Source of the DNA: Acidimicrobiaceae bacterium
GTDB taxonomy: Bacteria > Actinomycetota > Acidimicrobiia > Acidimicrobiales > RAAP-2
Reading direction: 5' to 3'
Length of the DNA stretch: 34,510 bases
Assembly: GCA_027306525.1 (NCBI GenBank)
Contig: DAHUZM010000004.1
Coordinates: 1-34,510 of the forward strand
This document shows positions 1-34,510 of this stretch, piece after piece. How positions within the stretch are numbered: position 1 is the first letter of the stretch; each line of letters opens with the position of its first letter. The translations under genes were made by a program, and so were the position numbers. Under the pieces are notes generated by a model that was given only the letters and a program-made list of their open reading frames with translations, ran no database searches and was not told where the DNA came from.

Positions 1-9
1 TGACGACCA

Positions 10-15
10 TATGGT
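10..15 (+). promoter_or_regulatory. -10-like box, leaderless start
   Basis: TATGGT lies six bases before the ATG at 22, which would put the transcript start at or next to the start codon. It overlaps the perfect palindrome ACCATATGGT at 6-15. No -35 region can be judged because the window begins here. This is inference from spacing and from the same arrangement at other genes in the window. Confidence 0.4.
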
Positions 16-35
16 GATATCATGAGTGTCACCAT
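11..35. promoter_or_regulatory. inverted repeat over GntR start (possible operator)
   Basis: ATGGTGA at 11-17 and TCACCAT at 29-35 form a perfect 7-base inverted repeat with an 11-base spacer centred on the ATG at 22. Regulators of the GntR family often bind inverted repeats at their own promoters, so autoregulation is possible. The arms are short, so chance is not excluded. Confidence 0.3.
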
Positions 36-381
36 GTGCGCTGTCAAGCTCACGCGGGATGGCTCGCTGCCGTTGCACGAGCAAGTGGCCGCGGAGATCC
101 GCAGGGACATCATCGCGGGCCAGGTTCGGCCCGGCGGACGACTCCCTCCCGCCCGAGACCTGGCGGCGGTGATGGGCGTCCACCCCAACACCGTGTTTCG
201 GGCGCTGCGCCTCCTGCGCGAAGAGGGTGTGCTCGAGTTCCGCCGGGGCCGGGGGATCACGGTGGTCGGCCAACCCGAGCACGGGATCGTGGCCGCCAAG
301 GCGCACGAACTCCTGACGCTTGCCCGCCAATGGGGCTACCGACGTGACGACCTCGTCGAGCTGATCCAGCGCCTCCCATAG
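22..381 (+). CDS. GntR-family regulator, YtrA type
   Basis: A 119-residue transcription factor made of an N-terminal winged helix (about residues 14-82) and only a short helical tail. The segments LPLHEQVAAEIRRDII, LPPARDLAAVMGVHPNTV and LEFRRGRGITVV are the classic GntR helix-turn-helix and wing. The short C-terminus with no FadR, HutC or MocR effector domain is typical of the YtrA subfamily, which usually represses a neighbouring ABC transporter or membrane gene. Any such partner would lie upstream, outside this window, or could be the desaturase downstream. The start at 22 is chosen because a -10-like box lies six bases before it; an ATG at 34 is an alternative. Family assignment is firm, target unknown. 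Confidence 0.9.
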   Translation: MSVTMCAVKLTRDGSLPLHEQVAAEIRRDIIAGQVRPGGRLPPARDLAAVMGVHPNTVFRALRLLREEGVLEFRRGRGITVVGQPEHGIVAAKAHELLTLARQWGYRRDDLVELIQRLP

Positions 382-550
382 GGCACCTGACCGGCGGGTA
401 TCGGGTCGGCCCCCCCGCAGTCTTTGGGATGCCAGCGGGACCGGGGTCGCACGGGGCGGCACGGCCGAGGCGACGCCCACGAGGTGCCGGTGACCCGCGA
501 GTGTTCTCGACCAGGTCGGGTACCTCGCCTTGGGTGGCCGCAAAGTGCTC

Positions 551-556
551 TAACTT
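551..556 (+). promoter_or_regulatory. -10-like box before desaturase
   Basis: TAACTT ends eight bases before the ATG at 565 and no Shine-Dalgarno sequence is visible, consistent with a leaderless or nearly leaderless transcript. No convincing -35 hexamer was seen. Confidence 0.4.
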
Positions 557-564
557 TCTGGGCC

Positions 565-1326
565 ATGGAGTTCCTCACCGGTGCGCTCGTCGGGATCTTG
601 CTCTCGGAGATCGCCTTCTTCGTCACCTCGATCTATCTGCACCGGACGCTGGCGCATCGAGCGATCCGGCTGTCGGGCGCGGTCACGGCGACGTGTCGGG
701 TCCTGATCTGGATGCTGAGCGGGATCTGCCCTCGGGAATGGGTGGCGGTGCACCGAAAGCACCATGCCTTCTCGGACCGGGAGGGCGACCCCCACTCACC
801 GGTCCTGCTCGGGTACTGGACGGTCCAGTGGGAGAACCCGGTGCTCTACCGCCGGGTCGCAGGGGACAAGCCGACGGTGGCCCGCTACGCCCGGGACCTG
901 CCACCGGATCGCTTCGACCGGCTCTTCTTCGACCGTGGCTGGCTCGGGCTCGCCCTGAGCGGCGGCCTCATCACCGTCCTCGCCGGCTGGCAGATCATGG
1001 TGATCGCGGCGGTGGTCCACGGCGTCGTCTACATCGGCGGGAGCGGAGCCATCAACGCCGTCGGCCACCACTGGGGTCGGAGACCCTATGACAACCTGGC
1101 CACGAACAACCGCTGGTTGGCGTTGCTGGTTGCCGGCGAGGGACTCCACAACAACCACCACGCCGCCCCGACGTCGGGCTGCTTCTCCTTCCGGAGGACC
1201 GAGATCGACCCGGCGTGGCTGGTGATCTGGCTGCTCGCACGCACTCGCGTCGCCACCGTGCGGCATCGGGCGATCCGTCCCCGCCACTCGGCGTCCTCGC
1301 CCAACAGTCTCGAGATGTCGGGATGA
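565..1326 (+). CDS. acyl-CoA / fatty-acid desaturase (membrane di-iron)
   Basis: A 253-residue integral membrane desaturase that would introduce a double bond into a fatty acyl chain using a di-iron centre and O2. The three histidine clusters are present in order: HRTLAH (residues 26-31), HRKHH (63-67) and HNNHH near residue 192, matching the HX4H, HXXHH and HXXHH boxes of delta-9 acyl-CoA desaturases. Hydrophobic segments lie before the first box and between the second and third. The protein is shorter than many family members (300-400 residues) and has no cytochrome b5 or ferredoxin domain, so an external electron donor is needed. The reading frame is open upstream to 424, but the ATG at 565 starts directly at the conserved region and follows a -10-like box. 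Substrate position specificity cannot be read from sequence. Confidence 0.88.
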   Translation: MEFLTGALVGILLSEIAFFVTSIYLHRTLAHRAIRLSGAVTATCRVLIWMLSGICPREWVAVHRKHHAFSDREGDPHSPVLLGYWTVQWENPVLYRRVAGDKPTVARYARDLPPDRFDRLFFDRGWLGLALSGGLITVLAGWQIMVIAAVVHGVVYIGGSGAINAVGHHWGRRPYDNLATNNRWLALLVAGEGLHNNHHAAPTSGCFSFRRTEIDPAWLVIWLLARTRVATVRHRAIRPRHSASSPNSLEMSG

Positions 1327-1441
1327 CCGATGTCAAAGGTCGCGACGAGATCCGCGCCCGGGGCGTAGCGATCGTCGCTCACCGCTCGCCGGGGGACGCC
1401 GGCGACCGTTCGGCGTTCGCCCCCCACTGACGGGCACGGCG

Positions 1442-2131
1442 TCACCGGACGCCGCGGATCTGCGCGATCAGATCGTCCAGCCCGACCTCGAGCATGGACC
1501 GGATCACGAGGTCGGCTTCGCCAAAGTCCAGGTGTTGTGTCATCTCTGTCGGCACCGCAACGCAAAAGAGCCCGGCCGCCTTCGCGGCGAGCAAACCGGT
1601 CCGTGAGTCCTCGACGGCGATCGCACGGCCCGGATCGACCGAGAGACGCTCACAAGCCAAGCGGTAGGCGGCGGGATCCGGTTTCCTCACGCCGCAGTCG
1701 TCGAAGCAGACGATTACTGGCCAGCGTGTCTGAACGCCGAGCTCGACGAGGAACGAGTCGATCCAGTCTCTTGGCGAACTCGACGCGATCGCGACTCCGA
1801 TCCCCAACTCCTGTGCCCGTTCTGCCCACTCGCTCACCCCCTCACGCAGTTCGGCCGATGCCAGTCGTCGCCGGGCGAGCTTCGTCTTGCGCGCACCCAG
1901 CGTCCCTTCATCGAGGTCCAAGCCGGTCCTCAAGGACAGCTCGTGAAACGGGTGAAACGCGCCCGGCCCCCGAAGACCCCCAGCCCATTCGTCGAGCCGG
2001 AGGTCGTGGCCGTGCTCTGCCCAGATCTCGTGCCAGGCCAGGTATTCGGCCGCTTCGGTCTCGACGATCACACCGTCGAAGTCGAACACCAGAGCCTCGA
2101 CCCGCCGCGGGTCCCCGCCCGGCATCGCCAC
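1442..2131 (-). CDS. HAD-superfamily hydrolase, phosphoglucomutase-like
   Basis: A 229-residue haloacid dehalogenase-family phosphatase or phosphomutase. Motif I is DFDGVIVETE near residue 17, with the nucleophilic Asp and general acid Asp. Motif II is the Ser of ASSSP. Motif III/IV are RKPDP and AVEDSRTG, giving the Lys and the Mg-binding acidic pair. The helical cap after motif I is the C1 type of beta-phosphoglucomutases and phosphoglycolate phosphatases. The substrate cannot be named. The start is a GTG at 2131, with an in-frame ATG two codons later at 2125. It is the last of three minus-strand genes running from 3378 down, about 70 bases after the AlkB gene, so co-transcription is plausible. 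Confidence 0.87.
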   Translation of the reverse strand: MAMPGGDPRRVEALVFDFDGVIVETEAAEYLAWHEIWAEHGHDLRLDEWAGGLRGPGAFHPFHELSLRTGLDLDEGTLGARKTKLARRRLASAELREGVSEWAERAQELGIGVAIASSSPRDWIDSFLVELGVQTRWPVIVCFDDCGVRKPDPAAYRLACERLSVDPGRAIAVEDSRTGLLAAKAAGLFCVAVPTEMTQHLDFGEADLVIRSMLEVGLDDLIAQIRGVR

Positions 2132-2198
2132 GCTCAGCGCCGACGCCGAGGGCGCACCGCAGGGAGGGCAGGGAGGCGAAGCACGCGAATCGGCGCCC

Positions 2199-2780
2199 TC
2201 ATGCCCCCCTCCACGTGCGGAAGGTGACGTTCACCCTCGGGCCGACGTGACGGGAGGTCTTTGGGACCCGATGGACCCAGTTGCGCTGTGTGTCCTCGGC
2301 CATCACAAGCAGTGAGCCCGAAAGAAGCGTGATGTCGCGCCTGAGCTCGCGATCGTTCCGGTGCCTGAGCTGGAAGGTCCTCGGAGCTCCGAAGCTGACC
2401 GAGCCGATGACCGGCGTGGGCCCGAGCTCAGGCTCGTCGTCGGCGTGCCACGAGACGCTGTCCTTGCCGTCCCGATAGAGATTGGCGAGCGCGGCGGGGA
2501 GACGGCAGCCCGCCGCGAGCTCGACCACCTCTCGCACCCCTCGCAGACAGGCGGTCCAATTCGAGACCGCGAGCGTAAGCCCCGAGTAGCTGTAGGAGAC
2601 GCCGTCGTCGGCGAACCATGCGGTGAGTCGCGGCTGGGGATGCCGTCGGCCGTACACGACGACCGTCTCCTGGTTCCAGGGGGTGGTCTCGAGCAGCTCT
2701 TCGAAGAGCCGGTCGGCCTCCTCGGGAGAGAAGAGCCGAGGCATGTAGGTGATGGACGCGCCGGGCAGGTCGAGATCCAT
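2199..2780 (-). CDS. alkB: AlkB-family 2-oxoglutarate/Fe(II) dioxygenase
   Basis: A 193-residue AlkB-like dioxygenase that would repair alkylated nucleobases by oxidative demethylation. The Fe(II) ligands are visible as H112-x-D114 in SWHADDEPELG and H170 in WVHRVPKT. The 2-oxoglutarate-binding RxxxxxR motif is R182 to R188, and NLYRDGKDS before the HxD is the usual NxY segment. The length and the PRLTAWF substrate-lid region resemble ALKBH2/3-like and many actinobacterial AlkB proteins. The open frame runs further upstream into a region that codes for the kinase in another frame. I chose the ATG at 2780, with GGAG just before it; a GTG at 2810 is an alternative. It lies between a P-loop kinase and a HAD phosphatase on the same strand. 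Confidence 0.9.
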   Translation of the reverse strand: MDLDLPGASITYMPRLFSPEEADRLFEELLETTPWNQETVVVYGRRHPQPRLTAWFADDGVSYSYSGLTLAVSNWTACLRGVREVVELAAGCRLPAALANLYRDGKDSVSWHADDEPELGPTPVIGSVSFGAPRTFQLRHRNDRELRRDITLLSGSLLVMAEDTQRNWVHRVPKTSRHVGPRVNVTFRTWRGA

Positions 2781-2883
2781 CTGCTCCGCCGCCTCGGGGT
2801 CCGGGGTCACCGCTCCATCGTGTTCGATGAGCTGGGTGGTGTCGACCCTCGCCGCTCTCGCGAAGCGCCAATCTGGGCGAGAC

Positions 2884-3378
2884 TCATCGGTGCATGACGA
2901 TCTCGATTCCCTCGGCTTGCGTGGGCGCTTCGAACAAGGCACCCAAGTGCCGCACGGCTGCCTCATCGAGCTCATGGCTGAACGGATCGGAGTCGGCCCG
3001 GCCGACCGCTCGCTCGACGGCGAGGTCGACGGAGACATCCAAGAAGTGGACGATCGGAAGGGCTCCCACCGCCCTCGCCACGGACGCCCACTCGGCGCGG
3101 CGGGCGCAGCTCCACTGGTTCCAATCGAGGACCACGTCATGACCGCTGGCAAGGACCTGTTGCGCAGTGTCCCAGATCAGCCCCTGACACGCGGCAAGGG
3201 CAGCGACATAGGCGGGGTCGTCATAGCGCAGTCCGCCATGGAGTCGCCGCATCCACTCGTCCAGAGTGAATCGGACTCCGTTGTGCCGCTCTGCGATCTG
3301 CCTCGCGAGCGTGGTCTTTCCAGCTCCGACCATTCCACACAGGAGGTGGACCTCTGGTTGGCGCACCATGTGCAGCAT
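2884..3378 (-). CDS. P-loop kinase-like ATPase (AAA_33 type)
   Basis: A 164-residue nucleotide-binding protein with a Walker A motif GMVGAGKTT at residues 15-23, followed by TLDEWMRRLHGG and a Walker-B-like strand DVVLDWNQWS. This pattern is that of small ATP-binding kinases of the AAA_33 / zeta-toxin-like / gluconate-kinase-like group, which phosphorylate small molecules. The specific substrate is unknown. A second in-frame ATG at 3369 may be the true start, since the conserved region begins there. Its stop lies about 100 bases before the AlkB start on the same strand, so it probably leads a kinase-AlkB-HAD transcription unit. No antitoxin-like partner is seen. Confidence 0.82.
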   Translation of the reverse strand: MLHMVRQPEVHLLCGMVGAGKTTLARQIAERHNGVRFTLDEWMRRLHGGLRYDDPAYVAALAACQGLIWDTAQQVLASGHDVVLDWNQWSCARRAEWASVARAVGALPIVHFLDVSVDLAVERAVGRADSDPFSHELDEAAVRHLGALFEAPTQAEGIEIVMHR

Positions 3379-3433
3379 GGCTCGATGGGCACGAGGTCAG
3401 CAACGTCGCGGTCGCCCACGTCCGCTCGCAAGA

Positions 3434-3447
3434 CCCCGCAATCGGGG
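3434..3447. other. short hairpin upstream of propeller gene
   Basis: CCCCG and CGGGG around a four-base loop form a small perfect stem in the 152-base divergent gap between the kinase and the propeller gene. No U-rich tail follows. It may be incidental in such GC-rich DNA. Confidence 0.2.
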
Positions 3448-3530
3448 ACCCGACCGATGAATTCCCGCTGGCCGATCCGTCGATCCTGGGCGAGGCTGAT
3501 GGCGAGCGACCACGGCCCTAGGAGGACGAC

Positions 3531-4646
3531 ATGAGCTCGGTGCGGATCCTGGTGGGGACCCAAAAGGGCGCCTTCGTGCTGGCCTCGGACGCGAAGAGGA
3601 CCGACTGGACCGTCTCGGGGCCGCACTTCGGCGGCTGGGAGGTGTACCACGTCACCGGCAGCCCGGCCGACCCCGACCGCCTCTACGCCTCCCAGTCGAC
3701 CGGCTGGTTCGGGCAGATCCTGCAGCGCTCCGACGACGGCGGGAACTCCTGGCGGCCGGTCGGCAACGACTTCTCCTACGAGGGCGACGCGGGCACACAC
3801 CAGTGGTACGACGGGACCCCGCACCCTTGGGAGTTCGCCCGGGTCTGGCACCTCGAACCCTCGGCGACCGATCCAGACGTCCTCTACGCCGGGGTCGAGG
3901 ACGCCGCGCTGTTCAAGTCGCTCGACGGAGCGGCCACGTGGGCCGAGCTGCCCGGCCTTCGGACCCAACCGAGCGGGCCTCGGTGGCAGCCCGGTGCCGG
4001 CGGGATGTGCGTCCACACCATCCTCATCGACCCCGTCGATCCCGACCGGCTCCATGTCGCGATCTCCGCCGCCGGGGTGTTCCGCAGCGACGACGCCGGA
4101 AGCACCTGGATCCCGTCGAACCATGGCCTGCGATCCGAGGGCATCCCGGATCCCGACGCCGAGGTGGGACACTGCGTCCATCGGATCGCGCGGCACCCGG
4201 AGCGCCCGGACGTGCTCTTCATGCAGAAGCACTGGGACGTGATGCGCAGCGATGACCGCGGCGCGAACTGGCGCGAGATCAGCGGGAACCTGCCGAGCGA
4301 CTTCGGCTTTCCGATCGCCGTGCACGCGCACGAGCCCGACACAGTCTACGTCGTCCCGATCACGAGCGACTCGGAGCACTACCCCCCCGAGGGCAAGCTG
4401 CGCGTCTATCGCAGCCGGACCGGTGGTGACGAGTGGCAGCCCCTCGGGGCCGGACTGCCGCAGTCCGGTTGCTACGTGAACGTGCTGCGTGACGCGATGG
4501 CCGTCGACGACCTCGAGGACTGCGGGATCTACTTCGGGACGACCGGGGGGCAGCTCTACGCCTCGGCGGACAGCGGCGACACCTGGATGGCCCTTGCACG
4601 CGACCTCCCGCGGATCCTCTCGGTGGAGGTGCAGACCATCCCATGA
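3531..4646 (+). CDS. Asp-box (BNR / sialidase-like) beta-propeller protein
   Basis: A 371-residue protein with at least six Asp-box turns of the S-x-D-x-G-x-x-W type: [40 protein letters not shown] and SADSGDTW. Such turns mark sialidase or VPS10-like beta-propellers. There is no signal peptide, so it appears cytoplasmic, and the catalytic arginine triad of true sialidases cannot be confirmed. Databases usually label such proteins exo-alpha-sialidase or WD40/YVTN repeat-like, which should not be taken as enzymatic function. A clear AGGAGG sits five bases before the ATG. Its last codons overlap the start of a MoaD/ThiS-like gene by four bases, so the two are translationally coupled and probably act together. 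Confidence 0.85.
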
Positions 4647-4939
4647 TCCGGGTGATCCTCCCCCAGCACCTGCGCATCCTCGCCGGGACCGGCAAGGAGG
4701 TTCGGATCGACGTGGAGGGGGCGCCCACCCAGCGTCTCGTGCTCGACGCCCTGGAGAGCGCCTATCCGGTGCTTCGCGGGACCATCCGAGACACCGAGAC
4801 CAAGCGTCGCCGGCCGTTCGTGCGCTTCTTCGCCTGCGAGGAAGACCTCTCGCACTGCTCGCCCGACGAGCCGCTCCCGGTCCCGGTCACCTCAGGAGCC
4901 GAGCCGCTCCTCGTCGTCGGAGCGATGGCCGGCGGATAG
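4643..4939 (+). CDS. MoaD/ThiS-like sulfur-carrier (ubiquitin-like) protein
   Basis: A 98-residue small beta-grasp protein that ends in Gly-Gly (VVGAMAGG), the hallmark of MoaD, ThiS and related carriers that are adenylated and thiocarboxylated at the C-terminus. The body, with [22 protein letters not shown], a helix ALESAYPVL, and [11 protein letters not shown] near the end, follows the MoaD/ThiS layout. It overlaps the preceding propeller gene by ATGA, so the two are co-translated. No MoaE, ThiG, MoeB/ThiF or JAB protease gene is in the window, so it may serve molybdopterin synthesis, a sulfur transfer pathway or a protein-tagging role. Family fairly sure, pathway unknown. Confidence 0.85.
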
Positions 4940-4964
4940 CGCTGCGAAGCGATCGCCGCAGCGT

Positions 4965-5291
4965 TCAGGCCTCGGGCCGGGCCTCGATCGCCACCTCGTA
5001 GCTCCACAGCTCGCTGTGGAGCGCGACCGGCGGGCTGTGCTCACCCTCGCCGCCCACGCCCCGATGGCCGTGGGCGAAGGCCGGGGATGCCACCCAGGCC
5101 TGGAACGCCTCCTCGTCGCGCCAGCGGGTGACCACCAGCCAGGTGCCCCGGCCATCGGTCGGACGCAGCAGCTCGAAACCCTCGAAGCCCTCGGCGTGGT
5201 CAACTGCCCCCGCCCGCTCGCCGAAACGCCGGGCCAGCTCGTCGCCCCCTTGTTCGGGCACGGTGATGGCATTGATACGAATCACGGTCAT
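4965..5291 (-). CDS. mhuD: MhuD/HmoA-like heme-degrading ABM-fold protein
   Basis: A 108-residue antibiotic-biosynthesis-monooxygenase-fold protein. It follows mycobacterial MhuD closely as I recall that sequence: the same opening rhythm INAITVP, RRFGERAGAV, GFEGFELLRP and EAFQAW. The residues known to matter in MhuD are present: Asn7, Trp66 and a heme-ligand histidine (H74 or H76). MhuD dimers bind heme and open the porphyrin ring to release iron without CO. The start is the ATG at 5291, because the extension up to 5339 adds a poorly conserved stretch. It is convergent with the MoaD-like gene and downstream of an unknown gene on the same strand. Function is by strong family likeness, not tested. 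Confidence 0.82.
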   Translation of the reverse strand: MTVIRINAITVPEQGGDELARRFGERAGAVDHAEGFEGFELLRPTDGRGTWLVVTRWRDEEAFQAWVASPAFAHGHRGVGGEGEHSPPVALHSELWSYEVAIEARPEA

Positions 5292-5364
5292 GATCACATC
5301 ATGGCCAATGGCGAGCCGAGATCCGGCGCGGGGCGCCACGCGTGAGGTGCTGGTGCCATCGAGC

Positions 5365-5796
5365 CTACGACCCCTCCATCTCGATCAGCTCTCGAAGGAG
5401 CGGCTCCCACGGACTCTTGTCCCAGCCGTCTTCCTCGCCAAGCTTGGCGGCCACGTCGACTGCGTCCTCGACCCATTCGATCCTCACGTCCTCGACTGGA
5501 CCCAGGTGATGTGGCGGGCCTAACAATCCGAACTCGGTGCCGAGCCACGCGTCCTTCCAGATCTGATGGAGCTCTTGCACCTCCCGCCACCGTGGGTGAC
5601 TCCGTTCTCGGTCGGCCGCCTTCTCGATCGCCCACAGCGCGCAGTGGCGTGCCCGCTCGGGGTCCCTTGCCGAGGTCGTCTCGGCGATCGCCGCGGCGTA
5701 CGTGTGCACCAGCGCGAATTGCTCGGGCGGGAAGTACTTCTGCGCCGCATCGACAAAGGTGCCGAGCAGGGGCGAGGGCGCCTCGACCTTGGCCAT
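5365..5796 (-). CDS. conserved-looking hypothetical protein, 143 aa
   Basis: I do not recognise this family. The protein is soluble, acidic and largely helical by composition, with many tryptophans (ALWAIEKAADRERS, RWREVQELHQIWKDAWLG, WDKSPWEPLLRELIEMEGS) and no signal peptide or membrane segment. The reading frame has the codon-position GC bias of its neighbours, and the ATG has a TAACCT -10-like box exactly six bases upstream, which supports it as a real, leaderless gene. It precedes the MhuD-like gene by 73 bases on the same strand, so they may be co-transcribed, though no functional link to heme can be drawn from the sequence. Confidence 0.7.
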   Translation of the reverse strand: MAKVEAPSPLLGTFVDAAQKYFPPEQFALVHTYAAAIAETTSARDPERARHCALWAIEKAADRERSHPRWREVQELHQIWKDAWLGTEFGLLGPPHHLGPVEDVRIEWVEDAVDVAAKLGEEDGWDKSPWEPLLRELIEMEGS

Positions 5797-5802
5797 CGGG
5801 CC

Positions 5803-5808
5803 AGGTTA
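5803..5808 (-). promoter_or_regulatory. -10-like box, leaderless start
   Basis: Read on the minus strand, TAACCT is followed by six bases and then the ATG at 5796. There is no Shine-Dalgarno sequence in between. Confidence 0.45.
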
Positions 5809-6094
5809 GTGACCCGCCAGAGGACCCGTCGGGTGCCCGGAAGGCTGCGCGCGGGGACGGTCCGATCGGCATTGCCCGAAGCCGGCAACCGCCCGCCGTC
5901 GGGGCGCTCCGATGCCGCCGGTCGCGCTTCGGTCCACGAAACCCGCACGAAGCGCTCGTAGCATCGAGGAGGTGTACCGGGGGCACCGGAGCGAGGGACC
6001 CGAGCCCGGCGCTGCGGTGTCCCGCTTCGCCGGCCCGCTCCTGAGCGTGCATGGATTGAGCTGACGCTTCGATACCGTCAGGAGAAGACCGAGC

Positions 6095-7255
6095 ATGGCC
6101 TCAGCGACGACGTCGCTGCCGACCCCGGCGTTCCTTAGCTGGCGCCGGGAGCGTTGGCCGCGGGCCACGTGGGCCCGCTGGGCGCTGCGGCTCTCGTTTG
6201 CCGTCCCCTTCGTCACGCTGGCCGACGTCGCGAACCGCGCCTTCGGGGCGTCCGCGACGAACCGCTCGCTCCACGCACGGGCGGCGTCGCTGCAATGGGC
6301 CTCTGGTCGTCTCGGCTGGGTGGCCCACGCGTTCCCGCCGATCCCCCTCGCGATCGCCCGGGTCGTCCCGGGCCGAGCCGCCGGCCTCGCGATCGCAGGC
6401 GGGCTCTGCACCGGGATCCTGATCCAGCTCACCATCGAGCGGGCCATGCTGCGTTCTGTGCCGACGGTGACCGCCGTCGTGCTGACGGCTGCCCTGGCCG
6501 GCACGCCGGTGTTCTGGTACCTCGCGACCGGGAGCTTCGCGACGTTCCTCGCCCTCAGCCTCCTGTCGGTCGCTCTCACGGGTCTGCTCGACTTCACGCT
6601 CAACCGCGCCACCGAGAGCGGGTTCATCGCCGGGATCGGGTTCGGGCTGGCCGCACTCTGCGACCTGTCGGCCGTGCCGTTTGCCCTGGCCGGAGCGCTG
6701 GCGGCGTTCTTCGTGGCCCCTCGAGCGCGGGCGGTGCGCGAGGTGGCCCGACGCCGGGCCGCCGCCGCGGTCGTGCTGTTCCCGACCGCGGCGTCCCTCG
6801 CCGGATGGTCGTTCCTGCAATGGCGCTTCAGCGGGAGCTGGACGGCCAGCTTCCGCGCCGCCGCGCCCACGCTCTTCGGATTCCCCGGCGGGCCCTGGTC
6901 CTCGCTCGTGCGCGCGTTGGACGCAGTCGGCACCGACCTCGCCTATGTGCCGCTCCTGATGGCCGCGGGGGCACTGTTGCTCGTCCGCCGCCCGAGCTCG
7001 CTCGTCCCCTGCGTCGCCTTCGTCGGGTGCATCGTCGCCGATCTGTGGTTCGGCACCGGGCTCTCGGGGGCGGCCGTCGTGGTGCTCCTGGCGGTCGTCG
7101 CCCTGGCGATGCTGCCCGGTCGGCCGACCCCGGCCGAGCACGCCGTGCTCTGGGTCTGCTTGGTGGCCCAGGTGGCCATGGCCTTCGCAGGCCTCGACCA
7201 CGGGCTCCCGGCCGTGGCGCAGTGGCTGGGGCACCTCGTGCACCACGGCCTCTGA
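6095..7255 (+). CDS. polytopic membrane protein, function unknown
   Basis: A 386-residue integral membrane protein with a basic, Arg/Trp-rich N-terminus and about nine or ten hydrophobic segments, for example SFAVPFVTLADVAN, GLAIAGGLCTGILIQLT, VTAVVLTAALAGTPVFWYLA, FGLAALCDLSAVPFALAGAL, ALLLVRRP-flanked helices and AAVVVLLAVVALAML. The arrangement resembles GT-C-type glycosyltransferase or dolichyl-mannosyltransferase-like proteins of actinobacteria, but the acidic catalytic loop of that fold is not clear, so this is only a possibility. A GGAG lies about ten bases before the ATG. It stands alone, convergent with the acyl-CoA dehydrogenase. A minus-strand frame of equal length over the same bases is a shadow made of charged low-complexity sequence. 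Confidence 0.75.
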   Translation: MASATTSLPTPAFLSWRRERWPRATWARWALRLSFAVPFVTLADVANRAFGASATNRSLHARAASLQWASGRLGWVAHAFPPIPLAIARVVPGRAAGLAIAGGLCTGILIQLTIERAMLRSVPTVTAVVLTAALAGTPVFWYLATGSFATFLALSLLSVALTGLLDFTLNRATESGFIAGIGFGLAALCDLSAVPFALAGALAAFFVAPRARAVREVARRRAAAAVVLFPTAASLAGWSFLQWRFSGSWTASFRAAAPTLFGFPGGPWSSLVRALDAVGTDLAYVPLLMAAGALLLVRRPSSLVPCVAFVGCIVADLWFGTGLSGAAVVVLLAVVALAMLPGRPTPAEHAVLWVCLVAQVAMAFAGLDHGLPAVAQWLGHLVHHGL

Positions 7256-7294
7256 ACCCACCTGGCTCCGCGCGCCCAGGGCGCTCGGGGTCCC

Positions 7295-8620
7295 TCAGGC
7301 GTTCTTCGGCAGCTCGGAGAACTTGGCGGTGCGGTCGTTGTTCGGTTCCTTGGGGAGGCCGAGCACCCGCTCGCCGATGATGTTGCGCTGGATCTGGTCG
7401 GTGCCACCGTAGATGGGCGGGGCCTGCGCGTAGAGGGCCATCCCGCTCACCCCCGAGACCAACCCGGCGTGAGGGAGGTCCTCGAGCGGGCCGGCCTGCT
7501 CTGCGTTGTAGGCGTGCAGCGTTCCCGCCGGTCCGGCGATCGCCAGGCCGAGGTCCCGAGAGAGGCGCATCATGTCGCTCATCGCCAGCTTGGCGATGTT
7601 GGGCAGCCCGGGGATGTCGCGCCCCGCGGCACGCGCCGCCTTCCGGCGCTCGGTGGTGTAGCGCCCGAGCTCACCCAGGGTGTGCAGCTTTGCCAGCCCC
7701 TGGCGGATGACGGGGTCCTTGTCCTTACCGGTCTCGCGCGCGAGCGCGACGAGCATGGTCGTGCCCATCGGCTGCAAGATCGCCTCCTCCCCACCGCCGC
7801 GGGGCCGACGCGGACCGACGAAGTCCCCCGCGCGACGCTCGAGGTGGCCAGCGATCGTCCCCGGCATCGCCGCCGTGCCGCCCGCGCCGCCGCCGCCTGC
7901 GCCGAGCCCCGAGCGCTCGAAGGCGAGGGTCGTGTTGGCGATGGCCCAGCCGTTGTTGACGTCCCCGATGACGTCGTCGGCCGGCACGCGGGCGTCGGTG
8001 ATGAAGACCTCGTTGAAGAGGGCGTTGCCGGTCATCTCGCGCAGCGGGCGCACCTCGACCCCGGGCTGGTGCATGTCGAGGGCCATCCACGAGATCCCCT
8101 GGTGCTTGGGCACCTCGGGGTCGGTCCGGGCGAGGAGCATCCCCATGTCGGCCATCTGACCGAGGGAGGTCCAGACCTTCTGACCGTTGATGATCCACTC
8201 CTCGCCGTCCTTCAGGGCCCGCGTCGTGAGCCCGGCGAGGTCGGAACCCGCGCCGGGCTCGCTGAAGAGCTGGCACCAGCCCCGCTGGCCGGTGACGATG
8301 TCACGCACGAAGCGGTCGATCTGCTCCTGGGTGCCGTGGGTGGCGATCGTGGGTGCCGCCAGCAGCAGGCCGAGGCCCCCCGGCGGGCCGAGCGCGCCAA
8401 AGGCGGCGATCTCGCGGGAGACCGCTAGCGCGTCCGAGCGCGAGAGGTCCCGGCCATAGGCGTGCTTGGGGAGCGTGGGCGCCGCCCACCCGGCGAGCCC
8501 GAGCCGCTCCCACCACTGCGCCACCGTCAACTCCGGATCCCAGTTGTCCCGGAGCCAGTCCCGGATCTCCTCGACGATGTCGATCGAGGTGCCGTGCTGT
8601 GCGTCTTCGAGCTTGGTCAT
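7295..8620 (-). CDS. acyl-CoA dehydrogenase
   Basis: A 441-residue FAD-dependent acyl-CoA dehydrogenase (FadE/Acad family) that would oxidise an acyl-CoA thioester to the 2-enoyl-CoA, passing electrons to ETF. Signatures are CQLFSEPGAGSDLAGL and INGQKVWTSLGQMADMGMLLARTDP in the middle domain and IYGGTDQIQRNIIGERVLGLP near the C-terminus. The residue in the position of the medium-chain enzyme's catalytic Glu (YEGT) is Gly (YGGT), as in long-chain and isovaleryl enzymes, whose base lies elsewhere. There is a Gly-rich loop (GAGGGGAGGTAA) in the middle. The ATG has AAGGGACG upstream. It is a single gene, divergent from the kinase fusion, so substrate cannot be inferred from context. Confidence 0.92.
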   Translation of the reverse strand: MTKLEDAQHGTSIDIVEEIRDWLRDNWDPELTVAQWWERLGLAGWAAPTLPKHAYGRDLSRSDALAVSREIAAFGALGPPGGLGLLLAAPTIATHGTQEQIDRFVRDIVTGQRGWCQLFSEPGAGSDLAGLTTRALKDGEEWIINGQKVWTSLGQMADMGMLLARTDPEVPKHQGISWMALDMHQPGVEVRPLREMTGNALFNEVFITDARVPADDVIGDVNNGWAIANTTLAFERSGLGAGGGGAGGTAAMPGTIAGHLERRAGDFVGPRRPRGGGEEAILQPMGTTMLVALARETGKDKDPVIRQGLAKLHTLGELGRYTTERRKAARAAGRDIPGLPNIAKLAMSDMMRLSRDLGLAIAGPAGTLHAYNAEQAGPLEDLPHAGLVSGVSGMALYAQAPPIYGGTDQIQRNIIGERVLGLPKEPNNDRTAKFSELPKNA

Positions 8621-8824
8621 GGTCGGCGTCCCTTCGGACCGTGCGACTCGAGCACGCTGGCCCGGCCACGCGCGCTCTTGCTGGAAGACCCAGCCTAGCC
8701 AATCCCCTGGCCGCTTCTCCCACCCGGTGCCGGGCGGAACCTCCTGGTCAATGGCCGGGACTCTCCGCTCGGGCCGGGCGCGGCCCTATGGTCTCGCAGT
8801 GCGCGAGCGACACCTCGCCCCCTC

Positions 8825-9844
8825 GTGAGCGGCCCCGTGCGCGAACGGGTCGTCGGCAGGATCGCCGACCATCTCGCCGCTCGCCGCCCGAGCCACCCGC
8901 TGCGCGTCGCCCTCGACGGGATCAGCGCAGCGGGGAAGACCACGCTCGCCGCCGACCTGGCGTCAGCGCTCGTGGCCCGGGGCCGCCCGACGGTGCGGGT
9001 GTCGATGGACGGGTTCCACCACCCCCGAGCACGGCGATACCGGCGGGGCCGGGAATCCGCCGAGGGCTACTACCGCGATGCCTACGACCTCGAGGCCTTC
9101 GCCCGCCTCGTGCTCGAGCCCCTCGGGCCGGGTGGCGACCGGCGCTATGCGAGGGCGATCTTGGACCTCGATCGCGACGAGGCGGTCGAGGCGTGGGCCG
9201 AGGCCGACCCCGACGCGGTGGTCCTCGTCGACGGCACCTTCCTGCAGCGCAGCGAGCTGTCCGGCCGCTTCGACGAGGTGATCTTCGTCGACGCCCCCTA
9301 CGAGCTGGCCAGGGCGCGCGGCACGCTACGGGACGCCGAACGCTTGGGCGGGATCGAGGAGGCCGGGCGGCTCTTCGACGCCCGCTATCACGCCGCGTCG
9401 CGCCTGTACGTCTCGGAGGTGGGGCCGCGGTCCTCGGCGACGATCGTCGTGGCGAACGATGACCCCGACGAGCCGTTCGTGGAGCGGATCGGCGGCGCCG
9501 AGGACGCCAGCGTCGTGCTCTTCTCCTACGGCACCCTACGTCGAGCCGAGGTGCAGCTGGCGAGCTTCGGACGGCGCCTCGAGGGGCAGGGCGACACGCT
9601 CCTCGGTTTCGCCACCGAGTGGGTGTCGATCACCGACCCCGGGGTCGTCGCTGCGAGCGGCGCGGCGCGCCACCCGATCGTGCGCCACACGGGCTGCGCC
9701 GACGACGCCGTCGAGGGGAGCCGCTTCGCCATCGGACCCCGCGACCTCGCAGCGGCCGACCGCTACGAGGTCGACGACTACCGGCGCATCGTGGTCACCC
9801 TCGGCTCGGGCACCGAGGCCTGGGTCTACGTCTCGAAGCGATGA
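8825..9844 (+). CDS. uridine-kinase-like / gamma-glutamylcyclotransferase-like fusion
   Basis: A 339-residue two-domain protein. Residues 1-220 are a P-loop kinase of the uridine kinase / phosphoribulokinase group, with Walker A DGISAAGKTT at 31-40, SMDGFHHPR at 60-68, YYRDAYDLE, and the Asp-containing strand VVLVDGTFLQR at 132-142. Residues 229-339 are an AIG2/GGCT-like fold, opening with FSYGTLRRAEVQ (the YGTLR substrate loop at 235-239) and closing with RYEVDDYRRIVVTL, whose Glu315 fits the catalytic acid of the family. The kinase half may act on a nucleoside or other small alcohol. The GGCT half would act on, or bind, gamma-glutamyl groups. The start is a GTG at 8825. Both domain calls are firm; why they are joined is unknown. 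Confidence 0.85.
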   Translation: MSGPVRERVVGRIADHLAARRPSHPLRVALDGISAAGKTTLAADLASALVARGRPTVRVSMDGFHHPRARRYRRGRESAEGYYRDAYDLEAFARLVLEPLGPGGDRRYARAILDLDRDEAVEAWAEADPDAVVLVDGTFLQRSELSGRFDEVIFVDAPYELARARGTLRDAERLGGIEEAGRLFDARYHAASRLYVSEVGPRSSATIVVANDDPDEPFVERIGGAEDASVVLFSYGTLRRAEVQLASFGRRLEGQGDTLLGFATEWVSITDPGVVAASGAARHPIVRHTGCADDAVEGSRFAIGPRDLAAADRYEVDDYRRIVVTLGSGTEAWVYVSKR

Positions 9845-9899
9845 GCAGCACGGGGTCGCCAAGTTGGTCGGCGCCGGCCGCTGCGGCAAGGATGGGCCC

Positions 9900-10196
9900 A
9901 TGATCCTCGAGCACGTGGTCCTCGACGTCCGGGCGGGCGCCGCCGACGAGTTCGAAGCCGCCTTCAAGGAGGCCCAGTCGATCGTCGCGGGGTCGCCGGG
10001 ATTCGTGTCGCTTCGCCTCGAGCGGTGCATCGAGCAGGCGGACCGCTACCTGCTCTTGGTCGAGTGGGAGTCCGTCGCAGCGCACGAGGAGGGGTTCCGC
10101 AAGTCGCCGGCGTTCGAGGACTGGCGACGGCTCCTCCACCACTTCTACCCCCAGCCGCCCTCGGTCCAGCACTTCGAGACCGTCCTCACGCGCTGA
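9900..10196 (+). CDS. antibiotic biosynthesis monooxygenase (ABM)-fold protein
   Basis: A 98-residue dimeric alpha-beta-barrel-type protein. ILEHVVLDVRAGAADEFEAAFKE, SPGFVSLRLERCIEQADRYLLLVEWES and FRKSPAFEDWRRLLHHFY give the beta-alpha-beta pattern of the ABM family, which includes small oxygenases and stress proteins. The heme-binding Asn of MhuD-like members is replaced, so this is not a second MhuD. The ATG at 9900 follows the end of the fusion gene by 55 bases, so it may be read from the same transcript. Its last 11 bases overlap the end of the convergent zur gene. Substrate unknown. Confidence 0.82.
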   Translation: MILEHVVLDVRAGAADEFEAAFKEAQSIVAGSPGFVSLRLERCIEQADRYLLLVEWESVAAHEEGFRKSPAFEDWRRLLHHFYPQPPSVQHFETVLTR

Positions 10197-10617
10197 GCTC
10201 GGGGGCCGAGCACTCCGCGCACAGGCCGGTGATCTCGACCACGTGGTCGAGATCTGAGAATCCGTGCTCCTCGCCCAGCCGACGCGCGAGCGCCTCGAGC
10301 TCGGGGGCGTCGAGTTCCACCGTCCGCCCGCATCGCCGGCAGACCAGGTGATGGTGGTGCACCGGCGACCCGCATCGCCGATAGAGGGCTTCCCCGCTCT
10401 CGGCGCGCAGGCTGTCGATCTCCCCCGCGGCGGCCAGTGCGCGCAGCTGGCTGTAGACCGTGGCGAGGCCGATGCGCTCGCCGGCGGCCCGAAGGCGCGC
10501 GTGGAGGTCCTGGGCGCTCGTGAACTCGTCGGTGCGATCGAGAAGGCTCGCCACCGCACGCTTCTGGCGGGTCTCGCGCGCCCGGGGACGGGACGCCTCG
10601 GTCGATGGGCCGGCCAC
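10186..10617 (-). CDS. zur: Fur-family zinc uptake regulator (Zur)
   Basis: A 143-residue metal-dependent repressor. The N-terminal winged helix contains TRQKRAVASLLDRTDEFTSA and RIGLATVYSQLRALAAAGEID. The dimerisation domain carries the His run VHHHHLVCRRCG (H87-H90, C93, C96) and the second Cys pair CAEC (C133, C136), which form the structural zinc site, with H118 and H125 as further ligands. The phrase order GE-YRRC-HHHHLVCR-CG-HGFSD-EI-G-C-C follows mycobacterial Zur as I recall it, rather than FurA or peroxide-sensing PerR. With zinc bound it would repress zinc uptake and zinc-free ribosomal protein genes, none of which lie nearby. The start is GTG at 10617 with a -10-like box seven bases away. 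Confidence 0.88.
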   Translation of the reverse strand: MAGPSTEASRPRARETRQKRAVASLLDRTDEFTSAQDLHARLRAAGERIGLATVYSQLRALAAAGEIDSLRAESGEALYRRCGSPVHHHHLVCRRCGRTVELDAPELEALARRLGEEHGFSDLDHVVEITGLCAECSAPELSA

Positions 10618-10624
10618 CTAGGGC

Positions 10625-10630
10625 AATCTA
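10625..10630 (-). promoter_or_regulatory. -10-like box, leaderless zur start
   Basis: On the minus strand TAGATT is followed by seven bases (GCCCTAG) and the GTG start of zur at 10617. No ribosome-binding site fits in the gap, which favours a leaderless transcript. Confidence 0.45.
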
Positions 10631-10712
10631 CCCACCGCTGGCCCACGGGCCGCCGCCCTCGGCCCCCTCGAAGGGTCGCCACCAGGGCCTTTGTCGGACC
10701 CGGCGGCGCCGG

Positions 10713-12356
10713 TCAGATCGGCTTCCCCGCCTTGCACCAGGCGTTGGCGGGCACCCCCGCGCAGGGGTTGGGCATCGTTGCCAGCTTGGGGAGCGGGTGC
10801 ATCACGACGCCCGTGAAGGCCGGGTAGTGATCGCTCGGCGCGCACGCGCCGAATCCGGTGTCGCAGAGGACCTGGCCCAGGAGCGTCGAGTTCGTGTTCG
10901 GCCCCTTGGTGCGCACGCCGCACTTGGCCTGGGTGGACTCGAGGTTTGCCGGCACGCTCCCCTGCGGGGCGATGTTGTGCCTGAAGCAGTTCTGCGGCTC
11001 GTTGCCCCCGAGCGTGAGCTCGCCAAAGTCGGCGTTCGTCGGGTTGGCGAAGAAGCCGTCGTTGCTGAACGTGTTGTGGATGAGCGCATTGCCCTTGGGG
11101 TCATAGACGCACCCCAAGCCGGTCAGCTGCATGCCTCCGGTCTTCGTGCAGCTCTGGCCGAGGATCGGCGGATTCTCGTCGGGATAGGGCACAAAGAGGA
11201 TGCCCCATGCGCCGTTGTTGGCGAACCGGTTGTTCATGACGGTGTCGTTGTTACCGCCCGAGAGCGTCATGCCGGTCCCGGTGGGTCCGTTGCTCGCCGA
11301 GCCCGCCTGGGGGACGTTCGGGTTGTTGTTGTTGTGGAAGTAGTTGTCCATCGCGACCCAGCACGAGTGGGTGTGGGTGATGGGACTGATCTTGCCGTGG
11401 GGGCAGGCCCCGTTCTGGGGGGCCGGCGGGTCGGCGTCGATCTGGGTGTTGGTGTCGAACCCGTCCTTGTTGTTGTCGAACTGGGAGTGCTCGATGAGCA
11501 GTGGTCCCCCGGAGTTCGTTCCCGAGTAGCCGAGCGCGCTGTACTCCATCCAGGCGTGGTTGACGACGACGTCGCACACCTGCTGGCAGCCACCGATGTA
11601 CATGCCCGAGTCGTTGAAGTTGCTCCCGTAGATCTGGTTCCAGGTCCCCCCCGAGGCGCTCGAGGAGAAGATCCCATAGGTGGCGGCGGTGGACTCGGCG
11701 TTGGCCACCGTGCCGTCGGGGCCGAAGAAGGTCGAGGTCGCCGTCAGGTAGGTGCCCTTGTAGTTGTGCAACCCGATGATCCCGGTGCCCTCGCCACCGT
11801 TCCACCAGATCTGGTTGCCCGAGGCGCCCGATCCGGAGAGGAAGTTGCAGACGGTCAGGTTCTCGATGCTGACGCCGTTGGCCTCCCACACGACGATGCC
11901 GTTGCGACCGAGCGGGGCGCCCGTTGTGCTCCCCGGCGATGGGGGACCGAAGTCCTGCCACTGGGGCGCGCTGTCGCAGGGCTTGGGCGCGCCGGCCTTC
12001 GTGCCGTCGACGATCACGCTGTTACGGTTCATGCCGCGCAGGTGCAGGTTGGCCTTGGAGATGAGCACCCCGCCGAAATTGCCGTGCTTCTGGTCGTAGG
12101 CGGTGGTGACCCATCCCGACTCGTCGTCGTTCTCGTGGTAGTCACCCGGCCCGATCAGGATCCAGTCACCGGGCTTGGCCGCGTTGACCGCCGCCTGGAT
12201 GCTCGAGAACTGGCCACGCTTCGCGTGGAACGACCCGACCAGCAAGACACGCGGGTTGGCCGCAGCCGACGCCGTGACGCTCGGAGCGACGAGGGTCGTC
12301 GTGCCCAGTGCCGTCCCGAGCACCACCGCACCCATCCACTTGCGCGCTCTTCCCAT
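10713..12356 (-). CDS. secreted right-handed parallel beta-helix protein
   Basis: A 547-residue exported protein. A signal peptide is clear: basic MGRARKWMG, a hydrophobic core VVLGTALGTTTLV, and an ASAAANP-type cleavage site near residues 31-34. The mature part starts with FSSIQAAVNAAKPGDWILIGPGDYHE, the usual entry to a pectate-lyase/NosD-type beta-helix. It then has Asn-rich rungs (NGIVVWEANGVSIENLTVCNF, NDTVMNNRFANNGAWGILF) and several Cys residues that could form disulfides outside the cell. No lyase catalytic set can be assigned, so it may be an enzyme on polysaccharide or a structural surface protein. An adjacent GTG at 12359 is an alternative start. A plus-strand frame over the whole gene is a shadow. 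Confidence 0.85.
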   Translation of the reverse strand: MGRARKWMGAVVLGTALGTTTLVAPSVTASAAANPRVLLVGSFHAKRGQFSSIQAAVNAAKPGDWILIGPGDYHENDDESGWVTTAYDQKHGNFGGVLISKANLHLRGMNRNSVIVDGTKAGAPKPCDSAPQWQDFGPPSPGSTTGAPLGRNGIVVWEANGVSIENLTVCNFLSGSGASGNQIWWNGGEGTGIIGLHNYKGTYLTATSTFFGPDGTVANAESTAATYGIFSSSASGGTWNQIYGSNFNDSGMYIGGCQQVCDVVVNHAWMEYSALGYSGTNSGGPLLIEHSQFDNNKDGFDTNTQIDADPPAPQNGACPHGKISPITHTHSCWVAMDNYFHNNNNPNVPQAGSASNGPTGTGMTLSGGNNDTVMNNRFANNGAWGILFVPYPDENPPILGQSCTKTGGMQLTGLGCVYDPKGNALIHNTFSNDGFFANPTNADFGELTLGGNEPQNCFRHNIAPQGSVPANLESTQAKCGVRTKGPNTNSTLLGQVLCDTGFGACAPSDHYPAFTGVVMHPLPKLATMPNPCAGVPANAWCKAGKPI

Positions 12357-12427
12357 CACCAACCCCCGCGGATCGCCTGCCGACCCTACCGAGCGGCCCG
12401 GGGCACCGCCATGTGGCGCCGGCTTAC

Positions 12428-13402
12428 TCAGCGTTCGGCGACGATGACATCGGCGAGCGGCGAGCCCGCCGGGAGCCTGGTCCTGCGGCCCCGCCATCCG
12501 CTCCGAGCGAGCGCCTCGGAGAAATAGTTCTCGTCGAACCCGAGCTCGAGCCACCCGTGGGTGCGCGTCGACCACAGCGAGTAGCCGTCCAGACGAAGGC
12601 CCCAGGGGTAGGCGAGCGGTTGGATCGGCTCTCCGGCCCACAGCACCCGGCCCCCGGGCCGCACGACGCGGCCGAGCTTGGCCAGCATCGCCATGTGGTC
12701 CGCGCAGTGGTGGAACGACTCGTAGAAGATGGCGGCGTCGAATGGCGTGCTGGGCTCGAACTCGAGCATGCCCCCGTGCACGACGTGCAGGCGCTCGGGC
12801 TGCCTGCTGCGTCGCTCCGTCAGCGTGCAGAATCGCTCCTCAACCTCGACCGCGGTCATCTCAAAGCCCATCTGGGTGAGGTCGTTGGTGAGGTTGCCCC
12901 ATCCGGATCCGAACTCGACGAGCCTGGCCGGCGGGGAGATCCCGAGCGTCGAGATGATGAACCCCCGCGCGACGAGCTCCTCGCCCACCACCGTCGTCGA
13001 ACCCGTCGAGTAGGGGTAGGGGGCGCCGACCGCCTCCTCCAGGTCGAACGGGCTGGCCTCGTTGGCGATCGAGTACTCGGCACGCCCCGACACCCTGTGA
13101 TAGAGGTCCCAGACCCAAGACTCGTACTCGCTCGAGAACGGGTCCTCCGGGTGGTCCTCGGGCACGGCCAAGGTGATCCCCCGCAGGTACTCGCGTGCCG
13201 CGTCCTCGGAGACGGCGAAGAGTCGTGCCGCCTCTTCGAGCTCGCGATCGAGATCGTCGAGCGTGACGACCCGCGACGGGCGATGCCCCCGCATCGCGCG
13301 GATCCGATCGACGACGGGCGCTGGCAGGGCGCGGGCGACGGAGCGTCGCATGCGTGCTGCGGGGCCGAGGGGGACCGAGAGCGCTCCAGGGGACGGACGC
13401 AT
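12428..13402 (-). CDS. SAM-dependent class I methyltransferase
   Basis: A 324-residue methyltransferase with an N-terminal helical region (residues 40-130) and a Rossmann-type catalytic domain. The SAM-binding motif I is LVEFGSGWGNLTNDL, followed by motif-II-like MTAVEVEERFC, the strand AAIFYESFHHCADH and VVRPGGRVLWAGEPIQP. FESFHHC is typical of small-molecule or sugar methyltransferases rather than DNA enzymes. The open frame extends far upstream, but that part overlaps the FtsH-like gene on the other strand. I chose the ATG at 13402; an ATG at 13351 is also possible and neither has a strong ribosome-binding site. It lies 71 bases upstream of the beta-helix gene on the same strand, so the two may be transcribed together. 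Substrate unknown. Confidence 0.8.
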   Translation of the reverse strand: MRPSPGALSVPLGPAARMRRSVARALPAPVVDRIRAMRGHRPSRVVTLDDLDRELEEAARLFAVSEDAAREYLRGITLAVPEDHPEDPFSSEYESWVWDLYHRVSGRAEYSIANEASPFDLEEAVGAPYPYSTGSTTVVGEELVARGFIISTLGISPPARLVEFGSGWGNLTNDLTQMGFEMTAVEVEERFCTLTERRSRQPERLHVVHGGMLEFEPSTPFDAAIFYESFHHCADHMAMLAKLGRVVRPGGRVLWAGEPIQPLAYPWGLRLDGYSLWSTRTHGWLELGFDENYFSEALARSGWRGRRTRLPAGSPLADVIVAER

Positions 13403-13548
13403 CGGAGCAGCCCACCATGAACCCGGGCCCGCCCGCAACGGCGTCCCGACTCGAGACCGCTGGGACGCGGGCGTCGTGAAATTCCACTTTCCCTGGTGAC
13501 AAGCCGTGTGGGACGCTAGTGAGACGTAGTGCGGTGCACACTGCCTGT

Positions 13549-13672
13549 GGTGCCTCTCGGGGAACCGCAGGCACCAGGGGCGGAGCGTTGATCCGTCAGG
13601 CACAGATGGTCGCCTGGCTGACGGGGAGCGAGTGGCGAAACCGACGCCCTTTCGGACTGTCGAACCGAAAGG
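13549..13672 (+). promoter_or_regulatory. structured 5' leader hiding the FtsH-like gene's RBS
   Basis: Three perfect-stem hairpins follow each other just before the FtsH-like gene: GGTGCCT 13549-13555 with AGGCACC 13569-13575; CCGTCAG 13593-13599 with CTGACGG 13618-13624; and CCTTTCGG 13648-13655 with CCGAAAGG 13665-13672. The last stem includes most of the AAAGGA that serves the GTG at 13679, so translation should be low unless the stem opens. This is the layout of a cis-regulatory RNA such as a riboswitch, thermosensor or protein-bound leader. I could not match a known family. The pairings are seen directly; the regulation is inferred. Confidence 0.55.
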
Positions 13673-13678
13673 ACGTGT

Positions 13679-15577
13679 GTGAGCAGGGCGCACCACTCCA
13701 GCCACCAAGGTTGGGCGGAGGACGAAGCGCGACGCGCCCCCGCCGTCCCGCCGGACGCGCCGGCCGAGGCCGCCGACCAGCTCCGCGAGCGGACGCTCGA
13801 GAGGCTGACCTCCCTCGGAGCGATCCGGATGGGGGCCGACGTCGCTGCGGCGCGTGAACGTGCGCGCCAGCGCCGCCTGCTCTGGTTGGCCGTTTTCTTG
13901 GCGCCCATCGCGGCGTGGCTCCTCGTCCGGGTCCTCGTCTGGCACCGCTATTCCTTCTCGTTCCCCCACATCCCGAGCACGTTCGCCCCGTATCTGCCCG
14001 GCGTCGTGCTCCTGGTCTTGCTCGTCGTCGCCATGGTGGCATCGCTGCTCGGCGGCGGCCGGTCCCCCCACGTCTTGTTCCGGCCGAGCGAGATCGACGT
14101 GCACTTCGACGACGTCAGGGGCGCCGACGTCGTGGTCGAAGAGGTGCGCAAGACGTTGAACCTCTTCCTCGCCCACCGCACGTTCGCTGAGGAGATGGGC
14201 GGCACGCCGCGGCGGGCCATCCTCTTCGAGGGGCCGCCCGGCACCGGGAAGACCTACCTCGCGAAGGCACTCGCAGGCGAGGCCGGCGTGCCCTTCCTCT
14301 TCGTCTCGTCCTCGGCCTTCCAATCCATGTATTACGGCGCGACCAACCGGAAGATCCGCGCCTACTTCCGTGCGCTTCGTCACCACGCGCGCCGAGAGGG
14401 CGGCGCCATCGGCTTCATCGAGGAAATCGATGCCATCGGCGCCTCGCGCGCGGGCCGCGGCTTTGGCCACCGCGAGGGCATCGCCGGGGTCGTGAACGAG
14501 CTGCTGATCCAGCTCCAATCGTTCGACACCCCGACGGTGGGCACGCGGATGGTCGGCGCGCTAGTCGACTTCGCGAACCAATGGCTGCCCCGCGGTCGCC
14601 AGCTGGCCAAGCCGACCTCTCGGCCCGCCAACATGCTCGTGATCGGCGCCACCAACCGGGCCGACGACCTCGATCCGGCCCTGCTGCGGCCGGGACGCTT
14701 CGACCGCTCGATCTACTTCGATCTGCCCACGAGGGCCGGTCGGCGGGAGATCATCGACTACTACCTCGCGAAGAAGGCGCACGCCGCCGAGCTCGACGAT
14801 CCCGCCCGCCGGGAGGCGCTGGCCGGCATGACGGCCGGCTACTCACCGGTGATGATCGAGCACCTGCTCGACGAGGCACTGGTGTGGGCGCTGCGACGGG
14901 GCGCCGACGCCCTCTCGTGGCCCGACATCACCCGAGCCACGATGACGAGCGAGATCGGGCTCGCGAACGGCGCCCTGTACACCGAGGCCGAGCGGCGACT
15001 GATCGCGACCCACGAAGCGGGCCATGCCACCGTCGCCTGGCTCGTCGGTCGAGGCCGGACCCTCGATGTGCTCACCATCGTGAAGCGGAAGGAGTCGCTC
15101 GGGCTCCTGGCCCATTCGGACACCGAGGAGCGCTTCACGAGGACGCGCAGCGAGATGCTGGCGATGATCCAGATCGCGATGGGTGGAATGGCCGCCGAGG
15201 AGCTCTTCTTCGGAGAGACCTCCTCGGGCGTCGCCGGAGACCTCGCGGCAGCGACGGCGACCGCGTGTCAGATGATCGGCGTGCTCGGGATGGGCACCTC
15301 GCTCATCGTCGACAACTCGACCAGCCTGAGCGCGCCGAGCGACGTGGCGGCCAAGGTGCTGACCCACGACGACGGGCGCGCCGAGGTCGAACAGCTCTTG
15401 TCACGCTCCAAGGACGAGGCCCGATCGATGCTCAACGAGAACCGCCACGTCATCGAGGCCTTGCGCGATGCGCTGCTCGAGCGCGAGGAGCTCGTCGGGC
15501 CCGAGATCACCGCCGTGATCAGCGCGGCGCGCCCCGACGCCCTGCGTCCCCCGATGACCGAGCGGCTCGGGGTCTAG
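13679..15577 (+). CDS. divergent FtsH-like membrane AAA+ zinc protease
   Basis: A 632-residue membrane-anchored ATP-dependent protease. Two membrane helices at about 68-88 and 104-125 frame a short external loop, followed by an AAA+ module. That module has Walker A GPPGTGKT 185-192, Walker B GFIEEID 245-251, sensor ATN 324-326, and Arg-finger region RPGRFDR 337-343. The M41 peptidase domain has the zinc motif HEAGH 445-449 and third ligand D521 in SSGVAGD. Features unlike housekeeping FtsH are the pore loop SMYYG instead of the usual MFVG, an extra 35 or so residues around 283-317 after the second region of homology, a shortened periplasmic loop, and a charged N-terminal extension. It is probably an extra FtsH paralogue with its own substrates. 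The GTG start follows AAAGGA held in a hairpin. Confidence 0.88.
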   Translation: MSRAHHSSHQGWAEDEARRAPAVPPDAPAEAADQLRERTLERLTSLGAIRMGADVAAARERARQRRLLWLAVFLAPIAAWLLVRVLVWHRYSFSFPHIPSTFAPYLPGVVLLVLLVVAMVASLLGGGRSPHVLFRPSEIDVHFDDVRGADVVVEEVRKTLNLFLAHRTFAEEMGGTPRRAILFEGPPGTGKTYLAKALAGEAGVPFLFVSSSAFQSMYYGATNRKIRAYFRALRHHARREGGAIGFIEEIDAIGASRAGRGFGHREGIAGVVNELLIQLQSFDTPTVGTRMVGALVDFANQWLPRGRQLAKPTSRPANMLVIGATNRADDLDPALLRPGRFDRSIYFDLPTRAGRREIIDYYLAKKAHAAELDDPARREALAGMTAGYSPVMIEHLLDEALVWALRRGADALSWPDITRATMTSEIGLANGALYTEAERRLIATHEAGHATVAWLVGRGRTLDVLTIVKRKESLGLLAHSDTEERFTRTRSEMLAMIQIAMGGMAAEELFFGETSSGVAGDLAAATATACQMIGVLGMGTSLIVDNSTSLSAPSDVAAKVLTHDDGRAEVEQLLSRSKDEARSMLNENRHVIEALRDALLEREELVGPEITAVISAARPDALRPPMTERLGV

Positions 15578-15582
15578 GCCGC

Positions 15583-17610
15583 TCAGGGAGCGACGCAGCT
15601 GCCGGGCGAGTTGGGGTAGGCCCCGTAGTTGTCGCTGTAGGTCCACACGCCCGGCAGGGCGGTGCCCACGCAGTTCACGCCCTGGTTGACCGCCGTCGAG
15701 GCGATCGACCAGCGCGGGGTACCCGGGTCGAGGTAGTAGGGGACGTTCACGTACTCGAGCCGGCTGTCCCAGAGGTAGTACTTCGAATAGCCCGAGGCCA
15801 CGCTGTTGCCACTGAAGGTCCCGACCGCCGGGCGGTAGTCCTGCGAGATCGAACCGTAGACGTCGAGCGCCCCCTCGGTCGCCCCACCGTAGGGGCTCGA
15901 GCCGTTGCCGCTGACCGCGTAGTTGTTGACGCCGAATCCGTCGTTCAGCGCAAGGATCGCGGCGTCGATCGTGAGCCCCGCGCCCCCCGAGGGGTCGCAG
16001 TAGGGGGCCGGCTGTGCCCCGGTCTGCCCGCAGGTCGTCATGACGTAGTTGTAGTAGAGCGGCCTGTTCACCTCGACATAGGCGAACGCGATGAGACCGA
16101 GGGCGTCGTTGGGAGTCCCGTTCGAGTTGTAGGTGCACTGGTTCGCGAAGGTGCTGTCGAAGTTCGCGCCGCAGTCCTGATAGGTGATGTTCCCGTCGAT
16201 GATGATGTCGTTCTGCGTAGCGATCGTGAGGTCGCCGGTGAGCTGGCCTTGGACGAACGCGTCACCCTCACAGTTCGGGCTCGAGGTCTGGCCGTAGTAC
16301 ATGCCGAGCTGTGAGTACTTGCCCGTGCCACTCTGCCCCTCGAAGGGGTTCGCATAGGACTGGCAGGTCTGGGTCGAGGGTGTGTTCTCGATGTAGACGA
16401 CGCCGTTGGACGGGACCGGGACCGTGGTGTTGCCGCCGGCATAGCACTCGTTGTTGTTTGCCGAGTTGAGGTCCTGATTCGTGCCCGAGCTCTGGTTGTA
16501 CTGCGTTCCCGAGCTCGTGGTGTAGGGGGTGTCTGGGCTGTTGACGGTCATGTACTCGGTGGTGCCGCTGTTGTGCAGGGTGATCGTCGTCGGACCCGAA
16601 TAGACGCATCCGTTCTGCGCGGCCACCGACTGCAAGGAGGTGTCCGTGGTGGGGAGGGGCTCGAGCTTGGCGTTGTACGAGCTATTCGCCGTGTTGTAGG
16701 TGCCCACGTCGCTCGTGTTGGCAGACGCACAGGTGCTCGGCGTGCCGTGCCCATCCCCGGGGGAGACAAAAAGGCAGTTCGGATCGTGCGTGGTGACGGT
16801 CCCGGGGTCGGTGCTCGAACCGAAGTTCGGGCCGTTCGAGACGTAGATCGAGTCATTCGAGTACACCGGTCCGAACAGCGTGTCACCGGGGCCGAAGTAC
16901 ACCGCGGCACAGTTCGAACTGTTGAAGTTGCCCGGATTCTGGGTGTCGGGACCCTGGTAGTTGTTGTTCCAGTCATAGGTGCACGTCGAGGTGTCCCCGG
17001 TCGCCGGCACGGTGGACTCGTAGTTGCTCCACCAGATGTGGGTCAAGAACCCGTTCTCGGGGACGAGATACAGATAGGAGCTCTGATAGGTGGTGTTCAG
17101 CCCGCTCTGGGCCGCGCCGTAGACGAGCTCCTTCACGTAGTCCAACGTCTGGCCGGCGGTCGACGAAACGGCACTGCACGCGGTGTTGAAGCACAACGCC
17201 GGGTTCGTCCACATGTAGTACTCAGTGACGGGGTTGGTGCTGCTCCCCGTGACGGTCGTCCAGGTGTCGAGCGGCGCCAACTGCGAAGTCGGGCAGGTGA
17301 GGCTGGTCGAGGAGGTATTCGACGAATTGCAGTTGACGATGTTCGGGTTGTCGTTTGCAGCAGCGAGATAGGTGTCGATCCCAGACTGCAGCGCCCGATA
17401 GGCAAGGTGCTGGATGACGTCGCTCGAGATGAGCGGGTCATGCTGCATCACCGTTGCCGCGAGCGTTCCGGCACTCAACGACAGCAACAAGATGATGCCG
17501 ATCACAAGGCCAAGCGCCGCCTGGCCGGTGCTGCGCACGCGGGCGAGGGCGCGCTCAGGACCTCGATCGCGCAGGCGGTAGACGATGGGCCTCCACGAGC
17601 GCCTGGTCAT
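15583..17610 (-). CDS. PilX/GspK-like minor pilin with very large exported domain
   Basis: A 675-residue protein with a basic leader ending at Gly29 and a hydrophobic helix (QAALGLVIGIILLLSLSAGTLAATV) that sits like a type IV prepilin N-terminus. The +5 Glu of ordinary pilins is absent (Gly at that place), as in PilX/GspK-type tip pseudopilins. The remaining 620 residues are rich in Ser, Thr, Asn, Tyr and Gly with scattered Cys, typical of an extracellular beta-rich domain. No enzyme motif was found. PilX and GspK are usually 170-330 residues, so this one is unusually big. It is the last gene of the pilin operon, one base after the preceding stop, and it nearly abuts the FtsH-like gene tail to tail. 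Confidence 0.75.
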   Translation of the reverse strand: MTRRSWRPIVYRLRDRGPERALARVRSTGQAALGLVIGIILLLSLSAGTLAATVMQHDPLISSDVIQHLAYRALQSGIDTYLAAANDNPNIVNCNSSNTSSTSLTCPTSQLAPLDTWTTVTGSSTNPVTEYYMWTNPALCFNTACSAVSSTAGQTLDYVKELVYGAAQSGLNTTYQSSYLYLVPENGFLTHIWWSNYESTVPATGDTSTCTYDWNNNYQGPDTQNPGNFNSSNCAAVYFGPGDTLFGPVYSNDSIYVSNGPNFGSSTDPGTVTTHDPNCLFVSPGDGHGTPSTCASANTSDVGTYNTANSSYNAKLEPLPTTDTSLQSVAAQNGCVYSGPTTITLHNSGTTEYMTVNSPDTPYTTSSGTQYNQSSGTNQDLNSANNNECYAGGNTTVPVPSNGVVYIENTPSTQTCQSYANPFEGQSGTGKYSQLGMYYGQTSSPNCEGDAFVQGQLTGDLTIATQNDIIIDGNITYQDCGANFDSTFANQCTYNSNGTPNDALGLIAFAYVEVNRPLYYNYVMTTCGQTGAQPAPYCDPSGGAGLTIDAAILALNDGFGVNNYAVSGNGSSPYGGATEGALDVYGSISQDYRPAVGTFSGNSVASGYSKYYLWDSRLEYVNVPYYLDPGTPRWSIASTAVNQGVNCVGTALPGVWTYSDNYGAYPNSPGSCVAP

Positions 17611-17611
17611 C

Positions 17612-18475
17612 TCATCCCACCATCGGCTGGTAGTTGGCGGAGTCAGGTGACAAGCGGTAGACGGTGCTGTCGTCCTCGGACTGGCCCCCTGCGGTCCTGC
17701 CGGTGGAGACGCCGTTCACCTGGAGGTCGATCGTGACCGCGTAGATCTCGTCGCTCTTGCAGTTCGCGAGCGGGTCACTCGACGACGTGGGCGTGCTCGT
17801 GCACGACGCGAATGCCGAAGCGTCGTCGCTGTAGAAGCAGGACGGCGAGGAGCATCCGCTCCCGACCTCGGGCGTCGTGGTGGTCGTGGTCCCCGAGCTC
17901 GAGGTCGAGTTCACGATCAACGTGTAGACGAAGAGGGGGGCGTTGTCGTTCGCGTTCGACACCCCGTTCACCGTGATCAACGTGCGCGCCGCCCCCCACG
18001 TGCATCCGCTGCCCGCAGGTGGGCACGTACCGGCGTTCGCGTGCGCCTCCGTCACGGTGAAGGTGCCGCCGGCGTCGCACAGCCCGGTGCTCGGGTTCGC
18101 GGATTGGCAGCTGGCCACGATCTCTGCCGGCCCGTTCGGGTCACCGACGTTCGTGTAGAAAGTCATCGAGGTCGGCGAGGTCGCCCCGGTGACATATGGA
18201 GGGTCGGGCACGCCATTGGTGCTCGGGCCCGGTTCGACCGCTGATCGCACGAACCGCTGCAGGTTGGTGGACACCGGCAGCAGCTGGTTGACGTTCGTGT
18301 AGGTGTTGTTCACCCGGGCGACGGTGGCAAAGACCGTGTCGACGATCGGCACTGTCATCGCGAACAAGACGAGCAACGTGACGAGGGCGATGCTCAGCTC
18401 GACCAACGTCACGCCAGATTCCCCCCCGCCCGCCGCCTCGAGGCGCCGCCGATGACCGAGGCAGATCGCTCGCAT
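17612..18475 (-). CDS. PilW-like minor pilin
   Basis: A 287-residue prepilin-like protein. The leader ends in GESG21, followed by VTLVELSIALVTLLVLFAMTVP, which matches the class III signal peptide cut by prepilin peptidase (Gly at -1, Glu at +5) and the long N-terminal pilin helix. The soluble part is Ser/Thr-rich with a few Cys residues (ASCQ, GLCDAGG, GSGCTW, GSGCSSPSCF). Size and order suit PilW/GspJ-type minor pilins that prime pilus assembly. Its ATG overlaps the stop of the previous gene in TGATG, and the next gene starts one base after its own stop, so the three are translationally coupled. Confidence 0.82.
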   Translation of the reverse strand: MRAICLGHRRRLEAAGGGESGVTLVELSIALVTLLVLFAMTVPIVDTVFATVARVNNTYTNVNQLLPVSTNLQRFVRSAVEPGPSTNGVPDPPYVTGATSPTSMTFYTNVGDPNGPAEIVASCQSANPSTGLCDAGGTFTVTEAHANAGTCPPAGSGCTWGAARTLITVNGVSNANDNAPLFVYTLIVNSTSSSGTTTTTTPEVGSGCSSPSCFYSDDASAFASCTSTPTSSSDPLANCKSDEIYAVTIDLQVNGVSTGRTAGGQSEDDSTVYRLSPDSANYQPMVG

Positions 18476-21315
18476 CAGTCGGGGATCGGCACGTATGCCG
18501 GCATGTAGTAGGTCGTCTGGGAGTTCGTTCCCACCACGATGGAGGTGGGGTTCACCGTGACCGTCGTCGTCGCGTGCTGGTTGCCCGAGGTGACCGTGAC
18601 CTGGTAGGTGCCATAGATGACGGCGATCCTGCTCAGCCCGTCCACGGCTGAGTTCGGCATCGCGTAGCTCGTGGGGTTCGACGGGTTGGCCGGCGGGTTC
18701 GAGAGGGCGGGGTACGAACCGCTGCTTTGCGGCACGAGTTGGCTCGAACAGGTCTGGTCGACGATCGAGATCGTGGCGTTTGAGAGCGCGTTCCCGTTGC
18801 TGTCCACCGCCTCGATCGGGAGGATGCCCATCTCAAGGGGAGCATTGAGGGTCGAGGTGCCGCCCGGTGCGCTCGCTGCCGTGACCGAGTTCGCCGTCGC
18901 CTCGCTCGAGCAATAGCCGACCGACACGGAGTACCCGCTCGAGAAGGGGAACAGCGGGCCCACCTCGGTCTGAGGTCCGTTGGAGGTCGTGGGCGCCGAC
19001 ATCTCCACGACCGTGCTCGGTTGCAGGTTGGAGTTGGAGACCATGATCGGCGGGTTCGAGAGGTACATGCCGGTCAGGCTGTTCGGCGTTCCCCCCGCAT
19101 CGAACTTGGCCCCCGAGCTCGTGTAGTCGAAGACCTGACCGGCCGACTCGGTCGCACCGGCCATGAAGCAGGTGGTGGCCGCCGTGCACCCGATGCCGCT
19201 GATGTACACGGGACTGGCACCGGCCTTCGTGTTGGTGAAGCTCGTCGCGCTCCAGCTTCCCGACGCGAGCACATCGACGAAGGCTGCCGTCGAGGTCGTG
19301 CCGGCGACGAAGCAGCTGGTCCCCGTCGCGCAGGTCAGCTGGGTCGTCGAGACGACGTTCGAGGCGTTGGGGAGGGACGCCGCGCTCCATGTGGTGCCCG
19401 AAAGCGAGAGGACCCCCGCCGAGGAGCTGGTGCTGTCGAGGGCGAAACAGGCGGTGCTCGAAGGACAGGTCAGCGACGTGATCGCCGAAACCGAAGAGGG
19501 CACCGAATCACTCGTCCACGTCGAGCCGTTGCTCCCCGACGCGCACTGCGAGCCCGAGGACGTGTTGCAGTACAGGATCATCGGGGAGCCCGAGCCCCAC
19601 CAGTTGGTCTGCCCCGTGCCTCCGGCCCAGCAGTAGTTGCCCGATGGCGCACAGGCCAGAGTCGTGAGGCTGTCCACCGTCATGCCGCTTGCCGTGTACG
19701 GCTTCCAGACAACCGTCGTCCCGCTCACGCTTGCGATCGAAATGATCTCAGGCGTCGTATAGGTGTACCAGTAGTAGCCCGACGTCGAACTTCCGAGGGC
19801 CATGCAGAAGGTCGGCGAGTTGCAGACGAGCGAGGTGATCGAGGTCATCGACACGCCGCTCTCGGAGAACGCGTGCCAGGAGGTCCCGGGCGACGAGGAG
19901 CCGGTGTTGGAGAGGATCGTCGGTCCCCCGGAGGTGGTGCCGAGCACGAAGCACACCGGTTGAGTGGTCGTGCTCGGACAGGTCAGCTCGCTGAAGCCAG
20001 TATTGGAAGGCACCGTGTCGTTCGTCCACGACACGGTGGACCCCGAGACGGTCGCCGTCAGGATCACGCCGCTCCCCGAGGAGCTCGTACCGATCGCGAT
20101 GCAGTTCAACGTCGTCGCGCCGCTCGGACAGCTGATGCTCGTGAGCTGGGTGACGTTGGCGCTCTCGGGCAACGAGCTGTTGGACCACGAGGTGCCGTTC
20201 GTCGAGACCGCCGCCGACCCGCCCGACGACCCGTAGCCCACGGCGATGCAGGTGCTCGAGGTGCACGCGAGGCCTTCGATCCGGCTCATGGTCGAGGGGA
20301 AGCTCGCCGTCGACCACCCCGAGCTCTTTCGGGCGATGCCATCCGCGACCGGGCTCGCCGCCGGCGCAGTCGCGCTGGCCGCCGTTTGGCCCATCGCGAG
20401 ACAGATGAGGAAGGAGGTGTTGGGACAGCTGATGCCATCGTCGATGGCGGTCGAGCTCGGGTACGAAAGGTCGATGTAGGCGCCCTCGTCGTATTGGAAC
20501 GTCACCTGGGTGACCTGGGCCGCGACCACGGTGATCGGTGACTGGTTCGAAAGGGCCTGGGTCTCCGAGCTCGCCTCGTTGTAATTGGCGACGTAGGGAG
20601 CGGGTGAACTCGGGCCGGGGCCGACCTGGACCGTGTAGGTGCCGGGCGCGGCCGCAAGGAAGGTGCAGCCGTTGGCGCCCGGGGTGAGCGAGTAGGGGGT
20701 CGTGAGCGAGGACCCCGACACCTCGATCGGAACGTTCGTGACGCGGTTGGCCCAGGTCACCCCCGATGCATCGTTCGGGGGATTCCCCGCGGGATCGCCG
20801 TTCACCTGGATTGCGAGGTAGCCGTTCGCGATGGTGCCGGTGGCCGGGAAGTTCAAGATGGCCTGATCGGTGATGCTCTGCCCGCTGCCCCACTTGACGG
20901 TGACCTGGAGGGCAAGGACTGGCGATGTCCCCGAGTCACAGAAGTCCGGCGTCCCGCCGCTCGCGTCGGTCCATTGAAAGATGGCCGACGCCGTATAGGG
21001 GATCCCCGAGAGCGTCTTGGTCCCCTCCGAGAGGGTGGTGCCCACCTCTGGCTCGTTGTTGGCGTCGGTCGGAGGGCCCGAGTTGTTGAGATTCTCGATG
21101 ATCTGCTCGGCAAAAGAGAGCGCCGTGATGCGCTGGCGCGCGGTCGCCGATTGCCCGAGGACGTTGGTGAACAGGTAGGCGGTCGGCACGAGGACGGCCA
21201 TCAGGACCAGCATCGCGACGAGGCACTCGATGAGGCCGAACCCCTCCTCGCCGCGAGCGACCCCGGCGATCGGCGCTCCCGGGGCCCGCGTGGGGGCATG
21301 CCGGAACGCCCTCAT
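18475..21315 (-). CDS. PilV-like minor pilin fused to Cys-pair beta-propeller-like repeats
   Basis: A 946-residue protein. The prepilin leader ends at RGEEG25, followed by FGLIECLVAMLVLMAVLVP with Glu at +5. After a pilin-like stalk and Ig-like or carboxypeptidase-regulatory-like segments (to about residue 285), there are eight or nine repeats of 40-55 residues. Each has the pattern LxC(4-8 residues)C followed by hydrophobic-xG, a Ser/Gly/Thr-rich stretch and a Trp, for example LACTSSTCIAVGYGSS, LTCPSSTACFALDSTS and LTCATGTSCFVAGTTS. This looks like a disulfide-braced beta-propeller. A final beta domain follows. Normal PilV proteins are 150-200 residues, so the C-terminal part is an added adhesin-like module. 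The ATG at 21315 lacks its own ribosome-binding site and overlaps the leader ORF stop. Confidence 0.82.
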   Translation of the reverse strand: MRAFRHAPTRAPGAPIAGVARGEEGFGLIECLVAMLVLMAVLVPTAYLFTNVLGQSATARQRITALSFAEQIIENLNNSGPPTDANNEPEVGTTLSEGTKTLSGIPYTASAIFQWTDASGGTPDFCDSGTSPVLALQVTVKWGSGQSITDQAILNFPATGTIANGYLAIQVNGDPAGNPPNDASGVTWANRVTNVPIEVSGSSLTTPYSLTPGANGCTFLAAAPGTYTVQVGPGPSSPAPYVANYNEASSETQALSNQSPITVVAAQVTQVTFQYDEGAYIDLSYPSSTAIDDGISCPNTSFLICLAMGQTAASATAPAASPVADGIARKSSGWSTASFPSTMSRIEGLACTSSTCIAVGYGSSGGSAAVSTNGTSWSNSSLPESANVTQLTSISCPSGATTLNCIAIGTSSSGSGVILTATVSGSTVSWTNDTVPSNTGFSELTCPSTTTQPVCFVLGTTSGGPTILSNTGSSSPGTSWHAFSESGVSMTSITSLVCNSPTFCMALGSSTSGYYWYTYTTPEIISIASVSGTTVVWKPYTASGMTVDSLTTLACAPSGNYCWAGGTGQTNWWGSGSPMILYCNTSSGSQCASGSNGSTWTSDSVPSSVSAITSLTCPSSTACFALDSTSSSAGVLSLSGTTWSAASLPNASNVVSTTQLTCATGTSCFVAGTTSTAAFVDVLASGSWSATSFTNTKAGASPVYISGIGCTAATTCFMAGATESAGQVFDYTSSGAKFDAGGTPNSLTGMYLSNPPIMVSNSNLQPSTVVEMSAPTTSNGPQTEVGPLFPFSSGYSVSVGYCSSEATANSVTAASAPGGTSTLNAPLEMGILPIEAVDSNGNALSNATISIVDQTCSSQLVPQSSGSYPALSNPPANPSNPTSYAMPNSAVDGLSRIAVIYGTYQVTVTSGNQHATTTVTVNPTSIVVGTNSQTTYYMPAYVPIPD

Positions 21316-21347
21316 CGCGTGTCTGCCCGGCCGCACTCGTAGGCCAT
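21312..21347 (-). CDS. 11-codon leader ORF coupled to the PilV-like gene
   Basis: A short frame reading MAYECGRADTR. Its ATG at 21347 is preceded by the only strong purine-rich ribosome-binding region here (GGAGAGG, then GGGAAAG). Its TGA overlaps the pilin ATG as ATGA. Ribosomes loaded at this site would be delivered to the pilin gene by termination-reinitiation. It may be a control point for the riboswitch upstream. The alternative is that the pilin starts at an in-frame GTG at 21336. Confidence 0.5.
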   Translation of the reverse strand: MAYECGRADTR

Positions 21348-21351
21348 CAGA

Positions 21352-21418
21352 CTTTCCCTTTTCCTCTCCACGTCCGACACAGGTCTGGGAAAGCCCTCGA
21401 TTCGGCAGCGGAGCTGCC
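21352..21418 (-). promoter_or_regulatory. candidate expression platform of the riboswitch
   Basis: Between aptamer and leader ORF there is a tight hairpin (GGCAGC 21418-21413, GCTGCC 21409-21404) and then a possible long-range stem, CTTTCCC 21393-21387 with GGGAAAG 21358-21352. The second stem would cover the ribosome-binding region of the leader ORF. There is no run of U residues, so translational control is more likely than termination. Pairings are read directly; the switching mechanism is inferred. Confidence 0.45.
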
Positions 21419-21425
21419 ACCGTTT

Positions 21426-21497
21426 CGACGGCCCGGCTGACTCCCAGAGTCCCGTGGCTTTGCGCCGCCCTCTCACGAGGGGTTTGCCTTTTCGTCG
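21426..21497 (-). promoter_or_regulatory. cyclic-di-GMP-I (GEMM) riboswitch aptamer
   Basis: On the minus strand the conserved GEMM core is plain: AGGCAAACC, then a stem CCCTC-GTGA-GAGGG capped by a GNRA tetraloop, then GGCGCAAAGCCACGGG, then a stem GACTC-TGG-GAGTC, then AGCCGGGC. The outer helix CGACG 21497-21493 pairs with CGTCG 21430-21426. This is the established type I c-di-GMP aptamer, in which the GNRA loop docks on a receptor in the other stem. It lies about 80 bases before the leader ORF of the pilin operon. A covariance-model search against Rfam RF01051 would confirm it. Pilin and chemotaxis genes are frequent targets of this class. Confidence 0.92.
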
Positions 21498-21530
21498 GCG
21501 CGCCAATGAAGCTGCCTCCGATCAGGGAAA

Positions 21531-21536
21531 AGACTA
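21531..21536 (-). promoter_or_regulatory. possible -10 box for riboswitch transcript
   Basis: On the minus strand TAGTCT lies about 34 bases before the aptamer, the right place for a promoter that transcribes the whole riboswitch. No good -35 hexamer is seen at 16-18 bases, so this is tentative. Confidence 0.25.
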
Positions 21537-21627
21537 AATGACGGCCCCTCCGAAAACGGGGATGCCCCCACCAGCTGACCTGGGCGTTCCCACCAGCAGC
21601 GCCGCTCGCGGGTGGGGCCTGCGAACC

Positions 21628-21633
21628 TAAGGT
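21628..21633 (+). promoter_or_regulatory. -10-like box, leaderless start
   Basis: TAAGGT is followed by six bases (GACGAG) and the GTG start at 21640. It also resembles a weak ribosome-binding site, so either reading is possible. Confidence 0.35.
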
Positions 21634-21639
21634 GACGAG

Positions 21640-22374
21640 GTGGGGCGGGGCCCGTCCGAGAACGCCAACAGCTTCGCCATCGAGCTGTTCTCCCCGCTCG
21701 CCTCCCGCTACGACCTGCTGTGCGAGGTCCTCTCGATGGGTCAGAACAGGCGGTGGCGACGGTGCATGGTGGGCCACGCCATCGGCGAGGTCCCAGAGCG
21801 GGTCCTCGACGTCGCCTCGGGCACGGCCGGGGTGGCCATCCAACTCGCCCAACGGTCGGCCGCCCGGGTGGTGGCCTACGACCTGACGCTCACCATGCTG
21901 CAGCGTGGGTCCCTGCGGGTCGAGCGAGCCGGGCTGGGGGGCCGGATCGATCTCACCCAGGGGCGAGCCGAACAGCTGCCCTTCGCCGACGCCAGCTTCG
22001 ACGCCCTGACCTTCACCTACCTCCTTCGCTACGTCGACGATCCCCTTTCGACCCTGAAGGAGCTCGCCCGGGTCGTGCGGCCCGGCGGGCTCGTCTCGAG
22101 CCTCGAGTTCCTGGCGCCACCGAACCCGCTGTGGCGAGCGGCATGGTGGTGCTACACGAGGCTCGTCCTACCGGTCGCCGGCTGGGCCACCGGTGGCAAG
22201 GAATGGTGGCGCGTCGGGAGGTTCCTCGGGCCGAACATCGCAGCGCACTATCGCCGCTACCCGGTTGCCTGGACCGAGGCGGCCTGGAGGGACGCCGGCT
22301 TCGTCGACGTCGGCGTACGGCCCATGAGCCTCGGCGGTGGGCTCGTCATGTGGGGACGCAAGAGCGGTGGTTGA
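21640..22374 (+). CDS. UbiE/MenG-like SAM methyltransferase
   Basis: A 244-residue class I methyltransferase resembling the demethylmenaquinone/ubiquinone C-methyltransferases. It opens with FSPLASRYDLLCEVLSMGQNRRWRR, close to the UbiE entry motif, followed by SAM motif I VLDVASGTAGVAIQLA, GRAEQLPFADASFDALTFTYLLRYVDD and ELARVVRPGGLVSSLEFLAP. The C-terminal part, with GRFLGPNIAAHYRRYP and a closing substrate lid, is also UbiE-like. It heads a group of three plus-strand genes with overlapping ends. A role in quinone or other prenyl-lipid metabolism is suggested by its neighbour but not proven. The start is GTG at 21640. Confidence 0.85.
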   Translation: MGRGPSENANSFAIELFSPLASRYDLLCEVLSMGQNRRWRRCMVGHAIGEVPERVLDVASGTAGVAIQLAQRSAARVVAYDLTLTMLQRGSLRVERAGLGGRIDLTQGRAEQLPFADASFDALTFTYLLRYVDDPLSTLKELARVVRPGGLVSSLEFLAPPNPLWRAAWWCYTRLVLPVAGWATGGKEWWRVGRFLGPNIAAHYRRYPVAWTEAAWRDAGFVDVGVRPMSLGGGLVMWGRKSGG

Positions 22375-23110
22375 CGCCGAGCGGCCCGCTGGCACGATGC
22401 GGCCGGCGTTCTACGCCGCGGCATCCGGCGGCTGGCGAGACTGGTGGACGCTGCTGCACCCCCCCTATACGGCCTGGCATCTCTCCTACGTGGTGATCGG
22501 CGCCTGTCTCGCCCCCGCCGTGCACCTCGACCGCCTCCTGGCGACGCTGCTGGCGTTCTTCCTCGCGGTGGGGGTGGCGGCGCACGCGCTCGACGAACTC
22601 GACGGCCGGCCGCTCGGAACGCGCATCGCGTCGCGATGGCTCGCGACCGCCATCGCCGTGGGGGTCTGCGGAGCGGTCGCACTGGGCGCGCTTGGTGTCG
22701 CGCGAGACGGTTGGACCCTCATCCCCTTCATCGTCGTGGGTCCGATCCTCATCGTCACCTACAACATGGGGTTGTCAGCGGTGCAGAAGGACATCCTCTT
22801 CGCGGCGGCCTGGGGTGGCTTCCCTGTGCTGGCGGCGTACGCGGCACAATCGAGCGGCTTGGCGTGGGCACCGGTGTTGGCCGCCATCGCGGCATCGGGG
22901 ATCTCGGCCGTGCAACGCGTGCTCTCGACCCCAGCGCGACTGCTGCGCCGTCGCACCCTCGAGGCATCGGCGTCGATCACGATGCTCGATGGGACCCGGC
23001 GGCCCTTGGATCGGACGGCCTTGCTCCATCCGCTCGAGCGAGCGTTGCATCTGTTGGCGGCGAGCGTCGTCATGCTCGCGATCGCCCTCGCTCTCGCGAG
23101 GCTCACATGA
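22367..23110 (+). CDS. UbiA-like polytopic membrane protein
   Basis: A 247-residue membrane protein with seven or eight hydrophobic helices. The segment LLHPPYTAWHLSYVVIGACLAP followed by VAAHALDELDGRPLGTRI resembles the first half of UbiA-type prenyltransferases, whose first Asp-rich loop (NDxxD) would correspond to LDELD. The second Asp-rich loop is not convincing. Placement after a UbiE-like methyltransferase supports a quinone or prenyl-lipid role, but this is inference. The GTG at 22367 overlaps the end of the previous gene by eight bases; the ATG at 22397 is the alternative start. Its stop overlaps the start of the next gene as ATGA. Confidence 0.72.
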   Translation: MVDAERPAGTMRPAFYAAASGGWRDWWTLLHPPYTAWHLSYVVIGACLAPAVHLDRLLATLLAFFLAVGVAAHALDELDGRPLGTRIASRWLATAIAVGVCGAVALGALGVARDGWTLIPFIVVGPILIVTYNMGLSAVQKDILFAAAWGGFPVLAAYAAQSSGLAWAPVLAAIAASGISAVQRVLSTPARLLRRRTLEASASITMLDGTRRPLDRTALLHPLERALHLLAASVVMLAIALALARLT

Positions 23111-23997
23111 GCACACAAGATCCGGGCATCCGTCGCATCGGGATCTTGAGCCCGGGTGCCATGGGCGCAGCCCTCGGTCGTTCATGGACAGCCGAGGGCC
23201 TGTCGGCATTGGTTGCTCTCGATGGTCGAAGTGCCCGATCGAAGCACCGAGCGACCACCGCGGGGCTCGAGGACGTGGGCCGACTCGACCGGCTCGTCGG
23301 ACGGGTTGATCTCATCATTTCGGTCGTCCCACCGGCCTTCGCCCTCGATGTCGCGATGCGGCTCGCCGAGGTGTTGAGGAACCACGAGCACCACATCACG
23401 GTGATCGATGCCAATGCCGTTTCTCCTGAGCGAGCACGTGCGGTGCGTCGAACGGTCGAAGACGCAGGCGCTCGATATGTCGACGGCGGCATCGTCGGTG
23501 CTCCGCCCACACCGGGAGCAACAACGACTCTCGTGCTCTCGGGTGTCGGGGCCGACACACTTGCTCCTGTCCTGTCAACTGATGAGATCGCGACGATGGC
23601 AATTGGTGGCGACGCCGAGGCGGCATCGACGCTCAAGATGTGCCATGCCGCATGGACCAAGGGAACCTCGGCACTGCTCATCGCGATCCGTGCAGTCTCT
23701 GCGCGCGCGGGTGTCGATGACGCGCTCGTCGAGTTGTGGCAACGCGTGCAGCCGGCGGTACTGGCGCGCTCGGACTCCGCCGCAGTTGCCGCACGCGCGT
23801 GGCGATGGTCCGACGAGATGCGCGAGATCGCGCGCACCTTCGAGGGCGCCGGCGTGCCGGGTGGCGCGGCGTCCGCGGCCGCGCTGCTCTACGACCGGCT
23901 GGCCAAGTTCAAGGACATCGAGACGGCGACGCTCTCCGAGGTCATCGAGGCGGTGATCGCAGGCGATCGCCCTGGCTCCGCCACCGGGGGGCGCTAG
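23107..23997 (+). CDS. NAD(P)-binding 6-phosphogluconate dehydrogenase-like oxidoreductase
   Basis: A 296-residue protein with an N-terminal Rossmann domain (RIGILSPGAMGAALGRSW, a GxxxxGxMG dinucleotide motif near residues 12-24, then LIISVVPPAFALDVA) and an all-helical C-terminal domain beginning KMCHAAWTKGTSALLIA. The second domain looks like the DUF1932-type domain found in a branch of the beta-hydroxyacid dehydrogenase / 6PGDH superfamily. The Lys in KMCHAAWTKG sits where the family's catalytic Lys usually lies. GARYVDGGIVGAPPTPG matches the substrate loop. It overlaps the membrane protein gene by four bases, so it is translationally coupled. Substrate unknown; a link to the methyltransferase and membrane protein is implied by the operon only. 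Confidence 0.82.
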   Translation: MSTQDPGIRRIGILSPGAMGAALGRSWTAEGLSALVALDGRSARSKHRATTAGLEDVGRLDRLVGRVDLIISVVPPAFALDVAMRLAEVLRNHEHHITVIDANAVSPERARAVRRTVEDAGARYVDGGIVGAPPTPGATTTLVLSGVGADTLAPVLSTDEIATMAIGGDAEAASTLKMCHAAWTKGTSALLIAIRAVSARAGVDDALVELWQRVQPAVLARSDSAAVAARAWRWSDEMREIARTFEGAGVPGGAASAAALLYDRLAKFKDIETATLSEVIEAVIAGDRPGSATGGR

Positions 23998-24032
23998 GCA
24001 CGACGCCACTTCGGGTGCGCGAGAAATCCCTG

Positions 24033-24061
24033 TTCAGAGGCCTGTAGTTCTTCGGTATAGT
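24033..24061 (+). promoter_or_regulatory. sigma-70-type promoter for Rpf-like gene
   Basis: TTCAGA at 24033-24038, a 17-base spacer, and TATAGT at 24056-24061 make the best-looking vegetative promoter in the window. Transcription would start near 24068. Confidence 0.55.
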
Positions 24062-24502
24062 GGCGTCGCCGCCAGGGAGACGACGTCGGACGTTGCGCGT
24101 GAGCGCCGCCCGGCCGGTCCCGCAGACCCTGCCCTTGATCAGCTTTGCTTTGGGCCGCGGGTTGCTGCCTGGTAGGCCGCGATGACCCAGCTCACACACC
24201 ATCGCCAAGCGAAGGCGTGCGCACCGTCACCGGCGCACTTGCCCCGTCGCGCCCTTCTTCCGGTGCGGCTGTCCGCAGGAGCGTGCCTCGACGACGCGGT
24301 CGCACGCAGTCGGACGGCGGAGTTGCCCCTGGCGTAGCGAACCCGGGCTTCACACATCTCCGTTCCCTGCAACCGGCATGGCAGTCCACCTGCCCCGGTC
24401 CCCTCCTTCGTATCGAGGGCACACGACCGGTGAGCGAAGTACCAAGCGGCGATCAGCCCACGCAACCCCAATCAGCCCATCAGGGCGACGAAAGGAGCGG
24501 AC
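24062..24502 (+). other. long leader of the Rpf-like gene, no gene recognised
   Basis: About 435 bases lie between the promoter and the GTG at 24503. I see no convincing coding region, tRNA or other known RNA. There are local pairings such as CGCGG 24157-24161 with CCGCG 24177-24181 and a phrase CAGCTCAC near 24188. In actinobacteria rpf-type genes are often preceded by c-di-AMP (ydaO) riboswitches, but the invariant core of that RNA is not recognisable here, so no family is assigned. Confidence 0.4.
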
Positions 24503-25126
24503 GTGGACATACGCCGCATCTCTCTCAACGCGCAACTGCCTGCGATCAGGCGCGCGTGGCAAGTCAAAAGAACACGACGAGCACTGAAGGCAGCCGTGCT
24601 GCTGTTCCCCACGGCCGTCTTGAGCGTGACGCTCGTGTCGGTATCCCAGGCAACCGGATCGGTGTCCGATCCCGGTTTCCGGCTGACATCGTTCAATCGG
24701 CCGCTGCATGCAGCGATCTCCTCGGACGCGACGGAGCTCATGGTGCGACTCACGGCCCTCGCAGCGGCGCCCCCCGCACCGCCCCCGAGCCCCGCACCCG
24801 CAGCCGCACCTGCTGCGGTGGCCCCAAGCGCGCCGCCTCCGGCCCCGGTCGTCCAGTCCGTGGTCGATACCTCGAGCGCGGCGGCATGGGCGGCAAGTGC
24901 CGGCGTCGCCTGCATCCGGGAGCACGAATCGGGCGACAACTATTCGGAGGACACCGGCAACGGCTACTACGGCGCGTACCAGGACTTGCTCTCGACGTGG
25001 CAATCCCACGGAGGCACCGGCCTCCCGAGCGACGCGCCGCCCGCCGTCCAGGATCAGATCAACTACGAGATCTACCTGAGCGGTGGATGGGGCCAGTGGA
25101 GCACTGCTGCGGGCTGCGGCCTCTGA
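24503..25126 (+). CDS. Rpf / transglycosylase-like cell-wall hydrolase
   Basis: A 207-residue exported protein. Residues 1-50 hold a basic region and a hydrophobic helix (AVLLFPTAVLSVTLVSV) that acts as signal or anchor. Residues 88-117 are an Ala/Pro linker. Residues 125-207 form a small lysozyme-like domain of the resuscitation-promoting-factor type: CIREHESGDNYSEDTGNGYYGAYQ parallels the Rpf active-site segment, with Glu142 in HESG as the catalytic acid, then LSTWQSHGG and GWGQWSTAAGC. C137 and C205 should form the conserved disulfide. Such enzymes cut peptidoglycan and can promote regrowth of dormant cells. The GTG has AAAGGAG upstream. It is preceded by a long leader and followed by a strong hairpin. 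Confidence 0.85.
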   Translation: MDIRRISLNAQLPAIRRAWQVKRTRRALKAAVLLFPTAVLSVTLVSVSQATGSVSDPGFRLTSFNRPLHAAISSDATELMVRLTALAAAPPAPPPSPAPAAAPAAVAPSAPPPAPVVQSVVDTSSAAAWAASAGVACIREHESGDNYSEDTGNGYYGAYQDLLSTWQSHGGTGLPSDAPPAVQDQINYEIYLSGGWGQWSTAAGCGL

Positions 25127-25150
25127 GCAGCCGCGCTCCGATTTTCCGCA

Positions 25151-25179
25151 CGGTGCCCCGGGAGACGCCCGGGGCACCG
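25151..25179. terminator. strong bidirectional hairpin terminator
   Basis: CGGTGCCCCGGG 25151-25162 and CCCGGGGCACCG 25168-25179 form a perfect 12-base stem with a 5-base loop. It lies between the converging ends of the Rpf-like gene and mscR. There is no clear U tract, as is common in GC-rich actinobacteria. Confidence 0.75.
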
Positions 25180-25194
25180 TCGCGTCGGTCGTTC

Positions 25195-26277
25195 TCAGAA
25201 CACGACGACGGACCGGAGCACCTCGTTCCGCTGCATCTTGGCGAACGCCTCCTCCACGTCGTCGAGGGTGATCGTCTCCGAGACGAACCCCTCGAGCGGG
25301 AGGCGGCCCTGGAGGTGGAGATCGACGAGCAAGGGGAAGTCGCGGTCAGGCAGGCAGTCGCCATACCAGCTGGGCCTGATCTGCCCGCCCCGTCCGAACA
25401 ACTCGATGAAGGGGAGCTCGACGCGCATCTCCGGCGTCGGGACCCCGACCTGCACGAGCGTCCCCGCCAAATCACGGGCGAAGAACGCCTGCTCGAACAC
25501 CTTCGGGTTGCCGACGGCCTCGATGCACACGTCGGCGCCGTTGCCCCCGGTGAACTCGCGGATCGCCTCGACGGGATCCCGGGCCGATCCGTCGACGGTG
25601 TGAGTCGCCCCGAACGCGCGGGCCCAGTCGAGCTTCTTGGCGTTGACGTCGACAGCGACGATGGTGGTCGCCCCGGCGAGCCTCGCGCCGGCGATCGCGG
25701 CGTTCCCGACACCCCCACAGCCGAACACCGCCACGGCGTCGCCCGGGCCGACTCCGCCGGTCAGCATCGCAGCGCCCAGCCCCGCCATGACGCCGCAACC
25801 GAGCAGACCGGCCACCTCGGGCCTCACCCTCGGGTCGACCTTCGTGCACTGGCCGGCCGCGACCAACGTCTTCTCGGCGAAGGCGCCGATCCCGAGCGCT
25901 GGCGCGAGCGGCGCGCCGTCGAGGGTCATCTTCTGCGTGGCGTTGTGCGTGGCGAAGCAGTACCAGGGCCGGCCCCTCCGGCATGCCCGGCACTGGCCGC
26001 AGACGGCCCGCCAGTTCAGGACCACGAAATCCCCGGGCGCAACCGAGGCGACCCCATCGCCCACGGCCTCGACGAGGCCAGCCGCCTCGTGACCGAGGAG
26101 GAAGGGAAACTCGTCATTGATGCCCCCCTCGCGATAGTGCAGATCGGTATGGCAGACACCGCATGCCTGCACCTTGACCAGTGCCTCGCCGGGGCCGGGG
26201 TCGGGGACCCCGATCGTCACCACCTCGACTGGCTGCATTGCCGTGCGCGCCACGACGGCGCGGACCTCCTCGGGCAT
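25195..26277 (-). CDS. mscR: S-(hydroxymethyl)mycothiol dehydrogenase / S-nitrosomycothiol reductase
   Basis: A 360-residue zinc-dependent medium-chain dehydrogenase. It oxidises the formaldehyde-mycothiol adduct with NAD and can reduce S-nitrosomycothiol, detoxifying formaldehyde and nitric oxide. Catalytic zinc ligands are C42 (GVCHTD) and H63 (GHEAAG). The structural zinc cysteines are C93, C96, C99 and C107, and the NAD motif is [13 protein letters not shown]. The segments [27 protein letters not shown]-like, [17 protein letters not shown], and SWYGDCLP match mycobacterial MscR (Rv2259) as I recall it almost residue for residue, at the same length. The ATG at 26277 has GGAGGGAGG upstream. 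It is divergent from a deazaflavin oxidoreductase, with a 75-base gap. Confidence 0.93.
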
Positions 26278-26339
26278 CGAGACCTCCCTCCGCTCGGTGT
26301 CGGTCGTGGAGATGGTGCAACCGAGCGGTGCTGGCTGTC

Positions 26340-26345
26340 TAGCGT
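26340..26345 (+). promoter_or_regulatory. -10-like box, leaderless start
   Basis: TAGCGT is followed by seven bases (GGGATCG) and the GTG start at 26353, with no ribosome-binding site between. Confidence 0.4.
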
Positions 26346-26352
26346 GGGATCG

Positions 26353-26796
26353 GTGCCCGATCGATATCTCGCTCCGGGGTGGTTCACGAGGCGCGTCTTC
26401 AACGGCACGGTGGCCGGTCTCACGAAGCTGGGCGTCAGCGTCTGGGGCTCTCGGATCCTGGCCGTCCGCGGCCGCAAGACCCACGAGTGGCGCACCACGC
26501 CGGTGAACCTCTTGACCGTCGGCGGGGAGCGCTACCTGGTGGCCCCACGCGGCAACACCCAATGGGTGCGCAACATCCGGGTCGCAGGCTCGGGCGAGCT
26601 GCGGATCGGCCGGCGCGCCGAGCCGATCCGGGTGGCCGAGCTCCCCGACGAGGAGAAGCCGCCGGTGCTCCGGGCCTACCTCAAGCGCTGGCGCATGGAG
26701 GTCGGCGTGTTCTTCGGTGGGATCGGCCCGGGGGCAACCGACGAGCAGCTCCTGGCCATCGCCCCGAACCATCCGGTGTTCCGCCTGAGCGAGTAG
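26353..26796 (+). CDS. Ddn-type deazaflavin (F420)-dependent nitroreductase-family protein
   Basis: A 147-residue split-barrel protein of the family that includes mycobacterial Ddn (DUF385). Recognisable parts are [58 protein letters not shown], corresponding to the F420-binding strands and the WVRNIRAAG-like signature, and a C-terminal hydrophobic/aromatic lid ([17 protein letters not shown]). These proteins use reduced F420 to reduce quinones and nitro compounds. The frame is open far upstream but only this C-terminal part is coding; the GTG at 26353 begins the conserved region and follows a -10-like box. It is the first plus-strand gene before the YbjQ operon but separated from it by 147 bases. 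Confidence 0.87.
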
Positions 26797-26866
26797 GCAC
26801 CCGGCGGTGTGGCCCAGAGGCTGCCCGACCACGCCCTCCGCCTGGGTCAACCCCGGCGGTCGCCTC

Positions 26867-26872
26867 TACAGT
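26867..26872 (+). promoter_or_regulatory. possible -10 box for YbjQ operon
   Basis: TACAGT lies 71 bases before the first ATG of the four-gene operon, in a gap of 147 bases after the previous gene. No good -35 hexamer accompanies it. Confidence 0.25.
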
Positions 26873-26943
26873 GGGCGGCGACCGTTGGGAGCGCGTGTGA
26901 CGCGAACTGCGACAAGGCACCTCGAGGCAGGACCGGTGGCCCC

Positions 26944-27360
26944 ATGACGGGCTCGTCGCTCGAGCCGGCAGACGAAGGGTTCGACCTCGAGCTCGCCGTC
27001 TCCACGCTCGCCTCCAACTCGGGCGACGTGGGGCTCATGTTGAAGCTCCTCGCCCGCGAGCTCTCCGACGCCCTCGGTCCCCGCCTCGCCGTCGAGCGGG
27101 CCGGGGGGCTCCTCCGCCGCTCCGAGGAGGTGCGGGCACTCCAGGTCGACATCGACAGCGATGTGCTTCGGGCCGAGCTGAGCGGTGGATCGCTCCGTTG
27201 CACCATCGGGCACTCCTCGGGTGGGATCCGGATCCGCAGCGAGCAAGTCGACATGGCGACCTGGCTCATGCGGCTGCTCGGGGCGCTCAAGTCCGAGGCG
27301 CAGCGCTCGGAGGCGACCCGCCAGGCACTCGAACACCTCATGATCGGAGGCACATCGTGA
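26944..27360 (+). CDS. unknown small protein leading the YbjQ-domain operon
   Basis: A 138-residue acidic soluble protein that I cannot assign to a named family. It has an amphipathic helix (DVGLMLKLLARELSDALG), a beta segment (VRALQVDIDSDVLRAELSGGSLRCTIGHSSGGIRIRSEQV) and a C-terminal helix (WLMRLLGALKSEAQRSEATRQALEHLM). The first helix and the LRCTIGHSSGGIRIRSEQV block look like conserved, interaction-type surfaces. The ATG at 26944 is used, since the open frame before it is not protein-like. Its stop overlaps the start of the next gene in GTGA, so it is translated in step with the YbjQ-type proteins and probably acts with them, perhaps as a partner or regulator (inference). Confidence 0.75.
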   Translation: MTGSSLEPADEGFDLELAVSTLASNSGDVGLMLKLLARELSDALGPRLAVERAGGLLRRSEEVRALQVDIDSDVLRAELSGGSLRCTIGHSSGGIRIRSEQVDMATWLMRLLGALKSEAQRSEATRQALEHLMIGGTS

Positions 27361-28151
27361 CCGGTCCCACCGACCTGCCGAAGGACGCCGGCCACCGGCT
27401 CGAAGAGCTCCAGCACGGGTTCTTCACCTCCGACCTCTCGGTCAACGAGTTCTTACTGGTGAAGGAGTGCGGGTTCCACCCGCTCGGCTTCGTGATGGGT
27501 TCGTCCATCTATCACACGGGCATCCAGGGCCGCCGGTGGTCCAAGAGCCAGGAGCTCGACAAGCTCACCGAGGCCATGTACAACGCGCGCGAGCTCGCGA
27601 TGACCCGCATGGAGGAGGAGGCCGAGGCGCTCGGGGCCGACGGCGTCGTCGGCGTGCGCCTCGACGTCAACTATTACGAGTGGGGCAGCGACGCCGCCGA
27701 GTTCATCGCACTCGGCACCGCCGTCAAGGCCGAGGACGGCAAGTCCTACCGCAACAAGCTTGGAAAGCCCTTCACCTCGGATCTCTCGGGCCAGGACTTC
27801 TGGACCATCATGCAGACCGGCTACGTGCCCCAGGGCCTCGTGATGGGCACCTGCGTGTATCACATCGCCCACCGGGGGCTCGGCCAGACCCTCGGGTCGG
27901 TGGGCCAGAACGTCGAGCTGCCCAACTTCACCCAGGCCCTCTACGAGGCGCGTGAGCTCGCGATGACCCGCATGCAAGACGAGGGCAACCGCCTCGAAGC
28001 GACGGGGATCGTCGGCGTGCGGCTCGAGGAGAAGACCCACCAATGGGGCTCGCACACGATCGAGTTCCTCTCCCTTGGCACCGCGGTCACCAAGACCGCG
28101 GACGAGGTGACCCTCCCCCGCCCGACCGTCATCATCTCCCTCGACAACTGA
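27357..28151 (+). CDS. tandem YbjQ-like (heavy-metal-binding-domain) protein 1
   Basis: A 264-residue protein made of two copies of a YbjQ/DUF74-like domain, at about 23-124 and 139-244. Each copy begins FTSDLS, has a PLG/PQG-VMG-Y strand, a helix A-Y-ARELAMTRM, then LGADGVVGVRLD or ATGIVGVRLEE, and ends in EFIALGTAV or EFLSLGTAV. This is the pattern of YbjQ (AREIAFEEL, GADAVVGI, VSGTAV), whose pentamers are annotated as heavy-metal-binding, though metal binding is weakly supported in general. No Cys cluster is seen, only scattered His and acidic residues. GTG at 27357 overlaps the previous stop. The next gene overlaps by one base (TGATG). Confidence 0.82.
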   Translation: MTGPTDLPKDAGHRLEELQHGFFTSDLSVNEFLLVKECGFHPLGFVMGSSIYHTGIQGRRWSKSQELDKLTEAMYNARELAMTRMEEEAEALGADGVVGVRLDVNYYEWGSDAAEFIALGTAVKAEDGKSYRNKLGKPFTSDLSGQDFWTIMQTGYVPQGLVMGTCVYHIAHRGLGQTLGSVGQNVELPNFTQALYEARELAMTRMQDEGNRLEATGIVGVRLEEKTHQWGSHTIEFLSLGTAVTKTADEVTLPRPTVIISLDN

Positions 28152-29059
28152 TGACCGGCCCGCCCGACGTCCCCGAGGCGGCACCGCGCCGCCTCGAGTC
28201 CGGCTCGTTCTCGTCGGGCCTGACCGTGCCCGACTTCGCCGCCTGCCTGCAGATGGGGCTGCGCCCCGTCGGGCTGGTCCAGGGGTTCTGCGCCATGCAG
28301 TGGGGCTGGTACGGGGCCGGCTCGCCCTACATGCGCGGCATGTCGCCCTACACGCCCCAAGGCTCGGGCGGGGCCTACGCGCAGACCTGGTACTGCCCCC
28401 ACGGGTTCGTCTCGGGCGAGCACCGGATGTGGGGCCAGAACTACGAACAGGTCTGGGTGGAGCAGGCCTGGCTCCAGGGGTTCAACACCGCCTTCGGGCG
28501 GCTCATCGAGGAGGCGAAGGAGGTCGGGGCCCACGGGGTGATCGGGGTCACCGACACCGCGCACAGCCTGCTCGAGTCCAACGTCGCCGAGTTCCACGTG
28601 CTCGGGACGGCCGTCGTCGTCGAGGGTGCTCCCCCGCCCCCCAAGGGCGAGCCGTGGTCCACGTACCTGGCCGGGCAGCGGCTGGCGAAGCTGGTCGAGG
28701 CCGGCTTCATGCCGATCTCAGTCGTGGCGTCCATTGCCTCGGTCCGGGTCTGGGCCTACTGCGTGACCGAGTACCTCATGGAGGGGGGTGCCACCCTCTG
28801 GCAAACCCAGGGCACCGCGCCGGTGCAGGACGTCGAACAGGTCTCCGAAGGCCTGCTCGCCGCACGGGCCATCGCCCGGGACCACGTGCGACGCCAGCTC
28901 GGGACCGACACGCTGCACGGCGTCACCGTCGCGACCTCCGAGCGTGAGATCGGCGGTGGCGACCAGGTCTTCGAGTGCACGCTCCGGGGCACGAGGGTCC
29001 GACGCTTCAAGGATTTCGACCCGATCGGGGCACCGAGGCCGACGGTGCGGCTCTCATGA
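28151..29059 (+). CDS. tandem YbjQ-like protein 2, with aromatic/Gly insertion
   Basis: A 302-residue protein with two diverged YbjQ-like domains (about 20-155 and 169-284). The first keeps FSSGLTVPDF, GLVQGFCAMQ, GAHGVIGVTD and EFHVLGTAV, but carries a 50-residue insertion rich in Gly, Tyr, Trp, Met and Pro (residues 52-105: WGWYG, PYMRGMSPYTPQGSGG, HRMWGQNYEQ). The second keeps LAKLVEAGFMPISVVAS, ARAIARDHVRRQL and the closing strand CTLRGTRV, but its GADGVVGV motif has changed to LHGVTVAT. The insertion is the most unusual part of the operon. Start ATG at 28151; the stop overlaps the next gene as ATGA. Confidence 0.78.
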   Translation: MTGPPDVPEAAPRRLESGSFSSGLTVPDFAACLQMGLRPVGLVQGFCAMQWGWYGAGSPYMRGMSPYTPQGSGGAYAQTWYCPHGFVSGEHRMWGQNYEQVWVEQAWLQGFNTAFGRLIEEAKEVGAHGVIGVTDTAHSLLESNVAEFHVLGTAVVVEGAPPPPKGEPWSTYLAGQRLAKLVEAGFMPISVVASIASVRVWAYCVTEYLMEGGATLWQTQGTAPVQDVEQVSEGLLAARAIARDHVRRQLGTDTLHGVTVATSEREIGGGDQVFECTLRGTRVRRFKDFDPIGAPRPTVRLS

Positions 29060-29895
29060 CGACGACGCCCGAGGCCGACCCCCGCGCCGAGATGGCCGCC
29101 GCCGCCGCATGGCTGGCCCACGGCGGGGCGTCCTCGGAGAAGCGGGGGGTGACCTCGGACCTCAGCATCGACGAGGCCCTCCTCCTCCACTCGATCGGCT
29201 GGGAGCCCATCGAGCTCGTCTTCGGGGTCTCGATCACCTCGGTGCCCGTCGGCGTGTGGACGTGGGGCCGCGGGCAGATCGGCGCCGCCTCCGACGCCCA
29301 CAACCTCGCGGTGCACACGGCGACCGAGCGCCTCACCAAGGAGTGCTCGACGGTCGGGGGGCACGGCGTGGTCGGCGTGCGCGCCTCGGTCGAGGTCCAC
29401 CCCCACCACGTCGAGGTCGAGCTGACCGGGACGGCGATCCGCCCGGCGGGCGCCAAGCCCCACGTCGGGCGTCCCTTCGTCTCGGACCTCTCGGCACGCG
29501 ACTTCGTGCTCCTGTCGAACGCCGGCTGGATGCCGCTCGGTCTCGCCTTCGGGGCGAGCTTCATCTACGCCCCGCGCCGCGACGCCGCCACCGCGCTGCG
29601 CCAGTCCACCCAGAACGTCGAGCTCACCAACCTGACCGAGGCCCTCTACGCGGCGCGAGAGTCGGCGATGGATCGCATGCAGACCTGGGGCCTGCAGATG
29701 TCGGCCGACGGCGTGGTGGGCGTGCACGTCACCGAGGGTCCGATGTACTTCGCCCGGCATGTGATGGCGTTCAGCGCCTGGGGCACCGCCGTGCACCTGG
29801 CGGGCGATCGCCACCGCTACGTGCAACCCGACGTGGTGTTGCCGCTCGACGACGTGGTGGTGCAATTCGCCGCTCGGTCCCTGCGGGGGGACTGA
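29056..29895 (+). CDS. tandem YbjQ-like protein 3
   Basis: A 279-residue protein with an Ala-rich N-terminal helix (AEMAAAAAWLAHGG) and two YbjQ-like domains (about 32-127 and 141-246). The first reads VTSDLSIDEALLLHSIGWEPIELVFGVS, GGHGVVGVRASVEV, ELTGTAI. The second reads FVSDLSARDFVLLSNAGWMPLGLAFGAS, ALYAARESAMDRM, SADGVVGVHVTEG, AWGTAV. The second domain is closest to the copies in the first tandem protein, suggesting duplication. It is the last of the overlapping genes; typA follows after 42 bases with its own -10-like box. Function unknown; joint action with the other three products is inferred from the coupled arrangement. Confidence 0.8.
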   Translation: MTTTPEADPRAEMAAAAAWLAHGGASSEKRGVTSDLSIDEALLLHSIGWEPIELVFGVSITSVPVGVWTWGRGQIGAASDAHNLAVHTATERLTKECSTVGGHGVVGVRASVEVHPHHVEVELTGTAIRPAGAKPHVGRPFVSDLSARDFVLLSNAGWMPLGLAFGASFIYAPRRDAATALRQSTQNVELTNLTEALYAARESAMDRMQTWGLQMSADGVVGVHVTEGPMYFARHVMAFSAWGTAVHLAGDRHRYVQPDVVLPLDDVVVQFAARSLRGD

Positions 29896-29922
29896 GCGGT
29901 CGGAGGCCCGGGCGCCGGTCGC

Positions 29923-29928
29923 TACCCT
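29923..29928 (+). promoter_or_regulatory. -10-like box before typA
   Basis: TACCCT lies nine bases before the GTG of typA with no ribosome-binding site between, suggesting a leaderless transcript or a very short leader. Confidence 0.35.
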
Positions 29929-29937
29929 AGAAGCCCC

Positions 29938-31770
29938 GTGCGCTTCAGGAACGACCTCAGGAACGTCGCCATCGTGGCCCATGTGGACCACGGCAAGACG
30001 ACGCTCGTCGACGCCATGCTGCGCCAGACCGGTGCCTTCCGGGCCAACCAGGTGGTGGCCGAACGGATCCTCGACTCGGGGGACCTCGAGCGTGAGAAGG
30101 GCATCACGATCCTGGCCAAGCACACCGCCGTGCAGTGGGGCGACGTCAAGATCACGATCGTCGACACCCCGGGCCACGCCGATTTCGGCGGCGAGGTCGA
30201 GCGGGGCCTCGCCATGGTCGACGGTGCCCTGCTACTCGTCGACGCCTCCGAGGGCCCCCTTCCCCAGACCCGCTTCGTGCTGCGCAAGGCCCTCCAGGCC
30301 CGCCTTCCCCTCGTGGTGGTCGTGAACAAGGTCGACCGCAGCGACGCCCGGATCTCCGAGGTCGTCCACGAGATCGAGGAGCTGTTCTTGGACCTCGACG
30401 CCGACGAGGAGCAGATCGGGTTCCCGGTCCTCTATTCCGACGCCCGTCGCGGCTGGGCCAGCACCGATCCCGGGACCACGGGCACCGATCTCACCCCGCT
30501 GTTCGAGGCGATCCGCGACCACGTCCCGCCGCCCGCCTACGAGCCCGACCACCCGCTCCAGGCGCTCGTCACCACCCTGGACGCCTGCCCCTACCTCGGG
30601 CGCCTGGCGGTGTGCCGGGTGCACAACGGCACGTTGCGGCGCGGGGACACGGTCGGGTGGTGCCGCCTCGACGGGACGCTCTCGCGGGCCAAGGTCACCG
30701 AGCTCTACGGGTCGAGGGCCCTCGAGCGCGTCGAGATCGAGGAGGCCGGTGCCGGCGAGATCGCCGTCGTGGCCGGGCTGCCCGACGTGATGATCGGCGA
30801 GACGCTGGCCGATCCCGACGACCCCCGGCCGCTCCCGCCGATTCTCGTCGACGAGCCGAGCCTGGCCATGACGATCGGCATCAACACCTCACCGCTCTCG
30901 GGCCACGACGGCACCAAGCTGACGGCCCGCCTGCTCAAGAACCGCCTCGACGCCGAGCTCGTGGGCAACGTCTCCATCGCGCTCGCCCCGACCGATCGGC
31001 CCGACACCTTCGAGGTGCGCGGCCGTGGCGAGCTCCAGCTGGCCGTGCTCGTCGAGACCATGCGGCGCGAGGGATTCGAGCTGACCGTCGGCAAGCCCAC
31101 GGTGGTCACGCGGATCATCGACGCCAAGGTGCACGAGCCCGTCGAGCGACTCACCATCGACGTGCCCGAGACCTACATGGGCGTCGTCACCCAGCTGCTG
31201 GCGGTCCGCCACGGGCGGATGGTCGAGATGGTGAACCACGGGACGGGCTGGGTCCGGCTCGACTACCGGATCCCGGCCCGGGGGCTCGTCGGCTTCCGCA
31301 ACGAGTTCCTGATCGAGACCCGGGGCACCGGCGTGCTCCATTCCACCTTCGACGGGTGGGAACCGTGGGCGGGCGAGCTGCGGGTCAAGCGCAACGGGTC
31401 GCTCGTGGCCGACCGACGGGGCTTGACCACGACCTACGCCCTCATGGCGCTCGAACAACGCGGGGTGCTCTTCGTCGGCCCTGGCACCGAGGTCTACGAG
31501 GGGATGATCGTCGGCGAGAACGCTCGGAGCGACGAGATGAACGTGAACCCCACCAAGGAGAAGAAGCTCACCAACATGCGCTCGTCGACGGCCGAGGAGC
31601 TCGAGCGGCTGAGCCCGCACCTCCAGCTCTCCCTCGAGCAGGCACTCGAGTTCATCACCGACGACGAGTGCGTCGAGGTCACGCCGGGCACCGTGCGGCT
31701 CCGGAAGGTCGTCCTCGAGCAGGCGGTGCGGGGTCGCCAGCGGGCTCGGGAGCGCCGGGCCGCCGAGTAG
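29938..31770 (+). CDS. typA: ribosome-associated GTPase TypA/BipA
   Basis: A 610-residue translational GTPase of normal length. The G motifs are in order: G1 [10 protein letters not shown] at 14-23, the switch I region [16 protein letters not shown]3 [16 protein letters not shown], and G4 NKVDRSD. The elongation-factor domains follow, and the TypA-specific C-terminus contains [57 protein letters not shown] and [14 protein letters not shown]. TypA binds the ribosome at the EF-G site and supports growth under cold or other stress and 50S assembly. The start is GTG at 29938. The gene is followed by the convergent aldehyde dehydrogenase with only 24 bases between. Confidence 0.96.
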
Positions 31771-31794
31771 CGGCTCGCCCGGGGGCATCCGGGT

Positions 31795-33240
31795 TCAGGT
31801 CGCGATGACCGCCGACTTCTCGCGGGTGAACTCGAGGACCTCGTCGTGGCCGAAACCACTCTCCTTCCAACCCCCGAAGGGGAGCTCGTAGCGGGTCTGG
31901 CGGTACACGTTGACCCAGACGTTGCCCGCCTGGAGGTCCGCGACGAACCGGTGGATCCTGGCCAGGTCGCGGGTCCAGACGCCCGACGCGAGCCCGTAGC
32001 TCGTGTCGTTCGCGATCTCGAGGGCCTCGTCGTCGGTGTCGAAGGGGATGACCACTGCGACCGGGCCGAAGATCTCCTCCTGGCAGATCCGCAGCGAGTT
32101 GTCCGTCGTCATGAAGAGCGTCGGCTCGACCCAGAACCCTCGGGGGAGCTCGGGAACGACGAGCGCGCCGTGTCGCCCTCCGAAGACGAGCTCGGCCTCC
32201 TTCTTGCCGATCTCGAGGTACGCGGTGACCCGCTCGTACTGGTCCTGCGAGACGATCGGCCCCATGGTGCTACGGGGGTCCATCGGGTCGCCGAGCACGA
32301 TCCGGCTCGCGATCGCCTCGATGCGCCCGAGCATCTCGCCGAGCACGCTCCGCTCGACGAGGATGCGTGACCCGGCCACGCAGACCTGACCGGCGTTCCC
32401 GGTGAAGATCGACTCGGTAGTCACCCCGCGTGCCGCGGCATCGAGGTCGGCGTCGGCGAAGACGATGTTGGGCGACTTGCCGCCGAGCTCGAAGATGGCC
32501 GGCGTCAGCGTCTCGGATGCCGCCCGCTGGATGCTCTTGGCGGTGGCGGACGAACCCGTCATGGACACCTTCTTCACCCCGTGGTGGCGCACCAGGGGAT
32601 CGCCGGCCTCGCCGCCGAGACCCGAGACGATGTTGAGCACACCCGGGGGCAGCACGTCTGCCAGGAGCTCACCCAGGCGAAGGACCGAGACGCAGGCCTG
32701 CTCGGCCGGCTTCACCACCACGGTGTTCCCCGCCGCCAATGCCAGGCCCGCCTTGGCCGAACACATCGCCACCGGCGCGTTCCACGGGATGATCGCCCCG
32801 ACCACGCCGTAGGGCTCCCGCCTGGTCAGCCCGATGGTCGACGGGTCGAGGACGACGCTCTGCCCACGGGCCGCCTCGAGGGTCATCTGCGCCACCCGAT
32901 TCCAGAAGAAGGCCATGCCCGGGCCGGCGCGGCCGCGGTTCTCCTCGATCAGCCGCCCGTTGTCAAGGGTCTCCAGGTAAGCGAGCTCCTCCCCGTGCGC
33001 CAGGAACACCTCGCCGATCCGTTGGAGATGGTGGGTCCGGGCCGACGCCGGCAACGCCGCCCAACCACCGAATGCCTCGGCGGCGACGGTGACGGCGGCA
33101 TCGACATCCTCGTGGCTCCCCGCCGGCACACGCGCCCAGACGTCCCCCGTCGCGGGGTTCACCGAATCGAGCAAGGCGCCCGAGGCGGCGGGGCGCAGTT
33201 CGCCTCCGATCAGATTCCGGTACTCGGGAATCTCTTGCAT
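31795..33240 (-). CDS. NAD(P)-dependent aldehyde dehydrogenase
   Basis: A 481-residue aldehyde dehydrogenase that oxidises an aldehyde to its acid. The catalytic Cys287 is in GNAGQVCVAGSR, Glu251 in FELGGKSPN, the oxyanion Asn153 in IPWNAPV, the cofactor-binding Lys177 in VVVKPAE, and EEIFGPV near 390. It is of the broad-substrate ALDH family; the exact substrate cannot be read from sequence. The ATG at 33240 is chosen because GAGGGG lies six bases before it; another ATG at 33246 is equally in frame. The longer open frame up to 33438 is Arg-rich and unlikely to be coding. It is divergent from an SDR gene across a 425-base region that contains a perfect palindrome. Confidence 0.93.
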   Translation of the reverse strand: MQEIPEYRNLIGGELRPAASGALLDSVNPATGDVWARVPAGSHEDVDAAVTVAAEAFGGWAALPASARTHHLQRIGEVFLAHGEELAYLETLDNGRLIEENRGRAGPGMAFFWNRVAQMTLEAARGQSVVLDPSTIGLTRREPYGVVGAIIPWNAPVAMCSAKAGLALAAGNTVVVKPAEQACVSVLRLGELLADVLPPGVLNIVSGLGGEAGDPLVRHHGVKKVSMTGSSATAKSIQRAASETLTPAIFELGGKSPNIVFADADLDAAARGVTTESIFTGNAGQVCVAGSRILVERSVLGEMLGRIEAIASRIVLGDPMDPRSTMGPIVSQDQYERVTAYLEIGKKEAELVFGGRHGALVVPELPRGFWVEPTLFMTTDNSLRICQEEIFGPVAVVIPFDTDDEALEIANDTSYGLASGVWTRDLARIHRFVADLQAGNVWVNVYRQTRYELPFGGWKESGFGHDEVLEFTREKSAVIAT

Positions 33241-33665
33241 CTCCATCCCCCTCGGATCAACGTCGGCACCGAGCGCCCGCGACCCCGACAACCAGCCGCG
33301 TGCGTGCCACCAGCGGCGGTCAGTCGGACTCCGCGCATCCCGCTCGGGCGGTCCGTCTCCCCGGTCGCGTCCCCACGGAACCGAGCGGGATCGAGCTCGT
33401 CGCCATGGCCGTGCGCCGGATCGCCGGCCCCTCGGCATCCACGGCTGACTCGGTCATCGATCCCCCGGCCGTTCCAAGCATCGGGTCCAGTCCTCGACCC
33501 GTCGCCGTCAAGTCCGGGACCATACCGGGCCACTGGCATTTTGTCTAGTACTAGATAACATGGGGTACATGGGGGGCCCACCTCGCCTTCGGGCGATCGG
33601 TGGGTGTCGCCGTGGGCCGAGACCAGGGGCCTCGCGCAGAGGTCCCCGGCGTGAAGGAGAACACC
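33241..33665. other. divergent intergenic region between ALDH and SDR genes
   Basis: About 425 bases with no convincing gene. Overlapping short frames on both strands (33300-33548 plus, 33320-33523 minus) look like chance open frames in GC-rich DNA. The one notable element is the palindrome at 33544-33555 in an unusually AT-rich patch. Probably it holds the promoters of both flanking genes. Confidence 0.5.
33544..33555. promoter_or_regulatory. perfect 12-base palindrome, candidate operator
   Basis: TCTAGTACTAGA is its own reverse complement. With one mismatched pair the symmetry extends to 33541-33558 (TTg...tAA). It sits in an AT-rich island that includes TAGATA and is the natural place for a promoter facing the SDR gene. 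Such sites are typical of TetR- or GntR-type repressors. The regulator is not in the window. Confidence 0.5.
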
Positions 33666-34481
33666 ATGAGTGACGGGGACAGGTTCCGATACGACAACAA
33701 GCGCGCGCTCGTCGTGGGTTGCTACTCGGGCATGGGCGAGTCGACGGCCAAGATCGTCCAGGGGCTCGGGGCCGAGGTCCACGGCGTGGACTACAAGCGC
33801 CCGACCTTCGACCTGACGAGCTTCACGAGCTGCGACCTGCGCAACGAGGCGGACATCGAGTCGCTGTTGGCGTCCCTCGACGGGACCTTCGACTCGGTCT
33901 TCTACTGCGCTGGGCTGCCGCCCACCCACCCGGCCATTGATGTCATGCGCGTGAACGTCGCCGCCGTTCGCGCCGTCGTGGACGGCGTCGTGCCCAAGGT
34001 CCCCCGCGGCGGGGCGATCTCGATCATCTCGTCGACGGGCGGGCTGGGCTTCCTCCAGCACATGGCGCCGATCATGGAGCTCTTGCAGACCGACGGTTTC
34101 GACGGAGCCGTCGAATGGTGCGAACAACACGGCGATCTGGTCGCCGAGGGCTACGTCTTCTCGAAGGAGGTCATCATCGTCTACACGATGCTGAAGGCGC
34201 TCGAGCTCGCAGACGCCGGGGTGCGAGTCAACTGCATCAGCCCGGGACCCACCCAGACCCCCATGATGCCCGAGTTCGAGGCCATGTCGGGGCCTGAGCT
34301 GCTTCAGAAGTTCGAGGGACCGATGCGGCGAAAGGCGCTCCCCGACGAGATGGGTTGGCCGCTCGCGTTCTTGAACAGCGATGCCGCCAGCTTCGTCAAC
34401 GGGTGCAACCTCGTCATCGACGGCGGGTTCCTCGCAGGCACGATGACCGGTGTCATCGACGTGGCGGCATTGCTCGCGTGA
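33666..34481 (+). CDS. short-chain dehydrogenase/reductase, 3-alpha-HSD-like
   Basis: A 271-residue SDR-family oxidoreductase. The cofactor motif is VVGCYSGMGESTAK (GxxxGxG-like, residues 17-30), the acidic residue after strand 2 is VDYKRP, the motif YCAGLPP replaces NNAG, and the catalytic residues are Ser122/Ser123, Tyr163 and Lys167 (YVFSK). About 30 extra residues lie between the serine and the tyrosine (residues 128-160), as in the 3-alpha-hydroxysteroid dehydrogenase/carbonyl reductase branch. The ending CISPGPTQTPMMPEF and VIDGGFLAGTMTG is standard. Substrate could be a steroid, terpene or aromatic alcohol. AAGGAG lies six bases before the ATG. It is divergent from the aldehyde dehydrogenase, so an alcohol-aldehyde-acid route is conceivable. 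Confidence 0.9.
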   Translation: MSDGDRFRYDNKRALVVGCYSGMGESTAKIVQGLGAEVHGVDYKRPTFDLTSFTSCDLRNEADIESLLASLDGTFDSVFYCAGLPPTHPAIDVMRVNVAAVRAVVDGVVPKVPRGGAISIISSTGGLGFLQHMAPIMELLQTDGFDGAVEWCEQHGDLVAEGYVFSKEVIIVYTMLKALELADAGVRVNCISPGPTQTPMMPEFEAMSGPELLQKFEGPMRRKALPDEMGWPLAFLNSDAASFVNGCNLVIDGGFLAGTMTGVIDVAALLA

Positions 34482-34510
34482 GCGGACCGTGCGCCGTGGC
34501 CCGGCGGAAC

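Follow-up and report, generated by a model that had tools for sequence, protein, structure and literature searches.

A predicted c-di-GMP-responsive surface-attachment island with two classes of riboswitch in uncultured Acidimicrobiaceae

We uncovered a probable c-di-GMP-responsive surface-attachment island on a contig of an Acidimicrobiaceae bacterium (GCA_027306525.1, DAHUZM010000004.1), of which a stretch of 34,510 nucleotides, hereafter the window, was analyzed. Here, a class I c-di-GMP aptamer lies 5′ of a pilV-pilW-pilX operon and a class II-GAG aptamer 5′ of a convergent protease gene (Table 1), and the set is present or absent jointly in the genus. Given that two sensor classes for one molecule flank the pilus and protease genes, one signal probably sets both attachment and proteolysis in some uncultured soil actinobacteria. 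Judging from the sequences and their predicted folds, we put the probability that the locus is such an island, with both RNAs sensing c-di-GMP and acting on translation, at roughly 70%. It would then be a case from nature in which facing operons within a single functional island took up two structurally unrelated RNA sensors of the same second messenger.

Table 1. Features of the island, with positions in the window
Feature	Position	Strand	Basis
c-di-GMP-II-GAG riboswitch aptamer	13572..13655	+	RF03169, 56 bits, E 1.2e-8
CCUUUCGG...CCGAAAGG hairpin, burying the protease-gene Shine-Dalgarno (SD) and competing with aptamer helix P1	13648..13672	+	Predicted fold
FtsH-like AAA+/M41 protease, Walker A at aa 185, HEAGH at aa 445	13679..15577	+	PF00004 and PF01434, motifs
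pilX, GspK/PilX-like pilin, 675 aa	15583..17610	-	Orthologues 69-71% identical
pilW, prepilin, 287 aa	17612..18475	-	N-terminal motif G↓VTLVE; N_methyl weak
pilV, large modular prepilin, 946 aa, pilin helix and ~9 repeats with paired cysteines	18475..21315	-	TIGR02523, orthologues, cysteine spacing
Leader ORF MAYECGRADTR-stop	21312..21347	-	Stop overlaps pilV start by 4 nt
Hairpin 3′ arm and SD region of leader ORF (GGGAAAGUCU)	21349..21358	-	
Hairpin 5′ arm (GGGCUUUCCC), can close ribosome site	21387..21396	-	10-bp duplex with 21349-21358, -16.4 kcal/mol, 1/1000 shuffles as low
c-di-GMP-I (GEMM-I) riboswitch aptamer	21424..21498	-	RF01051, 55.4 bits; alignment with 37 other aptamers
Conserved block 5′ of aptamer (TAGTCTTTTCCCTGATCGGAGG), candidate promoter or transcription start region	21515..21536	-	Kept in island leaders

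The preliminary description of this DNA had claimed a complete GEMM core at 21426-21497 of the minus strand and proposed a covariance-model check. The check bears it out: cmscan of the whole window returns a full-length match to RF01051 (55.4 bits against a gathering score of 35; E 2.2e-8), and GGCAAACC, the GNRA (GUGA) tetraloop and GCGCAAAGCC are all found. A search of the whole genome with the same model recovers c-di-GMP-I as a single copy in this draft genome of the Acidimicrobiaceae type. The named relatives are Acidimicrobiaceae MAGs, in keeping with the actinobacterial host that had been proposed.

The operon itself departs in several respects from that first account: The span 18475-21536 encloses pilV and its leader, but the operon continues to 15583. 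Of the three genes described as overlapping, pilV and pilW share 1 nt (TGATG), but pilX lies 1 nt beyond pilW and hence is not strictly overlapping. Prepilin starts are clear in PilV (EEG↓FGLIE) and PilW (ESG↓VTLVE), whereas PilX is GspK/PilX-like and lacks Glu5; likewise, the epithet giant suits PilV and PilX but not PilW. The prepilin sequences display the cleavage motif and the hydrophobic helix, with a weak N_methyl match and a TIGR02523 (PilV) score at the PilV N-terminus of 22.5 bits, under the cut-off. Orthologues share 60-64% identity for PilV and 68-73% for PilW. The label adhesin-like stays putative; profile searches of Pfam, NCBIfam and PDB found no family for the ectodomains. Ig-like domains occur in a few homologues only, and the AlphaFold2 models, built from six related sequences, are unusable (mean pLDDT 35 for PilV and 27 for PilX). 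The genome also codes for several GGDEF proteins and for pilus machinery, namely PilB/PilT (T2SSE) ATPases and PilC-, PilD-, PilM- and PilA-like proteins, the genes for the last four being on contigs C95 and C32. PilD would process PilV, PilW and PilX, and these would join a T4a-type pilus whose genes lie at other sites in the genome, probably as part of a tip or priming complex.

In all seven genomes with the island, a leader ORF lies 3′ of the class I aptamer, with its stop overlapping the pilV start, implying that pilV, which lacks an SD of its own, is translationally coupled to it. The length of this ORF varies from 11 to 12 codons; the stop-start overlap stays at 4 or 7 nt, and the ORF start and ribosome site are kept in 7/7 genomes despite the length change. 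The riboswitch appears to work by way of a leader peptide coupled to pilV: depending on the aptamer, the leader-ORF ribosome site would or would not be held in the hairpin formed by the two arms listed in Table 1, pilV would be translated through stop-start coupling, and pilW and pilX would follow via overlap. In three genomes from two clades, 0-1 of 1000 shuffles are as stable as this SD hairpin, while in G003 and G004 it is no better than shuffles. One of its pairs is U-A, C-G and G-C in the three clades, respectively, as read manually from predicted duplexes, the MAFFT alignment having misplaced the G003 and G004 arms. When the aptamer is enforced in thermodynamic folding, SD accessibility falls from 0.76 to 0.35 in the window sequence only and is unchanged in the other five; as to the sign of the switch, the window's own fold favors OFF and the other genomes show no preference.

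On the facing strand, the class II-GAG aptamer, for which the RF03169 gathering score is 40 bits, is found in 7/7 island genomes; in the literature searched, we found no account of ligand tests of this variant. It precedes a protease that, like FtsH, combines an AAA+ domain with an M41 domain bearing HEXXH. Its score of 300.7 bits against the NCBIfam FtsH model is under the cut-off of 600, which marks it as a divergent paralogue. The gene converges on pilX, the ends of the coding regions being 4-79 nt apart or overlapping by 55 nt. Enforcing P1 raises SD accessibility in all five protease leaders tested, strongly in four and weakly in G063. This leader is predicted to be an ON switch, in which ligand-stabilized P1 would take CCCUU from the competing hairpin and expose the ribosome site. 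The class II-GAG aptamer had been missed in the preliminary description, as had the coupled leader ORF and the uridine at position 92 considered below.

Of the 172 genomes of the taxonomic family, 36 carry the operon family, as traced by PilX; only six genomes of the same genus and G063 have the aptamer in front of it. These seven (G000, G001, G002, G003, G004, G006 and G063) hold both aptamers, the operon and the protease together; G005, the seventh member of the genus, lacks both aptamers, PilX and a protease orthologue (best match 37%). The core of the class I aptamer is conserved across the island genomes, whose pilins have drifted to 60-71% identity. The synteny of aptamer and operon thus holds within the genus, but the proposed pairing does not extend to the operon at large, with an aptamer on the operon's contig in 0/29 other PilX-bearing genomes. 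The first account also needs amending in that a riboswitch before pilin genes is seen elsewhere in the order (G043 and G045). The seven are drafts of related organisms, in about three clades, and hence amount to few independent observations. Since the operon family occurs both with and without the aptamer, it offers a direct comparison of gaining riboswitch control.

In the alignment, the pilV aptamer of the window has a U at the ligand-contacting position 92, which is present in 6/7 pilV aptamers against 0/31 others (Fisher p 2.5e-6, relatedness ignored) and is expected to weaken c-di-GMP binding. It is conceivable, albeit quite unlikely, that this variant has switched from c-di-GMP to a different cyclic dinucleotide, such as 3′,3′-cGAMP, whose adenine would pair with U92. 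Such a shift sits poorly with the retention of G20 and A47 and with the C92 of the G004 aptamer at the same position before pilV; moreover, Smith and co-workers are said to have found in 2010 that natural variants with one change at these positions retain c-di-GMP binding. A class I G20A/C92U double mutant is reported to accept c-di-AMP (PMC9049102, PMC7288161), but the known change admitting cGAMP is at position 20 (G20A, PMC7288161). The cGAMP idea was also checked via the GGDEF active sites and gained no support: across four genomes, the Hypr serine (PMC6456294) occurs in 0/20 GGDEF domains read and the canonical Asp in 20/20. With no Hypr-type GGDEF found, c-di-GMP stays the likely ligand of the pilV aptamer on sequence grounds, and the U92/C92 split provides a ready natural test of affinity or ligand tuning.

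Alternatively, U92 might mark the weakening binding of a decaying relic, the hairpin and leader ORF by themselves governing expression today. The lower bit scores of the pilV aptamers (52.6-63.3 against up to 71.9 for others in the same genomes) and the five leaders whose predicted fold is indifferent to the aptamer would fit this. We nevertheless deem it very improbable, as every match is far above the gathering score, the remaining core positions are kept across seven genomes despite strong divergence of the flanking leader, and G005 lacks operon and aptamer alike. Mainly transcriptional control, by termination or at a promoter, with the leader ORF as a chance frame, is unlikely too. The conserved block 5′ of the aptamer, which occurs once in the window and in which no sigma-70 consensus was found, would favor it; the 7/7 conservation of the leader-ORF start, ribosome site and stop-start overlap across changing lengths speaks against it. 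As for termination, a search between aptamer and pilV found no terminator-like stem with a T run. A further, rather doubtful elaboration is a two-sensor switch in which classes I (U92) and II-GAG, differing in affinity or ligand, would drive the pilus genes and the membrane protease oppositely, reinforced by overlap of the convergent transcripts.

The c-di-GMP-responsive island that we favor has parallels in several known systems. In the monoderm precedent for a riboswitch before type IV pilin genes, a class II aptamer stands before the major pilin operon. As far as the account of that 2015 study in PMC6916266 goes, a c-di-GMP riboswitch lies there too directly 5′ of the pilin genes; here, in contrast, the aptamer is of class I, the genes behind it encode large minor pilins, the leader has translational features, and an aptamer of another class lies on the other flank. 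The GEMM-I cGAMP riboswitches of Geobacter (PMC8835794, PMC6456294) share the aptamer fold and a link to extracellular and pilus-related physiology, but vary at position 20 and are accompanied by Hypr GGDEFs, as against G20, U92 and no Hypr GGDEF seen here. The modular minor pilins PilB and PilC of Streptococcus sanguinis (PMC8179133, PMC9934059), likewise from a monoderm, also join a pilin helix to a large C-terminal module, whereas the present ectodomains fall outside any described family. Finally, the gene order V-W-X recalls the PilVWX minor pilins, with PilY1, of Pseudomonas and Myxococcus (PMC5979040, PMC7541494), and by analogy a priming or tip role is plausible, even though the operon here has no PilY1 gene and its PilV is oversized and repetitive.

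We uncovered c-di-GMP riboswitches of two classes in the window: a c-di-GMP-I (class I) aptamer ahead of a pilV-pilW-pilX operon and a c-di-GMP-II-GAG aptamer 23 nt upstream of a gene for an FtsH-like protease, which form an island of two convergent units. They are the only RNA families above threshold in the window (cmscan, Rfam 15), and the former is the single class I aptamer in the whole assembly (a 2.9-Mb draft, 190 contigs, 89% complete). The preliminary description had seen a complete class I riboswitch on the minus strand and a true pilin operon; the match to RF01051 and the PilV and PilW N-termini, each with a prepilin motif and hydrophobic helix, bear this out. The class II-GAG aptamer was absent from that description.

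Features of the two convergent units in window coordinates
Feature	Position	Strand	Remarks
c-di-GMP-II-GAG aptamer, complete	13572-13655	+	Rfam 15 cmscan, 56.0 bits, gathering 40, E 1.2e-8
FtsH-like AAA+/M41 protease gene	13679-15577	+	Walker A, HEAGH and SG...DL motif (third zinc ligand) intact
pilX, 675 aa	15583-17610	-	3′ of class I aptamer
pilW, 287 aa	17612-18475	-	3′ of class I aptamer
pilV, 946 aa	18475-21315	-	3′ of class I aptamer
c-di-GMP-I aptamer, complete	21424-21498	-	Rfam 15 cmscan, 55.4 bits, gathering 35, E 2.2e-8

Both units are encoded in the present genome (G000), five others of its genus (G001, G002, G003, G004, G006) and G063, and are convergent wherever they share a contig; in G001 they lie at the ends of two contigs. 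The same island occurs on contigs from Acidimicrobiaceae or other actinobacterial MAGs. In the last member of the genus, G005 (91% complete), neither aptamer, no PilX and no orthologue of the island protease (best match 37%) was found, despite the presence of core pilus ATPases. Thus, being present whole in seven genomes and absent whole from G005, the island behaves as one unit.

PilX relatives are found in 36 of the 172 genomes of the taxonomic family, with the order V-W-X kept at those loci that were read. Among the 30 PilX-bearing genomes searched outside the genus, a count limited by contig ends, G063 alone carries a class I aptamer on the PilX contig, and the protease orthologues of G018 (contig C27) and G045 (C102) lie on other contigs than the class II-GAG matches there. 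Given this rarity of aptamers with PilX or the protease outside the genus, riboswitch control would be either a lineage-specific gain or a feature lost elsewhere, a comparison limited by contig ends. Hence, the synteny of aptamer and operon that the preliminary description raised holds for the six same-genus genomes and G063, with both absent from G005, and does not extend to the other PilX-bearing genomes searched. The PilX of G063 (locus L146, contig C23) is ~89% identical to that of the window and has matching neighbours, although G063 is placed in genus g6; a mis-binned contig, a misplaced genome and a recent transfer are the alternatives.

The three genes earlier described as overlapping do follow the aptamer, and pilV overlaps pilW by a single base (TGATG); pilW and pilX are instead separated by one base. 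Oversized products are seen for PilV and PilX and not for PilW, and the label "adhesin-like" is a guess. At its N-terminus, PilV scores 22.5 bits against the PilV family, a weak match below the cut-off of 52.2. Beyond it are ~9 modules, each with a cysteine pair, spaced roughly 45-62 residues; the pairs span positions 297/305 to 710/716, and most of the paired cysteines do not vary across 14 diverse homologues. Such spacing points to a repeat ectodomain, for example a propeller, for which searches gave no family match and modelling no usable structure.

An 11-codon leader ORF starts 76 nt 3′ of the class I aptamer. Its ribosome site is purine-rich, and in the window its stop codon and the pilV start overlap by 4 nt; immediately 5′ of pilV's own start there is no Shine-Dalgarno sequence. 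The ORF is found in all seven island genomes (MAYECGRADTR* in the window; elsewhere MAFECGRPDTR, MANQDASTVAS, MANQDASTVTS, MANGCGPVGWSC twice and MANGCGPIVGSC), and the overlap, 4 or 7 nt, is kept while its length shifts by one codon between clades. We infer from the sequences that this is a signature of translational coupling.

The pilV aptamers also differ at a ligand position, numbered by alignment to Vc2 and to the Rfam consensus. They retain G20 and A47. At position 92, which pairs with one ligand guanine, six of the seven carry U; the G004 aptamer has C, and so, without exception, do the 31 further class I aptamers of the order, other loci of the same genus included (Fisher p 2.5e-6, a value that ignores relatedness). 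Natural variants at these positions reportedly still bind, a finding ascribed to Smith et al. in 2010. A47 is described as conserved throughout, G20 and C92 less so, and G20A/C92U is weak for c-di-GMP and can accept c-di-AMP (PMC9049102, PMC7288161). All GGDEF domains read, 20 in four genomes, have the canonical Asp at the position where Hypr enzymes carry Ser (PMC6456294); thus, no cGAMP source is in evidence. U92 most likely means that the pilV switch binds its ligand less tightly and would respond at a higher c-di-GMP threshold.

In the class I leader, the ribosome site lies within GGGAAAGUCU (21349-21358), for which GGGCUUUCCC (21387-21396) is a potential ten-position pairing partner. The pairing is matched by at most 1 in 1000 shuffled leaders for G000, G063 and G001 and is no better than in shuffled leaders for the G+C-richer G003 and G004; one pair of the helix, read by eye, is U-A, C-G and G-C in three clades. 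When the aptamer is enforced, predicted ribosome-site access in the window drops to 0.35 from 0.76, with no change in the other five leaders, so that only the window's fold favours an OFF switch. In the class II-GAG leader, the 3′-terminal aptamer bases, CCUUUCGG, pair with CCGAAAGG at the protease ribosome site, perfectly in most genomes, and CCCUU is wanted by both this pairing and the aptamer's P1. Since enforcing P1 computationally opens the site in each of the five leaders tested, four of them strongly, the model predicts an ON switch for the protease gene. This gene is directed toward pilX, with the two stop codons 5 bp apart in the window and gaps of 4, 4, 9 and 79 bp, or a 55-bp gene overlap, in relatives; read-through of either transcript would hence yield antisense RNA. 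Across the island genomes, a block 5′ of the class I aptamer (21515-21536, minus strand) is strongly conserved, a candidate promoter or protein site, and a conserved CATCCCC lies farther upstream; conserved stretches, e.g., TGTGGGACGCT..GAGAC, also lie 5′ of the class II-GAG aptamer (13452-13571, plus strand).

The pairing of class I RNA with pilins is not unique to the island, as elsewhere in the order such aptamers precede pilA on contigs G043:C51 and G045:C25 and minor pilin genes on G043:C6. On the first of these (L090, 53000-70000) three consecutive aptamer-pilA units, with aptamers at record positions 60736, 61582 and 62394, code for nearly identical 165-aa major pilins and are followed by pilus assembly genes. 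At locus L080 (G018:C36), class II-GAG (24012, plus strand) and class I (25171, plus strand) aptamers ~1.1 kb apart precede genes for a glycosyltransferase-like and a secreted protein. In several genomes of the order (L093, L097, L100, L092) class I aptamers lie 5′ of secreted proteins whose start (..INSLRAS..) resembles CAP/SCP-domain proteins.

We found no published account of the island arrangement, weak evidence of novelty given that the literature covered omits most subscription papers. Two c-di-GMP riboswitch classes on facing, jointly inherited units, together with a leader ORF that is probably coupled to pilV and a U92 that recurs systematically, are a new arrangement of known parts. 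The genome also encodes PilB/PilT-type ATPases and PilC-, PilD-, PilM-, PilN/O- and PilA-like proteins (contigs C95 and C32; loci L111 and L113), a T4a-type machinery in an actinobacterium with a PilA of the GFTLIELMVV type. By analogy with PilVWX elsewhere (PMC5979040, PMC7541494), the island's PilVWX may work with this machinery, forming a tip or priming complex. In contrast, the actinobacterial pili studied up to a 2019 review were of the Tad type (Tfpc) (PMC6916266), whereas the machinery genes here are T4a-type.
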